From: Caulobacter sp. SLTY
GTDB lineage: Bacteria; Pseudomonadota; Alphaproteobacteria; Caulobacterales; Caulobacteraceae
Direction: 5' to 3'
Assembly: GCF_009905535.1 (NCBI RefSeq)
Contig: NZ_JAAALA010000009.1
Coordinates: 62,001-126,000, forward strand
Length of the DNA: 64,000 nucleotides
Below the pieces are notes generated by a model, which was given only the letters and a program-made list of their open reading frames with translations, was not told the origin of the DNA and searched no databases. Position numbers and translations under genes: made by a program. Below, piece by piece: positions 1 through 64,000 of the stretch. Each line of letters starts with the position of its first letter. The stretch's first letter is position 1.

Positions 1-1
1 C

Positions 2-2698
2 TCCGCCTGGGGGCTGATGCTGACCGGCAAGCTGGTCGAGGTGGACGAGCAGGCGACCAGCGACCTGCCGGGCTTCCTCAAGCGCGTCGCCGGCCGGGTC
101 GGGGAGCCGGTGATCCGGGCCGCCGTCGGCCAGGCCATCCGCATCATGGGCGAACAGTTCGTGCTGGGCCGCACCATCGAGGCGGCCATCGCCCGGGCCA
201 AGGGCGACGGGGATATCTGCAGCTTCGATATGCTGGGCGAAGGCGCCCGAACGGCGGCCGACGCCGAGCGCTATGAGAAGGCCTACGCCGAGGCCATCGC
301 CACGGTCGGGCGGCTGTCGGGCGGCCAGGGGCCAGAGGCAGGCCATGGCATCTCGGTGAAGCTCTCAGCCCTGTCGCCCCGCTATGAGGCGACGCAGGAA
401 GACCGGGTCTGGAGCGAGCTTTATCCGCGGGTGAAGCGGCTGGCGCTGATCGCGGCGAAGCACGACCTCAACTTCACCCTGGACGCCGAGGAGGCCGACC
501 GGCTGGTGATCTCGCTGAAGCTGCTGGAGCGGCTGGCCGGCGAGGCGGAGCTGGGCGATTGGACGGGCCTGGGCCTGGCCGTTCAGGCCTATCAGAAGCG
601 CTGCCCACAGGTGATCGCAGGGCTGGCGGAGCTGTCGAAGAAGACCGGTCGGCGGCTGATGGTGCGGCTGGTCAAGGGCGCCTACTGGGACAGCGAGATC
701 AAGCGGGCGCAGGTGAACGGCCGACCGGGCTATCCGGTCTACACGACCAAGAGCGCCACCGACCTGTCGTACCTCGTCTGCGCCAAGGCCCTGATCGACG
801 CGGCGCCCCACCTCTACGCCCAGTTCGCCACTCACAACGCCCACAGCCTGGCCGCCGTGCGCCGCATGGCCAAGGGCGCCGGGGTGAAGATCGAGTTCCA
901 GCGCCTGCATGGCATGGGCGAGGCGCTCTACAAGGCGGCCGACGACCTCTACGACGGGGTGCTGGTGCGGGCCTACGCCCCGGTCGGCGGCCATGAGGAT
1001 CTGCTGCCCTACCTGGTGCGCCGCCTGCTGGAGAACGGCGCCAACACCAGCTTCGTCCACGCCCTGCTCGACGAGCGGGTGCCGGCGGAGACGGTGGTGG
1101 TCGATCCCATCGCCGACATCACGGCGGTCGGGCCGGGACCGCACCGGAAGATTCCGCTGCCGGTCAACATCTATGGCGATCGGGCCAACTCCATGGGCAT
1201 CGACATCAGCGTGACCGAGGAGCGCGGGAGGCTGGTGAAGGCCATCGCAGGGTTGCCCGCGATCCAGGCCGGGACCGGCGAGGCGGTGCATAACCCGGCG
1301 ACGGGCGATGAGATCGGCACGGTCGGCGAGGCGACGAGCGCCGAGATCGACGCGGCCTTCGCGGCGGCGCGCAAGGCGCAAGGCGCCTGGGACGAAGCGG
1401 GCGGCATCGAGCGGGCCAAGGTCCTGCGGGCCATGGCCGACGCCCTGGAGGCCAACCGCGACCGGCTGATCGCCCTCTGCACGCGCGAGGCGGGCAAGAC
1501 CCTGAACGACGGCGTCGCCGAGGTGCGCGAGGCCGCCGACTTCTGCCGCTACTACGCCCGGCTGGCGGAGACCAGGTTCGCCGGGCCGGAGGTGCTGAAA
1601 GGCCCCGTCGGAGAGACCAACACTCTGGAGCTGCGCGGGCGCGGGGTGTTCGTCTGCATCAGTCCCTGGAACTTCCCCCTGGCCATTTTCACCGGCCAGG
1701 TCGCCGCTGCTCTCGCGGCCGGCAACGCGGTGATCGCCAAGCCGGCCGAACAGACGCCCCTGATCGCCGCCGAGGTGGTGGGCCTCTATCATGCCGCCGG
1801 GCTGGACAAGGCCCTGCTGGCCCTGACCCCCGGCCGGGGCGAGACGGTCGGCGCGGCCCTTGTGTCCCATCCGGGCTGCGATGGCGTGGCCTTCACCGGC
1901 GGCACGGAAACCGCCTGGCGGATCAATCAGAGCCTGGCCGCCCGGCGCGGACCGATCGTGCCCTTCATCGCCGAGACCGGCGGCCTGAACGGCATGTTCG
2001 TCGACACCACGGCTCAGCGCGAACAGGTGATCGACGACGTCATCCTCTCGGCCTTCGGCTCCGCCGGGCAGCGCTGCTCGGCGCTGCGGCTGCTGTTCCT
2101 GCCCAAGGATACGGCCGACGGGATCATCGAGGGGCTGATGGGGGCCATGGACGCCCTGGTGGTTGCCGACCCGGCCGATCCCAGGACCGACGTCGGGCCG
2201 GTGATCGACGAGGACGCGCGGAAGACCCTTGCCGACCACCTGGAGCGGCTGAAGCGCGAGGCCAAGGTGCTGAAAGTGCTGGAGGGACCGACGACCGGGA
2301 CCTTCTTCCCGCCGGTCCTGGCCGAGATTCCCACTGGCGACTTCCTGGATCGGGAGGTGTTCGGCCCGATCCTGCACATCGTCCGCTACGACCCCGAGAA
2401 GCTGGAGGCGGTGGCGACCGGCCTGGCGAACCGGGGTTATGGCCTGACCCTGGGCGTCCATTCCCGCATCGAGGCCTTCGCCGAACAGGTCAAGCGCCTG
2501 GTCCCGGCCGGCAACGTCTACGTTAACCGCTCGATCATCGGGGCGGTGGTCGGAGTCCAGCCGTTCGGCGGCCAGGGCCTGTCGGGCACCGGCCCCAAGG
2601 CCGGCGGGCCGGAGGCGTTGTCACGCTATGGCGTGGAGCGGGCGGTCAGCGTGAACATCACCGCGCAGGGCGGTGATCCGGCGCTGCTGAACCTGTAA
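2..2698 (+). CDS. putA: Bifunctional proline dehydrogenase / P5C dehydrogenase PutA (5' end outside window)
   Basis: Oxidises proline to glutamate in two steps: an FAD proline dehydrogenase, then an NAD glutamate-semialdehyde dehydrogenase. The reading frame is open to the left edge and reads SAWGLMLTGKL before the first ATG at 17, a typical PutA interior, so the N-terminus is missing. Counting from base 17, the PRODH barrel covers about residues 20-340 (LVKGAYWDSEIKRAQ, THNAHS, HGMGE, RAYAPVGGHEDLL). The aldehyde dehydrogenase half covers about 400-870, with PWNFPLAIFTGQ, the general-base Glu in ETGG near 653 and the catalytic Cys in GQRCSA near 687. Whether a ribbon-helix-helix DNA-binding domain exists cannot be judged here. 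Confidence 0.96.
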   Translation, partial: SAWGLMLTGKLVEVDEQATSDLPGFLKRVAGRVGEPVIRAAVGQAIRIMGEQFVLGRTIEAAIARAKGDGDICSFDMLGEGARTAADAERYEKAYAEAIATVGRLSGGQGPEAGHGISVKLSALSPRYEATQEDRVWSELYPRVKRLALIAAKHDLNFTLDAEEADRLVISLKLLERLAGEAELGDWTGLGLAVQAYQKRCPQVIAGLAELSKKTGRRLMVRLVKGAYWDSEIKRAQVNGRPGYPVYTTKSATDLSYLVCAKALIDAAPHLYAQFATHNAHSLAAVRRMAKGAGVKIEFQRLHGMGEALYKAADDLYDGVLVRAYAPVGGHEDLLPYLVRRLLENGANTSFVHALLDERVPAETVVVDPIADITAVGPGPHRKIPLPVNIYGDRANSMGIDISVTEERGRLVKAIAGLPAIQAGTGEAVHNPATGDEIGTVGEATSAEIDAAFAAARKAQGAWDEAGGIERAKVLRAMADALEANRDRLIALCTREAGKTLNDGVAEVREAADFCRYYARLAETRFAGPEVLKGPVGETNTLELRGRGVFVCISPWNFPLAIFTGQVAAALAAGNAVIAKPAEQTPLIAAEVVGLYHAAGLDKALLALTPGRGETVGAALVSHPGCDGVAFTGGTETAWRINQSLAARRGPIVPFIAETGGLNGMFVDTTAQREQVIDDVILSAFGSAGQRCSALRLLFLPKDTADGIIEGLMGAMDALVVADPADPRTDVGPVIDEDARKTLADHLERLKREAKVLKVLEGPTTGTFFPPVLAEIPTGDFLDREVFGPILHIVRYDPEKLEAVATGLANRGYGLTLGVHSRIEAFAEQVKRLVPAGNVYVNRSIIGAVVGVQPFGGQGLSGTGPKAGGPEALSRYGVERAVSVNITAQGGDPALLNL

Positions 2699-2787
2699 CG
2701 CTCCGCATGACTGAAAACCGCTTGGATGACCCTGGGCGGCCCGTGCGATAAGCTTTCAAACAAACGTTCGCAGCGAGGAAACCTACG

Positions 2788-3567
2788 ATGGCCTTCACCC
2801 CCTTTGACCTGACCGGCAAGGTCGCCCTTGTCACCGGAGCCAACGGCGGCATCGGGCTCGGCATGGCCGAGGGCCTGGCCCAGGCCGGCGCGGACGTCGT
2901 GGTCTGGGGCCAGAACCCGGAAAAGAACGCCGCCGCCGAGGCCCGGCTGAAAGCCATCGGCGGCAAGGTGATGGTCCGCCAGGTCAACGTCGGCGATGAG
3001 CAGGCGGTGGTCGATGGCGTGGCCGAGGCCCTGCAGGAGATGGGCCGGCTCGACTTCGTGGTCGCCAACGCCGGGGTGGGTAAGGGCGCGCCCTTCACTG
3101 AACAAACCACCGAGAACTGGCGCCGGGTCACCACCGTCAACCTGGACGCCGTGTTCTGGACCTTCCGCGAGGCCGCCAAGCACATGGTCGAGCGGGCCGA
3201 GGCCGGCGATCCGGGCGGCAGCCTGCTGGTCACCTCCTCGACCTCGGCCATCCACGGCGCTCCACGCAACCAGGCCTACGCCTCGACCAAGGCCGCCGTG
3301 CAGGCGATGATCCGCGGCCTGGCCGTGGAGTTCGCCCGCTACGGCATCCGCGCCAATGCGGTGCTGCCCGGCTGGATCCGCTCGGACATGACCGCCGGCG
3401 CCCAGGGCAATGACAAGTTCAATGAGAAGGTCATCAGCCGGGTGCCGATGCGCCGCTGGGGCGAGCCGGAGGATTTCGCCGGCCTGGCCGTCTACCTGGC
3501 CTCCGACGCCTCCCGCTTCCACACCGGCGACAGCCTCGTGATCGACGGCGGCTACACTATCTTCTGA
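2788..3567 (+). CDS. SDR family NAD(P)-dependent oxidoreductase
   Basis: A 259-residue classical short-chain dehydrogenase/reductase, cytoplasmic, substrate unknown. The Rossmann motif TGANGGIGLG lies at about residues 16-25, NAG follows the fourth strand, and the catalytic YASTK places Tyr164 and Lys168 after a serine-rich strand (VTSSTS). The C-terminal GDSLVIDGG stretch is typical of the family. AGGAAA sits about 8 bases before the ATG. It follows putA by 89 bases and may have its own promoter. Its stop codon overlaps the convergent gene at 3552 by 16 bases. Family certain; reaction not predictable. Confidence 0.92.
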   Translation: MAFTPFDLTGKVALVTGANGGIGLGMAEGLAQAGADVVVWGQNPEKNAAAEARLKAIGGKVMVRQVNVGDEQAVVDGVAEALQEMGRLDFVVANAGVGKGAPFTEQTTENWRRVTTVNLDAVFWTFREAAKHMVERAEAGDPGGSLLVTSSTSAIHGAPRNQAYASTKAAVQAMIRGLAVEFARYGIRANAVLPGWIRSDMTAGAQGNDKFNEKVISRVPMRRWGEPEDFAGLAVYLASDASRFHTGDSLVIDGGYTIF

Positions 3568-4031
3568 GGCGGATCGGCCTCAGGACCGGCGGGCGGGGTC
3601 ACGGCCAGCGGGCCGCCCTCTTCCCAGACGATGCCGGTGGCGCCGATGGCCAGGCAGGCGGCGTGCAGATCGCCGGCCAGCCGGCCGAAGGCGGCCGAGC
3701 GGCGGGCCTTGGTCTTGGCGAACATGCCGAGGTCCATGGAGATGACCACTCGCCAGCGGTCGTCCTCGGCCCCGCCATCCGGCCGGGTCTCGCCCTCAGG
3801 ACCGGTGGCCAGGGCGACGGCCACCCGCTTGCCCTCGTCATTATAGGCCAAGTCACTGAACCAGCCGAAGTCCTCGGCGAACGGCTCGCAGAACCCCCAG
3901 CCCCGCTCCGCGAGCGCCGGCCGCAGCGCCTGCTGCAGGGCCGCCCCGGCAATGCCGTTGACCGACTCGGCCAGATCCTCGGCCGCATCGCGCAAGGGCG
4001 CGGTGAAGGTCAATGTCCAGGCGGTGCTCAT
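3552..4031 (-). CDS. Conserved hypothetical protein, 159 residues
   Basis: I do not recognise this family. The start at 4031 gives MSTAWTLTFTAPLRD; an in-frame ATG at 4061 would add 10 residues, and neither has a strong ribosome binding site. The protein is acidic and soluble-looking, with no signal peptide or membrane segment. It has a repeated Gly-Trp/Phe pattern (RGWGFCEPFAEDFGWFSDL) and a central block of beta-strand character (RVAVALATGP, WRVVISMDLG). It follows trmL on the same strand, separated by a possible terminator, and converges on the SDR gene with overlapping stops. The codon usage matches the host genes, so it is probably real. Confidence 0.7.
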   Translation of the reverse strand: MSTAWTLTFTAPLRDAAEDLAESVNGIAGAALQQALRPALAERGWGFCEPFAEDFGWFSDLAYNDEGKRVAVALATGPEGETRPDGGAEDDRWRVVISMDLGMFAKTKARRSAAFGRLAGDLHAACLAIGATGIVWEEGGPLAVTPPAGPEADPPQKIV

Positions 4032-4093
4032 GCGGCGGGTCCCCGTTTTCCAGAGGATCACCCATCGTGGTTCACGGACCGTATCGGCGGATG

Positions 4094-4114
4094 AAAAAAC
4101 CTGGCCTAGAGGCC
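4094..4114 (-). terminator. Possible rho-independent terminator after trmL
   Basis: Read on the minus strand, a short GGCC-TCTA-GGCC hairpin spans the trmL stop codon and is followed by AGG and a run of six T. The stem is only four pairs, so it is weak. Confidence 0.4.
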
Positions 4115-4552
4115 GCCCGTCTGGCGCAGCGCCTCGAAGAGCCCGATCCCGGCGCTGACCGACAGGTTCAGCGAACGGGCGCCGGGCCGGATCGGGATCA
4201 CCACCCGCGCGTCCGCCGCGTCATGAACATGATTGGGCGCCCCGGCCGTCTCGCTGCCCATCAAAAGGGTGTCGCCGGGCTGAAAGGCGAAGTCGTTCAG
4301 CGGATTTGCCCCCTTGGTGGTGAACAACACCAGCCGGCCCGGCGCCCGCGCCGCCTGGAAGGCGTCCCAGTCGGCATGGCGGGTCATGTGGCCGAGCGGG
4401 CCGTAGTCGAGGGCGGCCCGCTTCATGGCCCGGTCGTCGAAGGTGAAGCCGACGGGCTCGATGACGTGCAGCGGCACCCCGAAACAGGCCGACAGCCGGA
4501 TGCAGGCGCCGACATTCTGGGGGATCTGGGGAGTGTAGAGGGCCAGGCGCAT
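4106..4552 (-). CDS. trmL: tRNA (cytidine(34)-2'-O)-methyltransferase TrmL
   Basis: A 148-residue SPOUT-class enzyme that 2'-O-methylates the wobble base (C34 or cmnm5U34) of the two tRNA-Leu isoacceptors, using SAM. The N-terminal LALYTPQIPQNVGACIRL is a family signature. The C-terminal trefoil-knot SAM site shows LMGSETAGAP and IPIRPGARSLNLSVSAGI, and the chain ends in FEALRQ as in E. coli TrmL. The length equals the minimal SPOUT dimer form without an extra RNA-binding domain. It lies 18 bases downstream of the serine hydrolase gene and could be co-transcribed with it. Confidence 0.95.
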   Translation of the reverse strand: MRLALYTPQIPQNVGACIRLSACFGVPLHVIEPVGFTFDDRAMKRAALDYGPLGHMTRHADWDAFQAARAPGRLVLFTTKGANPLNDFAFQPGDTLLMGSETAGAPNHVHDAADARVVIPIRPGARSLNLSVSAGIGLFEALRQTGGL

Positions 4553-4570
4553 CGGCCCAGTTACCGCCCT

Positions 4571-5809
4571 TCAGGCCAGGGCGGAATAGACCAGCGTCTT
4601 CAGCTCGCGCCGCAGGGGATAGAGCAGCGAGGGCGAAAGCTGGGTCATGAACACCAGGTGCAGCTTCTCGACCGGGTCGACGAAGAAGGAGGTGGTGAAC
4701 ATGCCGCCCCAGTAGAACTCGCCGGGCGAGCCGGGGATCATTGTCTTGGCCACGTCCTGGGTGACCGCGAAGCCAAGGCCGAAGCCGACCCCGGCGTTCT
4801 GGGTCTCGCTGAACATCGACTGCGACAGGGTCGAGAGGTCCGATTTGCCGGGCAGGTGGTTGAGGGTCATCAGCTCCAGGGTCTTGCGGCCGATGATCCG
4901 GACGCCGTCCAGGCTGCCGCCGTTGCCGAGCATCAGGCAGAAGCGGTGGTAGTCGAGGGCGGTGGAGACGAGGCCGCCGCCGCCGGAGACCAGGGTCGGG
5001 GGCTTGCGCCAGACGCTCTCGGACCCCCGGTCGTACATCACCCGGCCCAGCTCCGGCCCGGCCCAGGCGTAGCAGTCGGTCAGGCGGTCGGCCCTGCCGG
5101 CCGGGACGTGGAAGCCGGTGTCGTGCATTTTCAGCGGGCCAAAGATGGTCTCTTCCAGATGCTGGTCCAGCGGCCGGCCGGTCAGGCGCTGGATGACCGC
5201 GCCCAGCACATCGGTGGAGACCCCGTAGTTCCAGGCCTCGCCCGGCGAGAACTCCAGCGGGACCTTGGCCAGGTCGGCGACGAAGGCGTCCAGGTCGGCC
5301 GCCCCGTGCCAGTTCTCCACCGGCCCGGCGTTGGATGGCATGGCGCGGTAGGCGGCGTCGACGTTGCTGCGGTTCTGGAAGCCATACGTCAGCCCAGACG
5401 TGTGACGCAGCAGGTCCAGCATCCGCATAGGCGCGGCCGGCGGCCGGGTCATGAACGGCACGCCGCCGCCCCCGCCGGCATAGACGCCGACGCCCTTGAA
5501 CTCCGGCAGGACCTCCTCGACCGGGGTGTCCACCGCCACCTTGCCGTCCTCGACCAGCTTCATGAAGGCGACCGAGGTGACCGGTTTGGTCATGCTGGCG
5601 ATGCGGAACAGGCTGCCTTCGTCGATCGGGGCGGCGGCGCCCTCGCGCGCGGCGCCCTGGCTGGAGAGGTGGACGATCTCGCCGTCCCGCGCGATCAGCA
5701 GCTGGGCGTGGGGCAGGCGGCCGGTGTCGAGGTAGCGATGCTTGAGGAAAGCGTCGATGTCGCGCAGGCGGGCGGGGTCGAAGCCATGCTTTTCCGGCGC
5801 TGCGATCAT
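4571..5809 (-). CDS. Serine hydrolase, class C beta-lactamase / esterase EstB family
   Basis: A 412-residue penicillin-binding-fold hydrolase, probably an esterase or amidase rather than a true beta-lactamase. SMTK (in FRIASMTKPVTSVA) supplies the nucleophilic Ser and the Lys. The usual Tyr motif appears as NYGVSTDVLG, which is the esterase form and not YSN. No signal peptide is visible, so it is probably cytoplasmic. GGGAAGAG precedes the ATG. It is transcribed away from the GST-MFS pair; the shared upstream region holds a TTGTCGTACAA palindrome at 5884, suggesting control by the FCD regulator at 10509. The substrate is unknown. Confidence 0.9.
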   Translation of the reverse strand: MIAAPEKHGFDPARLRDIDAFLKHRYLDTGRLPHAQLLIARDGEIVHLSSQGAAREGAAAPIDEGSLFRIASMTKPVTSVAFMKLVEDGKVAVDTPVEEVLPEFKGVGVYAGGGGGVPFMTRPPAAPMRMLDLLRHTSGLTYGFQNRSNVDAAYRAMPSNAGPVENWHGAADLDAFVADLAKVPLEFSPGEAWNYGVSTDVLGAVIQRLTGRPLDQHLEETIFGPLKMHDTGFHVPAGRADRLTDCYAWAGPELGRVMYDRGSESVWRKPPTLVSGGGGLVSTALDYHRFCLMLGNGGSLDGVRIIGRKTLELMTLNHLPGKSDLSTLSQSMFSETQNAGVGFGLGFAVTQDVAKTMIPGSPGEFYWGGMFTTSFFVDPVEKLHLVFMTQLSPSLLYPLRRELKTLVYSALA

Positions 5810-5883
5810 CGGCTCTTCCCTTCCCCTGGAGCGGCTCTGGCGGCCGGTCGTTCAGCGAAACTTGTATCACTATTGCCGACAAA

Positions 5884-5894
5884 TTGTCGTACAA
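5884..5894. promoter_or_regulatory. GntR/FCD operator-type palindrome TTGTCGTACAA
   Basis: A perfect TTGT-N3-ACAA palindrome lies between the divergent serine hydrolase and GST genes. A degenerate TTGCCGACAA adjoins it at 5873-5882, and TTGACA, a possible -35 for the GST operon, lies at 5901-5906. The same 11-mer occurs at 11360 and, inverted, at 13847. FadR-subfamily regulators typically bind TNGT-N3-ACNA. Confidence 0.65.
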
Positions 5895-5952
5895 AGATTT
5901 TTGACATCGAGCGCCGCGCGGGACAAGAACGGCCAAGGGGAGACCAGCACCG

Positions 5953-6570
5953 ATGATCGAACTCTACCATTGCGATGATGCGCGCTCGTTCCGCGCCCTG
6001 TGGGCGCTGGAGGAGATGGGGCTGCCCTACAGGCTGCACCTGCTGCCGTTCCCGCCGCGCATCCTCTCGCCCGGCTACCTGGACCTCAACCCGCTGGGCA
6101 CCATCCCGCTGATGCTCGACGGGGAGATACGGATGACCGAATCGGCGGCCATCCCGCAGTACCTGGCCACCCGCTATGGCCCCACGCCCCTGGCCGTGGG
6201 ACCGGAAGAGGCCGACTACGGCCTGTGGCTCGACTGGCTGCACCGGGGCGAGGCGACCCTGACCTTCCCGCAGACCATCGTGCTCCGCTACACCCGGCTG
6301 GAGCCCAAGGAGAGGCGGCTGCAACAGGCGGCCGACGACTATGCCCAGTGGTTCGTCTCGCGCCTGCGTCATGTGACGCGCGCCCTGAGTGACCGCGAAT
6401 GGCTCTGCGCCGGGCGGTTCACCATGGCCGACATCAGCGTCGGCTACGCCCTGCTGCTGGCCCGCAACCTCGGCCTCGATGGAAAATTCAGCCCCGAGGT
6501 CGCCGCCTACTGGGCGCGGCTCAGCGTCCGGCCGGGCTTCCTGGCCGCCAAGGCGGCGCAAGGGGAATGA
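5953..6570 (+). CDS. Glutathione S-transferase family protein
   Basis: A 205-residue cytoplasmic GST. The N-terminal thioredoxin-like domain (about 1-78) starts MIELYHCDDARSFRALWALEE and has the cis-Pro and Glu-Ser glutathione-binding pattern (GTIPLM, TESAAI). The alpha-helical C-terminal domain contains the conserved FTMADISVGYAL capping motif. It overlaps the next gene by four bases (ATGA), so the two are translationally coupled. Its partner is a transporter and the divergent gene is a hydrolase, so a role in uptake and processing of a small hydrophobic compound is plausible but inferred. Confidence 0.92.
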   Translation: MIELYHCDDARSFRALWALEEMGLPYRLHLLPFPPRILSPGYLDLNPLGTIPLMLDGEIRMTESAAIPQYLATRYGPTPLAVGPEEADYGLWLDWLHRGEATLTFPQTIVLRYTRLEPKERRLQQAADDYAQWFVSRLRHVTRALSDREWLCAGRFTMADISVGYALLLARNLGLDGKFSPEVAAYWARLSVRPGFLAAKAAQGE

Positions 6571-7847
6571 GCCAGACCCCCGCTCAACATAGTCCCGGCT
6601 ATGCCCGACTGGTGCTGGCCATGTTGCTGGTGGTCTACACCTTCAACTGGCTAGACCGGCAGATCCTCGGAATTCTCGCCCCGGCCATCAAGGCCGACCT
6701 CGGGCTCTCCAACACTCAGCTGGGCGCCCTGGGCGGCATCGCCTTCGCCGCCCTCTATTCCACCCTGGCCATTCCCTTGGCCCTGCTGGCGGACCGGACC
6801 AGCCGCACCTGGGTGATCACCGCCTCGCTGACCGTTTGGAGCGGCTTCACCGCCCTCTGCGGGATGGCGACCGGCTTCTGGCAGCTGTTCCTGTTCCGGG
6901 TCGGCGTCGGGGTGGGCGAGGCCGGCGGGGTGGCGCCCAGCTACGCCCTGATCTCGCAGTACTTTCCCCCTGAGCGCCGGGCCCAGGCCCTGGCCATCTA
7001 TTCGATGGGCATTCCGGCCGGGCTGGCTGCCGGCGTCCTGCTGGGCGCGGCCATCGCCAAGGCCGTCGACTGGCGCGCGGCCTTCGTGGTCATCGGCTTG
7101 GCGGGAGTGGTCATCGCCCCGATCTTCCGGCTGGTGGTCAAGGAGCCGCCCAAGGTCGCGGCCCCGACCGGAAGCAGCGTGGGCGTGGGCGCGGTGTTCG
7201 CCATCCTGTCCCGCAAGCCCAGCTTCTGGCTGATGGCCTTCGCCGCCGCGATGAGCAGCCTGACCGGCTATGGCCTGGCCTTCTGGACCCCGTCCATCGC
7301 CATGCAGACCTTCGGGTTCGACCTGACCACCACCTCCTACTTCTTCGGCTCCCTGCTGCTGGTCGGCGGGGTGACCGGGGTGCTGGCCGGCGGGGTGATC
7401 GCCGACAAGCTGGGCCGCGCCGACCGGGGCGCCTACGCGAAGCTGTCGGCCTTCGCCTGGCTGATCACCGCGCCGCTGTTCGTGGCCGGCTTCCTGTCGC
7501 CCTCGCCGGTGGTCGCCTGGCTGTTGCTGGTAATCCCCAACGGCATGACCCTGGTCTTCGTCGGCCCGCTGACTACGGCGGTGCAGCACCTGGTGCCCGC
7601 CCACATGCGGGCGACCGCGGCCGCCTGCTTCCTGTTCATCAACAACCTGATCGGGATCGGCGGCGGGTCCTGGCTGATGGGCGGCATCAGCGATGTGATG
7701 ACCCCCCACTTCGGCGCCGAGGCGCTGAAGTACTCAGCCGTGGCGGTGGCAGGCTTCTACCTGGTGGCGGCGCTGCTGGGGGCGCTCGCGGTCAGGCCCC
7801 TGCGCCGCGACTGGGTGGATGACGTGGCGGCTCAGCCCGCCCCGTAG
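6567..7847 (+). CDS. MFS transporter
   Basis: A 426-residue inner-membrane major facilitator with about 12 hydrophobic segments. The start at 6567 (MSQTPAQHS) is fixed by the ATGA overlap with the GST stop; longer in-frame reading would run through the GST gene in another frame. It begins with [27 protein letters not shown], typical of the Spinster-like/ACS branch that often carries organic anions or aromatic acids. The loop-2 signature is LADRTSR. It probably imports a substrate handled by the neighbouring ligase and hydrolases. The stop overlaps that of the convergent acyl-CoA ligase by 16 bases. Confidence 0.9.
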
Positions 7848-9415
7848 GCCGCCCGCAGGCCGAGCTTGTCGATCTTGCCGGTCGAGGCCAGGGGCATGGC
7901 CGGCAGGCGGACCACCGCGTCGGGAACCCACCAGGAGGCGACCCGGCCACGCACGGTGTCGAGCAGAGCCTGGTCGGTGATCTCCATGCCCTCGCGCAGC
8001 TCGACCAACAGGATCGGCCGTTCGCTCCATTTGGGGTCGGCGCGGCCGATCACGGCGGCCAGCGACACCTGCGGCAGTTCGCAGACGATGGCCTCGATCT
8101 CGGCCGGGTTGATCCATTCGCCGCCGGACTTGATCAGGTCCTTGGCCCGGCCGGTGATGGTCAGGCCGCCGTCCTGGTCGATGCGGGCCAGATCGCCGGT
8201 GTCGAACCAGCCGTCGGCGTCGACCACGGGCTTGGTCTGGCCGAAGTAGCGCTCGATCACCGCCGCGCCGCGCACATAGAGCCGGCCCTCCTGGTCGCGC
8301 TGTTCGGTCAGCGGGGCGCCGGCCTCGTCAGCCAGCATCAGGTCGACGCCCAGGGCCGGGCGGCCGGATACCGAAGCCGGGCGGTCCGGGTCGCTGAGGA
8401 TGCTGAACACGCCCACCGGCGACAGCTCGGTCATCCCCCAACTGTTCTGGACCACCACGCCCAGCTGCTTCTCCAGCCGCTCCATCAGGGCCGGCGGGGT
8501 GGGGGCGCCGCCCAGGATGACCCTCTGGAGCGAGGGCAGGGCCATGCCGCTGGCGTCCAGGTATTCGCAGAGGCCGAGGAAGACGGTCGGCACCCCAACG
8601 GCGATGGTCACGCCCTCGTCCGCAATGAGCTTGGCCAGGCTCTCCCCATCGGTGCGGCGGCCGGGCAGGACCATTTTGCTGCCGGCCGCCGGCAGGGCGA
8701 AGGGCAGGCCCCAGGCGCTGGCGTGGAACAGCGGCACGACCGGCATGACCACATCGACCGTGCGGGCGCCCAGCACGTCGGCCTGCAGCATCTTCAGCGT
8801 ATGCAGCAAGCTCGAGCGGTGGGTGTAGGTCACCCCCTTGGGCGCCCCCGTGGAGCCGGAGGTGAAGCAGAGGCCGGACGGGGCGGTCTCGTCGAAGTCG
8901 CCCCAGATGACGGCGCCGTCCGCGGCCGCGACCAAGGTTTCGAGCGGCTCGACAGTGGCGCGGGCGTGGCCGGCGGAGGGCTCGCCGTCGATGACCAGGA
9001 CGCGATCGACGCCGGGGGCCTCATCCACGGCGGCGAGGGCCAGGGGCAACAGGTCGGCGCTGACAATCACGATCTTCGACTCCGACTGGCCGAGCATCCA
9101 GCCGAGTTGCGTCGCGGTCAGGCGGGGATTGAGCGTGTGACAGACCGCCCCCATGCCCATGATGGCGAACCAGGCCTCGACATGCTGCTGGGTGTTCCAG
9201 GCCAGTGTGGCGACGCGGTCGCCCCTCTTCACCCCGAAGCCGGCCAGCACGGCGGAGGTGCGGCGGGCGCGGGCGCGCAACTCGGCGTAACCGAGGCGGG
9301 CGTTGTCCTGTCCCTCGCGCGCGGTGACGACCTGCGTCCTTGGATGCCATTTGGCGGCGTGGTCGAGGATGCGGTCGAGCGTCAGGGGGAAGGATTGAAT
9401 GGCGCCGTCGATCAT
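7832..9415 (-). CDS. Acyl-CoA synthetase (AMP-forming), medium/long-chain type
   Basis: A 527-residue ANL-superfamily ligase that activates a carboxylic acid to its CoA thioester through an acyl-AMP. The P-loop reads [16 protein letters not shown] (about 177-192). NSWGMTEL is the acyl-adenylate motif, [12 protein letters not shown] carries the ribose-binding Asp, and [14 protein letters not shown] is the hinge. [10 protein letters not shown] holds the catalytic Lys near the C-terminus. The start MIDGAIQSF at 9415 gives the normal family length. It lies 56 bases behind the serine hydrolase in the GntR operon, so it probably acts on an acid released by that hydrolase or imported by the local transporters. 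Confidence 0.93.
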
Positions 9416-9471
9416 ACGCTGTCCTGTGGGGCTGTGCCCCCGTGGGGCTGGGGCTGGTGGGAGGACGGCGG

Positions 9472-10512
9472 TCAGTCGATCACCTTCATCAGCCGCAGCC
9501 AGATCTGCTGGTCGAAATCGCGGTCGGTGGCAGCCGCGCCGGTGCGAACCACCACCAGCTTGCGGCTGGGCACGACATAGAGCCGCCGGTCGAAGGCCCC
9601 GAGGGCGGCGACCAGGTCGGCCGGCGCGGCCTTGATCAGCGGACCTTCGGCGCGCGGGTTCTGCGGCCGCACCACATACTCCCCGCCGTTCAGCCACCAG
9701 AGGCGGCCGTAGGCGGGATTGGTCGCCGAGCGGACGAACATCGCGTCGAGCTGGGCCTTTGAAACGACCCGCTTGCCATCTTCGCCGACGCCGCCGTGCA
9801 GCACCATAAGGCCGAATTTCGCCACGTCCTGCGGGGTGGTGACCAGGCCGGTGGCGTTGCCGACCGAGGCCAGCGCGGCGGGCCGCTGACGCCAGGCGGT
9901 GTCGGTCATGCCCACCGGACGAGTCAGCCAGTCGGTGGTGATCGTCTCCAGCGGCTGCTTGGCGGCGGCGACCAGGACGGCCTTGCTGAGCGCATAGATG
10001 GGGGTGTTGTAGAAGAACTGGGTCCCGGTCGGGGCGACGTAGCGGCCCTGTTCGTCCAGGCCCGAACTCATCGTCAGGATGTGACTGACCTTGATCGCCG
10101 CCTCCTGCTCGGGCGTGGCCTTGGACCAGCCCTTGCCGAGGTACTGGCTGACCGGCGCGTTGACGTCGATCAGGCCCTTGTCGATGGCGATCGCCACCAG
10201 CACGGCGACGAAGCTTTTCTGTTGCGAGGCGACGTCTTCCAGCAGGGCGCCGTTGGCCGCCTTGCCGTAGACGAAGTTGGCGAACATCCGATCCTCGGTC
10301 GGGGCCGGCCAGGCCTTGTCGACCAGCACCTTGCCGTCCTGGATGACGATGAAGCCGGTGCTGTTCTGACGGCGCAGATAGTCGAGCAGGTCCTGCATGT
10401 CCGCCGACGGCGCCGCGCGGGCGGGCGTGGGGGCAGGGGGCGCCGCGCAGGCCGGAACGGCGACCACGGCGAGGGACATCGCCAGGGCGAGGGCGCTGAG
10501 CTTGGTCGTCAT
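9472..10512 (-). CDS. Periplasmic serine hydrolase, beta-lactamase superfamily
   Basis: A 346-residue exported hydrolase. A signal peptide covers residues 1 to about 23 (ALAMSLAVVAVPACA). The nucleophile motif is SQQK, with Ser and Lys in place. The second motif is FFYNTP (Tyr-Asn), and GRLWWLNGG is characteristic of 6-aminohexanoate-dimer-hydrolase-like members. Its start overlaps the stop of the GntR gene by four bases (ATGA), so the two are translationally coupled. With the ligase downstream it makes a regulator-hydrolase-ligase operon, consistent with cleavage of an ester or amide followed by CoA activation of the acid. The substrate is not identifiable. Confidence 0.9.
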   Translation of the reverse strand: MTTKLSALALAMSLAVVAVPACAAPPAPTPARAAPSADMQDLLDYLRRQNSTGFIVIQDGKVLVDKAWPAPTEDRMFANFVYGKAANGALLEDVASQQKSFVAVLVAIAIDKGLIDVNAPVSQYLGKGWSKATPEQEAAIKVSHILTMSSGLDEQGRYVAPTGTQFFYNTPIYALSKAVLVAAAKQPLETITTDWLTRPVGMTDTAWRQRPAALASVGNATGLVTTPQDVAKFGLMVLHGGVGEDGKRVVSKAQLDAMFVRSATNPAYGRLWWLNGGEYVVRPQNPRAEGPLIKAAPADLVAALGAFDRRLYVVPSRKLVVVRTGAAATDRDFDQQIWLRLMKVID

Positions 10513-11264
10513 TTGGCTTTTCCTGCGGCGCGTCGCCGGGGCGTGGCGGCTTCGGGGCTGGCCATGTCGGTCCGCGGGCGCGGGCTGCGGGCCAGCATGA
10601 TCCGGGCGACCTCGCCCTGCATGAAGTAGAGGATGTTGCGGGCCGCCTGGCTGGCCTTGTCGGCGTCGCGCTCCACCAGGCCGGCGCGCACCGTGCGCCA
10701 GTGCTCATAGGGGCCGGGGCCGTTGGCGTTGATGGCCAGGGCGACATAGGAGAAGTGGAAGCGGGTCTTGCGGCGGACGGCTTCGGTCATCCGCTGGGCG
10801 TCGGCGCTGCCGTAGCTGCTCATCTCGCCGAAGATGGCCTCGCTGACCTCCATGATCGCCTCGGCCGGCGCCTTCTCCTCGGCCAGGGCGAGCAGGCGGT
10901 CGATCCGGGTCAGGATGCGCTTGATGGCGGCGTCGGGCGCCCGCAGGCAGGCGAAGCGGGCGGCCAGGCCGTAGAGGGCGGCCCGGACCTCGTAGAGGTC
11001 GAACACCTCCTCGACCGTGGTGGCGGAGACGCGAGCTCCCCGGTTCTCCTCGATCTCGATCAGCCCGTCGTCGGCCAGCGCGCGTAGGGCGCGGCGCACG
11101 ATCGAGCGGCCGACCCCGAACTCGCTGCACAGGCGGACTTCTCGCAGCCACTCCCCGGGGGCCAGTTCGCTACGCTGGATACGCACCCGCAGGGCCTGGG
11201 CGAGGGCCTCGGCGGTCGGGGCGATGGGGGTGTCGGAACTGGAGGCCAAGGACTTGCCCTTCAC
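10509..11264 (-). CDS. GntR family transcriptional regulator, FCD domain (FadR subfamily)
   Basis: A 251-residue regulator with an N-terminal winged helix (LAPGEWLREVRLCSEFGVGRSIVRRALRALADDGLIEIEENRGARV). An alpha-helical FCD ligand domain follows, with the expected DLYEVRAALYGLAAR helix and metal-ligand histidines. The start is uncertain: GTG at 11264 is used here, and an in-frame TTG at 11333 would add 23 residues. A TTGTCGTACAA site lies upstream at 11360, and copies lie in the control regions of the TonB receptor/MHS transporter pair and the hydrolase/GST pair. It is the likely local regulator, inducible by an acid or acyl compound. The basic C-terminal tail is unusual. Confidence 0.9.
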   Translation of the reverse strand: MKGKSLASSSDTPIAPTAEALAQALRVRIQRSELAPGEWLREVRLCSEFGVGRSIVRRALRALADDGLIEIEENRGARVSATTVEEVFDLYEVRAALYGLAARFACLRAPDAAIKRILTRIDRLLALAEEKAPAEAIMEVSEAIFGEMSSYGSADAQRMTEAVRRKTRFHFSYVALAINANGPGPYEHWRTVRAGLVERDADKASQAARNILYFMQGEVARIMLARSPRPRTDMASPEAATPRRRAAGKAK

Positions 11265-11359
11265 GGCATCGCCGTCCGCACCAAGCGGATTCGACGTCGG
11301 CTCATTGGTATGGGCGAAGGCGGGGAGGGGCAAGCTTACTGTCCGAAGGGGCCTGGATG

Positions 11360-11370
11360 TTGTCGTACAA
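11360..11370. promoter_or_regulatory. GntR/FCD operator-type palindrome TTGTCGTACAA
   Basis: Identical to the site at 5884 and to the inverse of the site at 13847. It lies upstream of the GntR-hydrolase-ligase operon, just past the receptor terminator, as expected for autoregulation. Confidence 0.65.
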
Positions 11371-11376
11371 AACGTA

Positions 11377-11403
11377 GGGCCGCGACGACATCCATCGCGG
11401 CCC
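11377..11403 (-). terminator. Rho-independent terminator of the TonB receptor gene
   Basis: A nine-pair perfect stem GGGCCGCGA / TCGCGGCCC (11377-11385 and 11395-11403) with a nine-base loop begins just after the receptor stop. On the minus strand it is followed by TACGTTTTG. It separates the receptor from the GntR operon. Confidence 0.7.
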
Positions 11404-11410
11404 CTGGCCG

Positions 11411-13765
11411 TTACCAGCGATAGGTCAGAGTCGCGCCGAAGGTGCGCGGCCGGCTGTAGCGGTTGGCCAGCGGGATGGCCCCCTGCTGCAGCTTCAGCAC
11501 CGGGATGACCTCGTCGGTGGCGTTACGCACGAAGAAGGCCAGCTCGGTCTTGTTCCAGGTCCCCCCGAACCGCAGGTCGACGTTGTCGATGTCCTCCAAC
11601 GGGATGAAGGGGGCGGTGGCGGTCACCGTGTCCTGGCCCCCGCCGCGCTGGCCGTTGTAGGCGATGTTGAAGAAGCCGAAGAGGTCTGTCCCGATCGGCT
11701 GGCGGTAGTTGAGGTTGGCCGAGAAGGTCCAGTCGGGGATCTGGGCCACGGTGCTGTCCAGGATCGGCGCGCCGGCGACCGCGGCGACCTCCGTGTAGGT
11801 CCCTTCCTGGTTGGCGGCGTTCAGGGCGATGGCGAACCGGCCGCTGCCGACCTGGAAGACGGCGTCGAGCTGGGCCTCGATGCCCTGCGTCTCCATGGTG
11901 CCGCCATTGATGTTGAAGGCGGTGCCGGCCTGGCCGCAGAGCAGCACCGTACAGCCGTCGCTGACCAGGGTGATGGCGTCGCTGGTCTCGGACTTGTAGG
12001 CCGACAGCCGCAGGAAGATGTTGCGGCCGAACTCCGACTTGAGGCCGACCTCGTAGCTGACCGTGCCCTCGTTGCCGTAGGTCGGGGTCAGCGGGTTGGG
12101 AGCGGCCGGCACGGTCGTGCCGTTGTTGACGCCGCCCGCGCGATAGCCCGTGCCGGTCTTGGCGTAGACCAGGTTGGATCCGAACCGGTAGCTGGCGTGG
12201 GCCGCGTAGCTGAGGTTCTCTTCCTCGAAGGTATAGGTCGTCGGCGTGCCGAAGGGGACGCCGGTGTAGAGGCGGAAGTCGCTCTGGCTGGCGGTCTTGT
12301 CGTCGCGGGAATAGCGAAGTTCGCCGCCCAGCGAGAAGGACCCGATATCGTACTTCAGCGAGCCGTAGATGGCCGCCGACTGATACTCCGAAGGCACGAC
12401 CCGGCGGCTGCCGAAGGGCAGCGGGAAGACGGCGGGACAGTTCAGGGACGTCGGGTTCAGCCGGAAGCAGAGCGGCAGGGTCGGGGTGCCGGCGCAGATG
12501 CCGGACGTGGCGGTCAGGGCGCAGGGGTTGGTGGCTACGTCGCGGACATAGAAGTCCTCCTGCGCCAGATACTCGATGCCGGCCAGCCACTGCAGGGCGC
12601 CGTCGGCGGCGTCGCCGGCGATGTGGATGTCCTGGTAGAAGGTCTGGTCATGGGCGTCGGTCGCGGTGGCGCTGAACGGATAGAACCCGGCCTGGCCGCT
12701 GGCCTGGATCTGGCCCTGGGTCACCAGATCGACCCCCCCGGAAAAGCGCTGGGCGGAGTGGGATTCAGACCACATGCTGGTCGAGGTGACCTCGCCCCAG
12801 CCGAAGTCGTAGTTGGCGATGATCATCACCCGCTCGACGTCCTGGTGGAGGCTGTTCTCGACTTCGGAGGGGATGTCGTAGCGCGGGCCGGTGTAGCCGA
12901 GCGGCAGGGCGGGAAGAGCGCCCGCCGGGATCACCCACTGGTTGGCGAAGGTCGGCAGATCCATGTCCTGCCGGTCGTAAAGGAAGGTGACGTCGATCGG
13001 GCCGTCGTTGTAGCGGATCTGGCCGCGGGCGATGTAGCCGCTGGTGTGGTCGTAATAGACGTCCTGTTTCGGGTTGTAATAGAGGCCGGCCTCCTGGTCG
13101 GTCATCTGCACGCCGAAGCGGACCGCGACCTTGTCGCCAAGCTGCTGGTTGACCACCCCTTCGAGCCGGATCTGCTCCAGGTCGGCGGTGTAGGTGGCCG
13201 AGACGCGGCCGCCGTTGCGGAACTGCGGCTGGGCCAGCACGATATTGACCGTGCCGAACTCGGAGTTGCGGCCATAGAGGGCGCCCTGCGGTCCCTCCAG
13301 CACCTCGATCCGCGCCAGGTCGAAATAGTCGATGCGCTTGAAGTTGCGGCCGCCGAGCGTGCTGCTGCCGACATAGGCGCCGTTGACGAACAGGCCGACG
13401 CCGGAGTCGGCGCTGGTGGCGCGCTGGGTGCCGGAGCCGCGCACCGAGATCTCGGCCAGGTTCTCGCTGGCCACGCCGTTGAATCGCATGCCCGGAACGG
13501 TCTGCAGGAGGTCGCCGACCCCTTCGATGGGGCTCTTGGCCTCCAGCTGTTCGGCCGAGAGGGCGGTGATGGTCGAGGGCACGTCACGGACGGCTTCTTC
13601 GCGGCGGCGGGCGGTGACCACGACTGCGCCGACGTCCGTGGGCTCCGCCTCCTCGCTGGAGGACGTGGCGGCGGGGGCGGCGGGCGCCTCCTGGGCCATC
13701 GCAAGGTCCGGCGCGGCGAACGCCAGCACGGCGGCCGACGAGCAGGCAAGCAAGCGCATCATCAT
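11411..13765 (-). CDS. TonB-dependent outer-membrane receptor
   Basis: A 784-residue outer-membrane active transporter for a large or scarce substrate. It has a signal peptide (MMMRLL..., cleaved after about AMAQ, residue 25), a low-complexity Ala/Glu linker and a TonB-box-like region before VGAVVVTARRREEAVRDVP. The plug domain runs to about residue 170 (GVGDLLQTVPGM, ISVRGSG, RIEVLEGPQGALYGRN), and the rest is a 22-strand beta-barrel ending in the C-terminal aromatic TYRW. There is no STN domain, so no sigma/anti-sigma signalling. It is divergent from an MHS transporter across a palindromic operator, which suggests that both are induced together for substrate uptake across the two membranes. 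Confidence 0.94.
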   Translation of the reverse strand: MMMRLLACSSAAVLAFAAPDLAMAQEAPAAPAATSSSEEAEPTDVGAVVVTARRREEAVRDVPSTITALSAEQLEAKSPIEGVGDLLQTVPGMRFNGVASENLAEISVRGSGTQRATSADSGVGLFVNGAYVGSSTLGGRNFKRIDYFDLARIEVLEGPQGALYGRNSEFGTVNIVLAQPQFRNGGRVSATYTADLEQIRLEGVVNQQLGDKVAVRFGVQMTDQEAGLYYNPKQDVYYDHTSGYIARGQIRYNDGPIDVTFLYDRQDMDLPTFANQWVIPAGALPALPLGYTGPRYDIPSEVENSLHQDVERVMIIANYDFGWGEVTSTSMWSESHSAQRFSGGVDLVTQGQIQASGQAGFYPFSATATDAHDQTFYQDIHIAGDAADGALQWLAGIEYLAQEDFYVRDVATNPCALTATSGICAGTPTLPLCFRLNPTSLNCPAVFPLPFGSRRVVPSEYQSAAIYGSLKYDIGSFSLGGELRYSRDDKTASQSDFRLYTGVPFGTPTTYTFEEENLSYAAHASYRFGSNLVYAKTGTGYRAGGVNNGTTVPAAPNPLTPTYGNEGTVSYEVGLKSEFGRNIFLRLSAYKSETSDAITLVSDGCTVLLCGQAGTAFNINGGTMETQGIEAQLDAVFQVGSGRFAIALNAANQEGTYTEVAAVAGAPILDSTVAQIPDWTFSANLNYRQPIGTDLFGFFNIAYNGQRGGGQDTVTATAPFIPLEDIDNVDLRFGGTWNKTELAFFVRNATDEVIPVLKLQQGAIPLANRYSRPRTFGATLTYRW

Positions 13766-13838
13766 TCCTGGTTCTCCCTCTCCCCGATGCCGTCGTTGTC
13801 TGTCGCGGCGGGTGAACCTTCGTATTGTCCAACGGCGT

Positions 13839-13865
13839 TGTCAATATTGTACGACAACATTGACA
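13839..13865. promoter_or_regulatory. Extended palindromic operator between receptor and MHS transporter
   Basis: The core TTGTACGACAA (13847-13857) is the inverse of the sites at 5884 and 11360. Symmetric outer arms TGTCAAT (13839-13845) and ATTGACA (13859-13865) share its centre. The outer arms supply TTGACA hexamers on both strands, so a bound regulator would cover both divergent promoters. Confidence 0.65.
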
Positions 13866-13883
13866 TCATCGTCGGGCTAAAAC
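13860..13883 (+). promoter_or_regulatory. Housekeeping promoter of the MHS transporter
   Basis: TTGACA (13860-13865), a 10-base spacer and GCTAAAAC (13876-13883) fit the Caulobacter sigma-73 consensus closely. The -35 lies within the operator's right arm. The predicted start point is about 40 bases before the coding region. Confidence 0.65.
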
Positions 13884-13932
13884 AGGGTTTGAGCCTTGAG
13901 AAGCGTCCTTCAAGAGCGCGGTGGGAAACGAG

Positions 13933-15216
13933 ATGGCGACGGGCAAAGACGAGGGCCAGGGTCCTGGCCTGAAGGTGGCGGTGATGGCCTCGGCCGGCGC
14001 CGCGGTCGAATGGTACGACTTCTTCATCTACGGCACGGCCGCCGCCCTGGTGTTCCCGAAGCTGTTCTTCCCGGCCGACCTGCCGCCGTTCGTGGCCCAG
14101 ATCGCCTCGTTCAGCACCTTTGCGGTGGGGTTCATCGCCCGGCCGTTGGGCGGGGCGCTGTTCGGCCACTACGGCGACCGGCACGGGCGCAAGCGGGCGC
14201 TGGTGCTGGCCATGTTCCTGATGGGGATATCGACCACCCTGATCGGCCTGCTTCCCAGCTATGCCTACATCGGCGTCGCCGCGCCTCTGCTGCTGGTGGC
14301 CATGCGGTTCGCCCAGGGGCTGGCGGTCGGGGGCCAATGGGGCGGGGCGGCCCTGCTGGCCATCGAGAGCGCGCCGGTCGTTCGGCGCGGCTTCTACAGC
14401 AGCTTCGTACAGGTGGGGGTGCCGCTGGGCGTGGTGCTGGCCAACGTGGTCTTTCTGGCGGTCAGCACCCTGACGCCGGAACCGGCCTTCCTGTCCTGGG
14501 GCTGGCGGATCGGCTTCCTGCTCAGCATCGCCCTGATCGGCATCGGGGTGGTGCTGCATCTGAAGGTGGTCGAGCCGGAGAGCCAGGAAGGGCCAGAGGA
14601 ACCGGCGTCGGTCCATTCCCCGCTGCTCCGGGCCATCCTCGGCCACTGGCGGACCATCCTGCTGGCCGGCGGCGCCTTCGTGGCCAACAACGTCTGCTTC
14701 TATATCGCGATCACCTACGCCATCGCCTACGGCACGGGCACGGTGGGCATCCCGCGTGAGACCCTGCTGGCCGCGGTGATGACCGGCAGTGCGGTGATGA
14801 TCCCGGCGCTGATGATCTGCGGCGCCCTGTCGGATCGCTATGGCCGGATGGGGGTCTTCCTGCTGGGCGCCCTGCTGTCGGGGCTGTGGGCCTTCGCCGT
14901 CTTCCCGCTGCTGGAGACCGGATCGGCCCCGGCCATCTTCGCGGCCATCGCGGTCCAGCTGGTGTTCGTCAGCATGATGTACGGGCCGCAGGCGGCGCTG
15001 TTCGCCGAGCTGTTCCCGCGCTCGGTCCGCTATTCCGGGGCCTCGTTGGGCTACCAGATCGGCGCGGTGTTCGGGGGCGGCTTTGCGCCGATCATCGCCA
15101 CGGCGCTGTTCGCCCGCTATCAGTCCAGCCTGCCCATCGCGGTGTATCTGGCGGCGGTTTGCGCGATATCGTTCGTCTGTGTGCTGGCGCTGCGTCGCCG
15201 GGCGCCGACGACCTGA
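13933..15216 (+). CDS. MFS transporter, metabolite:H+ symporter (MHS) family
   Basis: A 427-residue inner-membrane proton symporter with 12 predicted helices. ASAGAAVEWYDFFIYGTAAALVFPKLFF is the hallmark of the MHS branch (ShiA, KgtP, ProP), and GHYGDRHGRKRAL is the loop 2-3 signature. The ATG at 13933 with GGGAAACGAG before it is preferred; an in-frame GTG lies four codons upstream. A strong promoter and a palindromic operator precede it. Because it is divergent from a TonB receptor under the same operator, it probably carries the receptor's substrate, or a product of it, into the cytoplasm. Family members usually take carboxylates. Confidence 0.9.
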   Translation: MATGKDEGQGPGLKVAVMASAGAAVEWYDFFIYGTAAALVFPKLFFPADLPPFVAQIASFSTFAVGFIARPLGGALFGHYGDRHGRKRALVLAMFLMGISTTLIGLLPSYAYIGVAAPLLLVAMRFAQGLAVGGQWGGAALLAIESAPVVRRGFYSSFVQVGVPLGVVLANVVFLAVSTLTPEPAFLSWGWRIGFLLSIALIGIGVVLHLKVVEPESQEGPEEPASVHSPLLRAILGHWRTILLAGGAFVANNVCFYIAITYAIAYGTGTVGIPRETLLAAVMTGSAVMIPALMICGALSDRYGRMGVFLLGALLSGLWAFAVFPLLETGSAPAIFAAIAVQLVFVSMMYGPQAALFAELFPRSVRYSGASLGYQIGAVFGGGFAPIIATALFARYQSSLPIAVYLAAVCAISFVCVLALRRRAPTT

Positions 15217-15242
15217 TGTACGGGTTTAGGGAGTAATCACCG

Positions 15243-16541
15243 ATGATCGATGCTAGCAGACGGGCCGTGCTTGGGGCGGGAGCGCTTCTTTCCATGGCTG
15301 GAACAGCATCCGCCGCCGCGCCGGTCTCGGCCCGGCCGGAAACCATCGAGGCGGACCTGCTCCGCTATGTGAAGTTCGGGATAAAGCGGGCCGGCGGCCC
15401 GGGCGACACTGCCTGCGGAGAGTGGCTGGCCGGCGAGCTGGAGGCGGCCGGCTACAAGGTCGAGCGCCAGACCTTCTCCGCCCCCTTCTTCGAAGAGCGC
15501 AAGGCCGAACTCTCGATCGCCGGCGCCACCGCTTCGGTCTATCCCCAGCCCATTGTCATCGCGACGGGTCCCGATGGCGTCGCCGGGCCGCTGGTGCGGG
15601 TGGATTTCGCCGGCCGGTTCGCCGGCTCCCTGGAGGGCGCCATCGCGCTCGTCGATCTGGCCCACGGCCGCTGGTCCTCGATGCTGACCCCCGCTGCGAA
15701 AGGACCCATCGCCGGCGCCTTTGCGGCCGGGGCCAAGGCGGTCGTGGCGATTACCAACGGCCCGACCGGCAAGGTCATCGCCCTCAACGCCGACGGCCGG
15801 GCGCCGATGTTCAAGGGGCCAGTGGCCCTGCTGGCCCCCGACCAGGCCGACCCCTTCCTGGCCGCCGCCTTCCAGCGAGCGGAGGCGAAGCTGGTCCTCG
15901 ACGGCGAGGGTGGCCAGCGGCCGGCCTTCAACTTCGTGGGCCGGATCGACCGGGGCAAGGGCCGCTGGCTGGCCATCTCCACCCCGCGCTCGGGCTGGTT
16001 CACCTGCGCCGCCGAGCGGGGTCCGGGCGTGGCGGTCTGGCTGCACCTGGCCCGCTGGGCGGCCAAGGCCCTGCCGGACCATGACCTGGCCCTGGTCTGC
16101 AACACCGGCCATGAGTACGAGTATCTGGGCGCCGCCGAGGCGATGAAGGAAATCGCCCCACCGCCGGCCCAGACCAAATTCTGGCTTCACCTGGGCGCCA
16201 ATGTCGCCGCCCGCGACTGGCACGACACCCCTGGCAAGCCCTCCCCCCTGCCCAGCGTCGATCCCCAGCGGTTCCTGTCAGTCTCGCCCGAGCTGCTGCC
16301 CCTGGCCCGCGAGCTGTTCGCCGGCCTGGCCGGCTATGAAGCGCCGGTGTCGAGCAAGGTGCTGGCCGCCGGTGAATTGGTCGAGGTGATCAAGTCCGGC
16401 TACGCCCCCGCCGCCGGGGTGTTCGGCATCCACCGCTATCACCATGTGGCCGAGGACGACGAACGCTGCCTCAACCCCGCCGCCACGGTCGCGGCGGCCG
16501 ACGCCTTCCGCCAGTTCGTCCAGCGGGTCATCGCTTCCTGA
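15243..16541 (+). CDS. Exported M28-like peptidase with altered metal-binding residues
   Basis: A 432-residue protein with a twin-arginine-type leader ([16 protein letters not shown], cleaved after about residue 24), so probably folded before export. The order resembles M28 aminopeptidases: an N-terminal part, a PA-like insert (about 80-215), then the catalytic half. The usual zinc ligands appear changed. Where M28 has GAHYD this protein has ISTPRSG, and DNASG is replaced by [14 protein letters not shown] matches the acidic pair region and YHHVAEDD the final histidine. It may be a divergent enzyme or non-catalytic. It follows the MHS transporter by 26 bases, suggesting one operon. Confidence 0.65.
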
Positions 16542-16549
16542 GCGTAACG

Positions 16550-17077
16550 ATGCTCGGCGCCATCATCCTCATCGGCGGCGCCTCCCGCCGCATGGGCGCC
16601 GACAAGGCGGCCCTGGACTGGGGCGGCCGCCCGGCCCTCGACCTTTGCCGCGCCCTGGCCAGGGCGGTGGGGGCAAGGCCGGTGCTGGCGGTCGGCCCGC
16701 GCGGCGAGGTGACGGACGACACCCCGGGCGCCGGCCCGGTCGGCGGTGTGCTGGCTGGCGCGCGCGCCCTCGCCTCCAGCGGCTGTCGCCGGATGCTGGT
16801 CCTGGCAGTCGACGCCCCGACCATCCGGCCGGAGGACTTGCTTCCCCTGCTGACCGCGTCCGGACCCGGCGCCGCCTTCGAGGGTCAGCCCCTGCCGATG
16901 GTCATCGACCTGGAGGTCCTGCCGCCCGACGCTGAGGCCCGCTGGCCGCTGGCGAGGCTCGTCGAGCGCGCCCGGCTCGCTCGGCCAGTCTGCCCGCCCA
17001 GCGTCATACGTCGCTTGCGCGGCGCCAATACGCCGGAAGAACATCGCGCGCTGATCAGCGGCGAAGACGCTGGCTGA
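16550..17077 (+). CDS. MobA-like nucleotidyltransferase (molybdenum cofactor guanylyltransferase family)
   Basis: A 175-residue cytoplasmic protein with the NTP-transferase signature at its N-terminus: [21 protein letters not shown] (residues about 5-25), the nucleotide loop with Lys. [10 protein letters not shown] stands where MobA has the metal-binding CDAP/CDMP motif, and GPVGGVLAG is also conserved. MobA adds GMP to molybdopterin. This short, divergent version is not next to other moeA/moa genes, so the exact cofactor reaction is an inference. It begins nine bases after the peptidase stop. Confidence 0.8.
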
Positions 17078-17151
17078 AATGCGACACCCTCCCCTGGCCT
17101 TCCCCGACGCAAAGCGGAGCAGGCTGGGCAAAACAGGCCGGAGGACGCCGC

Positions 17152-18378
17152 ATGAACATCGAATGGAGCGCCGAGGATCTCGCCTTTCGGGATCAGGTGC
17201 GAGCTTTTCTCGACGCCGAGCTGACTCCCGACCTTCGCAAGGCGGGCGCCAGCCTGACCAGTGTCTATGCCGACTACGAGGTCGGCATGGCCTGGCAGCG
17301 AATCCTCCACGCCCGGGGTTGGGCGGCGCCGGCCTGGCCGGTGGAATTCGGCGGCTGCGCTTGGTCGGTCACCCAGCGCTACATCTTCGCCACCGAGACC
17401 GCCATGGCCGGAGCGCCGCCGGTCTCGCCGATGGGGATCGGCATGTGCGGCCCGGTGCTGATCGGCCACGGGACACCGGCCCAGCAGGCCCACTACCTGC
17501 CCCGCATGCTGAGCGGCGAAGACTTCTGGTGCCAGGGCTATTCGGAGCCGCAGTCCGGCTCGGACCTGGCCACCCTGCAGATGAGCGCCGTCGAGGACGG
17601 TGACGATTTCATCTGCACCGGTCACAAGCTGTGGACCACCCACGCCCATGAGGCCAACTGGATCTTCTGTCTGGTCCGCACCGCCAAGGAGGAGATCCCG
17701 CAGAAGGGCATCACATTCCTGCTGATCGACATGACCCTTCCGGGCGTCGAGGTGACCCCCATCGTCTCCCTGTCCGGCGAGCACATCCAGAACCATGTCT
17801 TCTTCACCGACGTCCGGGTCCCCAAGTCCAATGCCGTCGGCCCGATCGGCCAGGGCTGGACGGTCGCCAAGTATCTGATGCAGTTCGAACGCGGCGGCGG
17901 GGTGGCCAGCCCCGGCATGCGGGCTCGAATCGCCAAGGCGGCGGCGATCCTTGAGGCCCAGTTCCCGGACCCGGCCGATCCGGAAGCCGTCGCCCTGCGC
18001 CGCCAGCTGGCGGACGCGGCCGTCCAGGTCGAGGCCCTGGCGGCGATCGAGCTGCGGGTGATGTCGGCCCTGTCGGTGGGCGGGGCGCCGGGTCCCGAAT
18101 CCTCCATCCTCAAGACCGTCGGCACCGAACTCAGCCAGCGCCTGACCGAGATCGCCCTGGCCGCGGCCGGCGCCTATGCGGGGGCCTATCAGCCCCACAT
18201 GGTCTCGCCGGGCGGACCGACGCCGGGGTTCATCCCGCCGCCGCAGAACGACGGGGTCGGACCGGACTACAGCTGGACCGTGGCCGCCAAGTACTTCAAC
18301 GACCGGGCAGGCTCGATCTACGCCGGGACCAACGAGATCCAGCGCAACATCATGGCCAAGGCGGTACTCGGACTTTGA
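17152..18378 (+). CDS. Acyl-CoA dehydrogenase
   Basis: A 408-residue FAD flavoenzyme that introduces an alpha-beta double bond into an acyl-CoA, passing electrons to ETF. The N-terminal helical domain leads to the FAD/substrate loop GYSEPQSGSDLATLQ and the beta-domain (GHKLWTTHAHEANWIFCLVRT). The C-terminal domain ends with YAGTNEIQRNIMAKAVLGL, where the Glu of GTNE is at the usual catalytic-base region. The branch resembles short/branched or steroid-type dehydrogenases (FadE-like), so it may serve degradation of an unusual acid rather than plain beta-oxidation. It is the last host gene before the island. Confidence 0.93.
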   Translation: MNIEWSAEDLAFRDQVRAFLDAELTPDLRKAGASLTSVYADYEVGMAWQRILHARGWAAPAWPVEFGGCAWSVTQRYIFATETAMAGAPPVSPMGIGMCGPVLIGHGTPAQQAHYLPRMLSGEDFWCQGYSEPQSGSDLATLQMSAVEDGDDFICTGHKLWTTHAHEANWIFCLVRTAKEEIPQKGITFLLIDMTLPGVEVTPIVSLSGEHIQNHVFFTDVRVPKSNAVGPIGQGWTVAKYLMQFERGGGVASPGMRARIAKAAAILEAQFPDPADPEAVALRRQLADAAVQVEALAAIELRVMSALSVGGAPGPESSILKTVGTELSQRLTEIALAAAGAYAGAYQPHMVSPGGPTPGFIPPPQNDGVGPDYSWTVAAKYFNDRAGSIYAGTNEIQRNIMAKAVLGL

Positions 18379-18449
18379 AAGCGTCTCCGGCCGTTGACGC
18401 GCGAGGCGACCGGCCGGCGGTCCTGTGAATTCAGCTTAGCTGGGAAGGA

Positions 18450-18463
18450 TGGCGGAGAGGGTG
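18450..18463 (+). repeat. Left attachment core (duplicated tRNA-Ser 3' end)
   Basis: TGGCGGAGAGGGTG is identical to 30097-30110. Flanking bases differ on both sides, so the identity is exactly 14 bp. Confidence 0.88.
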
Positions 18464-18581
18464 TCCGCCGAACTTGTGTCCCGAACCATTCTGGCCTTTC
18501 CAAAAGTTCAACTAAAACAAATTGAAAGGGCTCACCTGTCCGTAGCTGTCTGCCACTGTTTCCGGAAATCGGGGCTCTTGT

Positions 18582-18608
18582 CTTAGGGTATGGCTTAGGG
18601 TTTAGGGT
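18582..18608 (+). repeat. Three TTAGGGT repeats, possible integrase arm sites (left)
   Basis: CTTAGGGT at 18582 and 18594 (12-bp period) and TTAGGGT at 18602 lie between the left core and the integrase start. The right end has CTTAGGGT at 30021 and GTTAGGG at 30033, the same orientation and spacing. The repeats also lie directly before the integrase start, so its product could regulate its own gene. Confidence 0.55.
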
Positions 18609-18613
18609 GGGTC

Positions 18614-19762
18614 ATGCCCTCAGTTAACAAGCTCACTGCGCTCCAAGTCAGCCGCCTGACCGCACCCGGCTTCTACTCCGACGGAGAGGGCCTCTACCTA
18701 CGAGTCGATAAGGGGAAGCGATGGGCCTTCGTCTATTTCATGCACGGCAAACGAAAGGAGATGGGCCTTGGCCCTCTGTCGGACGTATCGCTGGCGCGAG
18801 CACGCGAGCTTAAAGCCGCGGCAAGGGCATTGTGGCGCGAGGGCAAAGACCCGATCGAGGAACGCCGAAAGGCCAAAGGGGAAGCGACCACGTTTGGAGC
18901 CTTCGCCGAGTCCATCATCGGCGATTGGGAAAAGGCGTGGAGCAACCCGAAACACCGTCAGCAGTGGCGGAACACACTTTCCACATACGCCAAGGGGTTT
19001 TGGTCCTTACCTATCGACCTGGTCGATACGCACCATGTTGAAAAGGCGTTGAAACCTATCTGGTTGAGCAAGCCTGAGACGGCACGGCGCGTAAGGGCGC
19101 GAATTGAACGGGTGCTGGATGCAGCTAAGGCGAAGGGTCTCCGCAAAGGCGATAATCCGGCCCGTTGGAAGGATCACTTGCGCGGAACCATGGCGGGGCG
19201 AACCAGGGGTCCAAAGCGCCACCATGCCGCAATGCCATTCGCCGAAGTGCCGGCGTTCATGGTGCGCCTCCGTGAGGCTGAGGGGCTGTCTGCGAGGGCG
19301 TTGGAGTTCGCGATACTGACGGCAGGTCGGACTAGCGAGGTGCTTGAAGCCAAGTGGCCTGAGTTCGACCTGGAGGCCCGGATTTGGACTGTGCCCGCCG
19401 AGCGTATGAAAATGCGGATTCAGCACCGCGTCCCGCTTTCAGATCGGGCCGTTGAAATCCTGAAGGAGCTAGAGCCCTTAGGTGGTGACTACGTGTTTCC
19501 GGGCCAAAAGGCGGGCCGGCCGATGTCGAACATGGCGATGCAGATGCTCCTTCGCCGAATGAAGGTGGCCGTTACCCCTCACGGCTTCAGGTCCAGCTTT
19601 CGTGACTGGGTGGGTGAGGTAACCGACCACCCAAGGGAGATTGCCGAGGCAGCACTTGCTCACAAGGTTGGGAGTGAGGTGGAGCGGGCATACCGAAGGG
19701 GCGATGCTCTTGAGAAGCGCCGGGTCTTGATGTGTGACTGGGGTAGGTATTTAGACCAATAG
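18614..19762 (+). CDS. int: Tyrosine-type site-specific integrase (P4-like)
   Basis: A 382-residue recombinase catalysing integration at the tRNA-Ser 3' end. The N-terminal DUF4102-type arm-binding domain (about 1-90) contains GFYSDGEGLYLRV and MGLGPLSDVSLARARELK. A SAM-like core-binding domain follows. The catalytic domain shows Arg in TAGRTSEVLEAKW, the HxxR box HGFRSSFRDW, and the end motif AHKVGSEVERAYRRGDALEKRR carrying the nucleophilic Tyr. Length and order are typical of P4 integrases. It lies at the end of the island far from the intact tRNA gene, reading inward. Confidence 0.95.
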   Translation: MPSVNKLTALQVSRLTAPGFYSDGEGLYLRVDKGKRWAFVYFMHGKRKEMGLGPLSDVSLARARELKAAARALWREGKDPIEERRKAKGEATTFGAFAESIIGDWEKAWSNPKHRQQWRNTLSTYAKGFWSLPIDLVDTHHVEKALKPIWLSKPETARRVRARIERVLDAAKAKGLRKGDNPARWKDHLRGTMAGRTRGPKRHHAAMPFAEVPAFMVRLREAEGLSARALEFAILTAGRTSEVLEAKWPEFDLEARIWTVPAERMKMRIQHRVPLSDRAVEILKELEPLGGDYVFPGQKAGRPMSNMAMQMLLRRMKVAVTPHGFRSSFRDWVGEVTDHPREIAEAALAHKVGSEVERAYRRGDALEKRRVLMCDWGRYLDQ

Positions 19763-19922
19763 GATAAGTAGTAAATCGCACTAAACAGGAAAGCCGCTTA
19801 TTGGGACGGCACAAATAAGACAGTTATGTTCTCAGGTGACGTAAAAATTTCCTTCTGGACTTTTATTTTCTCCGTGAGCGATACGGCCTCTGCGCCATTT
19901 CGGCGTATAACCGGAGGCAGAC

Positions 19923-20288
19923 TTGGCAAAAAATCTTACTACCCACCACACTGAGCTTGAGACTAATCTGTGTGGCGGCATTTCCTATCCGGATTTGAAG
20001 CAGGTTGTTGACTGCTTAGGTTCCACCTGCAGGCCGTGCGGACGGCCATTGTCCAATTCGCAGATTGGACGCCTCCGTCGCCTCCGGACGCGGGTAAACC
20101 GCCTCTCGTTTTTCACTGAGAGCTGCCGCCTGGTCCCGATATCGCTTCTCCAAGACATCGAGGCGATCTGCGCAGAAATGCAGTTGCTATGCCCTGACAT
20201 TCAGGTTTGCCGCACCGCCACTGGGTCGGAGGCTAGAGATGCCGAGCTTCAATTCATCGCAACCTTGGCTGAGAGGCGGGATGCATGA
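19923..20288 (+). CDS. Hypothetical island protein, 121 residues, TTG start
   Basis: I do not recognise this protein. It probably starts with TTG at 19923, because GGAGG lies five bases upstream at the end of a 160-base AT-rich leader, and no better start is in frame. It has an N-terminal CGGISYPDLKQVVDCLGSTCRPCGRPLS segment with several cysteines, then an Arg-rich helix (RLRRLRTRVNRL). The stop overlaps the next ATG by four bases (ATGA), so it is coupled to the small HTH gene. A DNA- or metal-binding role is possible from composition only. Confidence 0.65.
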   Translation: MAKNLTTHHTELETNLCGGISYPDLKQVVDCLGSTCRPCGRPLSNSQIGRLRRLRTRVNRLSFFTESCRLVPISLLQDIEAICAEMQLLCPDIQVCRTATGSEARDAELQFIATLAERRDA

Positions 20289-20461
20289 CCAAGCTTAAGC
20301 CTCAGCCGATCGCTTATCGCATCCGCGATGCGGCGGACGTGATCGGGCTTAGTCGTTCGACGCTCTACCATTTGGCTAAGCAGGGTAAGCTCCGTATCCG
20401 CAAGGTCGCCGGTCGATCACTGATCGCGCGTGAAGACCTGCTGAGCCTGCTTCAAAGCTAG
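20285..20461 (+). CDS. AlpA/excisionase-like helix-turn-helix protein, 58 residues
   Basis: A very small DNA-binding protein, starting MTKLKPQPIAYRIRD and ending LLSLLQS. Residues 13-50 read IRDAADVIGLSRST, LYHLAKQGKLRIRK and VAGRSLIARED, the standard HTH_17 (MerR-like) fold with a wing. Such proteins act as recombination directionality factors or as activators of integrase and early genes in P4-like satellites. ATGA overlap with the preceding gene indicates coupling. In this position it is the best candidate for an excisionase. The function is inferred from fold and location. Confidence 0.88.
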   Translation: MTKLKPQPIAYRIRDAADVIGLSRSTLYHLAKQGKLRIRKVAGRSLIAREDLLSLLQS

Positions 20462-20535
20462 GCCAACGAGGGGCTGCAGACCCTCCGCGGGCCTTCTCCG
20501 ACCAACCTCAATCTATCCAAAATCAGGAGACTAAT

Positions 20536-21828
20536 ATGAACGGCAGCGCCCTTGCGCTCGCACCGTGGGACGACCCGTGCCCGCAACTTCAGGCCCTTTG
20601 CGATCTAGTTGCCGGCCGCCTGGCCGAGGGCGAGAGTCAGCCTAAGAGGACCAAAGACAATCAGGCTAGATTTCATCGCGCCCTAATTGCTGTCTGTGGC
20701 GTCAGTGCAATTGTTGCAACAGCGAGGGTATCAGACGGAGAAGGGTATCCCGTCTCGTTCGCGAACGGTGACTATGCCGGCGGACCGATAAGCATCGAAC
20801 ACCTTCGCCAACTGCGGAAGCAGATGGAAGGCGTCGGCCTGCTGAGAGTCGTTGGCGGTTTCCACGATCGGGGCGGAATGGGAGGAAGCAGGGTGACCCG
20901 CCTGCATCCCACAGAAGCTTTCCGTGAACTCGTGCAGCGCGCTGGGGTCCGTTCAGCGCACCTGGCGAGGCTTCAGGGCGACCTGGTGGTGATGCGCGGG
21001 CTGAGGCCATCGGGCCCGGAGCCGGAATCGGTGAGGGCAAGCCGGCTGACGCTAGACCGCCTGAACCGGTTGAACTCGAAACACAGTCTGACATTGCCCG
21101 ATGAGGTCTGGGATCAGATCGCCGCTCCTTGGCAGCCCCGGGGGCTCGATGAGTGCCCCGCTCCTGTGGAGTTCCGCGGGATCAACGAGGCGAACGTCTC
21201 GCTACGTCGCATCTTCAAGGATGGATGGGATCGCGGTGGTCGGCTGTACGGGGGGTGGTGGCAGAATGTCCCAAGCAAGCCGCGCAAGCGGCTTCTGATT
21301 GATGGTTGCCCTACCGCGGAATTGGACTTCAGGGCGCTGCATCCCCGCATCCTGTACGCCCGTCAGGGCGAGGAGCCGGAAGGTGACCCCTACACGCTGG
21401 AGGAGTTCGAAGAGGTCATTAGGGGGCAGGGGAAGCGCACTTTCAACAGGATTATAAATGGCACTTGGAACAAGCCCAATAAGTCGAACCCATTAAACTT
21501 CGTCAAAGAGGACAAGGGGACTGGAAGGTTTCAAGAGCGGGCTAGGTTTAGAAAGTATGTCGCTGAGTTTCGTAAGAAGCACGCTCTAATATCTGATAGT
21601 TTTGGTAAGGGGGTCGGAATTCAGCTTCAGTGCGTGGACAGCCAAATAGCCCTAGAGGTCATCGACGCCTTTCTAGCCATGGGTGAACCAATTTATCCGG
21701 TACATGACAGCTTCATCGTTAGGGGCGTCATGAGGGAGAGATTGTGGTCTGTGATGCGGGAGTCATCTTTCAAGATATTAGGTGTTTCAGTGCCTGTATC
21801 CGGGCGTCTTGCGATTCCTTGTACCTAA
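20536..21828 (+). CDS. Polymerase-palm-like replication protein candidate
   Basis: A 430-residue protein of a family usually annotated as hypothetical. Residues about 45-150 look like a winged-helix region (ISIEHLRQLRKQMEGVGLL). The C-terminal half begins GGRLYGGWWQNVPSKPRKR and contains TAELDFRALHPRILYARQG, which parallels motif A of family A DNA polymerases (DYSQIELR). FNRIINGTWNK lies in the motif-B position, and CVDSQIALEVID followed by PVYP-like PIYPVHDSFIV parallels motif C (QVHDE). I infer a small DNA polymerase or primase-polymerase for element replication. GGAGA lies upstream of the ATG. No exonuclease domain is visible. Confidence 0.6.
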   Translation: MNGSALALAPWDDPCPQLQALCDLVAGRLAEGESQPKRTKDNQARFHRALIAVCGVSAIVATARVSDGEGYPVSFANGDYAGGPISIEHLRQLRKQMEGVGLLRVVGGFHDRGGMGGSRVTRLHPTEAFRELVQRAGVRSAHLARLQGDLVVMRGLRPSGPEPESVRASRLTLDRLNRLNSKHSLTLPDEVWDQIAAPWQPRGLDECPAPVEFRGINEANVSLRRIFKDGWDRGGRLYGGWWQNVPSKPRKRLLIDGCPTAELDFRALHPRILYARQGEEPEGDPYTLEEFEEVIRGQGKRTFNRIINGTWNKPNKSNPLNFVKEDKGTGRFQERARFRKYVAEFRKKHALISDSFGKGVGIQLQCVDSQIALEVIDAFLAMGEPIYPVHDSFIVRGVMRERLWSVMRESSFKILGVSVPVSGRLAIPCT

Positions 21829-21836
21829 AGCTGTGT

Positions 21837-21902
21837 GCAAGTGCTTGTCGGCGCTACGCGCCTCCTCCTCCATTACTAGGAGACCTAGTGCCGACTGCTT
21901 GC
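21837..21902. repeat. Long imperfect inverted repeat after the polymerase-like gene
   Basis: The left arm 21837-21856 (GCAAG ... GTCGGCGCTA) pairs with the right arm 21886-21902 (TAGTGCCGAC ... CTTGC). There is one mismatch in the 11-bp inner block and a three-base bulge. A pyrimidine-rich inner segment can form a further CTCCT/AGGAG stem. The 205-base gap holds no ORF I can support. It could be a terminator, a structured RNA or an origin-type element. Confidence 0.45.
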
Positions 21903-22033
21903 CCCGCTGAAACTGAGCCCCTTCAGGGCGCGCTAGGGGGGCTTGGAACGTTGCCCTTCCCCACCTAGCCGGAGAACGCAGAACCTGGCTGTATGGCCTT
22001 CTGACAGCCTTCTAGGCCTGTCCTGATTGGGGG

Positions 22034-23035
22034 GTGGCAGTGGCGGTAACGAGAAGCGACGTACTGAAGGCGCTTGGCGAGTTTGATGCCCTGGGAAGGT
22101 CCGAATTTCTGGCTGCCTACGGCTTCAGAGCTTCCCGGGACTACGTATTGCGCCATGGGGGCAAAGAGTACGACTCCAAGCCGATCTGGGCCGTAGCTCA
22201 CAAGTGGGATGCTGACGTAGCCCGGCCGCTCAAGGTCAACGAGTTTAGCGGGGGCGCGGCTGACACAGTGAAGAAGCTGCAGGCGCTTGGTTTCGAGGTG
22301 GTCAAGGAGCCTTCTAATCCTGACTGGACCTGGGATGAGCACGTCCTGGCCCTAGAACTCTACATGCGCGATCCGACCACAACGCCTGGTCACGGTAGCA
22401 AAGAGGTTCTTGAGCTTTCCGCCCTGTTGAACGCCTTGGCCCGTCGATCGGGCCTTGTCGGCAACGATCGGTTCCGGAACCCCAATGGCGTCTACATGAA
22501 GCTCATGAACTTCAGGAGGCTTGATCCTGCGGTTCTGGCTGAGGGCAAGAAGGGCCTTTCTCAGGGTGCGGCAGGAGAGGAACGGGTCTGGAATGCCTAC
22601 CTTGGCAAGCTGGACGAGCTACGGGCGAGGGCAGCGGCTATCCGCCTGGCGATCGATGACGCTGAGGTAGACCTAGTACCCGCGGCGGACGACTACGAGG
22701 CCGAAGAGGGCGGCGTTGTGCTGCGCCTCCACAAGTCTCGAGAACGGGATAGGAAGCTCATCGGGAAGAAGAAGGCACAGGTGCTAGCCCAAACAGGAAA
22801 ACTCGCCTGTGAGCCCTGCGGCTTCGACTTTCGGGAGGCGTATGGTGATGTGGGCGATGGGTTCATTGAGGCCCATCATCGTAAGCCCGTTTCGACCCTC
22901 AAGAAGGGCGAGAAGACGCGCCTGGCAGACCTGGCTTTGGTTTGTGCCAACTGTCATCGGGTGCTCCACAAAAGGGGGCTTATGGCAGTTGAAGACTTAG
23001 CCAAGCTGATTGGGATTCGACGTGCGCCGGCTTAG
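22034..23035 (+). CDS. McrA-like HNH restriction endonuclease (type IV candidate)
   Basis: A 333-residue protein, GTG start with GGGG just upstream. Residues about 5-90 (EFDALGRSEFLAAYGF, YDSKPIWAVAHK, EFSGGAADTVKKLQALGFEV) match the N-terminal head domain seen in ScoMcrA-type enzymes. The middle part (WTWDEHVLALELYM, RNPNGVYMKLMNFRRLDP) is the conserved DNA-recognition-like region of these proteins. The C-terminus is an HNH nuclease with a CEPC / CANC zinc site and EAHHRKPVS. Such enzymes cleave modified (methylated or phosphorothioated) DNA. No methylase lies nearby. The gene overlaps the nuclease gene downstream. Confidence 0.82.
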   Translation: MAVAVTRSDVLKALGEFDALGRSEFLAAYGFRASRDYVLRHGGKEYDSKPIWAVAHKWDADVARPLKVNEFSGGAADTVKKLQALGFEVVKEPSNPDWTWDEHVLALELYMRDPTTTPGHGSKEVLELSALLNALARRSGLVGNDRFRNPNGVYMKLMNFRRLDPAVLAEGKKGLSQGAAGEERVWNAYLGKLDELRARAAAIRLAIDDAEVDLVPAADDYEAEEGGVVLRLHKSRERDRKLIGKKKAQVLAQTGKLACEPCGFDFREAYGDVGDGFIEAHHRKPVSTLKKGEKTRLADLALVCANCHRVLHKRGLMAVEDLAKLIGIRRAPA

Positions 23036-23459
23036 CCTCTGCGGTCTGGCGGGAGCGTTCGCAGTGTTCGTCCCGTCCGTCGCCTTCGCTGACCCCTGTA
23101 AGGCTATTCCCGATCGCGGGCCGGCTCCGGCTTGGATCAAACCTGATGCCAAATTCTCGGGTGTCGTCCGGTACATAGTGGACGGTGACGGGTTCTGTTT
23201 GGGTGGTCGAGACCCGACCAGCTGGATTGAAGTCCGCATGGTGGACTTCGACGCGCCGGAGCTTCGCGAACCAAACGGAAGGGAAGCGAAGGCCAAGCTA
23301 TCGGATCTGATCTTGGGCAGGAGGGTGAGTTGCACGGTTCGCCCCGGACGTAACGGACGAGCGGTAACCCACGATCGCGTTTTGGCATCCTGTCAGATGG
23401 GGGAGCGATCAATCGCAACCGGACTGCGGGCCGCCGGCGTTTCAGAGGGCGGTAACTGA
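23022..23459 (+). CDS. Exported thermonuclease-like (SNase) protein
   Basis: A 145-residue protein. The GTG at 23022 gives MRRLSLCGLAGAFAVFVPSVAFA, a clear signal peptide; an in-frame TTG four codons earlier is less likely. The SNase domain shows YIVDGDGFCLG, RMVDFDAPELREPNGREAK and HDRVLASCQ, which keep the Arg-Glu-Arg catalytic set and the metal-binding Asp residues. It would cut DNA or RNA in the periplasm. Its start lies inside the end of the McrA-like gene, so the two are probably co-expressed. It may serve entry defence or nutrient scavenging, but neither is shown. Confidence 0.82.
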   Translation: MRRLSLCGLAGAFAVFVPSVAFADPCKAIPDRGPAPAWIKPDAKFSGVVRYIVDGDGFCLGGRDPTSWIEVRMVDFDAPELREPNGREAKAKLSDLILGRRVSCTVRPGRNGRAVTHDRVLASCQMGERSIATGLRAAGVSEGGN

Positions 23460-23463
23460 GATT

Positions 23464-24501
23464 CTATGCAGCCGATTCAACCGTTTCTCCACCAAGAGAC
23501 AGCAAATCCCCTACGACCATATAAGTGTAAGCCACATACCTGTCAGCTTCGCTCTTCTCAGTGATTGTAGCGTGACTGCCCTTTTGGGCAGCCTGAAATA
23601 TGCTGTCTAAGCGTTCTCCAAGGAAAGATAGATGAGAGCCCACAATTTCCGAGAACCTACTCGATTCGCTGTTTTCCTCAGCATACGCCATAAGGCGATT
23701 TATGTAGTTATCGGCCCCCAGCTTGATAGATTTTTGCTTGGAGCCACTACCCACAATCTTGTCCTCCCTAGCCGGGTATAAAGAATCCGCAAGGTCCTGA
23801 AGTATTCTCCTGCAGCTGTGCACAGCGTTGGATATGTCTTCCGGGTTCTCAGATCGCATGTTTTCGTAAATGGCGGAAAAGCGTTTGACCGCCTCCGGTA
23901 CTCTTAATCCGACTTCTCCATCGACCCTCTGTCGAATTCGACTGAATACATCATCAACGATACCGGAAAATTTAAGTTCATAGTACTGACGCGTGGCATA
24001 GTCGTAGATGAGAGCGCGCCGACTTGCCAGCCTTGTCGAATTTTCCTGTATCGATCGCTTAATAGCATTGCGTTCTAACAGGTTTCCTGAACTGTTTACA
24101 AACTGGTGGGGATTGGCCGAGCTTATGCTTCCATCCTGCGCAGCGCCCAGCGCGATCTTTTGAATTTCGAGTTGTGTCTCAAGCGTTCCGATGCTCTCAA
24201 GGAACATGTAGGTTTCTATGTCTTCGGTCTTCGGTTTCTTCTTCTTATAGCGTCGACCGGAAAGAAGGCCGCGTTTCCAATTTTCCGCGCTCATCCCATT
24301 AGGTTCGTGGGGGTATCCGCTGGCTTCATACTTAAACACCTCTGCGAACTCGAAGTCGTTCAGAAGTCGGGCTAGTCGCGTAGCCTTCAAGGCGCAACGA
24401 TCAAGTGGAATTTCATCTAACTCAATGTTTCTGATAATCTCCTCAGCTAGGCCGAGAGCTTCATCCATTGCTTGCTTAGATGCAGGAATACGTTCGGGCA
24501 T
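23464..24501 (-). CDS. AbiTii/HEPN-like candidate abortive-infection protein
   Basis: A 345-residue cytoplasmic protein, AT-richer than its neighbours. The N-terminus (EALGLAEEIIRNIELDEIPLD, then KATRLARLLNDFEFAEVFKYEASGYP) resembles the AbiTii domain. A middle region has a highly charged helix, and the C-terminal half contains NPEDISNAVHSCRRILQDLADSLYP, resembling HEPN-type helical domains with an Arg-rich active helix. In this location, convergent with the restriction and nuclease genes, an RNase-based abortive response is a reasonable guess, but no canonical RxxxxH motif is certain. The similarity is from memory of family patterns. Confidence 0.55.
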   Translation of the reverse strand: MPERIPASKQAMDEALGLAEEIIRNIELDEIPLDRCALKATRLARLLNDFEFAEVFKYEASGYPHEPNGMSAENWKRGLLSGRRYKKKKPKTEDIETYMFLESIGTLETQLEIQKIALGAAQDGSISSANPHQFVNSSGNLLERNAIKRSIQENSTRLASRRALIYDYATRQYYELKFSGIVDDVFSRIRQRVDGEVGLRVPEAVKRFSAIYENMRSENPEDISNAVHSCRRILQDLADSLYPAREDKIVGSGSKQKSIKLGADNYINRLMAYAEENSESSRFSEIVGSHLSFLGERLDSIFQAAQKGSHATITEKSEADRYVAYTYMVVGDLLSLGGETVESAA

Positions 24502-24530
24502 TAAATCGGCTCGCGGAAGAGGCTTACCTA

Positions 24531-24749
24531 TTAGGGTTCTAGCGGTGCGGCAACAAGGTGCGCCGGGTCCGTGCCCAGGGCAGCCGCTAAACGCCCAATC
24601 ACACGCAGGCTCGGGTTCCTTCGCCCCGCTTCAATTCCCCTGAGGTAGGTGACGTCAATCCTTCCGTCGGCGGCCAACTCCTCCTGAGTGAGCCCTGCCT
24701 GAAGCCGGCTGGATCGAACATTTTCCCCGAAGATTTTGCACCAATCCAT
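24531..24749 (-). CDS. XRE-family regulator resembling R-M controller (C) proteins
   Basis: A 72-residue single-domain HTH_3 protein. GLTQEELA is the first helix of the HTH and IDVTYLRGIEAGRRNPSL the recognition part. Size and sequence (TQEELA, TYLRGIE, RNPSL) resemble controller proteins of restriction-modification systems and small island repressors. CAGGAG lies before the ATG. Two TTATAGTC half-site repeats lie directly upstream, between this gene and the divergent membrane-protein gene, so it probably regulates both. No cognate methylase or restriction pair is next to it. Confidence 0.85.
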   Translation of the reverse strand: MDWCKIFGENVRSSRLQAGLTQEELAADGRIDVTYLRGIEAGRRNPSLRVIGRLAAALGTDPAHLVAAPLEP

Positions 24750-24773
24750 TTGCAGGAGAGGGCTTCACCGGGC

Positions 24774-24800
24774 TTATAGTCACCAGGGATTATAGTCCCT
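24774..24800. promoter_or_regulatory. Two C-box-like TTATAGTC repeats in a divergent control region
   Basis: TTATAGTC occurs at 24774-24781 and 24790-24797, 16 bases apart. The second lies in the palindrome AGGGATTATAGTCCCT (24785-24800). R-M controller proteins bind paired sites of this type, often with TATAGTC in them. Confidence 0.6.
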
Positions 24801-24813
24801 ATCGGGGTTGACG

Positions 24814-25284
24814 ATGAATGACACGCTGCAGAAGGTCTTCAAAACAGGGCAGGAAGAGGAGAGTGGCGGTGGTGCCATTTTCGGAATTCTCATCCTCGCG
24901 GTGTTGATCGCCGGCGGGCTCGGGCTCGTGAAGGGCTGTTCAAAGGAAGATGCAAAGTCGGCCAAATCAGATGCCGCGGAGGAGGCGACTACTCCAGTTC
25001 CTGAGAGCGTCGAGTTGCCGTCAGATGCGGCTGTTAATGCCGCCGCTCGAAAAGCCGTACGTTGGAAGCTAGCCGATCCAGATTCGGCCAAGTTCCGGAA
25101 TGTGTTCGTTGTAGCGAAGCCCGGCCAAGCGAAGGCGGTCTGCGGTGAGGTAAACGCCAAAAATCAGATGGGCGGTTACGCCGGCTACAAGCGGTTCATC
25201 TCCGCCGGCACGGTCAAGCTAACTTATTTCGAAGATGACCTCGCGGACATGGATGAGGCGTGGCGCACACTATGCACGCGGTAG
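24814..25284 (+). CDS. Single-pass membrane protein with secreted C-terminal domain, unknown function
   Basis: 156 residues. The ATG at 24814 is preferred; a TTG lies two codons upstream. Residues about 20-38 (AIFGILILAVLIAGGLGLV) form one membrane helix, followed by KGCSKED and a charged linker. The C-terminal domain (KLADPDSAKFRNVFVV, VCGEVNAKNQMGGYAGYKRF) is a small conserved domain common in proteobacterial accessory proteins of unknown role. It is divergent from the XRE regulator across the TTATAGTC repeats and probably under its control. A link to defence, for example sensing at the membrane, is speculation. Confidence 0.7.
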   Translation: MNDTLQKVFKTGQEEESGGGAIFGILILAVLIAGGLGLVKGCSKEDAKSAKSDAAEEATTPVPESVELPSDAAVNAAARKAVRWKLADPDSAKFRNVFVVAKPGQAKAVCGEVNAKNQMGGYAGYKRFISAGTVKLTYFEDDLADMDEAWRTLCTR

Positions 25285-25339
25285 CATGGGCGCAGAGCTT
25301 CATCGAGGCATGATCCAAAGCCCCTGATTGTCCCGTTCA

Positions 25340-26269
25340 CTACCTTCCAAACAGCCGGCGCAAGGCCAAGTCTCCCGTATCCACGCCCGGAATGTTCGCA
25401 ATGATCTGGTCCGGAAGATTGTCGGGCGTTTCGAACTTAAGGTGCTTGCCAACGGCGTAGATGGGCTGAATTTCAGGGCGATCGTTTCGATAGAAAATCG
25501 CCGTCCGTGCATAAACCTGCACGACCTGGTTGAGCGCGTCCGCTTCTTCGGAACTTACCGTTAGGCTGAACACTCGGGGCAAAACTGTGTAGCTGAGTGG
25601 CACGACAAAAAGGACGCTGAGCCTGGGGGTTACCGGTACTAACATCTCAGGCGCTAGTGCATGCCCGCCGGGCGGAGTGATGTTGTGAAAGAACCCATCG
25701 CCAAAGACAAACTCCCGATCGGGCGAGAATATCACAACATACTTTCCTCGACCTGATACCTCTTTTACGGTTCGCTTGTGTGTAGACCGCAAGTTTGAGC
25801 CGATAAGTACGTTGCGCTCGCGATCTGGAAGCGGCCCTCGTAAATGCTCAGCGAGGCCGACTGCAATTTCTCTGGTCATTGGACTACGAACCGCCAGCGA
25901 CACCAAACATTCGGACAGATTCGAGAGTTCTTGGTCTGAGGCAGACCGGGGAAGGAAGCGCCGCCGCCGTTCTACAGGCAACGGGGTTGGCTCATGATGT
26001 ACGCTTTCAAGCCATTGAATAACGCCGGGGAAATTGCTGTCGGCACGATCGAATTCTTGTTCAAAACTCTCGTCCCAAACAGTCTGCTCTCCCGGCCTGC
26101 CAAGCAAAATATGGTGTCCATTGCCGATGACCCCGAAATTGGCGGGGGTTGAGCGTCTGGTATCGCCGTTGGGAAGCAGCCAATTCACACCACCTTTATC
26201 GTCTGCCCAATGGGCAGATACGCACTCCGGCCACCAATGGTGCCGTTCCGACTTCAGCCGCCGCTCCAT
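25340..26269 (-). CDS. Hypothetical protein with N-terminal HHWWP motif (DUF4238-like)
   Basis: 309 residues from the ATG at 26269, chosen because GAGAGGCGG lies upstream and a longer reading would run into the neighbouring gene. The N-terminus RHHWWPECVSAHWADDKGG and a following NGHHILLG resemble the His-rich start of DUF4238-type proteins, which may bind metal. The C-terminal half alternates beta strands (YVVIFSPDREFVFGDGF, LSVLFVVPLSYTVLP) and ends with a helix ending in QVYARTAIF, again as in that family. No signal peptide. Such proteins occur in defence and mobile loci, but their activity is unknown. Confidence 0.65.
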   Translation of the reverse strand: MERRLKSERHHWWPECVSAHWADDKGGVNWLLPNGDTRRSTPANFGVIGNGHHILLGRPGEQTVWDESFEQEFDRADSNFPGVIQWLESVHHEPTPLPVERRRRFLPRSASDQELSNLSECLVSLAVRSPMTREIAVGLAEHLRGPLPDRERNVLIGSNLRSTHKRTVKEVSGRGKYVVIFSPDREFVFGDGFFHNITPPGGHALAPEMLVPVTPRLSVLFVVPLSYTVLPRVFSLTVSSEEADALNQVVQVYARTAIFYRNDRPEIQPIYAVGKHLKFETPDNLPDQIIANIPGVDTGDLALRRLFGR

Positions 26270-26399
26270 GCCCAAACCCGTCCGCCTCTCACGCGAGAAG
26301 AAACTTTTTGTCGCGTTTAAAGATCGATAGGGAAAGGGGGCCGGGGTCAAGATTGCTGCGTTTGAACGTGCCGCGCTAACTAACAGCTCGGGCCTTTGC

Positions 26400-27149
26400 T
26401 CAACATTTCCAGCCTTTGACAACCTTCGGAGCCTTCTCTCGCTCGCTCCAGGATCGGCCTTCATTACGAGCGCGGCGGTAACGCTTGTCGCACTTTTGGA
26501 ACGCACCTGGCGGAACTGGTTTGCCTAGCTTCAGATAGTCATGTGCGCAGGCGACAATCGCTGCTGCCTCGCCCCCATTCATCCCGGTGTGGATCGCCTG
26601 AATGCGTAGCTTTTCAAACGCACCCGGATCGAGCGTGTGCCCCGGAGAGTTGGAGAAGGCTCGAAAAATTGCCCTTGAATTGCTAACGCTGCTGTAAAGG
26701 GCCTGGCCTAGGTTGTCTTGAAATATCGTGTAGTCATCCCCCGACAGCAAGCAGAGTTGCATGTCTGCGTTATCTAGCTCAACATAAGTTAGCTCAACTC
26801 GTTCCATTACCGGTATTAGGTCGTTATAATTTCCGATGCCGTTCACTGCAAGGTTCCAACCTCGAAACTGCAAATCACCAACGGCGGCCAAGTGGCGGCG
26901 GTTCGCGGCCTCCAGATTGCTTACTGCCGTTACCTGGTGGCTATATAGGTTGCTTACGAACGCGGCTTGCTCTTGCCGAAATGCGGCAACCGAGGATGCA
27001 ACAGCAGCAAACGCCGCCAGAAGTGTGGAGTAAAACAACACCGACTCGCGGTTCTTGAAACGATCTTGGATTGCTCCAAGAGAGCGAGCAATTTTCGACG
27101 CCAACGCCGCTAACCGAGGCTGCCGGCGCTCCTCCTTCAACTTGGGCAT
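26400..27149 (-). CDS. Hypothetical membrane-anchored protein
   Basis: 249 residues from the ATG at 27149 (MPKLKEERRQ), preferred over an upstream start because TGAGGCGG precedes it. A basic N-terminus of about 35 residues leads to one membrane helix at about 38-60 (SVLFYSTLLAAFAAVASSVAAF). A helical region follows (SHQVTAVSNLEAANRRHLAAV), and a C-terminal part contains three cysteines. I do not recognise the family. It is in the same orientation as the HHWWP protein and the recombinase. Membrane-tethered helical proteins of this kind are frequent in defence islands, which is context only. Confidence 0.6.
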   Translation of the reverse strand: MPKLKEERRQPRLAALASKIARSLGAIQDRFKNRESVLFYSTLLAAFAAVASSVAAFRQEQAAFVSNLYSHQVTAVSNLEAANRRHLAAVGDLQFRGWNLAVNGIGNYNDLIPVMERVELTYVELDNADMQLCLLSGDDYTIFQDNLGQALYSSVSNSRAIFRAFSNSPGHTLDPGAFEKLRIQAIHTGMNGGEAAAIVACAHDYLKLGKPVPPGAFQKCDKRYRRARNEGRSWSEREKAPKVVKGWKC

Positions 27150-27215
27150 CGAAGTCCGCCTCAGATAGCTGATCCCGGTTTCCGACTTCAACCAAAGGGC
27201 AAATAAATACAACTC

Positions 27216-27776
27216 TTAAGGCGTTTCCGACCATCCATCCAACGCCCGATAGACGCTGGCCCGACCGATATTGAGCCGCCGCGCAATCTCCGTGGGTCGA
27301 ATTCCTTCAGCCTTTAGAAGGCGAACCTGGTCGACTTCAACCGTCGGCTTTCGGCCGCTATAGCGACCCTCAACCTTCGCCTTCTCGATTCCCTCCCGTT
27401 GCCGCTCTTTCCGAAGATCCGTTTCGAACTCCGCAAACGCCCCTAAGAGGTTGAGCATCAGCCGACCGGTAGTGCTTGCGGTATCAATCTCTCCCTGCTG
27501 TAGCGCCCGGAAGTGAACGCCCTTCGCGGTAAGGCTGTCGATCACCTGTCTCAGGTCAACGATCGAACGAGCGAGCCGATCAAGGCGCGTGACAATGAAC
27601 GTATCCCCTTCCCGGACATAGGAGAGGGCCTGGTCCAGCTGGTCCCTGCCGGCAGTGCTGGTTCCGCTGCGCTTCTCCTCAAAGAGCTTCTCACAGCCCG
27701 CGGCTTTCAGTTGCTCCCGTTGAACGTCCAGCGACTGCCCATAGCTGGAAACCCGAGCATACCCGACCATCGCCAT
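27216..27776 (-). CDS. Serine recombinase, resolvase/invertase family
   Basis: A 186-residue small serine recombinase. The N-terminal catalytic domain begins MVGYARVSSYGQSLDVQREQL with the nucleophilic Ser in RVSS. It continues with RLDRLARSIVDLRQVID (the conserved Arg residues) and GRLMLNLLGAFAEFE. The C-terminal HTH_7 domain (EGIRPTEIARRLNIGRASVYRAL) binds the crossover site. It could resolve multimers of the element or invert a segment. An inverted repeat at 27846-27866 just upstream is a candidate binding site. The start could also be at 27770 or 27791. Confidence 0.93.
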   Translation of the reverse strand: MAMVGYARVSSYGQSLDVQREQLKAAGCEKLFEEKRSGTSTAGRDQLDQALSYVREGDTFIVTRLDRLARSIVDLRQVIDSLTAKGVHFRALQQGEIDTASTTGRLMLNLLGAFAEFETDLRKERQREGIEKAKVEGRYSGRKPTVEVDQVRLLKAEGIRPTEIARRLNIGRASVYRALDGWSETP

Positions 27777-27818
27777 TTGATTGTGTCCCAATAGGTTCTT
27801 AGACCTTGGAAACGTATC

Positions 27819-27866
27819 GTCTCAATTGGTTCATGGCAACCCTAGTGAGACAGTTTTTGTGTCTCA
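27819..27866. repeat. TGAGACA inverted repeats, candidate recombinase site
   Basis: TGAGACA (27846-27852) and TGTCTCA (27860-27866) form a perfect 7-bp inverted repeat with a 7-base spacer. A third copy of the half-site, GTCTCA, lies at 27819-27824. This is in the 125-base region upstream of the serine recombinase, where res or operator sites normally lie. Confidence 0.45.
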
Positions 27867-27917
27867 GCGGAATGACTCAGATGGGTATACTTCTATGAGA
27901 ACCGCAATCTATGGAGC

Positions 27918-29108
27918 CTATCTGGTGGGGCTTCCAATTCTCGCCAGTAGACCAGCCAAGTTCACATCTCCGGGTCCGTCATCTTTGACGATGCCGTCGG
28001 CTGAGCTCCTAAACAGGGCGCTGAGAATAATCTGGCGCTCTTGGTCGGAAGCTGCCTGCTCTAGCGTCAGTGCGAGGTAGGTCGAAGTCATCACTGCGCG
28101 TTCCTCCGCGTCCTTACGCAGGTGGTGTTCGCTTAGGTACAGCCTGGTAAGGAGCCGGCCGATCCAAAAAGCGAGCGCTCCTAAGGAGCCAAGGCCGGCG
28201 GAAAGAATGAAGTAGACTGGTGTGGGGACCTTGACGCTCGCGTTTCCCAACAAAATCAAGCTCGTAGCACCAAAAGCAGCCGCGAATCCAATGACTGCCA
28301 GAGGAAAATACCATTTCAACCGCTCAATAGATTTCTCTTCCGCAGCAGCGTGTCGGATGGATTTGTCCTGCCAATATTCAACAGGGGCTTTGAGCTTCAT
28401 GTGCTCCGTATACGTCGCCTTAACATCAGACAGGTCTTGAATTGCTTGCCTTTCGACGGCGCGTTGCAATTTTTCTCGTTTCTTCCACTTCGCCAGATGC
28501 TTTAGCGTGAGTGTTCGGCCCTTTGTTACCGTTCCCGCAACCAACTCTTCCCACTGAACCTGTCGTGAACGCTCAGCCTCAACCAATTTGGCGACCTCTG
28601 ATCTAAGGTGCTCTCTAGTGTTGGCTCTTTCGGCGCGAAGTCGGGCCGCTAGGTTTTCCGGTGGAATAAGCGCAGGTGCAGCAAACTGAATTAGGGCGGT
28701 AAACTGCTCACCGCTCAAACCTTGCCTGAAATTGACTCGTCCGCGGTGCATTGAGTAGGCGAACGCCGCGAGGCCCGGATTGCTCAGGTGGGCAATCGCC
28801 CGAAGACGTTCTGCTTCATCGCTGGTGTGGTGGAGGAGGCGCTCGCCTGGAACCGCGAAGGCAGACGCAATGATGCTTGCTGCGCTCGTTAGCGGCTGGC
28901 TTTGTTGAGCGTTCAATTCGATGTCGGTTTGAAGCTGCCTAAGGCGTTGCTGGACTTCAACTTCCGTCCCGTAAGGGTCGAAAGCGGCTGTGTTAGACAG
29001 CCATTTCCAAGCTTCAACTTCAGCACGGGCAAATGAGCGGGCATCGTCCCAGCTACGAAGCACAACGGTTCCGCCGTTGTCTCCCAAGTCGATCCGTACG
29101 GCTTCCAT
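27918..29108 (-). CDS. DUF6161-like membrane protein
   Basis: 396 residues from the ATG at 29108 (MEAVRIDLGDNGG), with AAAGGCGAC before it; this start avoids overlap with the upstream gene. A long helical, charged region (about 60-280) probably forms coiled coils. Two membrane helices follow at about 283-305 (YFPLAVIGFAAAFGATSLILLG) and 312-335. The C-terminus (HHLRKDAEERAVMTSTYLALT, then ALFRSSADGIVKDDGP) matches the pattern of DUF6161 proteins. The family is found in accessory regions and some members lie near defence genes; the function is unknown. Confidence 0.65.
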   Translation of the reverse strand: MEAVRIDLGDNGGTVVLRSWDDARSFARAEVEAWKWLSNTAAFDPYGTEVEVQQRLRQLQTDIELNAQQSQPLTSAASIIASAFAVPGERLLHHTSDEAERLRAIAHLSNPGLAAFAYSMHRGRVNFRQGLSGEQFTALIQFAAPALIPPENLAARLRAERANTREHLRSEVAKLVEAERSRQVQWEELVAGTVTKGRTLTLKHLAKWKKREKLQRAVERQAIQDLSDVKATYTEHMKLKAPVEYWQDKSIRHAAAEEKSIERLKWYFPLAVIGFAAAFGATSLILLGNASVKVPTPVYFILSAGLGSLGALAFWIGRLLTRLYLSEHHLRKDAEERAVMTSTYLALTLEQAASDQERQIILSALFRSSADGIVKDDGPGDVNLAGLLARIGSPTR

Positions 29109-29136
29109 GGTGTCGCCTTTCACTCTGCGTACCCGA

Positions 29137-29907
29137 TCATTTGAGCAGTTCCGGGCTGAGCTCATACTTTGCAGGCGCTGCCTCGTACCGGGCCTTCTCC
29201 GCTTGATAGAGCGTTTCGTCTGCGAGCAACTTGTTCATCGCTTTGTAACACGTTCGTGCCACTATAAATCCCAGTCCCGCAAATAACAGCAATCCGATGA
29301 AGAGCATCCGGGGCAGCCAAGTTTCAATAAGATCGAACCACCAAGGCGTAATGAATTGACGATATTCATAATCGTCATGTGTGCGAACCTTGATCGGAAT
29401 TAGCCCATCCTCGTTAAATACGCGCATATATCGAGTCGAGTAGCTGTTTCCCCAATCTAACCGCCACCACATGTAGACCTGTACGCGGGCTCCGGGGGCA
29501 ATTTTGCCTACCAGAATGTCTTTCGCGTCGAGGTCTACTGTTCGGCTTATCGATTTTCCCTCGGATTTTACGACAAGAAGAGCCGGGTACGGAGCCGCCT
29601 TGAACTGGATTCGGATCGGCTTTGATTCGGTAACTCCGTTGTTTTGAATTTCCACAAGAGCGTAACTATAATCTTCCGTATCTGTGAAATCATCGATTGC
29701 CGGCCTTGTTATGCCGGCATTTTTCATGACTACCTGAGGGTCGGCCGAGTTCAGAGTCGGAAACGGATACCAGTAGGAAGGGTATACATTCGTAACAAGT
29801 CCGCGGTCCGTGAAGGCGGACTTTATTCGGTCTTGAAAGGCAAATGTCGTTACCGCTAGAATGAAAGGAATAATGAGTATTTGAAGCGTGATTGTAAGCG
29901 TCTTCAC
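29137..29907 (-). CDS. Hypothetical protein with two membrane segments
   Basis: 256 residues from the GTG at 29907, which has GGGGGAG seven bases upstream; a TTG at 29931 is a weaker alternative. An N-terminal membrane helix (ITLQILIIPFILAVTTFAF) leads to an extracytoplasmic beta-rich domain of about 170 residues rich in Tyr and Trp (NVYPSYWYPFPT, RVQVYMWWRLDWGNSYSTRYMRV). A second membrane helix lies at about 205-227, followed by a cytoplasmic charged tail. The gene is AT-rich compared with the host genes. It pairs with the DUF6161-like gene 28 bases downstream, so the two may form one membrane complex. Confidence 0.6.
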   Translation of the reverse strand: MKTLTITLQILIIPFILAVTTFAFQDRIKSAFTDRGLVTNVYPSYWYPFPTLNSADPQVVMKNAGITRPAIDDFTDTEDYSYALVEIQNNGVTESKPIRIQFKAAPYPALLVVKSEGKSISRTVDLDAKDILVGKIAPGARVQVYMWWRLDWGNSYSTRYMRVFNEDGLIPIKVRTHDDYEYRQFITPWWFDLIETWLPRMLFIGLLLFAGLGFIVARTCYKAMNKLLADETLYQAEKARYEAAPAKYELSPELLK

Positions 29908-30020
29908 TGGATTTCTCTCCCCCTTGCCCAAGGGGTTCAGCCTACAGTCGTGCTCTGTGACCGCGCAAGCAGGTGCTGTGCTTACTGTCCTGGCATCGGG
30001 AAGGGCAAGGCCGTGCTGTT

Positions 30021-30039
30021 CTTAGGGTGCCAGTTAGGG
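30021..30039 (+). repeat. TTAGGGT repeats, possible integrase arm sites (right)
   Basis: CTTAGGGT (30021-30028) and GTTAGGG (30033-30039) repeat the motif and 12-bp spacing of the left end, about 60 bases inside the right core. The rest of 29908-30096 holds no gene I can support. Confidence 0.55.
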
Positions 30040-30096
30040 CGTCCGTTTAACACGGCTAAAAAAGATCAATAAAAACAACAAGTTTTAAAATACCGG

Positions 30097-30186
<90 letters not shown>

Positions 30187-30338
30187 ATACCGGTGTAGTG
30201 AGCCTTTTTGAGGGGCCCCCTGATCGAAGGCGCGGAACCTAGCGATGCGGACCCTTCAGCGCAAGGGCCGATTCCGTGTGCGACGGAAGGTCCAGGGCGG
30301 CGGCGTTGAAGCCAGGGTTTTGGCGAAAGGTGGGCGGC

Positions 30339-31358
30339 ATGATCGGACGGGTATTGGCGGTGCTGGCGTTGGTGCTGGCGAGCGGCTCTCAGGCGTTGGC
30401 GGCCGGTCCGGCGGCGGTCTGCGCCGAGGCCCAGGCCTATTCCACGGCGCGCAATGGGGTGTCGGTCCTGGTGCTGAAGAACGGCGCCGCGGTCTGCGAG
30501 GGCTATGCGGGCGCCGGCGGGCCGGACAGGGGCTGGGAGATCTGGTCGGGGACCAAGAGCTTCAATGGCATGATCCTGGCGGCGGCGGTGCAGGACGGGC
30601 TGATCACCCTGGACGAAAAGGTCGCCGACACCCTCCCCGAATGGCGGGACGATCCGCGAAAGACCAAAGTCACCATCCGCCAGCTGCTCAGCTTGACCAG
30701 CGGCATCGAGACCACCGTCGGGCGGGCGCCGGACTATGCCGGAGCCGTGGCCGCCGCCGTGACGGCCGAGCCGGGGACGCGGTTCGACTATGGCGCAGAG
30801 CCGTTCCAGGTGTTCGGGGCGGTGATGAACCGAAAGCTGAAGGCGGCGGGAACAGGGGACGCCGATGTGCTGGCCTATCTGAAGCGGCGAATTCTCGATC
30901 CGGCCGGGGTGCGCTGGACCAACTGGCGTCGCACGCCGTCCGGTGATGCGCTGTTGCCGCAGGGGGCGGTCTTCACCGCGCGCGAATGGGCGAAATTCGG
31001 CGAGTTCGTCCGAGGCGGGGCGGTGAGGGATGGCCGGCCGCTGGTCGATCCCGTCGCCTTCCAGGCCCAGTTCGAGGGCACGGGCGTCAACCCCGCCTAT
31101 GGCCTGACCTGGTGGCTGGCCAGGCCGGGCGGCTTTGGTCCCCGCACCGCGCCGGTGGATTTCACCGACGGGTCCGCAACCCTTCCGGCCGACCTGAGGA
31201 TGGCGGCCGGCGCCGGCAAGCAGCGGCTGTATATCCTGCCGTCCTGCGGCCTGACCGTGGTGCGCCAGGCGATGTTCAACCTTCGCGACGCGCGCGGCGG
31301 CGGGCCGCAATGGAGCGACCACGCCTTCCTTGCGCCGATCATCAAGGCCTGGTGCTGA
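30339..31358 (+). CDS. Exported serine hydrolase, beta-lactamase superfamily
   Basis: A 339-residue hydrolase from the ATG at 30339, with AAAGGTGG upstream; earlier in-frame starts lack a leader. The signal peptide MIGRVLAVLALVLASGSQALA is cleaved near residue 21. The nucleophile motif is SGTK (WSGTKSFNG). The second motif is DYGAEPF, with Tyr present but the usual Asn changed to Ala, and the C-terminal part has GLTWWLARPG. It resembles the 6-aminohexanoate-hydrolase-like group and the 9472 paralogue. It stands alone between tRNA-Ser and the convergent six-gene operon, and its stop overlaps that of the crotonase by 17 bases. Confidence 0.88.
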   Translation: MIGRVLAVLALVLASGSQALAAGPAAVCAEAQAYSTARNGVSVLVLKNGAAVCEGYAGAGGPDRGWEIWSGTKSFNGMILAAAVQDGLITLDEKVADTLPEWRDDPRKTKVTIRQLLSLTSGIETTVGRAPDYAGAVAAAVTAEPGTRFDYGAEPFQVFGAVMNRKLKAAGTGDADVLAYLKRRILDPAGVRWTNWRRTPSGDALLPQGAVFTAREWAKFGEFVRGGAVRDGRPLVDPVAFQAQFEGTGVNPAYGLTWWLARPGGFGPRTAPVDFTDGSATLPADLRMAAGAGKQRLYILPSCGLTVVRQAMFNLRDARGGGPQWSDHAFLAPIIKAWC

Positions 31359-32136
31359 CCCGGACCGCCTGTTGGAAGGCCCCGCCGCGACCCTCGCCGC
31401 CGCCGAAGCGGGCGGCGCCGGCGGCGGCTTCTCCGGACTGCAGGGTCTGCAGGCCGACGCCGATCTCGAAGGCGGCGGCCGCGTCCCAGTCCAGGCTCCA
31501 TTGGGCCAGGGCCGAGCGGCGGTCGTTGCGCAGGCAGGTCTGGGGGAAGGCTGCGATCTGGCGGGCCAGGTCCAGGGCGACCTCAAGCGCCTGACCATCC
31601 GGGGCGATGCGGTTGGCCAAGCCGATGGCCAGGGCCTCGTCGGCGGCGACCGGTCGGCCGGTAAGGATCAGGTCCATGGCTCGCGACTGGCCGATCAACC
31701 GGGGCAGACGCACGGTGCCCAGGTCGATCAACGGCACCCCGAACCGACGGCAGAAGACGCCGAAGGTGGCGCCCTCGGCCGCCACCCGCAGGTCGCACCA
31801 CAGCGCCAGCTCCAGCCCGCCGGCCACCGCAAAGCCCTCGATGGCGGCGATCACCGGCTTGGACAGTATCATCCGGGTCGGCCCCATGGGGCCCAGGTCG
31901 CCCGTGCGATGGACGGGGTTGGCCCGGTCCGTTCCGATGCCCTTGAGGTCGGCTCCCGCGCAGAACTGCCCGCCCCCGCCGGTCAGCACCGCGACCTTGG
32001 CGTTACCGTCGGCGTCGAACCGCTGAAACGCCTCGTACAGGGCGCGGGCGGTCGGCCCGTCGACGGCGTTGCGCGCCTCGGGGCGGTGAAGGGTGACCAC
32101 GGCGATCTCGCCGTCGAGGGCATAGGTGACGGACAT
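31342..32136 (-). CDS. Enoyl-CoA hydratase/isomerase (crotonase) family protein
   Basis: A 264-residue crotonase-fold protein. The oxyanion-hole loops are GQFCAGADLKGIG and AIEGFAVAGGLELALWCDLRVA. In the catalytic stretch, FGVFCRRFGVPLIDLGTVRLPRLIG lacks the two glutamates of true hydratases, a variant common in members annotated only as crotonase. The reaction may therefore be something other than hydration. It is the last gene of a minus-strand operon of six, 16 bases behind a CoA-transferase, so its substrate is probably the CoA ester made there. Confidence 0.9.
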   Translation of the reverse strand: MSVTYALDGEIAVVTLHRPEARNAVDGPTARALYEAFQRFDADGNAKVAVLTGGGGQFCAGADLKGIGTDRANPVHRTGDLGPMGPTRMILSKPVIAAIEGFAVAGGLELALWCDLRVAAEGATFGVFCRRFGVPLIDLGTVRLPRLIGQSRAMDLILTGRPVAADEALAIGLANRIAPDGQALEVALDLARQIAAFPQTCLRNDRRSALAQWSLDWDAAAAFEIGVGLQTLQSGEAAAGAARFGGGEGRGGAFQQAVRVSTRP

Positions 32137-32152
32137 TCGGTCTCCCTGGATG

Positions 32153-33466
32153 TCAGATTAGTCCTGCCGCCTTGGCCTCGGCGCTCAACGCCTCTCTGAA
32201 CTTCGGATCGGCCAGGGCGATGATCGCCTTGGCCCGTTCGAAGCCGTTCAGGCCCTTCAGGTCCTTCCACCCATGCTCGGTGGCCACGATGTGGACGTCG
32301 TTGCGCGGCGTGGTCACCGGCCCGTCCAGCCGGCTGACGATCCGCGAGATGGTCCCACCCTTGGCCGTCGAATGGCAGGCGATGATCGACTTGCCGTCCC
32401 GGGAAGCATAGGCCCCGCGCACAAAGTCCAGCTGGCCCCCAGCGGCGCTGTACTGGCGCCCGGCCATATGCTCGCTGTTGCAGGCCCCCGACAGGTCGAT
32501 CTGCAGGGTGGCGTTGACCGAGACGACCTTGTCATTGCGGGCGATCACCGCCGGGTCGTTGACGTAGTCCACCTGCCGGCTCTCCACGGCGGCGTTGTCG
32601 TCGATGAAGTCGTAGAGGGCCTTGTCTCCGAGCGCGAAGGTGAAGATCGACCGGCCGGTGTTGGTCGCCTTGCGGGCGTTGGTCACCGCCCCGCTCTGCA
32701 TCAGCGCCATCAGCCCGTCGGAGAACAGCTCGGTGTGGATGCCGAGGTCCCGGTGGCCGCTGAGGGCGGCGCAGACCGCCTCGGGCAGGGCCCCGATCCC
32801 CATTTGCAGGCAGGCCCCGTCCTCGACCAGGCCGGCGACGATGCGGCCGATGGCGGCGTCCTCCGGGGCCGGCTCGCGGCGGGGGTCTTCAAACAATGGG
32901 GCGTCGTGCTCGACGATGGCGTCGACCTCGCTGACATGGATCATCCCGCCCCGGACACGGGGCATGTGGCGGTTGACCTCGACCACCACCCGCCGCGCGG
33001 ACTTCACCTGGCCCAGGCCGTAGTCGTTGCTGGTCCCCAGGCTGAAGAAACCGTGGGCGTCCATCGGTGAGACGGTGGTCAGGAAGGTGTCGATCGGCTT
33101 GGGCTCGCTCATCAGCCGGGGCGCCTGGGAAAAGGCGCCGGGCACGAAGCAGATGGTCCGCTTCCCCTCCGCCTCGCCCTGGGCCAGCAGCGCCCGCTCC
33201 CAGGGACCCAGGAAGAAACAGTGCGGCCGGATCCGGTCCATCAGCTCATAGCGCAGCACCGTCTGGGCCGCGTGCGGCGTGGAGTGGAAGTAGTAGAGCC
33301 GGACCTCGTCGATCTCGTTCGCCTCGGCCCGCGCCGCCAGGGCGGCCAGCAGCGCCGGCGGCTCGGCCAGGGCCATCCCCATCGCTACCCGGTCCCCGGA
33401 CGCGATGTCGCCCACTGCCTCTGCGGGGGTGGTCAGCTTGCCGGCGTACTGGTCCTTGGGGGTCAT
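32153..33466 (-). CDS. Acetyl-CoA hydrolase/transferase family protein (CoA-transferase)
   Basis: A 437-residue family I CoA-transferase of the acetate/4-hydroxybutyrate type. It has two similar alpha/beta domains. The catalytic glutamate that forms the glutamyl-CoA thioester lies in GIHTELFSDGLM, the oxyanion glycine loop is MGIGALPEAV, and QYSAAGGQLDFVRGA is a family signature. It would activate a short organic acid with acetyl-CoA or succinyl-CoA. Its start overlaps the stop of the small upstream gene by four bases (ATGA), indicating translational coupling in the operon. Substrate unknown. Confidence 0.92.
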   Translation of the reverse strand: MTPKDQYAGKLTTPAEAVGDIASGDRVAMGMALAEPPALLAALAARAEANEIDEVRLYYFHSTPHAAQTVLRYELMDRIRPHCFFLGPWERALLAQGEAEGKRTICFVPGAFSQAPRLMSEPKPIDTFLTTVSPMDAHGFFSLGTSNDYGLGQVKSARRVVVEVNRHMPRVRGGMIHVSEVDAIVEHDAPLFEDPRREPAPEDAAIGRIVAGLVEDGACLQMGIGALPEAVCAALSGHRDLGIHTELFSDGLMALMQSGAVTNARKATNTGRSIFTFALGDKALYDFIDDNAAVESRQVDYVNDPAVIARNDKVVSVNATLQIDLSGACNSEHMAGRQYSAAGGQLDFVRGAYASRDGKSIIACHSTAKGGTISRIVSRLDGPVTTPRNDVHIVATEHGWKDLKGLNGFERAKAIIALADPKFREALSAEAKAAGLI

Positions 33467-33777
33467 TTGACGATCCTGCAGCCGAAGTCCCGTTCATAGA
33501 CCGCCTCGCCGGAGAAGATAGCCAGCCGGCTGGTCACCCGGGCCTTCGCGGGCAGGCCGGAGCGGTCGACGTCGATGTTGAACCGGTCGAGGTAGGCGCC
33601 GAAATCGGTGCGGCAGCTGGCTTCGGAGCGGCCGGTGACGAACAGGCAGGAGCAGACCTGCTTGGCGGTGAAGGTGGCGCCCGTCCGGGGCCATGGGCTG
33701 AACTGGACCCAGGCCAGGGCGAGGAGGGCCGCCAGAGCCAGTCCGCCGCTCGCCAGGATCAGGGTCCGTCGGCGCAT
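33463..33777 (-). CDS. Small exported or membrane-anchored Cys-containing protein
   Basis: 104 residues with an N-terminal hydrophobic segment (RTLILASGGLALAALLALAWV) acting as anchor or signal. The rest is a small domain with four cysteines: CSC and C in QVCSCLFVTGRSEASC, and one in FGCRIVK near the end. I do not recognise it. It sits in frame-coupled position between the SDR and CoA-transferase genes, with three bases to the SDR stop and an ATGA overlap to the next gene, so it is translated with the operon although its envelope location differs from the cytoplasmic enzymes. Confidence 0.7.
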   Translation of the reverse strand: MRRRTLILASGGLALAALLALAWVQFSPWPRTGATFTAKQVCSCLFVTGRSEASCRTDFGAYLDRFNIDVDRSGLPAKARVTSRLAIFSGEAVYERDFGCRIVK

Positions 33778-33780
33778 GGC

Positions 33781-34509
33781 CTAGAGCGTCAGCCCCCCAT
33801 CGACGATCAGGGTCTGGCCGGTGACGTAGGCGGCCAGCGGCGAGGCCAGGAACATCACCGCCCCGGCCATGTCGTCCGGCGTGCCCAGGCGGCCCAGCGG
33901 GATGCCGCGCAGGGCGCCGGCCAGACGTTCTGGGTTCTCGGTGGTCACCTTGGTCAGCTTGGTGTCGACCAGGCCCGGCGCCACACCGTTGACCCGCACG
34001 CCATCGCTTGCCCAGGCCTGGCCCAGGGTTCGGGTCAGGGCCACGGCGCCCGCCTTGGAGGCATTGTAGGCCGGGTTGCCGCGGGTGGCGTGGAAGGCGG
34101 CGGTGGAGCTGATGGTCACAATGTTGCCGCGGCTGGCCTTGAGGTCGTCGAAGAACCGCATGGAACAGGCCATCAGGCTGTCGAGGTTGACCCCGACCAC
34201 CTTGCGGAACCCGTCCATCTGGAACTCGCCCTTGCGATAGATGACCGTGCCCTGGGCCAGGACCAGGACGTCCAGGCCGTCGAAGGGCGAGGCGGCGTTG
34301 GCCACCGCGTCGCTGTCGGAGGCGTCGACCTGGGCGAAAGTCAGGCCCTCCAAGTCCGAGCCGTCTTCAACGCGATAGTCGTCCTTCGGCCGGGTGCCCC
34401 AGACGGCAACCTTGGCGCCGCGCGCGCGGAACCCATGGGCGATGCCGTTGCCGATGCCGCTGGTGCCGCCGACGACCAGCACCCGCTTGCCGGTGAAATC
34501 GAGATCCAT
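33781..34509 (-). CDS. SDR family oxidoreductase
   Basis: A 242-residue classical SDR from the ATG at 34509 (MDLDFTGKRVLVVGG), with GGGAGG seven bases upstream; in-frame starts further up overlap the aldolase gene. The cofactor motif is GGTSGIGNG, the active site is SSTAAFHATRGNPAYNASK with Ser, Tyr and Lys in place, and the C-terminus has the usual GQTLIVDGG. It is the third gene of the operon, directly behind a DSD1-type aldolase, so it might reduce or oxidise a hydroxy acid or aldehyde formed there. The precise substrate is not predictable. Confidence 0.92.
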   Translation of the reverse strand: MDLDFTGKRVLVVGGTSGIGNGIAHGFRARGAKVAVWGTRPKDDYRVEDGSDLEGLTFAQVDASDSDAVANAASPFDGLDVLVLAQGTVIYRKGEFQMDGFRKVVGVNLDSLMACSMRFFDDLKASRGNIVTISSTAAFHATRGNPAYNASKAGAVALTRTLGQAWASDGVRVNGVAPGLVDTKLTKVTTENPERLAGALRGIPLGRLGTPDDMAGAVMFLASPLAAYVTGQTLIVDGGLTL

Positions 34510-34526
34510 CCCCGCCTCCCTGACGC

Positions 34527-35711
34527 TTAGAGCTTTGGAGCCGTGACCCGCCGCGCGTCCACCGCCCATCGTTCCCATGACCCGTCTTCCGCCACGACAA
34601 TCAAGGCGTCATGCAGGTTGATGGTCGGGTCGCAGTGGCCGGGCTGCAGCCAGACGATGTCTCCCAGCCTCGGCGCGTCGGTGGGCCAGGGGGCGGCGGG
34701 ATCCGCATCCAGCGCTTCGACGGCCGTGACGAAATCTCCGCCCTTCAGCATCGGGATGGCCGAGGGATGCAGGATCATTCCGTGCTCGTCCCCCATCGGC
34801 CGCCAAAGCGAGCCCGCGCCGGCGCCGGACGCGACCTTGGCCGGCGGGCCGTCGCTGCTCAGCGCCTTGAAGCCGGCATCGACGGTCACGTGGCTCTTGT
34901 GGGTGGCCGAGACCACCGAGGCGGCCAGGAACATCGCCTGACGGAAACCCCAGGCCCCGCCGGCCGGCGCCTCGCAGACCTCGTACTCGACGTCCATCAC
35001 CGCATAGCTGCCGGCCTGCAGCTCGGTGAACACCCCGCTCTTCAGGTCGAAAGCATGGCTGCCGGTGCCGCCGCCGGTGATCACGGGCGGCGCCAGGGCG
35101 GCGGCGGTCAGGGCATCGCGCACCTTGGCGGCCCGATCGATAACCGCGTCATAGGCGGCCTGCCGGTCGCTCTTCCCGCCAATGTGCTGGATGTGGCCGG
35201 CATAGGCCTGGATGCCGGCGAACCGCAGGCCTTCCGTCTCGGCCGCCTGACGAGCCAAGGCGACTACCTGATCCGGATGGGCGCCGGTGCGGTGGGTGCC
35301 GGGATCGAGGTCGACGACCAGGTCGATGACCCCGCCGGCCGCTCGCGCCGCCGCGCCCAGCCAGGCGATCTGGTCGGCATGGTCGGCCGTGGCCCCGATG
35401 CGGGCCTTGGCGGCCAGGGCGGCAATGCGCGGCGCGGCCCACTGGGCCGAGGGGGCGGTGACCAGGACGTCGGGGATGCCCGCCGCGACGAAGGCCTCCG
35501 CTTCGCCCACCGTCTGAGCGCATAGGCCAACCGCGCCGCGTTCGACTTGCAGCCGGCCGAGCGTCGAGCACTTGTGGGTCTTGCCGTGGGCGCGGAGGCG
35601 GACGCCTGCCCGGTCGCAGAGGCCCTGCATGTTGGCGAGGTTGGCGTCGAGTGCGGCGCGATCGATGAGCAGGGCAGGGGTCTGGAGCGGGCGGAAAGAC
35701 CAGATCGTCAT
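34527..35711 (-). CDS. DSD1-family PLP enzyme (D-threonine / 3-hydroxyaspartate aldolase-like)
   Basis: A 394-residue fold-type III PLP enzyme with an N-terminal alanine-racemase-like barrel. The PLP lysine is in RAHGKTHK (about Lys44). The C-terminal metal site of the D-serine-dehydratase-like domain is visible as GDEHG and QPGHCDPTINLHD, which hold the His and Cys ligands of the divalent metal. Relatives include D-threonine aldolase, D-serine dehydratase and the beta-hydroxyaspartate aldolase BhcC. It starts four bases after the stop of a dehydratase that resembles BhcB, which favours a hydroxy-amino-acid pathway over D-serine breakdown. Confidence 0.88.
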   Translation of the reverse strand: MTIWSFRPLQTPALLIDRAALDANLANMQGLCDRAGVRLRAHGKTHKCSTLGRLQVERGAVGLCAQTVGEAEAFVAAGIPDVLVTAPSAQWAAPRIAALAAKARIGATADHADQIAWLGAAARAAGGVIDLVVDLDPGTHRTGAHPDQVVALARQAAETEGLRFAGIQAYAGHIQHIGGKSDRQAAYDAVIDRAAKVRDALTAAALAPPVITGGGTGSHAFDLKSGVFTELQAGSYAVMDVEYEVCEAPAGGAWGFRQAMFLAASVVSATHKSHVTVDAGFKALSSDGPPAKVASGAGAGSLWRPMGDEHGMILHPSAIPMLKGGDFVTAVEALDADPAAPWPTDAPRLGDIVWLQPGHCDPTINLHDALIVVAEDGSWERWAVDARRVTAPKL

Positions 35712-35715
35712 CGGC

Positions 35716-36693
35716 TCAGATTTCCCCGCTCAGGACTTTGGCAAACAGCTCGGGATCGACGTTGCCGCCCGACAGCACCACCCCCACCGTCTTGCCCTCC
35801 ACGGGCAGCTTCCCGGCCAGCAGGGCCGCCAGGGCCACACAGCCGCCCGGCTCGACCACCAGCTTCAACCAGGTAAAGGCATAGCGCATGGCCTCGGCGA
35901 CCTCCGCATCGGTGACCGTCAGCACCCCCGTCAGGTTGGTCTGGTTGATCGGGAAGGTCAGCTTGCCGGGCATCGGCGACATCAGGGCGTCGCAGATCGA
36001 CCGGGCGCCCTGGTCGACCCCGACCCGTTCGCCGGCGGCGAGGCTGCGGGCGGTGTCGTCGAACGCGGAGGGCTCGACCCCATAGACTTCGGTCGCCGGC
36101 GACAGATGCCTGAACGCCGTCGACACCCCTGCCGCCAGCCCGCCACCGCCGACGGGGGTAATGGCCATGTCCAGGTGGGCGCCCAGGGCGCGGGCCTGCG
36201 CCTCCATCTCCAGGGCGGCGGTGCCCTGGCCGGCGGCTATATCATAGTCGTCGAAGGGCCAGACGATGGTCATTCCCCGCACTTGCGCAATCTGGCGGGT
36301 GATGGCGTCGCGGTCGTCGGTGTAGCGGTCGTAGAAGATCACCTCGGCGCCGTAGTCGCGGGTGTTGGCCACCTTCATGGCCGGCGCGTCCTGGGGCATC
36401 ACGATCACTGCCGGGGCCCCGACCATCCGCGCCGACAGGGCCACCCCCTGGGCGTGGTTGCCGCTGGAGCAGGCCACCACGCCGCGCGCCCGCTCCTCGT
36501 CGCTGAGCCGGGAGATCTTGTTCATCGCCCCGCGGAACTTGAAGGCCCCGCCGCGTTGCAGGGTCTCGGGCTTGATCAGCACCCGTCCGCCCAGCCGGCC
36601 GTTCAACGCCGGGCTCTCGACCAGGGGTGTGACCACAGCCAGCCCCTCGATGCGGGCGGCTGCGGCCTCGATGTCGGCGAACGTGATGGTCAT
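35716..36693 (-). CDS. Threonine/serine dehydratase-like PLP enzyme (possible 3-hydroxyaspartate dehydratase)
   Basis: A 325-residue fold-type II PLP dehydratase, from the ATG at 36693 with CAGGGAT upstream. The PLP lysine is Lys52 in GGAFKFRGAMNK, the phosphate-binding loop is SSGNHAQGVAL, and a glycine loop (VGGGGLAAG) follows. There is no C-terminal ACT domain, so it is not the regulated biosynthetic IlvA; catabolic threonine dehydratases, serine racemases and BhcB share this length. It is the first gene of the six-gene minus-strand operon, whose promoter must lie in 36694-36787. Confidence 0.9.
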   Translation of the reverse strand: MTITFADIEAAAARIEGLAVVTPLVESPALNGRLGGRVLIKPETLQRGGAFKFRGAMNKISRLSDEERARGVVACSSGNHAQGVALSARMVGAPAVIVMPQDAPAMKVANTRDYGAEVIFYDRYTDDRDAITRQIAQVRGMTIVWPFDDYDIAAGQGTAALEMEAQARALGAHLDMAITPVGGGGLAAGVSTAFRHLSPATEVYGVEPSAFDDTARSLAAGERVGVDQGARSICDALMSPMPGKLTFPINQTNLTGVLTVTDAEVAEAMRYAFTWLKLVVEPGGCVALAALLAGKLPVEGKTVGVVLSGGNVDPELFAKVLSGEI

Positions 36694-36787
36694 GTCGGAT
36701 CCCTGCGGCAATCACCCTCTGCTAGCCCTTTGCGCGCAACCCTCAAAGCCCGTAAGACCGGACATCAACTCTTGTCGGGGGCAGCCC

Positions 36788-37327
36788 ATGCGTGCGGTGT
36801 TTGTCGGGGCGGCTATGGCCCTGGGTCTCGGGTTCGCGGGCGCTGCCCAGGCGGGCGAGGTCGGCGTCGGCGTCGGCGCCCACGACGTCGACCTGTGGAA
36901 GGAACAGTGCTGCTTCGAAGGCGGCCAGAACCTCGAGCTCCACTGGCGTTCCGATCCGCTGGAGGTCGATCGCGGTCTCGGTATCTGGCGCCTGTGGGCC
37001 ATCGGCTCGGTCAACAGCGACGAGGGGACCAACTTCGCGGCTGGCGGCATCCAGCGCCGGTTCTGGGGCGACAAGAAGGTCTACGCCCAGCTCAGCGTCG
37101 GCCTGGCCGTGCACGACGGCGAGGACGGCGACCCGCCGGTGGCCAATCCCGACCGCATCTATTTCGGCTCACCCGTCCTGATCGCCTCCGAGGCGGCGGC
37201 GGGGGTCAACTTCAACGAAAACTGGTCCGGCGAGATCGCCTATTTCCACATGAGCCACGCGGGCCTGGCGGGCGACCAGAACCCGGGCCTGGACGTCATC
37301 TCGGTCCGGCTGATCAAGAAGTTCTAG
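36788..37327 (+). CDS. Lipid A 3-O-deacylase (PagL) family outer-membrane protein
   Basis: 179 residues with a signal peptide (MRAVFVGAAMALGLGFAGAAQA, about 22). The rest is an eight-stranded-barrel-type sequence ending in a C-terminal Phe (RLIKKF). The PagL active-site segment is present: FHMSHAGLAGDQNPGLDVIS, with His154 and Ser156 in the HxS pair; the acidic third residue appears as Asp169 rather than Glu, offset by one. It would remove the 3-O acyl chain of lipid A in the outer membrane. It is divergent from the dehydratase operon and followed by a secreted protein gene four bases on. Confidence 0.82.
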   Translation: MRAVFVGAAMALGLGFAGAAQAGEVGVGVGAHDVDLWKEQCCFEGGQNLELHWRSDPLEVDRGLGIWRLWAIGSVNSDEGTNFAAGGIQRRFWGDKKVYAQLSVGLAVHDGEDGDPPVANPDRIYFGSPVLIASEAAAGVNFNENWSGEIAYFHMSHAGLAGDQNPGLDVISVRLIKKF

Positions 37328-37331
37328 GGCG

Positions 37332-37877
37332 ATGAAAGCGGTCTGGTTCGCGGTCGCCCTGCTGGCGGCGACCCCGGCCCTGGCGCAGGCTCCGCCGACG
37401 GACAAGGACCGGCAGGCCCTGCTGCAACGGTGGGGCCGGGCGGCGACCGAGGACGCCGAACGGCTCGCCGAGCGCAATCGTCCTCGGCGGCCCGAACTGC
37501 TCAATGCCGTCAAGGCGGCCAATCCGGGTCAGGAGGCGAAGGTCGTCCCCATCGTCCGGACGGCAGAGCTCTGCGTCGCCGAAGGCTCCGTCTATCAGAC
37601 CCGCCTTGACGCCCTGGAAGTCGCCGCCGGCATGACCGACCCTGAGATCCTGGCCCTGACCGAGTTCTACGAGGCGGTCCGCGCCCAGGACGCCGGCGCG
37701 CCGACGGACAAGGAGGCGCTGGCGGTGCTGGCCGCCAAGGCGCCGCTCGACAAGCTAGGCGAGGGTCTGACTGCGATCAGAAAGCGTGGCCTCTCCGAGC
37801 ACGCGAAGACCCATGCCCGCGGCTGTCTCGAGACCATGAACAACGCCTTGGAGCGGGAAGGGCTGAACCAGCCCTGA
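37332..37877 (+). CDS. Secreted hypothetical protein, 181 residues
   Basis: A signal peptide (MKAVWFAVALLAATPALA, cleaved near residue 18) is followed by a mostly helical, charged domain (ERLAERNRPRRPELLNAV, MTDPEILALTEFYEAVRAQDAG) with two cysteines. The pattern of a segment ending in EFYEAVRAQ resembles DUF2059-type periplasmic proteins, but I am not sure. It begins four bases after the PagL-like gene, so the two are likely co-transcribed and both act in the envelope. No catalytic motif is visible. Confidence 0.7.
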   Translation: MKAVWFAVALLAATPALAQAPPTDKDRQALLQRWGRAATEDAERLAERNRPRRPELLNAVKAANPGQEAKVVPIVRTAELCVAEGSVYQTRLDALEVAAGMTDPEILALTEFYEAVRAQDAGAPTDKEALAVLAAKAPLDKLGEGLTAIRKRGLSEHAKTHARGCLETMNNALEREGLNQP

Positions 37878-37939
37878 GCGGCGCGTGACAAGGCTCCGTC
37901 CGTCGGCCTACGGTGCGTTTCGAACCTTCGGAGCCCCGC

Positions 37940-39160
37940 ATGAACGCCCTCGCCATCGACCGTGACGCCTGGACCGCCGCCGGCGACGCCGAGTTGCATG
38001 ACGCCATCGAGCTGCGCCGGGCCATCCATATGGAGCCGGAGCTGGGCCTGCACCTGCCCAAGACCACCGAGAAGGTGCTCAAGGCCCTCGAAGGGCTGCC
38101 TCTGGAGATCCGCCAGGGGCCCTCGACCACCGGCGTCCTGGCCATCCTGAAGGGCAGCGCCAACGGCCGAACGGTCCTGCTGCGCGGCGACATGGACGCC
38201 CTGCCGCTGACCGAGGACACCGGCCTGGAGTTCTCCAGCCGCACCCAAGGCGCGATGCACGCCTGCGGCCATGACACCCATGTGGCCATGCTGGCCGGCG
38301 CCGCCCGCGCCCTGTGCGCCCGTCGCGACCAACTGCCCGGCACGGTGATGTTCATGTTCCAGCCGGGAGAGGAGGGCCACCACGGGGCCCGCTTCATGCT
38401 CAATGACGGGCTGATCGACCCGCTGCCCGACGCCGCCTTCGCCCTGCACGTCTCGCCCAACATGCCGACCGGAACCTTCGCCAGCCGGCCCGGCCCGCTG
38501 CTGGCTTCGTCCGACAGCATCCGCATCCGGATTGTCGGGGCCGGAGGCCACGCCTCCATGCCGCAGGACGCGGTGGACCCCATCCCGGTCGCCTGCGAGA
38601 TCGTCACCGCCCTGCAGGCCTTCGTCACCCGCCGGGTGTCGGTGTTCGACCCGGCCGTGCTGACCATCGCCCATATCGACGCCGGCACCACCTACAACAT
38701 CATTCCCGAGCACGCGATCATGCGCGGCACCTTCCGCACCCTGTCGGAGCGTTCGCGCGAACTCGTCCGCGCCGGGGTGAGGACGGTGGCCGAAAACATC
38801 GCCGCCGCGCACGGCTGCCGCGCCGAGGTTGAGATCGAGGAAGGCTTCCCGGTCACGGTCAACAACGCCGCCGCCGTGCGTCTGGCCGAGCAGACCGCCA
38901 AGGCCCTCTATGGCGATAGCGCCTGGCACACGATGGAGAACCCGATGATGGGGGCCGAGGACTTCTCCTACGTCCTGCAGAAGGCCCCTGGCGCCATGGC
39001 CTTCCTCGGCGCCGCCCCGGTCGGCGTCGGCGGCGACTACCGCGCCTGCTGCGCCCTTCATTCCAACCGCATGACCCTGGATGAGCAGGTGATGGCGCGC
39101 GGCATCGCCATGCATTGCGCCTTCGCCGAGGCGGTTCTGACCGGCGGGCTCGAAGGCTGA
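37940..39160 (+). CDS. M20 family amidohydrolase (hippurate hydrolase-like)
   Basis: A 406-residue di-metal amidohydrolase from the ATG at 37940, with CGGAGC upstream; a GTG nine codons earlier is less likely. The metal-binding motifs are RGDMDALPL and MHACGHDTHVAMLAG, and FQPGEEGHHGA carries the catalytic Glu pair. The dimerisation lid domain (residues about 185-295) contains GGHASMPQDAVDP, and GAEDFSYV supplies a C-terminal metal ligand. Family members cleave N-acyl amino acids (hippurate, IAA conjugates). No signal peptide, so it acts in the cytoplasm. Monocistronic. Confidence 0.94.
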   Translation: MNALAIDRDAWTAAGDAELHDAIELRRAIHMEPELGLHLPKTTEKVLKALEGLPLEIRQGPSTTGVLAILKGSANGRTVLLRGDMDALPLTEDTGLEFSSRTQGAMHACGHDTHVAMLAGAARALCARRDQLPGTVMFMFQPGEEGHHGARFMLNDGLIDPLPDAAFALHVSPNMPTGTFASRPGPLLASSDSIRIRIVGAGGHASMPQDAVDPIPVACEIVTALQAFVTRRVSVFDPAVLTIAHIDAGTTYNIIPEHAIMRGTFRTLSERSRELVRAGVRTVAENIAAAHGCRAEVEIEEGFPVTVNNAAAVRLAEQTAKALYGDSAWHTMENPMMGAEDFSYVLQKAPGAMAFLGAAPVGVGGDYRACCALHSNRMTLDEQVMARGIAMHCAFAEAVLTGGLEG

Positions 39161-39241
39161 GGACGGCTGTGTCGGCTACCGGCTAGCGACATCCCGCCGC
39201 ACCGGCTATGGGACGGGTCCACCGTCCGGGGCGACTTCCAC

Positions 39242-40711
39242 ATGCAGATCACTGACCGTCTCTTCAACCGGCTCGTGCTGAGCGCGGTGACGGTCGGGTT
39301 CGTGGCGGTGCTGCTGGCCGGCTTCGTGCTGTTCGCCACCATCCAGCGAAACCAGGAATTCAATCGCTGGGTCGATCATACTTACCAGGTGCAGCAGGCG
39401 CTGGCCGACTTCCGCATCCAGCTGGAACGCTCGGAGACGGCCCGGCGCGGCTACATCCTGCGGCGCGACCAGCGCTACCTGGCCTTCCTCCAAAGTTCGA
39501 TGCGCGAGCTGCCCGAGGCGCTGGCGCAGGTGGAACGGCTGACCATTGACAACCCCGCGCAGCAGGGGCGGGTCGCGCAGATCCGGACCCTCTATGAGCG
39601 CCAGCTGGCCTTCGTCCAGGAGTCCGAACGGCTGGTGAGCGCCGGGGCCATTCCCCAGGCGGTCAACCGCTTCCGCAACGACGGCAGCATCGAGAATATC
39701 ATCGCCCTGCGCGACATCCTGGTCGAGGCCCGGGCTGAGGAGCAGAAGCTGCTGGAGGTGCGGACGGCGCAGCAGACCGCCGGCCAGCAGACCCTGTTGT
39801 GGGTGATGATCGTCTGCGGCCTGCTGGTGCTGGGCGTGGCCGGCGGCTCGACCTTCGTCATCTTCCAGTACACCCGCGACCTGACCGCCAGCCGCCGCTC
39901 CCTGACCCGGCTGAACGCCAACCTCGAGGGCCTGGTCGAGGAGCGCACCGTCGACCTGCGCCGGGCCAACGACGAGATCCAGCGGTTCGCCTACATCGTC
40001 AGCCACGACCTGCGCTCGCCGCTGGTCAACATCATGGGTTTCACCGCCGAGCTGGAGGCGGCCAACGTCCCGCTGGGCGAGCTGGTCGATCGGGTCGAAC
40101 AGGCCAATCCGGACCTGCTCAGCGACGACGCCCGCTCGGCGGTGCGTATTGAACTGCCCGAGGCCACCGGCTTCATCCGCGCCTCGACCCAGAAGATGGA
40201 CCGGCTGATCAACGCCATCCTGCGGCTGTCGCGGGAGGGCCGCCGGGTGCTGACCGCAGAGCCGCTCGACATGACCGCCCTGGTCGAGGGCATCGCCGCC
40301 AGCCTGAAGCATCGCACCGACGAGCTTGGGGCGACCATCACCATCCAGGCCATGCCGGACCTGGTCAGCGACCGGGTGGCCGTCGAGCAGATCCTGTCCA
40401 ACCTGATCGAGAATGCCGTCAAATACCTCAAGCCCGGCCGGGTCGGCCGCATCTTCGTCCGCGGTCGGGCGGAGGGAACGCGGGTCGTCTACGAGGTCGA
40501 GGACAACGGCCGGGGCATTGATCCCAAGGATCACGAGCGGGTCTTCGACCTGTTCCGCCGTGCCGGAACCCAGGATCAACCGGGCGAAGGCATCGGCCTG
40601 GCGCACGTTCGTGCCCTTGCCTATCGCCTGGGTGGAATCATTTCCTGCGATTCCGCGCTTGACCAGGGCGCCACCTTCCGGCTTTCCCTACCTGCCGTCA
40701 CGACGACCTGA
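39242..40711 (+). CDS. Sensor histidine kinase with CHASE3 domain
   Basis: A 489-residue inner-membrane kinase. It has TM1 at about 10-33, a periplasmic helical CHASE3 domain (about 35-180, with LERSETARRGYILRRDQRYL) and TM2 at about 183-208. A coiled coil (LEGLVEERTVDLRRANDE) leads to HisKA with the phospho-acceptor His255 in YIVSHDLRSPL. The ATPase domain has QILSNLIENAVKY (N box), DNGRGID (G1) and GEGIGLAHVR (G2). The order resembles Cph1/bacteriophytochrome-type kinases paired with single-domain regulators, and such a regulator follows 11 bases downstream. Confidence 0.95.
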   Translation: MQITDRLFNRLVLSAVTVGFVAVLLAGFVLFATIQRNQEFNRWVDHTYQVQQALADFRIQLERSETARRGYILRRDQRYLAFLQSSMRELPEALAQVERLTIDNPAQQGRVAQIRTLYERQLAFVQESERLVSAGAIPQAVNRFRNDGSIENIIALRDILVEARAEEQKLLEVRTAQQTAGQQTLLWVMIVCGLLVLGVAGGSTFVIFQYTRDLTASRRSLTRLNANLEGLVEERTVDLRRANDEIQRFAYIVSHDLRSPLVNIMGFTAELEAANVPLGELVDRVEQANPDLLSDDARSAVRIELPEATGFIRASTQKMDRLINAILRLSREGRRVLTAEPLDMTALVEGIAASLKHRTDELGATITIQAMPDLVSDRVAVEQILSNLIENAVKYLKPGRVGRIFVRGRAEGTRVVYEVEDNGRGIDPKDHERVFDLFRRAGTQDQPGEGIGLAHVRALAYRLGGIISCDSALDQGATFRLSLPAVTTT

Positions 40712-40722
40712 AGAGAGACACC

Positions 40723-41166
40723 TTGAGCCAGCATGTCACCATCGTGATGATCGAGGATGACGAGGGTCACGCCCGTCTGATCGAGAAGAACATCCGCCGC
40801 GCCGGGATCAGCAACCCGATCCGCCACTTCCTGGAAGGCACCAGCGCGGTCGATTACCTGGAAAACGCGCCCGAAGGCCCAAACCACAACGGCCCGGCCC
40901 TGGTGCTGCTCGACCTCAACCTGCCGGACATGAGCGGCACCGACATCCTGGCCCGCATCAAGGGCGGAGACGGAGCGCTGAAGCGCACGCCGGTGGTGGT
41001 GCTGACCACCACCGACGACAAGGTCGAAATCCAGCGCTGCTACGATCTGGGCTGCAACGTCTACATCACCAAGCCGGTGAACTACGAAAGCTTCGCCCAG
41101 GCGATCCGCCAGCTCGGCCTGTTCCTGTCCGTGATCCAGGTCCCCGGGGACGAACCCACCGCGTGA
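40723..41166 (+). CDS. Single-domain response regulator (Rcp1-like)
   Basis: 147 residues, TTG start after AAGAGAGAC. It is a receiver domain only: acidic pocket IEDDEGHARLIEKNI, phospho-acceptor Asp in LVLLDLNLPDMSGTDI, conserved Thr in VVLTTTDD and Lys in ITKPVNYESF. The pattern matches Rcp1-type regulators paired with CHASE3 or phytochrome kinases. It has no output domain, so it must act through protein contacts, possibly passing phosphate on to the next protein. Its stop overlaps the next start (GTGA). Confidence 0.95.
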   Translation: MSQHVTIVMIEDDEGHARLIEKNIRRAGISNPIRHFLEGTSAVDYLENAPEGPNHNGPALVLLDLNLPDMSGTDILARIKGGDGALKRTPVVVLTTTDDKVEIQRCYDLGCNVYITKPVNYESFAQAIRQLGLFLSVIQVPGDEPTA

Positions 41167-42188
41167 CCGGACCTCGCGTCCTCTACATCGATGACGATGA
41201 GGGCCTGCGGCTCCTCACCCGCCGCGCTTTGGAGCGGCGCGGCTATGTCGTGACCACCGCCGCCGGCGGCGAGGAGGGCGTCGCCCTGGCCACCGCCGAA
41301 CCCTTCGACCTGATCGCTATCGACCACTACATGCCGGGCCTCGACGGGCTGGGGACGTTGGAGCGGCTCAACGCGGCCGGAGTGAAGGCGCCGGTGGTCT
41401 ATGTCACAGGGTCGGAGGAGAGTCGCATCGCCGTGGCGGCGCTGAAGGCCGGGGCTGCCGACTATGTGGTCAAGACGGTCGGCGACGACTTCTTCGACCT
41501 GCTGCACAGCGCCTTCCGCTCGGCCCTTGAAACCGGCCAGCTGCGCCAGGCCCGCGACGAGGCGGAGGCCGCCTTGCAGGCCAGCAACGAGCGGCTGGCG
41601 GTGCTGCTGCGCGAGGTCAACCACCGGGTGGCCAACAGCCTGCAGCTAGTCTCCGCCTTCGTCCACATGCAGGCCGGCGCCCTGGCCGACCCCGCCGCCA
41701 AGGCCGCCCTGGCCGACACCCAGCAGCGCATCGCCGCCATCGGCCAGGTCCACCGCCGCCTCTACACCGCCAGCGATGTCGAGGCGGTGGATCTGGAGGA
41801 CTACCTCGGGGCCCTGGTCATCGAGCTGACCGGCGCCTGGTCGACCCCGACCGCCTGCCGCACCCTGACCCTGTCGGTCACCCCCGCGCGGCTGGAGACG
41901 GACCGGGCGGTGTCGCTGGGCGTGATCGTGAACGAGCTGGTCTCCAACGCCTGCAAATACGCCTACCCGGCCGACGCCGCCGGTGAGGTTCGCATCCGGC
42001 TGCAGCGGGACGATCAGGGCCTGGTGCTGACGGTCGAGGACGACGGCCCCGGCTTTGATCCCGCCGGCCCGGCCACCGGCACGGGCCTGGGCAGCCGGAT
42101 CATCTCGGCCATGGCCGCCAACCTGAAGACCCGGCTGTCCTACGAGCCCGGCCCCGGCACGCGGGCGGTGATGCGGATCCCCGCCTGA
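41163..42188 (+). CDS. Response regulator-histidine kinase hybrid (REC + HisKA_2/HWE-type kinase)
   Basis: A 341-residue cytoplasmic protein, GTG start overlapping the previous stop. The receiver domain (1-120) has IDDDEGLRLL, the acceptor Asp in IAIDHYMPGLDG and a VVKT lysine. A short coiled coil leads to a HisKA_2-type dimerisation motif with His in LREVNHRVANSLQLVSAF, and the ATPase domain has IVNELVSNACKYAYP, DDGPGFDP and GLGSRII. This family takes part in general stress and light signalling in alphaproteobacteria. The order kinase, regulator, hybrid suggests a phosphorelay in which the third protein integrates a second input. Confidence 0.94.
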   Translation: MTGPRVLYIDDDEGLRLLTRRALERRGYVVTTAAGGEEGVALATAEPFDLIAIDHYMPGLDGLGTLERLNAAGVKAPVVYVTGSEESRIAVAALKAGAADYVVKTVGDDFFDLLHSAFRSALETGQLRQARDEAEAALQASNERLAVLLREVNHRVANSLQLVSAFVHMQAGALADPAAKAALADTQQRIAAIGQVHRRLYTASDVEAVDLEDYLGALVIELTGAWSTPTACRTLTLSVTPARLETDRAVSLGVIVNELVSNACKYAYPADAAGEVRIRLQRDDQGLVLTVEDDGPGFDPAGPATGTGLGSRIISAMAANLKTRLSYEPGPGTRAVMRIPA

Positions 42189-42632
42189 TCAGATGAGCGC
42201 CTCGCCCAGGTTGTCGAGGGCGGCGCTCCAGCCGGCCTTGCTGCCGGCGATCATTCCGCCGCCGTCGAGAGCGACGATCTGGTTGGTCAGGGTCAGCTTC
42301 GATCCGGCTCCGTCGGGCTCGATCTCGACGGTGATCAGGTAGACGCTCAGCAGGGTCTCGCCCTCGCTGCAACGCTCGGAGAACACCAACCGCCGGCCGG
42401 GGACGATCGCCTCGTACAGGGTCTCGATCCGGTACCGCAGGTCGCCAGGCGAGCCGCAGCGGCTCAGATCGCGCCCACCCACCCGGAAGTCGGTTGCGTC
42501 GAAGACCAGGGCCTCGCCCTTGGGTACGGCCCAGCGTAGCCGCGCGTCCGGATCGGCCCAGGCGGCGAACACCCGCGCGGGGCTGGCGGGATAGCTGCGC
42601 TCCAGCACCAGCGTGTCGTGCATCGGGCTCAT
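42189..42632 (-). CDS. SRPBCC (AHSA1) family protein
   Basis: A 147-residue START/Bet v1-like ligand-binding fold. It begins LVLERSYPASPARVFAAWADPDARLRWAV, the classic AHSA1 start, and ends with the long C-terminal helix GWSAALDNLGEAL. It forms a typical two-gene unit with the ArsR-type regulator, whose stop it overlaps by four bases. In such pairs the SRPBCC protein may bind a hydrophobic small molecule; its activity is not known. It converges on the hybrid kinase gene with no gap. Confidence 0.9.
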   Translation of the reverse strand: MSPMHDTLVLERSYPASPARVFAAWADPDARLRWAVPKGEALVFDATDFRVGGRDLSRCGSPGDLRYRIETLYEAIVPGRRLVFSERCSEGETLLSVYLITVEIEPDGAGSKLTLTNQIVALDGGGMIAGSKAGWSAALDNLGEALI

Positions 42633-42967
42633 TGTTCGTCTCCGTTAGTGGTGGCCAGGTAGTCGCCCAGCCGGTCAAGGCGCCGCTCCCATTCCAGGCG
42701 GCGCGTGTTCAGCCAGCCTTCGGCGGCGCGCAAGGCGTCCGGCTGCACCTGGCAGGTGCGGATCCGGCCGGTCTTGGTCGACCGCACCAGGCCGCTGGCC
42801 TCCAGCACCTTGAGGTGCTGCACCACCGCCGACATCGACATGTCGAGCGGCTGCGCCAGTTCACTGACCGAGGCAGGGCCTCGGGTCAGCCGATCGACCA
42901 TCCAGCGCCGGCCGGGATCGGCCAGGGCGTGGAAGGCGCGGTCGAGTGGGTCTGAATGCTGAAGCAT
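42629..42967 (-). CDS. ArsR-family transcriptional regulator (SRPBCC-associated)
   Basis: A 112-residue winged-helix repressor, from the ATG at 42967 (MLQHSDPLDRAFHALADPGRR). The HTH reads SVSELAQPLDMSMSAVVQHLKVLEASGLVRSTKTGR. It lacks the metal-binding CVC box, as usual for the branch that is paired with AHSA1 proteins. A perfect 16-bp palindrome (42960-42975) covers the start codon, so it probably represses itself. Longer in-frame starts exist upstream but would extend across the divergent gene's promoter region. Confidence 0.9.
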   Translation of the reverse strand: MLQHSDPLDRAFHALADPGRRWMVDRLTRGPASVSELAQPLDMSMSAVVQHLKVLEASGLVRSTKTGRIRTCQVQPDALRAAEGWLNTRRLEWERRLDRLGDYLATTNGDEQ

Positions 42968-42975
42968 ATGCTTCA
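42960..42975. promoter_or_regulatory. Perfect 16-bp palindrome TGAAGCATATGCTTCA over the ArsR start
   Basis: The palindrome contains the ATG of the regulator, so bound protein would block transcription or initiation. It lies 66 bases before the divergent CMD-family gene and could serve both. Confidence 0.6.
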
Positions 42976-43040
42976 CTATCAAGCCGTCGCGCCCTTGCCA
43001 AGGGGCCGCTATCGTGGCCGTCAAAGAGAGAGGAAACCCC

Positions 43041-43607
43041 ATGCGCCTTGCCGCCCCCCGCATCGCCCCCGTCGCCGACGCCGAGTTCACCGAGGACCAG
43101 AAGGCGGTGCTGGGGCCGATGGTCGCCACCGGTCGGCCGGTGCTGAACATCTTCCGCACCCTGGCGCGGTCGCCGGCGGCGCTGAAAGGCTTCCTCGGTT
43201 GGGGGGAGTATGTGCTGTCGAGGAAGAATGACCTGCCGGCGCGGGAACGGGAGATCGTGGTGCTGCGCATCGGCTGGCTGTGCAAGGCCGGCTACGAATG
43301 GACCCAGCACGTGCCGATCGGCATCCGCGCCGGCCTCACCGAGGCCGAGGTCGAGCGGATCAAGCAGGGCGCCGACGCGGGCTGGAGCGACGCCGACGCC
43401 GCCCTGATCCGCGCCTCCGATGAGCTGCACCACGATCACTTCATCAGCGATGCGACCTGGGCGGCGCTGAAGGCGCATTTCAGCGACAAGCAGTGCATGG
43501 ATCTGGTGTTCACCGCCGGCCAGTACACCCAGGTCTGCATGATGCTGAACAGCTTCGGCGTCCAGCTCGACCCGGGCCAGACCCTGGACCCGGACCTGAG
43601 GGGGTGA
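43041..43607 (+). CDS. Carboxymuconolactone decarboxylase (AhpD-like) family protein
   Basis: A 188-residue all-helical protein from the ATG at 43041, preceded by GAGAGGAAA. It contains REREIVVLRIGWLCKAGYEWTQHV, where AhpD-type members have a redox CxxC and His. Here a single Cys and EWxxH remain, which is the common 4-carboxymuconolactone-decarboxylase-like form. The proteins form trimers or hexamers. It is divergent from the ArsR/SRPBCC unit and precedes the GntR gene by 70 bases, where a GntR operator lies. Its reaction is uncertain; peroxidase-like or decarboxylase roles are both found. Confidence 0.9.
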   Translation: MRLAAPRIAPVADAEFTEDQKAVLGPMVATGRPVLNIFRTLARSPAALKGFLGWGEYVLSRKNDLPAREREIVVLRIGWLCKAGYEWTQHVPIGIRAGLTEAEVERIKQGADAGWSDADAALIRASDELHHDHFISDATWAALKAHFSDKQCMDLVFTAGQYTQVCMMLNSFGVQLDPGQTLDPDLRG

Positions 43608-43631
43608 CGACGGCCGCAAACGCCCTGGTTG

Positions 43632-43644
43632 ATTGTCTGACAAT
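43632..43644. promoter_or_regulatory. GntR/FCD operator-type palindrome upstream of the second GntR gene
   Basis: ATTGT-CTG-ACAAT is a perfect 13-bp palindrome 33 bases before the regulator's ATG, inside the probable promoter. A near-identical copy with a TTG centre lies at 44390. Confidence 0.65.
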
Positions 43645-43677
43645 ACTGTACCGTGATGCCGTGAACCGGAGACTGTA

Positions 43678-44361
43678 ATGGCCGAAGCCGAGATTCCCGC
43701 CCGCGGGTCGCTGCCGCTGGACGCCCGGCTTTCGCAGTTGCTCATCCGCGAAATCATCGCTGGGGATTACCCTCCCGGCTCCTGGATCCGGGAGCAGGAG
43801 GTCTCCGCCCGGCTGAAGGTGTCGCGCGCCTCGGTGCGCGAGGCCCTGCGCAATGTCGCTTACGCCGGCTTCGTTGAGATCCAGCCCTGGCGCGGGGCCC
43901 AGGTGGCCCAGATCTCGCGCGGAGAGCTGCTCGATATCTTCAGCCTGTTGGCCGAAACCTATGCCAAATGCGCCTACTGGGCGGCTGATCGCTTTCCCGC
44001 CGAGCACATTCCCCGCCTTTGGGAGCTGTTGGATGCCGCCGGCCGGGCGGTTCAGGGGCGGAGCGACCCCAAGGAGCATTTCGAAGCGTCGTTCGCCCTG
44101 GGCCAGCTTATCGGCCGCCATTCGGGCAGCCGGCTGGCCTATCGCATGCTGGTCCAGGTGGGGAACCTGGCCCTCTGGCAGCAGAGCCTGCTCGTCCCCG
44201 GGTCGGACCACAGCTACGAGCAATCCCTGTCGGCGCACCGGGTTCTGGTCTCCGCCATCGAGGCGCACGAGGCCGAGATCGCCGAGTCCGCCGCCAGGAT
44301 GATCGTGATGATCACCCGCCGCTCGCTCGAGGACGGCGCCGTTGGCGCTCGCAGGTCGTAA
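43678..44361 (+). CDS. GntR family transcriptional regulator, FCD domain
   Basis: A 227-residue FadR-subfamily regulator with CCGGAGA upstream of the ATG. The winged helix is IIAGDYPPGSWIREQEVSARLKVSRASVREALRNVAYAGF. The FCD ligand domain follows (DIFSLLAETYAKCAYWAA, HFEASFALGQLIGRHSGS, EQSLSAHRVLVSAIEAHE), with metal-ligand histidines of the usual pattern. Its own promoter and that of the TonB receptor downstream both carry TTGT-N3-ACAA sites, so it is the likely repressor of the receptor-hydrolase-sulfatase operon. It is not closely similar to the paralogue at 10509. Confidence 0.93.
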   Translation: MAEAEIPARGSLPLDARLSQLLIREIIAGDYPPGSWIREQEVSARLKVSRASVREALRNVAYAGFVEIQPWRGAQVAQISRGELLDIFSLLAETYAKCAYWAADRFPAEHIPRLWELLDAAGRAVQGRSDPKEHFEASFALGQLIGRHSGSRLAYRMLVQVGNLALWQQSLLVPGSDHSYEQSLSAHRVLVSAIEAHEAEIAESAARMIVMITRRSLEDGAVGARRS

Positions 44362-44389
44362 GAAATACGATAAAGCCTATCAAAAAAGT

Positions 44390-44402
44390 ATTGTTTGACA
44401 AT
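44390..44402. promoter_or_regulatory. GntR/FCD operator-type palindrome upstream of the second TonB receptor
   Basis: ATTGT-TTG-ACAAT, in the AT-rich 86-base gap between the GntR gene and the receptor. TTGACA (44395-44400) inside it may be the -35 of the receptor promoter, so binding would block transcription. Confidence 0.65.
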
Positions 44403-44447
44403 TTATTTGAATGAGAGAAATCTCCCGATCAACAAGAGGGAGGATCC

Positions 44448-46907
44448 ATGCCGCATCATCGTCAAACCCTGTTCGCCGCCGCCGGTCTCGGCGTCGTCCT
44501 GGCTGCCTTGGCCTCAGCGCCGGCCGCCATTGCGCAGGACGTGCCGGCCCCGCCGGCCGCTGCCACGGACGTGGGCGAGGTGATCGTCACCACCCGCCGT
44601 CGCGACGAAGCGCTGCAGGACGTGCCCGCCGCCGTCAGCGCCATTACCGCCGGCGACCGCGAGGCGCTGTCGCTGGAAAACCTCGACGACTACCTGCGCC
44701 AGGCGCCCAGCGCGAGCCTGATCGCCTCGGGTCCGGAATACCTCAACGACATCTCCATCCGCGGCCAGGGCGGCGGCCGCCTGGGCTTCTCGGAAACCGC
44801 GACCGGCCTGTTCCGCGACGGGATGTTCGTCGCCGGTGGCGGCTTCGGCGGTCGCTCGCTCAGCCGGCTGGACTTCTTCGACGCGGCGCGGGTGGAGGTC
44901 ATGCGCGGGCCGCAGGGCGCCCTGTTCGGGCGCAACTCGGTGGGCGGGGCGGTGAACGTGGTCACACAGACTCCGGTGGACGCCTTCGAGGCCAACGCCA
45001 CCCTGCGCCTGCAGGACCCCGACCACGTCGCGTTCGAGGGGGTGGCCAACATCCCGCTCATCGACGGGGTGGCGGCCCTGCGCATCGGCGGCATCGCGGT
45101 CGATCAGGCGGGGGGCGAGGTCCGCAACCTGACCACCGGCAACTATCTCGACTACAGCCGCTTCCAGGCCCTGCGGGCTGCCTTGCGCTGGACGCCGAGT
45201 GACACCCTGACCATCGACTTCATGTTCGAAGGCTCGCGCAGCGAGGCGCCAGCCTTCGGCAACCTCGGCCGCCGGCCGCTGCGGGCCGACGGCACGGTGA
45301 TGGATCCCTCGCCGGACCTGCGGGCCGATATGAACCGCGAAGGCGGCGCCGAGATCGACGACAATTCCTACTTCCTGACCGCGGTCTGGGACCTGGGCTT
45401 CGCCGACCTGAACATGCGCGCCAGCTACAAGCAGCGCGACGGCATGCGCGGTGGCGAGGACAACGACCACTTCGCCGGCCAGAGCAGCATCGACGTCACC
45501 CCGGGCGCGGACACCCGCGGCCCCGACTACACCCTGGTACAGGCCGAGGATTTCAGCCGCACCGGGGTTCAGGCCTTCCTGGCGTCCAAGGGCGAGGGTC
45601 GGCTCAGCTGGCTCGTCGGCGTCGAATATCTGTCGTCAGAAGCGACCGTCGACCTCGATCCCAACCTCTGCCCCGCCTACACGGGCACGGCCCAGCCGGC
45701 GACGGCGGGCTGCTATGTCGGCGCCGCCGGGGCGCTGACCGGCGTTCCGGCCCAGGTGCGCAACGCTGCCCGGCTTGGCCTCAACCACGACCTGTTCGAG
45801 GAAGGCCTGGAATCGCCCTCCCTGTTCGGCTCGCTGGAGTTCGCCTTCACCGACAGCACCCGCCTGGGGCTGGAGGCCCGGGTCCAGACCGACAGCAAGG
45901 ACTACCGGATGCAGCGCTGGTCGGAGGACCCGCTGGTCTATTTCGGGGCTGGCGCCGTGCCGGCCGGGATGATGGCCCCGATCACCGTCGACCCCGACGG
46001 CGCCGGCGGCCCACTGCCCGCCTCGCCCGTGCAGTTCTGTGCGCCGACGCAGACCGGCTGTTCCGCCGCCCTGTCGGCCGTCGATATCAGCACGGACGCC
46101 GAATGGACCTTCGTGACCCCCGCCGTCACCCTGACCCAGAAGTTCGGCGAGAACAGCACCGGCTACCTGCGGTTCGCCACCGCCTACCGGCCTGGCGGCT
46201 TCAACACCAACCTCGGCCCAACCAATGTGCGGGACGTGCTGCTCGACCAGCTGCAGTACGATCCGGAGTACATCTACAGCTATGAAGCCGGCTGGAAGGG
46301 CCGCCTGTTCGGGATCAGCCTGGCCGGCGCGGTCTACTACAGCTGGACCAACGAGGTGCAGGTGACCACCGCGCCCTCCGCCCTGGCCCGCGGCTTCGTG
46401 CTCGACAACGCCGGCGACGCCACCATCGTGGGTTGGGAAGTGGAGGCCCGCAAACGCTTCCGCATCGGTCCCGGAACCCTGGACGCCTTCCTGGCGGTCA
46501 GCGGGCAGCAGGGCGAGTTCGACGAGGGCGCCGAGGTTCTGTTCGACAGCAACGGCGATGGCGTGCCGGAGCTGAACGACCTGGAAGGCAACGAGGTGCC
46601 CCGCATGCGGGACTACCAGATGGTCTTCAACCTGGCCTACCGCTTCCCCATCGTCGGCAATTGGAACGGCCTGGTCTCGACCAGCTTCCAGATGGCGGAC
46701 GGCGGCTATGAGACCCCGCTGAACACCGCTTCCTATGAGGGCTACAAGCTTCTGGACGGGCGGATCGGGGTCAGCAACGGCACCGTGCGGCTGTCGGTGT
46801 TCGGCCGGAACCTGACCGACGAGCGCTACATCACCAACATCCTCAACACCAACGAGTACTACAATGAGCCCCGGGTCATCGGGGTCGAACTTGGCGTGGA
46901 GTTCTAG
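44448..46907 (+). CDS. TonB-dependent outer-membrane receptor
   Basis: An 819-residue outer-membrane transporter with GAGGGAGGA upstream. The signal peptide ends near AAIAQ (residue about 29). VGEVIVTTRRRDEALQDVP lies at the plug start, followed by LDDYLRQAPS, ISIRGQGGG and ARVEVMRGPQGALFGRNSVGGAVNVVTQTP. The barrel ends in the C-terminal Phe of GVEF. There is no STN domain. The downstream lipoprotein alpha/beta hydrolase and sulfatase begin 4 and 76 bases after their predecessors' ends or less, so the three form an operon for uptake and processing of one substrate, possibly a sulfated ester. The identity of the substrate is unknown. Confidence 0.94.
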   Translation: MPHHRQTLFAAAGLGVVLAALASAPAAIAQDVPAPPAAATDVGEVIVTTRRRDEALQDVPAAVSAITAGDREALSLENLDDYLRQAPSASLIASGPEYLNDISIRGQGGGRLGFSETATGLFRDGMFVAGGGFGGRSLSRLDFFDAARVEVMRGPQGALFGRNSVGGAVNVVTQTPVDAFEANATLRLQDPDHVAFEGVANIPLIDGVAALRIGGIAVDQAGGEVRNLTTGNYLDYSRFQALRAALRWTPSDTLTIDFMFEGSRSEAPAFGNLGRRPLRADGTVMDPSPDLRADMNREGGAEIDDNSYFLTAVWDLGFADLNMRASYKQRDGMRGGEDNDHFAGQSSIDVTPGADTRGPDYTLVQAEDFSRTGVQAFLASKGEGRLSWLVGVEYLSSEATVDLDPNLCPAYTGTAQPATAGCYVGAAGALTGVPAQVRNAARLGLNHDLFEEGLESPSLFGSLEFAFTDSTRLGLEARVQTDSKDYRMQRWSEDPLVYFGAGAVPAGMMAPITVDPDGAGGPLPASPVQFCAPTQTGCSAALSAVDISTDAEWTFVTPAVTLTQKFGENSTGYLRFATAYRPGGFNTNLGPTNVRDVLLDQLQYDPEYIYSYEAGWKGRLFGISLAGAVYYSWTNEVQVTTAPSALARGFVLDNAGDATIVGWEVEARKRFRIGPGTLDAFLAVSGQQGEFDEGAEVLFDSNGDGVPELNDLEGNEVPRMRDYQMVFNLAYRFPIVGNWNGLVSTSFQMADGGYETPLNTASYEGYKLLDGRIGVSNGTVRLSVFGRNLTDERYITNILNTNEYYNEPRVIGVELGVEF

Positions 46908-46911
46908 ACCA

Positions 46912-47952
46912 ATGGCCACCTACAGCCCCCGCACCTGGGTCGCTTTCGCCGCCGCCGGCGCGCTGGCATTGAGCGCGGTCGGGGGTTGCGCGGCCGCCGC
47001 TCCTCCCTCCGTTACCGCAATGGCGGCGGTCGCGACTCCGCATGAGGTCACCATCGTCAAGGGCGAGTGGGTCGACGCCAAGCGCGGCCGCACCATCCCC
47101 TACAAGCTCTACCTGCCCAGCGGCGCGGGACCGTTTCCGGTGGTGGTCCATTCCCATGGCCTGGGCGGCAGCCGCGAGGGCTCGACCTACATTAACGAGG
47201 CGCTGGCCCGCGAAGGCATCGCCGTCTTCGCCATCCAGCATCCGGGGTCGGACAGCAGCATTCTGAACCCGGAAACCATCGGCGCCAGCCGCCAGGGCCG
47301 GCTACAGCTGCCGCCCGGCGCCGCCGAGGGCCGGTTCGGTGACCTGCCCTTCGCCCTCGACCAGATCACCGCCCTGAATGCCGAGGGCCCGTACAAGGGC
47401 CGCTTCAACTTAGCGCGGATCGGCATGGCCGGTCATTCCTTCGGCGCCCTCTCGACCCTGATCGCGGTCGGCCAGTCGCTGCCGGTCGTCGATCAGCAGT
47501 ACAGGGATCCGCGCATCCGGGCGGCCATCGTCTACAGTCCCAACAAGCCGCGCCAGGGCGAGGCGGGGCCTGCCTTCGCCAAGGTGAAGACCCCGATCCT
47601 GCACTTTACCGGCACCAAGGACTCCACGCCCCTCGATCTTGAAAAGACCCCCTGGGAACGGACCATCCCCTTCCAGACCATCACCGGCGCCGACCAATTC
47701 CTGATCGTGCTGCACGAAGGCGACCATGGGGTGTTCGGCGGCCGGCTGGGCGGCGGCGGGCTGAACAAGCCGACCGATGCGGCCCACACCGCGGTCATCA
47801 AGGCCGAAAGCATCGTCTTCTGGCGCGCCTGGCTGCTGGACGACGCGGCCGCTTCGGCGCAGCTTTGCGACATCCCCACCCGGGTCGCGGCCCAGGCGGA
47901 CGGCTATGTGAAGGCGCAGCGCTGCGGAGCGCCGACGCCTCTGCCGCAGTAA
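46912..47952 (+). CDS. Lipoprotein alpha/beta hydrolase (PAF-acetylhydrolase-like)
   Basis: 346 residues from the ATG at 46912, five bases after the receptor stop. The N-terminus has a hydrophobic stretch ending in SAVGGC, a possible lipobox with Cys near residue 26, so it is exported. The domain resembles dienelactone/PAF-acetylhydrolase-type enzymes: KLYLPSGAGPFPVVVHSHGLGGSREG supplies the oxyanion region, GMAGHSFGALST carries the nucleophile Ser176, and HEGDHGVFGG supplies the His. It probably cleaves an ester in the periplasm. The sulfatase gene follows 16 bases downstream. Confidence 0.88.
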   Translation: MATYSPRTWVAFAAAGALALSAVGGCAAAAPPSVTAMAAVATPHEVTIVKGEWVDAKRGRTIPYKLYLPSGAGPFPVVVHSHGLGGSREGSTYINEALAREGIAVFAIQHPGSDSSILNPETIGASRQGRLQLPPGAAEGRFGDLPFALDQITALNAEGPYKGRFNLARIGMAGHSFGALSTLIAVGQSLPVVDQQYRDPRIRAAIVYSPNKPRQGEAGPAFAKVKTPILHFTGTKDSTPLDLEKTPWERTIPFQTITGADQFLIVLHEGDHGVFGGRLGGGGLNKPTDAAHTAVIKAESIVFWRAWLLDDAAASAQLCDIPTRVAAQADGYVKAQRCGAPTPLPQ

Positions 47953-47968
47953 GCAGGAGGACCGGAGT

Positions 47969-49447
47969 ATGCGCGCCCTGATGGCCCTGGCGGCCGCCCT
48001 CATCCTCACCGCCTGCGCCGGCCATGCGGAAACCGAGGTCGCGCAGCCCAAGCGGCAGCCTAACGTCATAGTCATCCTGGTCGACGATCTGGGTTATGGC
48101 GATCTGTCGACCTACGGCGGGTGGATCCCGACGCCGCACATCACCGCCCTGGCCGCCTCGGGCGCGCGGTTCACCGAGGGCTATGTCAGCGCTGCGGTCT
48201 GCGCGCCCTCGCGCGCCGCCCTGCTGACCGGCCGTCCCCAGACCCGGTTCGGCTTCGAGTTCAACCCGGTAGGGCGCGACGCGACCAGCGGCCTGTCGCG
48301 GGGCGAGACCCTGATGCCCCAGGTGATGAAGCAAGCCGGCTACGCCACCGGCATGGTCGGCAAGTGGCACATCGGCTCAGGCCCAGGCTTCCACCCGCTC
48401 GACCGGGGCTTCGACAGCTATTTCGGCATCCTCGGCGGGGCCGGCGACTTCTGGCTGGAGCAGAAGCCGGGCGACATCCACGCCGCCATCGACGGGGATC
48501 AGCTGACCGTCCGCTCCCGCATGCCGGTGGTGCGCGGCCGCGAGCCGGTGACCGAGACCCGCTACCTGACCGACGCCTTCACTGACGAGGCCATCGATTT
48601 CGTCGAGGCCAACAAGGACCGCCCCTTCTTCCTTTATCTGGCCCACACCGCGCCGCACACGCCGCTGCAGGCGACGGCCCAGTACGCCGCCCGCTTCCCG
48701 GACATCAAGGACCCCCACAAGCGGGCCTATGCCGCCATGGTCTCCGGGCTCGACGACAACATCGGCCGGCTGATGGCGGCGCTCAAGGCGCGGGGGTTGG
48801 AGCGCGACACCATCGTGGTCTTCCTCAGCGACAACGGCTGCGCCCACTATGTGCGCGGGGCCTGCACTAACAAGCCGCTGGCCGGTTTCAAGGGCATGTA
48901 CTGGGAGGGCGGCATCCGGGTGCCCTTCATCCTGTCGGCGCCCGGCCGGGTCGCGCCGGGCCAGGTGATCGCCACCCCCGTCTCCAGCCTCGACCTGATG
49001 GTCACCGCCGCCCGCGCCGCCGGGGCGGCGCCGCCCGCGAAGGCTGAGGGTCTGGACCTGATCGGCCTGCTCAAGGCGCGGGGCAAGGCGCCCGAGCGCG
49101 GCCTGTTCTGGCGAACGGGCCCCAACTATGCCGTCCGCGAGGGCCGTTGGAAGTTGGTGGTGGTCAACAAGACCGACGACCTCGACGATCCTGCCGGCGT
49201 CTACGGCTCGCCCACCCCGGACGGGGTAGGGGCGGTGATCTCACCGCTGGGCCAATGGGTGCTTCTCTATGATCTGGCCGCCGATCCCGGTGAAAAAGTC
49301 GACCTGTCCGCCCGCCATCCTGAGGTGGTGAAACGGCTGATGGCCAGCTACCGCGCCTGGGACGCGAACAACGCCCCGCCGATGTGGACCAGCCGCCGCC
49401 AGTTCCGCACCGAGGTCGAGGGCTACAAGGTCCAGCTCTACAACTAA
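47969..49447 (+). CDS. Lipoprotein arylsulfatase-family sulfatase
   Basis: A 492-residue type I sulfatase, with AGGAGG eight bases upstream. Lipobox LILTACAG gives a lipid-anchored Cys at about residue 16. The metal site is VILVDDLGYGDLSTYGG. The formylglycine precursor Cys78 lies in VCAPSRAALLTGR (CxPSR, so it needs formylglycine-generating enzyme encoded elsewhere). GKWHIG and SDNGCAHY complete the active site. It hydrolyses a sulfate ester outside the cytoplasmic membrane. It is the last gene of the receptor operon controlled by the second GntR protein. Confidence 0.94.
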   Translation: MRALMALAAALILTACAGHAETEVAQPKRQPNVIVILVDDLGYGDLSTYGGWIPTPHITALAASGARFTEGYVSAAVCAPSRAALLTGRPQTRFGFEFNPVGRDATSGLSRGETLMPQVMKQAGYATGMVGKWHIGSGPGFHPLDRGFDSYFGILGGAGDFWLEQKPGDIHAAIDGDQLTVRSRMPVVRGREPVTETRYLTDAFTDEAIDFVEANKDRPFFLYLAHTAPHTPLQATAQYAARFPDIKDPHKRAYAAMVSGLDDNIGRLMAALKARGLERDTIVVFLSDNGCAHYVRGACTNKPLAGFKGMYWEGGIRVPFILSAPGRVAPGQVIATPVSSLDLMVTAARAAGAAPPAKAEGLDLIGLLKARGKAPERGLFWRTGPNYAVREGRWKLVVVNKTDDLDDPAGVYGSPTPDGVGAVISPLGQWVLLYDLAADPGEKVDLSARHPEVVKRLMASYRAWDANNAPPMWTSRRQFRTEVEGYKVQLYN

Positions 49448-49528
49448 GCGATCCGGCCAATTTGGCTCTTCTGTGAGGCGAGCGCCCCTTGGCGCCGCGC
49501 CGCTCCAATGGTTCACTCCTGATTAACC

Positions 49529-50644
49529 ATGGGGGTGTGGGCGATGATGAAGGGCCGCAAGTACGAGTCGTTCCACCGGGCGCGTCGCCCGGCGCGGCGG
49601 CTGCCGGCCTTCGCCTTCCCGCCGGAAGCCGACTTCGTCTTCGACTCCGGCGTCGAGTCCGCCTTCGAAGCCGGGCCGACGATGAGCAACCACATGTCGA
49701 CCGCTGAGGCCGACCTGCTGGACGCGTATTCCAACGCCGTGGTTCGCGCCGTCGAGCATGTCGGTCCAGCCGTGGTCCGGGTGCAACCCCTGACCTCTGA
49801 CCGCAGCTTCGCCGGCGAGGGCTCGGGCTTCGTGGTCACCCAGGACGGCTTGATCCTGACCAACAGCCATGTGGTCCAAGGCTTCAACCGCTTCGCCATC
49901 ATTACCGCGGAGGGCCGGGCGCTGACCGCCCGCTGCGTCGGCGACGATCCGGACACCGACATCGCCCTGTTGAAGGTCGAGCAGGCGGTGCGCCTGCCCC
50001 ATGCCCGGCTGGGCGATTCCAAACAGCTGCGCCGGGGCCAGCTGGTCATCGCGATTGGCGCCCCGCTGGGTTTCGAGGCCACGGTCACCACCGGCGTGGT
50101 CTCCGCGCTGGGCCGTTCTCTGCGCGGTGAGCGCGGCCGGCTGATCGAGGACCTGATCCAAACCGACGCCGCGCTCAACTACGGCAACAGCGGCGGCCCC
50201 CTGGTCAACAGCGCCGGCGAGGTGGTCGGCATTGCGACCGCCGTGATCTCGGGCGCCCAAGGTCTCTGCTTCGCCGTGGCCGCCAACACCGCCAGCTTTG
50301 TAATGGCCGAACTGCTGGCGCACGGCCATGTCCGTCGGGGCTCCATCGGCGTCGTGGCCCAACAGACCCCTGTGCCCCCGGCCATGGCCCGCGCCACCGG
50401 CGTTTCCCAGGCCTACGCCGTCTGGCTGGCCGCCGTCGAACCCCATGGCCCAGCCGCCAAGGCCGGCCTGGCCGAGGGCGACCTGATCATCGCCGCGGAC
50501 GGCAAGCCGCTGACCGGCCTTGATGACCTGCTCCGCGTCCTGGGACCCGGCAGCATCGACCGGTCGATCACCTTCGACCTGATCCGCGCCGGCAAGCGGC
50601 TGACCGTCAAGGTCACCCCCAAGGCCCGCAAGAAGCACGGCTGA
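49529..50644 (+). CDS. HtrA/DegP-like trypsin-type serine protease with one PDZ domain
   Basis: 371 residues. The catalytic triad is His114 (TNSHVV), Asp144 (DTDIALLK) and Ser221 (GNSGGPL). A single PDZ domain covers about 275-365 (GPAAKAGLAEGDLIIAADGKPL). The N-terminal 50 residues are Arg- and Phe-rich (RKYESFHRARRPARRLPAF) with no signal peptide or membrane helix in any of the in-frame starts (49529, 49544, 49547, 49682), so this member is probably cytoplasmic or exported by another way. It may handle damaged proteins. It is alone, with no obvious regulator next to it. Confidence 0.9.
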   Translation: MGVWAMMKGRKYESFHRARRPARRLPAFAFPPEADFVFDSGVESAFEAGPTMSNHMSTAEADLLDAYSNAVVRAVEHVGPAVVRVQPLTSDRSFAGEGSGFVVTQDGLILTNSHVVQGFNRFAIITAEGRALTARCVGDDPDTDIALLKVEQAVRLPHARLGDSKQLRRGQLVIAIGAPLGFEATVTTGVVSALGRSLRGERGRLIEDLIQTDAALNYGNSGGPLVNSAGEVVGIATAVISGAQGLCFAVAANTASFVMAELLAHGHVRRGSIGVVAQQTPVPPAMARATGVSQAYAVWLAAVEPHGPAAKAGLAEGDLIIAADGKPLTGLDDLLRVLGPGSIDRSITFDLIRAGKRLTVKVTPKARKKHG

Positions 50645-50674
50645 CGGCGGCCCGCCCGGGGTCTAGATGATCCG

Positions 50675-51262
50675 GTGACCAACAAGCCCCGCCCCGCCTC
50701 GCCTGACGCCGCCGGCATTCGCGGCCGGGCCCTCGACGCGGCCGCCGCCATCCTGGCCGAGCAGGGGGCGGAGGCGCTGAACCTGCGGGCCATCGCCGAG
50801 ACGGCGGGGATCGGGCTGGCCTCGATCTACCACTACTTCGAGAACAAGGAGGCGCTGCTGGTCAGCCTGGCGCTGATGGGGCTCGAGGACCTGCGGCGCG
50901 ACATCCTCGACTACCAGGCGCGGCCGGAATTCGCCTCGCCGATGCGGGGCGGGGCGCGGGCCTTCTTCCATTTCGTGGAGACGCGGCCGGAGCTGTTCTC
51001 CCTGATGCTGGGCGAGCGGCTGCTGTCGCGGCATTCGGAGCTGCGCGAGGCCGAGTACCGGATGTTCGAGGCCTACAAGGCGGCGGTGCTGGCCGACGAC
51101 CGCATCCCCGCCCACCGCCGCGAGAACGCCGCCCACGCCCTTTGGGCCCTGGGCCGTGGGATGGCGGCGATCATGGCCTCCTATCCGGCCGGCCAGCGCC
51201 CGCCGGAAATCATGGCCCAGCTGGCCGCTGGGGCGGGCTGGCTCATCGATAGGCCGGACTGA
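50675..51262 (+). CDS. TetR family transcriptional regulator
   Basis: A 195-residue repressor-type protein, GTG start at 50675. The N-terminal HTH shows ALDAAAAILAEQGAEALNLRAIAETAGIGLASIYHYFENKEALLVSLAL, which is the canonical TetR pattern. The C-terminal ligand-binding helices are variable, as usual. It is convergent with the P450 gene and separated by nine bases, so it may regulate that gene or itself; no clear operator was found. Its ligand cannot be guessed. Confidence 0.94.
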   Translation: MTNKPRPASPDAAGIRGRALDAAAAILAEQGAEALNLRAIAETAGIGLASIYHYFENKEALLVSLALMGLEDLRRDILDYQARPEFASPMRGGARAFFHFVETRPELFSLMLGERLLSRHSELREAEYRMFEAYKAAVLADDRIPAHRRENAAHALWALGRGMAAIMASYPAGQRPPEIMAQLAAGAGWLIDRPD

Positions 51263-51271
51263 TTTCCTGCT

Positions 51272-52537
51272 CTAGTTCCGAGCAGGGATCACCACCGGCA
51301 GGGTCTCGTAGCCGCGCACGAAGGTGGAGTAGGTGCGCTTGGGCTCGCCGACCACCCGCACCTCCGGGAAGCGCTTGAGGATCTCTTCCCAGATGATGGT
51401 CAGCTGCAGTTCGGCCAGCCGGTTGCCGACGCAACGGTGGATGCCGAAGCCGAAGGAGATGTGCTGGCGGGGCCGTTCGCGGTCGATGATGTAGGCGTTG
51501 GGCTGGGCGATGACGCGGTCGTCGCGGTTGCCCGAGACGTACCACATGACCACTTTCTCGCCCTCGCGGATCAGCTTGCCGCCGACCTCGGTGTCGACCA
51601 CGCAGGTGCGGCGCATGTGGGCCAGCGGCGTCTGCCAGCGGATGGTCTCGGAAACCATCGACGGGATCAACGAGGGGTCCGCCCGCAGCTTGGCGTACTG
51701 GTCGGGGTTCTGGTTCAGCGCCAGGATCGAGCCGGAGATGGTGTTGCGGGTGGTGTCGTTGCCGCCCACGGTCAGCAGCACGACGTTGCCGAAGAATTCG
51801 CGCGGCGCCATGTCCCGGGTCGCCGGGTGGTGGGCCAGCATGGAGATCATGTCCGGCGCCGGGGGGGCGTTGACCTTCTGGTTCCAGAGGCCCGCGAAAT
51901 AGGCCTGGTACTCGGCGAAGATCTCCAGCTTCTCCTCGAGCGTCTCGACCAGCCCGCCCGGCACCGGGATGGCGGTGACCACGTCCGACCAGTAGGTCAG
52001 CTTGCGGCGGTCCTCCTGGGGAGCATCGAACAGGGTGGCCAGGGTCATGGCCGTCAGTTCCTTGGACACCAGGTCGACCCAGTCGAACTCCTCGCCGATG
52101 GGCAGGCCATCGAGGATCGCGGCGGACCGCTCGCGGATCTGCGGGGCCATCAGCTGCAGGTTGGCGGGCGAGACCGCGGGGCTGACCGCCTTGCGCTGCA
52201 CGTCATGGCGCGGCGGGTCCATGGCGATGAACATCGGCAGCGGCTCGAAGTTGGATGAGCCCCCGGCGATGGTGATCCCGCCCTTCAGGAAGTCGGAGCT
52301 GAAGGCCTGGTGGTTGGTGTCCACCGCCATGATGTCGTCGTAGCGGGTGATCGACCAGTAGGGGCCGTGCTCGCTCTCGGCCGTGAAATGCACCGGGTCC
52401 TCGGCCCGCAGCCGCTCGAAGATCGGGAAGATGGTGTCGGCCTGGAACAGGGCCGGCTGGGCCGGGTCCAGGCTCTCCAGCGGCAGGTCGTAGACAGGGT
52501 CCCGGGTCCTGCCGAGGTCGATCGATCCGTCGCTCAT
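51272..52537 (-). CDS. Cytochrome P450, CYP153-like
   Basis: A 421-residue soluble P450. The heme-binding Cys369 lies in FGFGIHRCVGNRLAELQL. The I helix motif is LLTVGGNDTTRNTISGSILALN, the K helix ETIRWQTPLAHMRR and the meander RPRQHISF. VGGNDTTRN with PLAHMRR and MWYVSGNRD is the pattern of the CYP153 family, which hydroxylates the terminal carbon of alkanes and fatty acids with ferredoxin and ferredoxin reductase. Those redox partners are not in the window. The host-typical codon use argues against recent transfer. Confidence 0.93.
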   Translation of the reverse strand: MSDGSIDLGRTRDPVYDLPLESLDPAQPALFQADTIFPIFERLRAEDPVHFTAESEHGPYWSITRYDDIMAVDTNHQAFSSDFLKGGITIAGGSSNFEPLPMFIAMDPPRHDVQRKAVSPAVSPANLQLMAPQIRERSAAILDGLPIGEEFDWVDLVSKELTAMTLATLFDAPQEDRRKLTYWSDVVTAIPVPGGLVETLEEKLEIFAEYQAYFAGLWNQKVNAPPAPDMISMLAHHPATRDMAPREFFGNVVLLTVGGNDTTRNTISGSILALNQNPDQYAKLRADPSLIPSMVSETIRWQTPLAHMRRTCVVDTEVGGKLIREGEKVVMWYVSGNRDDRVIAQPNAYIIDRERPRQHISFGFGIHRCVGNRLAELQLTIIWEEILKRFPEVRVVGEPKRTYSTFVRGYETLPVVIPARN

Positions 52538-52659
52538 GGCGCGCTCCCGTCCAATGGTTTTCCGTCACCTGAGGGGTTCGAACAACGTTTCACAAGGGCC
52601 TCACTGCCCTTGCGGCCGACCGCCGAAGCGCTTCAACTGCCCCGGCTTGGAGGGCGATC

Positions 52660-53358
52660 ATGGACCGGCCGCTGCAGTCGTTCGGGCCGGACCTCTGGCT
52701 GGCGGACGGGCCGATCGCCCAGGTGGCCGGATTTCCCTATCCGACCCGGATGGCGGTCGTCCGCCTGTCCGGCGGCGGCCTGTGGATCTGGTCGCCTGTC
52801 GCCCTGACCGAAGGGCTTCGACAGGCGGTCGAGGCGCTGGGCGAGGTTCGCCACATCATCGCGCCCAACAGCCTGCACGACCTGCATCTCGCCCAATGGG
52901 TGACGACCTTTCGGTTGGCGACCCTGTCGGCGGCGCCGAGCTTGCGGAAGCTGAGGCCCGACCTGCCCATCGCCCTCGAGCTGGCCGACGCCCCGCCGCC
53001 CGCCTGGGCCGCCGACCTCGATCAGGTGCTGGTCCACGGCAACGCGATCACCACCGAGGCGGTGTTCTTCCATCGGGCCAGCCGCACGGTCCTGTTCACC
53101 GACCTGATCCAGCAGTTTCCGTCCGGCTGGTTCCACGGTTGGCGAGCCCTGGTCGCGCGGCTGGATCTGATGACCGAGCCCGAGCCCGCCGTGCCGCGCA
53201 AGTTCCGCCTGGCCTTCACCGACCGGGGTGCCGCCCGCCTCGCCCTGGCCCGTATCGAGGCCTGGCCGGCGAGCGCGGTGGTGATGGCCCACGGCAATCC
53301 GGTCGAACGGGACGGCCAGGCCTTCATCGGCCGCGCCTTCCGCTGGCTGACCGGGTGA
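52660..53358 (+). CDS. DUF4336 domain protein
   Basis: A 232-residue protein with no signal peptide. LWIWSPVALTEGLRQAVEALG, IIAPNSLHDLHLAQW and the LVHGNAITTEAVFFHRASRTVLFTDL segment match DUF4336, a metallo-beta-lactamase-related family. The canonical HxHxDH box is changed to APNSLHDLH, so metal binding is uncertain. VMAHGNPVERDGQAF is the C-terminal family motif. The function of the family is unknown. It lies downstream of a divergent P450, 122 bases apart. Confidence 0.85.
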   Translation: MDRPLQSFGPDLWLADGPIAQVAGFPYPTRMAVVRLSGGGLWIWSPVALTEGLRQAVEALGEVRHIIAPNSLHDLHLAQWVTTFRLATLSAAPSLRKLRPDLPIALELADAPPPAWAADLDQVLVHGNAITTEAVFFHRASRTVLFTDLIQQFPSGWFHGWRALVARLDLMTEPEPAVPRKFRLAFTDRGAARLALARIEAWPASAVVMAHGNPVERDGQAFIGRAFRWLTG

Positions 53359-53453
53359 TCGCCGAACATTGCGCATTTGAAACGAGCGGCCGGTCGCATC
53401 CTGGTCCACAGTCCCAGGCCTTGGGGCTTTCTCTGTTCAGGAACCGACCACCG

Positions 53454-55145
53454 ATGAAATCCACCGCTCTCGCGATGGCGCTGACCCTCTGCCTCGCGCC
53501 GCTCGCGCCCGCCCTTGCCCAGGCCCAGCCGGCCGCCGCGCAAAAGGCCCCGAGCGACGCCGACGTCGCCCGCTACGCCAAGGACCTGCTGGAAGCCACC
53601 TACCCGGCGCAAGGCCCCGGCGCGGCCGTCCTGGTGGCGCGCGGCGACACCGTGCTGTTCCGCGGCGCGCGGGGCGAGGCGGACATGGATGCTCACACGC
53701 CCCTGACGCCGACCCAGCTGTTCCGCATCGGCTCGGTGACCAAGCAGTTCGCCGCCGCCGGGGTGCTGAAGCTGGTCGAGGAGGGCAAGGTCAAGCTGGA
53801 TGATCCGCTGACCAAATACGTGCCCGGCTACCCGAACGGCGACAAGATCACCGTGCTGATGCTGCTCAACCACACCAGCGGCATCAAGAGCTACACGGGC
53901 ATTCCCGGCTACATGATGACGAGCATCCAAAAGGACCTGACCACGGCCCAGCTGATCGAGGTGTTCAAGGACCAGCCGGTCGACTTCGCCCCGGGGGGCG
54001 GCTGGAAATACAACAATTCCGGCTACGTGCTGGTCGGGGCAGTCATCGAGTCCGCCAGCGGCATGGCCTGGTACGACTACCTCGACAAGGTGTTCTTCCA
54101 GCCCCTCGGGATGAAGGACACCGGCTACGGCGGTGACCCCAAGCTCGTCGCCCGCCAGGCCAAGGGCTACACCGAACAGGGCGGCAAGGCCGTGCCGATG
54201 CGGATCTTGAGCATGACCCAGCCGCACGCGGCCGGCGCCCTTCTGTCGACCCCGGACGACCTGTTGAAATGGAACCGCGCCCTGCATGAGGGCCGGGTGC
54301 TTAAGAGCGAGCTCTACAGCCGGATGATCACCCCGGAAGGCGCGGCGGCGGCGTCCGACTACGGTTTCGGCATCGGGCCGGGCAAGGTGCGCGGCGCCCC
54401 GACGCTCGAGCACAACGGCGGCATCTTCGGCTTTATCTCCCAGCTGACCTACTACCCCGGCCCCGACATCACCGTGGTGGTCCTGCAGAACACCGACGAT
54501 GGCCCGGACGTCGGCGGAACGGCCCGCCGGTTGGGCGCCGCGGCGCTCGGCAATCCCTATCCGGCAGTCAAGGCCGTGCCGGTCGATCTGGCCACCCTGA
54601 AGGCGGCCGAGGGCGTCTATCGCTTCGACGAGAAGACCAGCCGCATCCTGAAGGTGGTCGACGGCAAGCTGACCGCCGAACGCACCGGCGGCCGGCCGGC
54701 GGTGCTGACCGCGATCGGCAAGGACGACTACCTCTATCCGGATGGTTTCAACCGCCTGACCCTGGAGCGCGACGCCAAGGGCGTCATCACCGGCATGCGC
54801 TTCTTTCAGATGGGCGAAGGTCCCGGCGTGGTCGGCGACCGCACCACCGAAGCGCTGCCCGCCGACCCGGTGGCGGTGAAGCTGTCGGCCGCCGCCCTGG
54901 CGCGACTGCCTGGCGTCTATGAAGTCGCCCCCGGCGGCCCGGCGATGACCGTCACCGTCGAGGGCGAGGCGGTGAAGGCCCAGCTGACCGGCCAGCCGCC
55001 GGTGAACCTGCGCGCCACATCGGCCACCCTGTTCGATGCGGTCGAAGCCCCGGCCTCGCTGGAGTTCGCGGCCGGCGACGGCCCCTCGGCCCAGTTCACC
55101 CTGCGCCAGAACGGCCGGGAGATCGTGTTCAAGCGCAAGTCCTGA
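53454..55145 (+). CDS. Exported serine hydrolase with C-terminal beta domain
   Basis: 563 residues from the ATG at 53454, with CAGGAA upstream. A signal peptide (MKSTALAMALTLCLAPLAPALA, about 22) precedes a beta-lactamase/D-aminopeptidase-like domain. The active site has SVTK (IGSVTKQFAAAG), KYNNSGYVLVG as the YxN element and LEHNGGIFGF as the HxG element. Two lipocalin-like blocks of about 90 residues follow (VDLATLKAAEGVYRFDEKT, then ALARLPGVYEVAPGG), so the C-terminal region may bind substrate. It is the fourth beta-lactamase-superfamily hydrolase in the window and retains all three motifs. Confidence 0.9.
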   Translation: MKSTALAMALTLCLAPLAPALAQAQPAAAQKAPSDADVARYAKDLLEATYPAQGPGAAVLVARGDTVLFRGARGEADMDAHTPLTPTQLFRIGSVTKQFAAAGVLKLVEEGKVKLDDPLTKYVPGYPNGDKITVLMLLNHTSGIKSYTGIPGYMMTSIQKDLTTAQLIEVFKDQPVDFAPGGGWKYNNSGYVLVGAVIESASGMAWYDYLDKVFFQPLGMKDTGYGGDPKLVARQAKGYTEQGGKAVPMRILSMTQPHAAGALLSTPDDLLKWNRALHEGRVLKSELYSRMITPEGAAAASDYGFGIGPGKVRGAPTLEHNGGIFGFISQLTYYPGPDITVVVLQNTDDGPDVGGTARRLGAAALGNPYPAVKAVPVDLATLKAAEGVYRFDEKTSRILKVVDGKLTAERTGGRPAVLTAIGKDDYLYPDGFNRLTLERDAKGVITGMRFFQMGEGPGVVGDRTTEALPADPVAVKLSAAALARLPGVYEVAPGGPAMTVTVEGEAVKAQLTGQPPVNLRATSATLFDAVEAPASLEFAAGDGPSAQFTLRQNGREIVFKRKS

Positions 55146-55151
55146 ACGGGC

Positions 55152-55994
55152 TCATTCCGGCTGGGCGATGAACTCGCGGAAGCCGGGCGGGTGGGCGTCG
55201 AAAAGGGCTCTGTTCGGTCCCACCCAGTCGGGCGAGGCGTCCCGATGGAGCAACAGGTCCGACGCCAGGGCGTTGTGCAGCACCACGCTGAGAAACAGGT
55301 TGTCGGTCCACAGCGCCTCGCCCTCTCGCCCGCCGGTGGCCAGCGGCACGCCGGCGACCAGCGCCTCCCGCCCGTCGGCGACCAGGATCAGCGGCGCTAC
55401 CGGCCAGACCGTCGCCACCTTGTCCCCGACCGGCGAGACGATGCAGGTCGACCCCTCGACCACGTCCTCTGCCCGCAGCACCAGCCCTGAGGACCGCACC
55501 CCCCGCGCCGTCGCGGCGACCAGGGCGGGCCGCAGGGCGGCGACCGGCCCGCCAGACATCTCCCAGATCAGCATCTCGCGGGCCCGGCCGATCATCGCCT
55601 CGGCCCGGGCAAAGATCTGGTCCGGATCGGTCATCTGGGTGACCGCCCCGGCCGGGGGCGGGGCGGCGATCCGCTCCAGAAGCCGGGCGGCCTCCTCGAA
55701 CTGCCGGTCCTGCCGCGCCCGCAGGCGCGCGAGAAGTTCGGCCGGCGGGGCGGCGCGGTAGGTCCGGGGCGACTGGCCCGTGGCGCTGACCGCCCCCTTG
55801 GCCTCCAGCCCAGTCAGGGCGGCATAGACGCTGGGCTGGCCCTTGCCGATGGCCTGGGCCAGGCGATAGCCGGTCTGGTCCGGCCGGGCCAGCAGGGCGC
55901 CATAGGCCTGGGCCTCGATCTCGGTGAACCCGAGGGGCGCCAGCGCCTGGCGCAACGCGTCCCCGGTCGATGTTACCGAGATATGATCGCTCAT
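55152..55994 (-). CDS. TrmB-like transcriptional regulator
   Basis: A 280-residue protein. The N-terminal winged helix (LAPLGFTEIEAQAYGALLARPDQTGYRLAQAIGKGQPSVYAALTGLEAKGAV) is the TrmB/HTH domain. A coiled-coil region (LLARLRARQDRQFEEAARLL) and a C-terminal PLD-like ligand domain follow, with alternating strand and helix elements (ALWTDNLFLSVVLHNALASDLLLHRD). The start overlaps the stop of a small upstream membrane gene by ATGA. A palindrome TGATACTTT/AAAGTATCA at 56171 in the divergent region is a likely operator. Ligand unknown; sugars are typical for the family. Confidence 0.85.
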   Translation of the reverse strand: MSDHISVTSTGDALRQALAPLGFTEIEAQAYGALLARPDQTGYRLAQAIGKGQPSVYAALTGLEAKGAVSATGQSPRTYRAAPPAELLARLRARQDRQFEEAARLLERIAAPPPAGAVTQMTDPDQIFARAEAMIGRAREMLIWEMSGGPVAALRPALVAATARGVRSSGLVLRAEDVVEGSTCIVSPVGDKVATVWPVAPLILVADGREALVAGVPLATGGREGEALWTDNLFLSVVLHNALASDLLLHRDASPDWVGPNRALFDAHPPGFREFIAQPE

Positions 55995-56152
55995 TCCGGC
56001 CCCTTACCCCACAGTTTCCGCGCGCCAAAATTGAACATCATGATCGGAAACGCCAGCAGCAAAGGCATCGGCGACTGAGTGACGGCCGCGGCCCCCAGCG
56101 CAATGAGGAAGGCGACCACGGCCACCCACTCGGCGATTTTCCAGACGCTCAC
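55991..56152 (-). CDS. Small membrane protein, 53 residues, coupled to TrmB-like regulator
   Basis: A GTG start at 56152 with AAAGG about eight bases upstream. The protein (VSVWKIAEWVAVVAFLIALG at its start) has a hydrophobic segment at about 9-25 and a second at 31-43 (LLLAFPIMMFNFG), then a basic end (ARKLWGKGPE). The TGA overlaps the ATG of the regulator, so they are translated together. Function unknown; it may anchor or sense at the membrane. It is too short for most ORF callers. Confidence 0.6.
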   Translation of the reverse strand: MSVWKIAEWVAVVAFLIALGAAAVTQSPMPLLLAFPIMMFNFGARKLWGKGPE

Positions 56153-56170
56153 GGCACGGACCTTTCAATT

Positions 56171-56194
56171 TGATACTTTCAAAGAAAAGTATCA
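56171..56194. promoter_or_regulatory. Palindrome TGATACTTT / AAAGTATCA, candidate TrmB-like operator
   Basis: Nine-base perfect arms (56171-56179 and 56186-56194) with a six-base centre lie in the AT-rich 74-base region between the small membrane gene and the FG-GAP gene. They probably control both directions. Confidence 0.6.
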
Positions 56195-56226
56195 TTGTCC
56201 GTCCGGCGATGTGAAGGGGAGAAAGG

Positions 56227-57426
56227 ATGGCGCTTGGAGTCCTTATGGTGGCGGCCTTGCTGCAGGGGGCTCCGGCGCCGGTTTTCCGGTTCGAGCAACG
56301 CGAGGTCTCCGGCATGACGGGCGCCAACACCATGGATGTCGAGGCGGCGGATCTCGATGCCGACGGCGACCTCGACCTGGTCGTGGCCCAGGAGTTCAAG
56401 GCCAACCTGGTGCTGATCAACACCGAGGGCGTCTTCGCCCCCGACCGCACCCTGCTGCCCCAGCCGACCCTCGACGACCTCCCCGGCCCGCCGCAGCTGC
56501 GCTTCGAGGGCGCGGGCCATGACAGCGAGGATGTCGCCATTGCCGACTTCAACGGCGACGGCCGGCCCGACATCGTGATCGTCTCCGAGGACGACGTGAA
56601 ATTCGGCCGGCGCGAGGTCCACGAATATTTCCTCAGCTCGCCAACGGGCTATCAGCGGATCCTGGGCGTGCTGCCGGACAGCGAGGCCGACGCCGTGGTC
56701 CACGGCGATGTGGATGGCGACAGCGCCCTCGACTTGGTCATCGCCGGCGCCGGCCCGGTCATCCTGCTGAAGGGCGACGGCAGGGGCGGGTTCAAGGACA
56801 TCTCCAAGGGGCTCCCGGCCAACAGCCGGGTCGTTCAGGACATCGAACTGGCCGACCTCGATGGAGACGGCGATCTCGACCTGGTGATGGGCCAGGAGGG
56901 CGGCCACGCCCTGTGGCTGGGCGATGGCAGGGGCGGCTTCACGGACGCCTCCGACCGCCTTCCCGATCCCGGCAAGGTCGAGGCCCGCAAGGTCGCGCAC
57001 GTCGATATCGATGGGGACGGGGACCTCGATCTCTACTTCAGCCACGTTGGTTGGCAGGGACGCAGCCCCCGCGATCGCCTGCTGATCAACCAGGGCGGCG
57101 GCCGCTTCACCGACGCGACCGCCGCCCGAATCCCCGAGGATGACGACACCACCCTCGACGCCCGCTTCGCCGACCTCGATGGGGATGGCGACCTCGACCT
57201 GGTCCGCGCCAGCGTCGGGGCCGTCACCGTATGGTTGAACGACGGGATGGGCCGGTTTTCCGACGTCAGCGCCGCCGTGGTCCCGCCGTTCACCGGTCCC
57301 AACCTGGCCGTCGAGATCCAGGACTTCGACGGGGATGGCCGGCCCGACATCTATGTCGGCCAGCTAAGGGGCGGCGGCGGCGGGCCCGAGATCCGGGACC
57401 GGCTGCTGATCAACCGGAAGCCTTAG
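56227..57426 (+). CDS. FG-GAP/VCBS repeat protein
   Basis: 399 residues, with GGGGAGAAAGG upstream of the ATG. A short N-terminal leader (MALGVLMVAALLQGAPA) suggests export. The protein is built of about seven FG-GAP-type blades, each ending in a calcium loop of the DxDxDGxxD type: DLDADGDLD, DFNGDGRPD, DVDGDSALD, DLDGDGDLD twice, DIDGDGDLD and DFDGDGRPD. It therefore forms a beta-propeller that binds several Ca ions, and may bind glycan or protein partners outside the cell. No catalytic motif is visible. The gene overlaps the end of the convergent RND permease by 17 bases. Confidence 0.9.
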   Translation: MALGVLMVAALLQGAPAPVFRFEQREVSGMTGANTMDVEAADLDADGDLDLVVAQEFKANLVLINTEGVFAPDRTLLPQPTLDDLPGPPQLRFEGAGHDSEDVAIADFNGDGRPDIVIVSEDDVKFGRREVHEYFLSSPTGYQRILGVLPDSEADAVVHGDVDGDSALDLVIAGAGPVILLKGDGRGGFKDISKGLPANSRVVQDIELADLDGDGDLDLVMGQEGGHALWLGDGRGGFTDASDRLPDPGKVEARKVAHVDIDGDGDLDLYFSHVGWQGRSPRDRLLINQGGGRFTDATAARIPEDDDTTLDARFADLDGDGDLDLVRASVGAVTVWLNDGMGRFSDVSAAVVPPFTGPNLAVEIQDFDGDGRPDIYVGQLRGGGGGPEIRDRLLINRKP

Positions 57427-60400
57427 ACCGCCACCGAGCCGCCGCGACCGGAAGCACGATCAAGGTCAGCAGGGTCGCCGCCAGCAGGCCGCCTATGACC
57501 ACGGTCGCCAGCGGCTTCTGAACCTCTGCCCCTGGCCCGAAGGCGAAGGCCATCGGCAGGAAGCCCAGCACCGCCACCAGCGCGGTGGTCAGCACGGCGC
57601 GCAGCCGGCTGACCGCCCCTTCCAGCGCCGCCTGACCCGGCGGGGCGCCCTCGTCCAGCCGCTGGCGGATAGCCTGCATCAGCACCAGTCCATTGAGCGT
57701 CACCACCCCGGAGACAGCGATGAAGCCGACCGCGGCGCTGATCGACAGCGGCATGCCCCGCGCCAGCAGGGCCAGCGCCCCGCCGGCCACGGCCAGCGGC
57801 ACCCCGGCGAACACCAGGGCCGCGTCCCGCACGGACCTGAGCGCCAGCACCAGCAGCAGGGCGATGGTCGCGAACACGATCGGCAGGATCAGCGCCAGCC
57901 TGGCGCTGGCCCGCTCCAGGTTCTCGAACTGACCGCCCCAGGCCAGCCAGCCGCCAGGCGGCGGGGCGACCTGCCGGCTGACCTTGTCCCGCGCCTCGGC
58001 GACGAAGCCGCCCAGGTCCCGGCCGCGCACATTGGCCTGCACCACGATCCGGCGCTTGCCGTTCTCGCGGCTGATCTGGCTCGGCCCTTCGGCGGTGTCG
58101 AACCGGGCCACCGCCGATAGCGGCACGGTGGCCGCGCCGGGCTCGGCGTCCTCGGGCATGACCGGCAACTGGGCCATGATGGCCGGATCGTTGCGCAGGT
58201 CGTCGGCCAGCCGCACCACCACGTCAAACCGACGGTCGCCCTCCAGCACATGTCCGGCGGAGCGACCCGCCAGCCCGATGGCCAGGGCGTCGGCGGCGTC
58301 ACTGGCGTGGATGCCCTGGGCGGCCGCCACCGTCCGGTCGACGGTGGCCGTGATCGTCGGCTGGCCGGAGACCTGCTCGACCCGCACATCCGCCGCCCCG
58401 TCGATGCCACGCAGCACCGAGGCCACCTGTTCGGCGGATCGGGTCATGGCGGCGAAGTCATCGCCATAGACCTTCACCGCCACGTCGGAGCGCACCCCGG
58501 CGATCAGCTCGTTGAACCGCATCTGGATCGGCTGGGTAAACTCGTAGGCGTTGCCGAGCAGCTTGCTCAGTTTCGCCTCCATCCGCTCGACCAGCTCGGC
58601 TTTGGACAGGCCCGGATCAGGCCAGTTCTTGCGGGGCTTGAGGATCACGAAAGTGTCGGAGATCGACGGCGGCATCGGGTCCGACGCCACCTCGGCGGTG
58701 CCGGTGCGGGTGAACACCACGGCCACCTCGGGCATGGCCTTCAGGGTCTGTTCGACGCGGAACTGCATCGCCTGACTCTGTTCCAGCGAGGTTGAAGGGA
58801 CCCGCAGGGCCTGAACCAGCACATCGCCCTCATCGAGGGTCGGGGCGAACTCCCGGCCCAGCATCAGGACGGCGACCAGCCCGACCAGCGCCGCCGCCCC
58901 CGCCCCCGTCAGCACCGTGCGCGGCCGCGCCATCGCCGCGCCCAGCGGCGGGGCGTAGCGGGCCTTGGCCAGGCGGGTGAGGCGGGTCTCCTCATGATCG
59001 GCTTTCGGTTCCCGCACCCACAGCGTGGCCAGGGCCGGGACCAGGGTGAAGCTGAGAACGAAGGCGCCGAGCAGGGCCAGCATGACGGTGGCCGCCATCG
59101 GGCCGAACATCTTGCCCTCCACACCCTCGAACATCAGCAGCGGGGCATAGACCAGCAGGATGATCGCCTGGCCGAAGGCGGCGGGCCGCGCCATCTCCCG
59201 CGCCGCCCCAGCGGCGATGGCCAGCCTCTCGGAAGCCGATAGCGGCCGTCCCTCCGCCTGGCGGGCGAGGCCCAGCCGTCGCAGGGTGTTCTCGACTACC
59301 ACCACCGCCCCGTCGACGATCAGCCCGAAGTCGAGGGCGCCCAAGCTCATCAGGTTGGCGCTGATCCCCAGCCGGTTCATCGCCGAGGCGGCGAACAGGA
59401 AGCTCAAGGGGATGACCAGGGCGGTGATCACCGCCGCTCGCACATTGCCCAGCGCCAGGAACAGCACGGCGATGACCAGCGCCGCGCCCAGGGCCAGATT
59501 GTGCTCAACCGTGCGGATGGTCGCCTCGACCAGCTTGGTGCGGTCGAGCACCGGCCGGATTATCACCTGCGGCGGCAGGCTGGGGCCGATCTCGGTCAGT
59601 CGCTGGCCGACCCGCTGGGCCACCTCGCGGGAGTTTTCCCCCTGCAGCATCAGGGCGGTGCCGATCACAGTCTCGCGGCCGTCGGCGCTGGCCGAGCCCA
59701 GGCGCGGGGCCCGGCCGATCTCCACCATCGCCACGTCGGAGACGCGGATGACCTGGCCGCCCCGGTTGAGGATCGGAGTCTGGGCCAGCTCCCCAAGGCT
59801 GCGCACTCGCGCGTCGGCGCGAACGATGTAGGCCTCGCCCGCCCGGTCGACATAGCCGGCCCCGGCGATGCGGTTGGCGTGTTCAAGCGCCTCGACCAAC
59901 TGCACAAGCCCCACCCCGTGGGCGGCCAACCGCGCCGGATCGGGATGCACGGCGTATTCCTTGACGTAGCCGCCCAGCACATCGACCCCGGCGACGCCCT
60001 TCACCGTCTTCAGCTGCGGGGCGACGATCCAGTCCTGCACCGTGCGCAGGTAGGTGGCCTTCTCCTTGTCGCTGACCAGCCGCTCGCCCTCGGGCGTGAC
60101 GTAGGGGGTGTTCGGCTTCGCGGCCGCTCCCTTGAACTCCAGGGTCCAGATGTAGACCTCGCCCAGGCCGGTCACCACCGGCCCCATCGAGGGGGTCAGC
60201 CCCTCCGGCAGGTACTCGCGCGCCGCCTGCAGCCGTTCGCCGACCAGGTTGCGGGCGAAATAGATGTCTGTGGCGTCGGTGAAGACAGCGGTGATCTGGG
60301 AAAAGCCGTGCCGGGAGAGCGAGCGGGTCTCGGTCAGGCCGGGCAGGCCGGCCAGGGCCGTCTCCAGAGGGAAGGTGACTTGCCGCTCGACCTCCTCCGG

Positions 60401-60571
60401 TCCGAGGGCCGAGGCGACGGTGGTGATCTGCACCTGGCGGTTGGTGATGTCCGGCACCGCGTCGATAGGCAGCCGCAGGAGTTCGCGCCCGCCCAGGACT
60501 GCCAGCAGGACGGCCAGCGCCAGCACCAGCCAGCGGTAGCGCACGGAAGCGTCGATGATCCTGTCCAGCAT
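57410..60571 (-). CDS. Heavy-metal efflux RND permease (CzcA/CusA family)
   Basis: A 1053-residue inner-membrane proton/metal antiporter with 12 membrane helices and two large periplasmic loops. The N-terminus (MLDRIIDASVRYRWLVLALAVLLAVLG, PIDAVPDITNRQVQI) and LDFGLIVDGAVVVVENTLRR in TM4 (proton-relay Asp) are family hallmarks. GREFAPTLDEGDV is the conserved start of the second loop. Metal specificity (Cu, Ag, Zn, Cd, Co) cannot be assigned from the motif. The adaptor gene lies three bases upstream. No outer-membrane factor gene follows in the operon; the next gene downstream is convergent. Confidence 0.96.
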   Translation of the reverse strand: MLDRIIDASVRYRWLVLALAVLLAVLGGRELLRLPIDAVPDITNRQVQITTVASALGPEEVERQVTFPLETALAGLPGLTETRSLSRHGFSQITAVFTDATDIYFARNLVGERLQAAREYLPEGLTPSMGPVVTGLGEVYIWTLEFKGAAAKPNTPYVTPEGERLVSDKEKATYLRTVQDWIVAPQLKTVKGVAGVDVLGGYVKEYAVHPDPARLAAHGVGLVQLVEALEHANRIAGAGYVDRAGEAYIVRADARVRSLGELAQTPILNRGGQVIRVSDVAMVEIGRAPRLGSASADGRETVIGTALMLQGENSREVAQRVGQRLTEIGPSLPPQVIIRPVLDRTKLVEATIRTVEHNLALGAALVIAVLFLALGNVRAAVITALVIPLSFLFAASAMNRLGISANLMSLGALDFGLIVDGAVVVVENTLRRLGLARQAEGRPLSASERLAIAAGAAREMARPAAFGQAIILLVYAPLLMFEGVEGKMFGPMAATVMLALLGAFVLSFTLVPALATLWVREPKADHEETRLTRLAKARYAPPLGAAMARPRTVLTGAGAAALVGLVAVLMLGREFAPTLDEGDVLVQALRVPSTSLEQSQAMQFRVEQTLKAMPEVAVVFTRTGTAEVASDPMPPSISDTFVILKPRKNWPDPGLSKAELVERMEAKLSKLLGNAYEFTQPIQMRFNELIAGVRSDVAVKVYGDDFAAMTRSAEQVASVLRGIDGAADVRVEQVSGQPTITATVDRTVAAAQGIHASDAADALAIGLAGRSAGHVLEGDRRFDVVVRLADDLRNDPAIMAQLPVMPEDAEPGAATVPLSAVARFDTAEGPSQISRENGKRRIVVQANVRGRDLGGFVAEARDKVSRQVAPPPGGWLAWGGQFENLERASARLALILPIVFATIALLLVLALRSVRDAALVFAGVPLAVAGGALALLARGMPLSISAAVGFIAVSGVVTLNGLVLMQAIRQRLDEGAPPGQAALEGAVSRLRAVLTTALVAVLGFLPMAFAFGPGAEVQKPLATVVIGGLLAATLLTLIVLPVAAARWRSKASG

Positions 60572-60574
60572 GAC

Positions 60575-61741
60575 CTAGTGCCCGTGCTCGGCTTCGCCCT
60601 TGGCGAGTTCCGCCTTGAGCAGGAAGGCGCCCGCCCCGGCGACCCGTTCGGTCCCGGTCAGGCCACTGACGATCTCGACCCGGCCGTCGGCCACGGCCCC
60701 GGTGACCACCGGCCGAGCCCGGAAACCCGCGCCCTCGACCACGAACACCGAGGGTCGGCCCTCTACCGTCTGCACCGCCTCGACCGGCAGGGTCAGCAGG
60801 CCGCTCCCCGCCCGGCCCGTGGCCAACCGGGCGGAGATCACCGTCCCGGCCGGCGGGGAAAAGCCCTCGGGCCGGGCCCGCACCGTCACCACCCCGCGCT
60901 CGCCGGCCGGGGCGATGGCGGTGACCACCGCGTTCACCGCCTGGCCGTCAGCCGTGCGGCCAGCCAGCCGGTCCCCGACCCTGATTGTCGCCGAGGCCCC
61001 GGGCGGGGCGTCGAAGACCAGCTCCAGCCGGCCGGTGTCGGATACCGCCGCCACCTCCTGATCCTCCTCGTGCAGCACCTGGCCAGGGCTGGTGGCCAGC
61101 CGGCTGACCACCCCGCTGACCGGGCTGCGCACCACTACCCGGCCGTCCGGGCCGGGTGAGCCATAGGCCGCCAGCCGCGCGCGGCCCGCCCGCAGCTCGG
61201 CCTCAGTGCGGCGGCCTTCCGCCTCGGTGATGTCCAGCCGGGCGCGGGCGATGAAGCCCCGCTCGAACAGTGACCGGTCCCGCGCCAGGGCGGCCCGGGC
61301 TGCGTCCGCGGACGCCTGGGCCGCGTCGACATTGGCCCGCGCCGCCGCTCCCTCCGGGCTGCGCATGGTGACCAGGGCCGCTCCCGCCCGCACCGCACTG
61401 CCCGGCCCCACGTGGACGGCGATCACCGTCCCCGGCAGCGGCGCATCGACCACCGCCTCGGCTCCGGGCGCGAACGCCGCCCGGCCGGGCAGGATCAGCG
61501 CCTCGCCTCCGCCCCGCTCGGGCGCCACGATGCTGACCCCAGCCGCAGCCGCCTTGGCCGGCGACAGGGCGACCAGCCCGTCCTCGCCGCCCTCATCATG
61601 GCCCTCTTCCTCGCCGTGGCCATCCTTGTGGGCGGCCTCCTTCGTCGGCGGCTCCGGCAGCAGCCGGGCGGCGCCAAAGCCGGCGCCCAGGGCGATGACC
61701 ACGGCCACGCCGGTCACCAGCCAATGTCTGTCGATCTTCAT
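60575..61741 (-). CDS. Heavy-metal efflux RND periplasmic adaptor (CzcB/CusB family)
   Basis: A 388-residue membrane-fusion protein with an N-terminal anchor (WLVTGVAVVIALGAGFGAARLL). A His/Glu-rich metal-binding linker (AHKDGHGEEEGHDEGGE) follows, then a lipoyl-like half (VDAPLPGTVIAVHVGPGSAV) and an alpha hairpin (RANVDAAQASADAARAALARD). The second lipoyl half (VRSPVSGVVSRL) and beta-barrel come after, and the chain ends in EHGH. His-rich ends indicate capture of metal ions in the periplasm. It is translated just before the permease. Confidence 0.95.
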   Translation of the reverse strand: MKIDRHWLVTGVAVVIALGAGFGAARLLPEPPTKEAAHKDGHGEEEGHDEGGEDGLVALSPAKAAAAGVSIVAPERGGGEALILPGRAAFAPGAEAVVDAPLPGTVIAVHVGPGSAVRAGAALVTMRSPEGAAARANVDAAQASADAARAALARDRSLFERGFIARARLDITEAEGRRTEAELRAGRARLAAYGSPGPDGRVVVRSPVSGVVSRLATSPGQVLHEEDQEVAAVSDTGRLELVFDAPPGASATIRVGDRLAGRTADGQAVNAVVTAIAPAGERGVVTVRARPEGFSPPAGTVISARLATGRAGSGLLTLPVEAVQTVEGRPSVFVVEGAGFRARPVVTGAVADGRVEIVSGLTGTERVAGAGAFLLKAELAKGEAEHGH

Positions 61742-61789
61742 CTTGTCCTCGCGCGGCGCGCCGTCGGAGCGCCGGACTCATGGTCGGAA

Positions 61790-61810
61790 GGCGGCGCGTG
61801 GGGCGCCGCC
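61790..61810. promoter_or_regulatory. GC-rich hairpin between the small metal-site gene and the RND adaptor
   Basis: GGCGGCGC (61790-61797) and GCGCCGCC (61803-61810) form a perfect eight-pair stem with a five-base loop in the 102-base gap. No T-run follows, so it is more likely a regulatory or processing structure than a terminator. Confidence 0.4.
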
Positions 61811-61843
61811 TGGATCAGGTCGGGAGGGGCAGAGCCCTGGGCT

Positions 61844-62185
61844 TCAAGCCCTGGGTGGTCGATCGAGAATGGAGGAGCCGTCCATCGGCGCGCCGATTTC
61901 ACGCGGCGCGGTGGCGGCGCGGCGGATGGCCAGCGGCTCGCCCGGCATGGCCGCCACGGCGACAAGGCCGACGTGTGCGGCATGACAGCAGCCGTGGCCG
62001 CAGGCCGGTCCGCAATCGATGCAGCCGTCCTGTTCGCAGGGATCGGCGGGCTGATCGACGGAGACGGCCGCAGGCTCGGGCGCGCAGGCCTGGGCCACGG
62101 CGGGCAGGGCCATGGAGGCGAGCGCCACCAGCAGCACGCCCACCAGACCGAGGCGCCCAAACGCCGTGAAGATCGCCCTCGCCAT
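61844..62185 (-). CDS. Small exported Cys/His-rich protein of the metal efflux operon
   Basis: 113 residues from the ATG at 62185 ([13 protein letters not shown]), with signal-like residues to about 31 ([18 protein letters not shown]). The mature part holds the cluster [24 protein letters not shown], with seven Cys and two His in about 24 residues, followed by a helical tail. It lies upstream of the RND adaptor and permease on the same strand. I infer a periplasmic metal-binding or sensing role; similar small CHG-rich proteins often precede czc/cus genes. An earlier in-frame start at 62281 would lack a signal peptide. Confidence 0.75.
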
Positions 62186-62264
62186 CGAAGCACTGATAGC
62201 ACAGCGGTCCCCGCGCCGTCTCGCGGGCTTTACCCCGAACCGGGATTGGGACGACATTGGTGCC

Positions 62265-62618
62265 ATGACCAAGCCCCGCATCTACGGCATGAGCTTCGCC
62301 GGTGTGTACCGCCTCTACATCGCCAAGGCGGAGCGCAAGGGGCGGACCAAGGCCGAGGTCGATGAGGCGCTGCGCTGGTTGCTCGGGGTCAGCCAGGAGG
62401 ATCTCGATGGCCACATCGCGGCGATGACCACTTTCGAGGACCTGTTCGCCGCCCAGGCTCCGACCCTGAACCCGAACCGGTGGCTGATCACAGGGGTGGT
62501 CTGCGGGGTGCGGGTCGAGGCCATCGAGGAGCCGCTGATGCGGGAGATCCGCTACATGGACAAGCTCATCGACGAACTGGCCAAGGGCAAGGCGATGGCC
62601 AAGGTCTTGCGTGCCTGA
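62265..62618 (+). CDS. DUF2200 family protein
   Basis: A 117-residue cytoplasmic protein with ATG at 62265 ([26 protein letters not shown]). The conserved features are the start [21 protein letters not shown] and [45 protein letters not shown], which match DUF2200 along the full length. The function is unknown; the family is widespread, with members often annotated only by this name. It is divergent from the metal-efflux operon, 79 bases apart. Confidence 0.92.
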
Positions 62619-62745
62619 GGGTAACAGGTCCGCTCAATCACCGCACCGGCCGCCCGGCCGCTTGAAATGGTCCCGCCCGGCGATCACAACGATGGGCAGT
62701 AAAGTATCGCTTGGACCGGCGTCGGGGATGTCGGTGGGGGAGCCG

Positions 62746-63957
62746 ATGGACCTGTCTGACCGCAATGCTTCGGTGCGACTGATCAATGCCCAGCTGGATG
62801 CGCTCAGCGGCCAGTTTGTCTCTCGCCGCGCCATCCTCGAACTGATCATGCTCGGGCTGATCGCCCGCGAGCACGTGCTGCTGATCGGCCCTCCCGGCAC
62901 CGGCAAGTCGCTGGTCGTCCAGGCCATCGCCCGCAGCGTCGAGGCCCGCTACTTCGAATACCTGATCGGCCGTTTCACCGAGCCTTCGGAACTGTTCGGT
63001 GGGCTGGACCTCAACGCCCTGAAGGACGGCGAGATCAAGCCGGTGACGGGCGGAATGCTGCCCGAGGCCGAGATCGCCTTCCTGGATGAAATCTTCCTAG
63101 GCTCGACCGCCATTCTCAACTCGCTGCTGAAGATCCTCAACGAGCGGACCTACCGGCGCGGACGGTTTGCGATGAAAAGCCCGATGCTGTCCTGCGTGGC
63201 GGCGTCCAACGCCCTGCCGGAAGACCCGCTGCTGGCCGCCTTTGCCGACCGCTTCCTGCTGACCAGCTTCGTCGATCCGGTCGAGGACGATCAGCTGACC
63301 GCCCTGATGCGGGCCGGCTGGGCCTTGGGAGTCGAGGGGCGGGCCGAGGTTCCCAGCCTGCCGGCCGGTGTCGTCGGCGCCCTGCACCAGGCGATGCTTG
63401 CTATCGATTTGACGCCCATCCACGAGGCCTACGCCCATATCGTCCGCAAGGTGAGGCTGACCGGGGCGGTGCTGTCGGACCGCAAGATCGTCAAGGCCCA
63501 GAAGCTGGTCGCCGCCGCCGCCCTGCTGCGCGGCCAGACGGCGGCGGGGCTCGAGGACCTCTGGCCGATCACCTTCCTGGTCCAGTCGCGCGACCAGCAG
63601 GCCCAGGTCCGGGACCTCCTGCAGGCCGAGCTGCAGCATAGCCGCAACCCGGTGCTGACCGGCAGTGTCGCCCAGGCCGTGCACGGTCCGACCGCCCATG
63701 CCGCCGAACTGACCGAACAGGCCATGGCCCTGCTTGAGGCCAAACCGGCCCTGGCCAGCGATCCGCTCTACGAGGTCTGGCTGGTGCGGCTGGAGACCCT
63801 GCTGGCCCGCATCGACGCGGCCTTCGACGCCAAGAGCCTACCCCAGGGCCTGCGCGCCGTTCGGGCCAGCCTGGAGAGTCTGCTGGAAACCCATTCGAGC
63901 GGGCGGGGCCAGGCGCCCGCCGCCGCCGAACTGACGGCGCCGGCCGAGGCGGACTGA
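62746..63957 (+). CDS. MoxR/RavA-like AAA+ ATPase
   Basis: A 403-residue AAA+ chaperone-type ATPase, from the ATG at 62746 with GGGGGAG three bases upstream (earlier GTG/ATG starts in frame lack a site). Walker A is LIGPPGTGKS, Walker B is IAFLDEIFLGS, and the sensor 1 region reads CVAASNALP. GGLDLNALKDG and LLKILNERTYRRG are MoxR-family motifs. RavA-like members act with a VWA-domain partner to insert or remodel metal-enzyme complexes. Its TGA overlaps the ATG of the next gene, as such partner genes do. Confidence 0.92.
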   Translation: MDLSDRNASVRLINAQLDALSGQFVSRRAILELIMLGLIAREHVLLIGPPGTGKSLVVQAIARSVEARYFEYLIGRFTEPSELFGGLDLNALKDGEIKPVTGGMLPEAEIAFLDEIFLGSTAILNSLLKILNERTYRRGRFAMKSPMLSCVAASNALPEDPLLAAFADRFLLTSFVDPVEDDQLTALMRAGWALGVEGRAEVPSLPAGVVGALHQAMLAIDLTPIHEAYAHIVRKVRLTGAVLSDRKIVKAQKLVAAAALLRGQTAAGLEDLWPITFLVQSRDQQAQVRDLLQAELQHSRNPVLTGSVAQAVHGPTAHAAELTEQAMALLEAKPALASDPLYEVWLVRLETLLARIDAAFDAKSLPQGLRAVRASLESLLETHSSGRGQAPAAAELTAPAEAD

Positions 63958-64000
63958 TGCGCTGGCGCCGGGTCGATCCGGTCCAGACCCTCGACGCGGC
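63957..64000 (+). CDS. Start of the MoxR partner gene (truncated by window end)
   Basis: The ATG overlaps the MoxR stop (TGATG), giving MRWRRVDPVQTLDA before the window ends. By position it should encode the VWA-domain partner of the MoxR ATPase, which is inference. Confidence 0.5.
   Translation, partial: MRWRRVDPVQTLDA

Follow-up and report, generated by a model that had tools for sequence, protein, structure and literature searches.

The 64,000-nucleotide stretch of Caulobacter DNA analyzed here (the window) carries an intact gene for a compact TV-Pol-kind polymerase that is a homologue of the phage divPolA2 proteins. That the protein has a minimal superfamily-A palm and is kin to TV-Pol and divPolA2 we regard as close to certain. 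The gene occupies 20536..21828 on the + strand, exactly where a preliminary description of this DNA had placed it, and lies in a complete-looking tRNA-Ser genomic island. Its open reading frame starts with ATG, encodes 430 amino acids without interruption, and is preceded by a Shine-Dalgarno-like AGGAG that ends 6 nt before the start codon. The protein has no Pfam or NCBIfam match at E<=1, and Pfam recognized no exonuclease domain in it, in agreement with the absence of an exonuclease noted in the preliminary description. A PHROG family of unknown function, phrog_4756, matches residues 211-418 (E 1.1e-39). The genome of the window contains a single copy of this gene and a separate DNA polymerase I of the host; thus, the island polymerase is not the housekeeping copy. 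A true PolA with trimmed ends was ruled out by the lack of a Pfam match.

The conserved residues of the palm were defined with two alignments: A1, with 25 rows, eight of them from phages or plasmids, and A2, with 42 rows (the window protein and 41 relatives), none from phage or plasmid collections. All three motifs quoted in the preliminary description are present, namely ELDFRALHP (residues 262-270), RTFNRIING (residues 301-309, after R296-GQG-K300), and YPVHDSF (residues 387-393). The hairpin at residues 234-243 (GGRLYGGWWQ; 21235..21264, +) contains the invariant Arg236 and aligns with PolA TGRLSS..NLQ. Motif A (residues 262-270; 21319..21345, +) supplies the catalytic Asp264 and has His269 at the position of PolA Glu710, motif B in the fingers (residues 296-308; 21421..21459, +) comprises R296xxxK300, Asn304 and Asn308, and motif C (residues 387-393; 21694..21714, +) supplies the catalytic Asp391. 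The invariant residues of A1 are R236, R250, D264, Y286, R296, K300, S369, and D391. In A2, G235, R236, R250, and D264 are invariant (R236, R250 and D264 each in 42 of 42 rows), and the nearly invariant columns include E262, D284, Y286, R296, K300, H390, and D391. R296, K300, and D391 are each found in 40 of the 42 rows, the exceptions being one gap and one Pro at position 296 and two gaps each at positions 300 and 391; D284 is present in 39 rows.

We aligned A2 by hhalign with a reference set of 26 bacterial PolA polymerase domains (25 loci and the PolA of the host). The hairpin, QN(I/V)P, motif A, RxxxK, the Gln of LQ, and motif C all fell in one register: GGRLYGGWWQN paired with PolA TGRLSS..NLQN, D264 with the Asp of motif A, R296xxxK300 with the Arg and Lys of the PolA fingers helix, Q365 with the Gln of LQ/MQG, and H390-D391 with the HD of motif C. 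With match columns only, the palm-only alignment scored 31.9; the reversed palm gave 10.5, and none of 150 column shuffles exceeded 26.3. The probabilities that hhalign itself assigned are low (1.5, 11, and 22 percent, the last for the palm only, with E of 0.014, 0.0028, and 0.001), and the predicted fold consequently weighs more as evidence.

The AlphaFold2 model built from the 42-row alignment has a pLDDT of 84.2 and a pTM of 0.84. Structure prediction had been suggested in the preliminary description as a check, and the predicted fold matches the palms of A-family polymerases: in a Foldseek search against the PDB, all 50 of the 50 matches listed were A-family DNA polymerases (best E 7.0e-5). 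The 'DNA replication protein' of Zamilon virus, which we take to be kin of the Sputnik TV-Pol-helicase, was also matched in structure (E 6.6e-4, probability 1.00). Together, the in-register PolA alignment, the column-shuffle and reversed controls, the predicted fold, and the structure search rule out a chance resemblance to PolA and bear out the family-A-like palm that had been proposed. Sequence searches of the PDB gave two matches with the single protein, neither a polymerase, and two with profile A1, the 'predicted transcriptional regulator' 1xma (E 0.024, N-terminal part), presumably PadR-like, and DNA polymerase I 7r0k (E 1.8). In the model, strands 223-228 and 234-239 form the hairpin that supplies the Arg, and helices 164-181 and 189-196 precede it; most VIA alignments begin at residues 141-161. 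The TV-Pol thumb has been described as two antiparallel helices located before the hairpin (PMC2579912), and divPolA2 as having no PolA-type thumb (PMC11348598).

The N-terminal domain (residues 1-150; 20536..20985, +) is modeled as helices and a two-strand wing. This arrangement lends weak support to the winged-helix-like N-terminus of the preliminary description. Separate open reading frames that match the family profile in its N-terminal part and nowhere else occur at L029 and, more weakly, at L016 and L019. The one at L029, on the Paracoccus plasmid pBEN (ORF 4728-5351), lies about 4 kb from a full-length copy. Distant relatives of 455 amino acids encoded in four 1.4-Mb genomes (L059-L062) match the profile mainly in the N-terminal part and less completely in the palm; they possibly form a separate branch.

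The island extends over about 11.65 kb (18450-30110) between perfect 14-bp direct repeats. The left attachment-site core (18450..18463) is a perfect copy of the 3' end of a tRNA-Ser gene, and the right core (30097..30110) lies inside the 3' end of tRNA-Ser(CGA) itself (30097..30186, -), the integration target. The GC content of the island is 53-60 percent in 2-kb windows versus about 70 percent in its surroundings. Pfam identified a tyrosine integrase (18614..19762, +; Arm-DNA-bind_3, Phage_int_M, and Phage_integrase) and a serine resolvase (27216..27791, -). The integrase gene is followed by a 121-aa ORF (19923-20288) and then, just 5' of the polymerase gene, by a gene for a 58-aa HTH_17 protein resembling excisionases or regulators (20285..20461, +). 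The cargo includes an HNH endonuclease with a type IV restriction-like N-terminus (22034..23035, +), an AbiTii-like protein (23464..24501, -), and a DUF6161 protein with an AbiZ-like C-terminal part (27918..29165, -). Overlapping the start of the DUF6161 gene is a 264-aa ORF (29137-29931, -) with two hydrophobic stretches and no Pfam match, perhaps a membrane partner of the DUF6161 protein. The product of a 149-aa ORF (23010-23459) begins with a hydrophobic stretch resembling a signal sequence and weakly matches staphylococcal nuclease-like proteins (E 0.12), and at 25340-26506 a DUF4238-like protein below the Pfam cut-off (24.8 vs 27 bits) adjoins an unmatched 270-aa ORF (26400-27212). Among the 14 island ORFs scanned, Pfam recognized neither a helicase nor an OB-fold partner of the polymerase; MP-like proteins elsewhere came from structure prediction. 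No phage structural gene was recognized in the 14 ORFs by Pfam or in seven of the proteins by PHROGs, and the D5_N helicase domain had no match anywhere in the genome of the window.

We surveyed the flanks of the island in 60 other genomes of the genus, reckoning distances by hand from the matches listed. Among the matches listed, the same two flanks occur on one contig and in the same order in genomes G019 and G037, separated by 51.6 kb in the former and 19.9 kb in the latter, compared with 11.7 kb in the window by the same measure; they are on different contigs in G014, G028, G035, and G040. No empty attachment site was found among the matches listed from these 60 genomes. The different spacing of these flanks in G019 and G037 suggests an integration hotspot, rather than an empty site.

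By tblastn, relatives of the polymerase were found in 170 of 50,697 phage records, and some of these records match in two places. The hosts of these phages are Vibrio (142), Aeromonas (14), Pseudoalteromonas (5), Shewanella (5), Klebsiella (2), Pseudaeromonas (1), and Pseudomonas (1); among the 40 phage matches listed, 39 are annotated as hypothetical and one record is unannotated. Matches were obtained in 4 of 72,556 plasmid records, none covering 80 percent of the query, by which a plasmid replication protein was ruled out. With the own genome counted, 10 of 199 related genomes (E<=1e-3) and 30 of 385 genomes of the class (E<=1e-5) have a match, a sporadic spread of the sort that mobile genes would show. 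The scan of the genome_contigs collection gave 13 loci, nine of them from Limimaricola, Leisingera, Tateyamaria, Nioella, Salinihabitans, and one Rhodobacteraceae MAG. In the scan of viral_contigs with the single protein, four stretches fit a pattern and none encodes a relative. In a tree of 51 sequences, the seven phage proteins cluster together among bacterial ones, with a modest support of 81. Several relatives are decayed, either split between frames (L003, L018, and L024) or with an in-frame stop within the match (L040 and L051), which is attributable to decay of copies as for mobile genes. In Vibrio phage 1.161.O (L028), a gene annotated as 'CRISPR associated protein Cas1' (1383-2273) lies about 3.6 kb from the divPolA2-type gene.

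The neighborhoods of the polymerase gene were compared at 36 loci, comprising the window, the 13 genome_contigs loci, two of the four plasmid records, and stretches from 20 of the 38 other carrier genomes; phage loci were excluded, and two of the 36 loci come from one Limimaricola genome. Neighbors were collected over about 8 kb, less at contig ends, and one member per cluster was identified by Pfam. Counted without a random-locus control, a tyrosine-integrase cluster is near 25 of the 36 loci and a resolvase cluster near 11 (the window included), so that one or the other is found near 26 loci and neither near 10. Restriction-modification-like clusters are near 14 loci. Of the 21 carrier genomes searched for a D5_N helicase domain, one has it, close to the beginning of a contig other than that of the polymerase gene.

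The gene, its predicted fold, its intact catalytic residues, the island ends, the recombinase genes, and the family context are directly in hand, and on balance they incline us slightly toward a polymerase that serves replication of its element, as a TV-Pol-kind enzyme of an integrase-bearing tRNA-Ser island. This polymerase would most likely prime or copy the excised element; a priming or short-synthesis role is suggested by analogy with the CCPol-MP pair of SCCmec. In such a scheme, the integrase would excise the island, the winged-helix-like N-terminal domain might help the polymerase to grip DNA, and the palm, with the metal-binding Asp264 and Asp391 and the RxxxK of the fingers, would make a short strand on a single-stranded template, after which a host helicase and a host polymerase would complete replication. 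Catalysis, primer-free priming, the role of the N-terminal domain, the reliance on a helicase of the host, and replication after excision are putative steps. A recombinase near 26 of the 36 loci and a context like that of TV-Pols argue for element replication, whereas the unrecognized helicase and OB-fold partner (CCPol cannot start strands without MP), the roles favored for divPolA2, the 10 loci with no recombinase cluster, and the defense-like cargo, of which the polymerase could itself be a part, argue against it.

If it were cargo, the protein could be a repair, gap-filling, or defense DNA polymerase of a defense island, unneeded for replication of the element. The type IV restriction-like, AbiTii-like, and AbiZ-like genes of the same island, the restriction-modification-like clusters near other loci, and the scarcity of a recognizable helicase partner, both in the island and among the carrier genomes, are all consistent with this alternative, and repair is among the roles proposed for divPolA2 in the section devoted to these proteins (PMC11348598). 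However, PADLOC models gave no match to the polymerase at E<=0.1, recombinase clusters are near more loci than restriction-modification-like ones (26 versus 14), and a like context was taken in 2008 as that of replicative elements, with both primase and polymerase activity predicted (PMC2579912). We consider the repair or defense role rather improbable, if the most substantial of the alternatives. For barbaviruses, whose genomes include a regular PolB, the same divPolA2 section favored a role in repair or as an RNA polymerase (PMC11348598). That the window protein is a single-subunit RNA polymerase or RNA primase, with a palm making RNA and not DNA, seems distinctly unlikely, given that the Z values to A-family DNA polymerases are at least as high, that the divPolA2 exemplar AUR84708 and the L028 protein keep Glu at the 710 position, and that a T7-type promoter-recognition domain is unrecognized in the window protein, the N-terminus being winged-helix-like. 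The split and stop-bearing relatives could speak for a mobile-element relic without activity, which is highly improbable in the case of the window copy, with its full open frame, conserved catalytic residues, and Shine-Dalgarno-like sequence.

Two PolA residues that select the sugar are replaced in nearly all aligned members of the family, a modestly new observation. The PolA residue numbers used here (Glu710 and Phe762) follow in part a published study (PMC7581432). Glu710 corresponds to His269 in the window protein, and the A2 column contains His in 29, Asn in 7, Gln in 2, and other residues in 4 of the 42 rows. Phe762 corresponds to Asn304, with Asn in 18, Leu in 10, Ala in 5, Met in 3, Thr in 2, Val in 1, and Ile in 1 row and two gaps. 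The loss at the 710 position is not general, because Glu is retained by AUR84708 and its near relative L028, the sole Glu among the 25 rows of A1. Ribonucleotide use by the window polymerase is therefore a real question. It is conceivable, yet unlikely in our judgment, that the protein is a one-protein primase-polymerase in which the winged-helix N-terminus replaces the SSB-like partner of CCPol and the changes Glu710 to His and Phe762 to Asn allow starts with ribo- or mixed nucleotides, with related enzymes common to islands of alphaproteobacteria and to phages roughly 80 to 150 kb in size.

The preliminary description had envisaged a new type of replication module, and this part did not hold: the polymerase belongs to a mobile-element kind already described in 2008 and 2024. 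The single-gene replication enzyme also proposed there is putative. Minimal superfamily-A polymerases of integrase- or resolvase-bearing elements have been known since Iyer, Abhiman and Aravind named the TV-Pols of transposons and viruses (PMC2579912), and homologous Caudoviricetes proteins were named divPolA2 in a section of a 2024 study (PMC11348598). The phage-free profile A2 matches the divPolA2 exemplar AUR84708 at 131.6 bits; the 310 bits obtained with A1 are not independent, as A1 contains a near relative. By sequence comparison, divPolA2 belongs to a single family with the island proteins, and this modestly new tie now links the phage proteins to bacterial islands. The divPolA2 section itself draws no tie to bacterial islands, and the main text of that study names TV-Pol once, in its background (PMC11348598). 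Passages of a Rheinheimera phage paper (PMC6715854) contain nothing on the polymerase family, and no such tie to bacterial island TV-Pols was found in the titles or abstract openings of the papers listed, so that we offer it as a lead without claiming priority. Shared by divPolA2 and the window protein are the sequence family, the palm with its catalytic Asp, the lack of an exonuclease, and an unusual N-terminal domain. In contrast, divPolA2, as far as that section describes it, is phage-encoded, in barbaviruses alongside a regular PolB elsewhere in the genome, whereas the window gene sits in a chromosomal island with an integrase; at the 710 position and motif C, respectively, the exemplar carries Glu and FDE, and the window protein His and HDS. 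Since the window gene is outside any Caudoviricetes genome, we class it as a divPolA2 homologue and not as a divPolA2.

The protein fits the TV-Pols, which are characterized by the hairpin Arg, two Asp, RxxxK fingers, the absence of a nuclease and, often, an N-terminal domain, with a lambda-type integrase, resolvase, or transposase nearby and several alphaproteobacterial carriers (PMC2579912). The window protein has the same two metal-binding Asp in the palm, the invariant hairpin Arg, a fingers Asp with RxxxK, and no nuclease; D284 is probably the fingers Asp meant in 2008. The locus likewise has an integrase and a resolvase, an extra N-terminal domain, and an alphaproteobacterial carrier. 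In a subset of TV-Pols, the N-terminal globular domain, also found as stand-alone proteins, was predicted to be all-helical (PMC2579912), whereas the N-terminus of the window protein is modeled with a two-strand wing, and no D5 helicase was recognized beside its gene. As a test against the 2008 set, we searched the cyanophage Ma-LMM01, and the whole-record search gave no match. Its gp030, beside transposase genes and presumably the Ma-LMM01 protein of that set, was the top match with A1 (E 0.084), the fourth with A2 (E 5.9), and the second with the palm profile (E 0.91); a forced alignment pairs the hairpin Arg, the Gln, the Asp of motif A, and the Lys of the fingers, but places a gap opposite R296 and an Asn opposite D391. 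As no match to a 2008 sequence was significant, TV-Pol membership rests on the defining features and the context.

Bacterial DNA polymerase I (PF00476) shares the palm and fingers fold and the active-site motifs with the window protein, which differs in having no recognized exonuclease, no Pfam match at E<=1, and altered sugar-gate positions. CCPol of SCCmec, compared here together with the PolA-SSB primases and counted in the literature as a TV-Pol, is likewise an A-family polymerase in a mobile element, and with MP it is the nearest case studied by experiment. According to sections of two studies (PMC7581432, PMC10061031), CCPol primes DNA de novo on ssDNA with its ssDNA-binding, SSB-like partner MP, uses dNTPs much better than NTPs, and gives no priming products when its catalytic residues are mutated; without MP it extends primers and cannot start them (PMC10061031). 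In those descriptions its operon has the SSB-like partner and a helicase (D5/COG3378), neither recognized for the window protein, and it keeps the equivalents of Glu710 and Phe762, where the window protein has His269 and Asn304. The biochemistry of this kind of polymerase, as those sections present it, rests on the CCPol-MP pair, and the window protein adds a member that is intact and compact. Because its island has defined ends, one can test directly whether enzymes of this sort prime the replication of excised islands.
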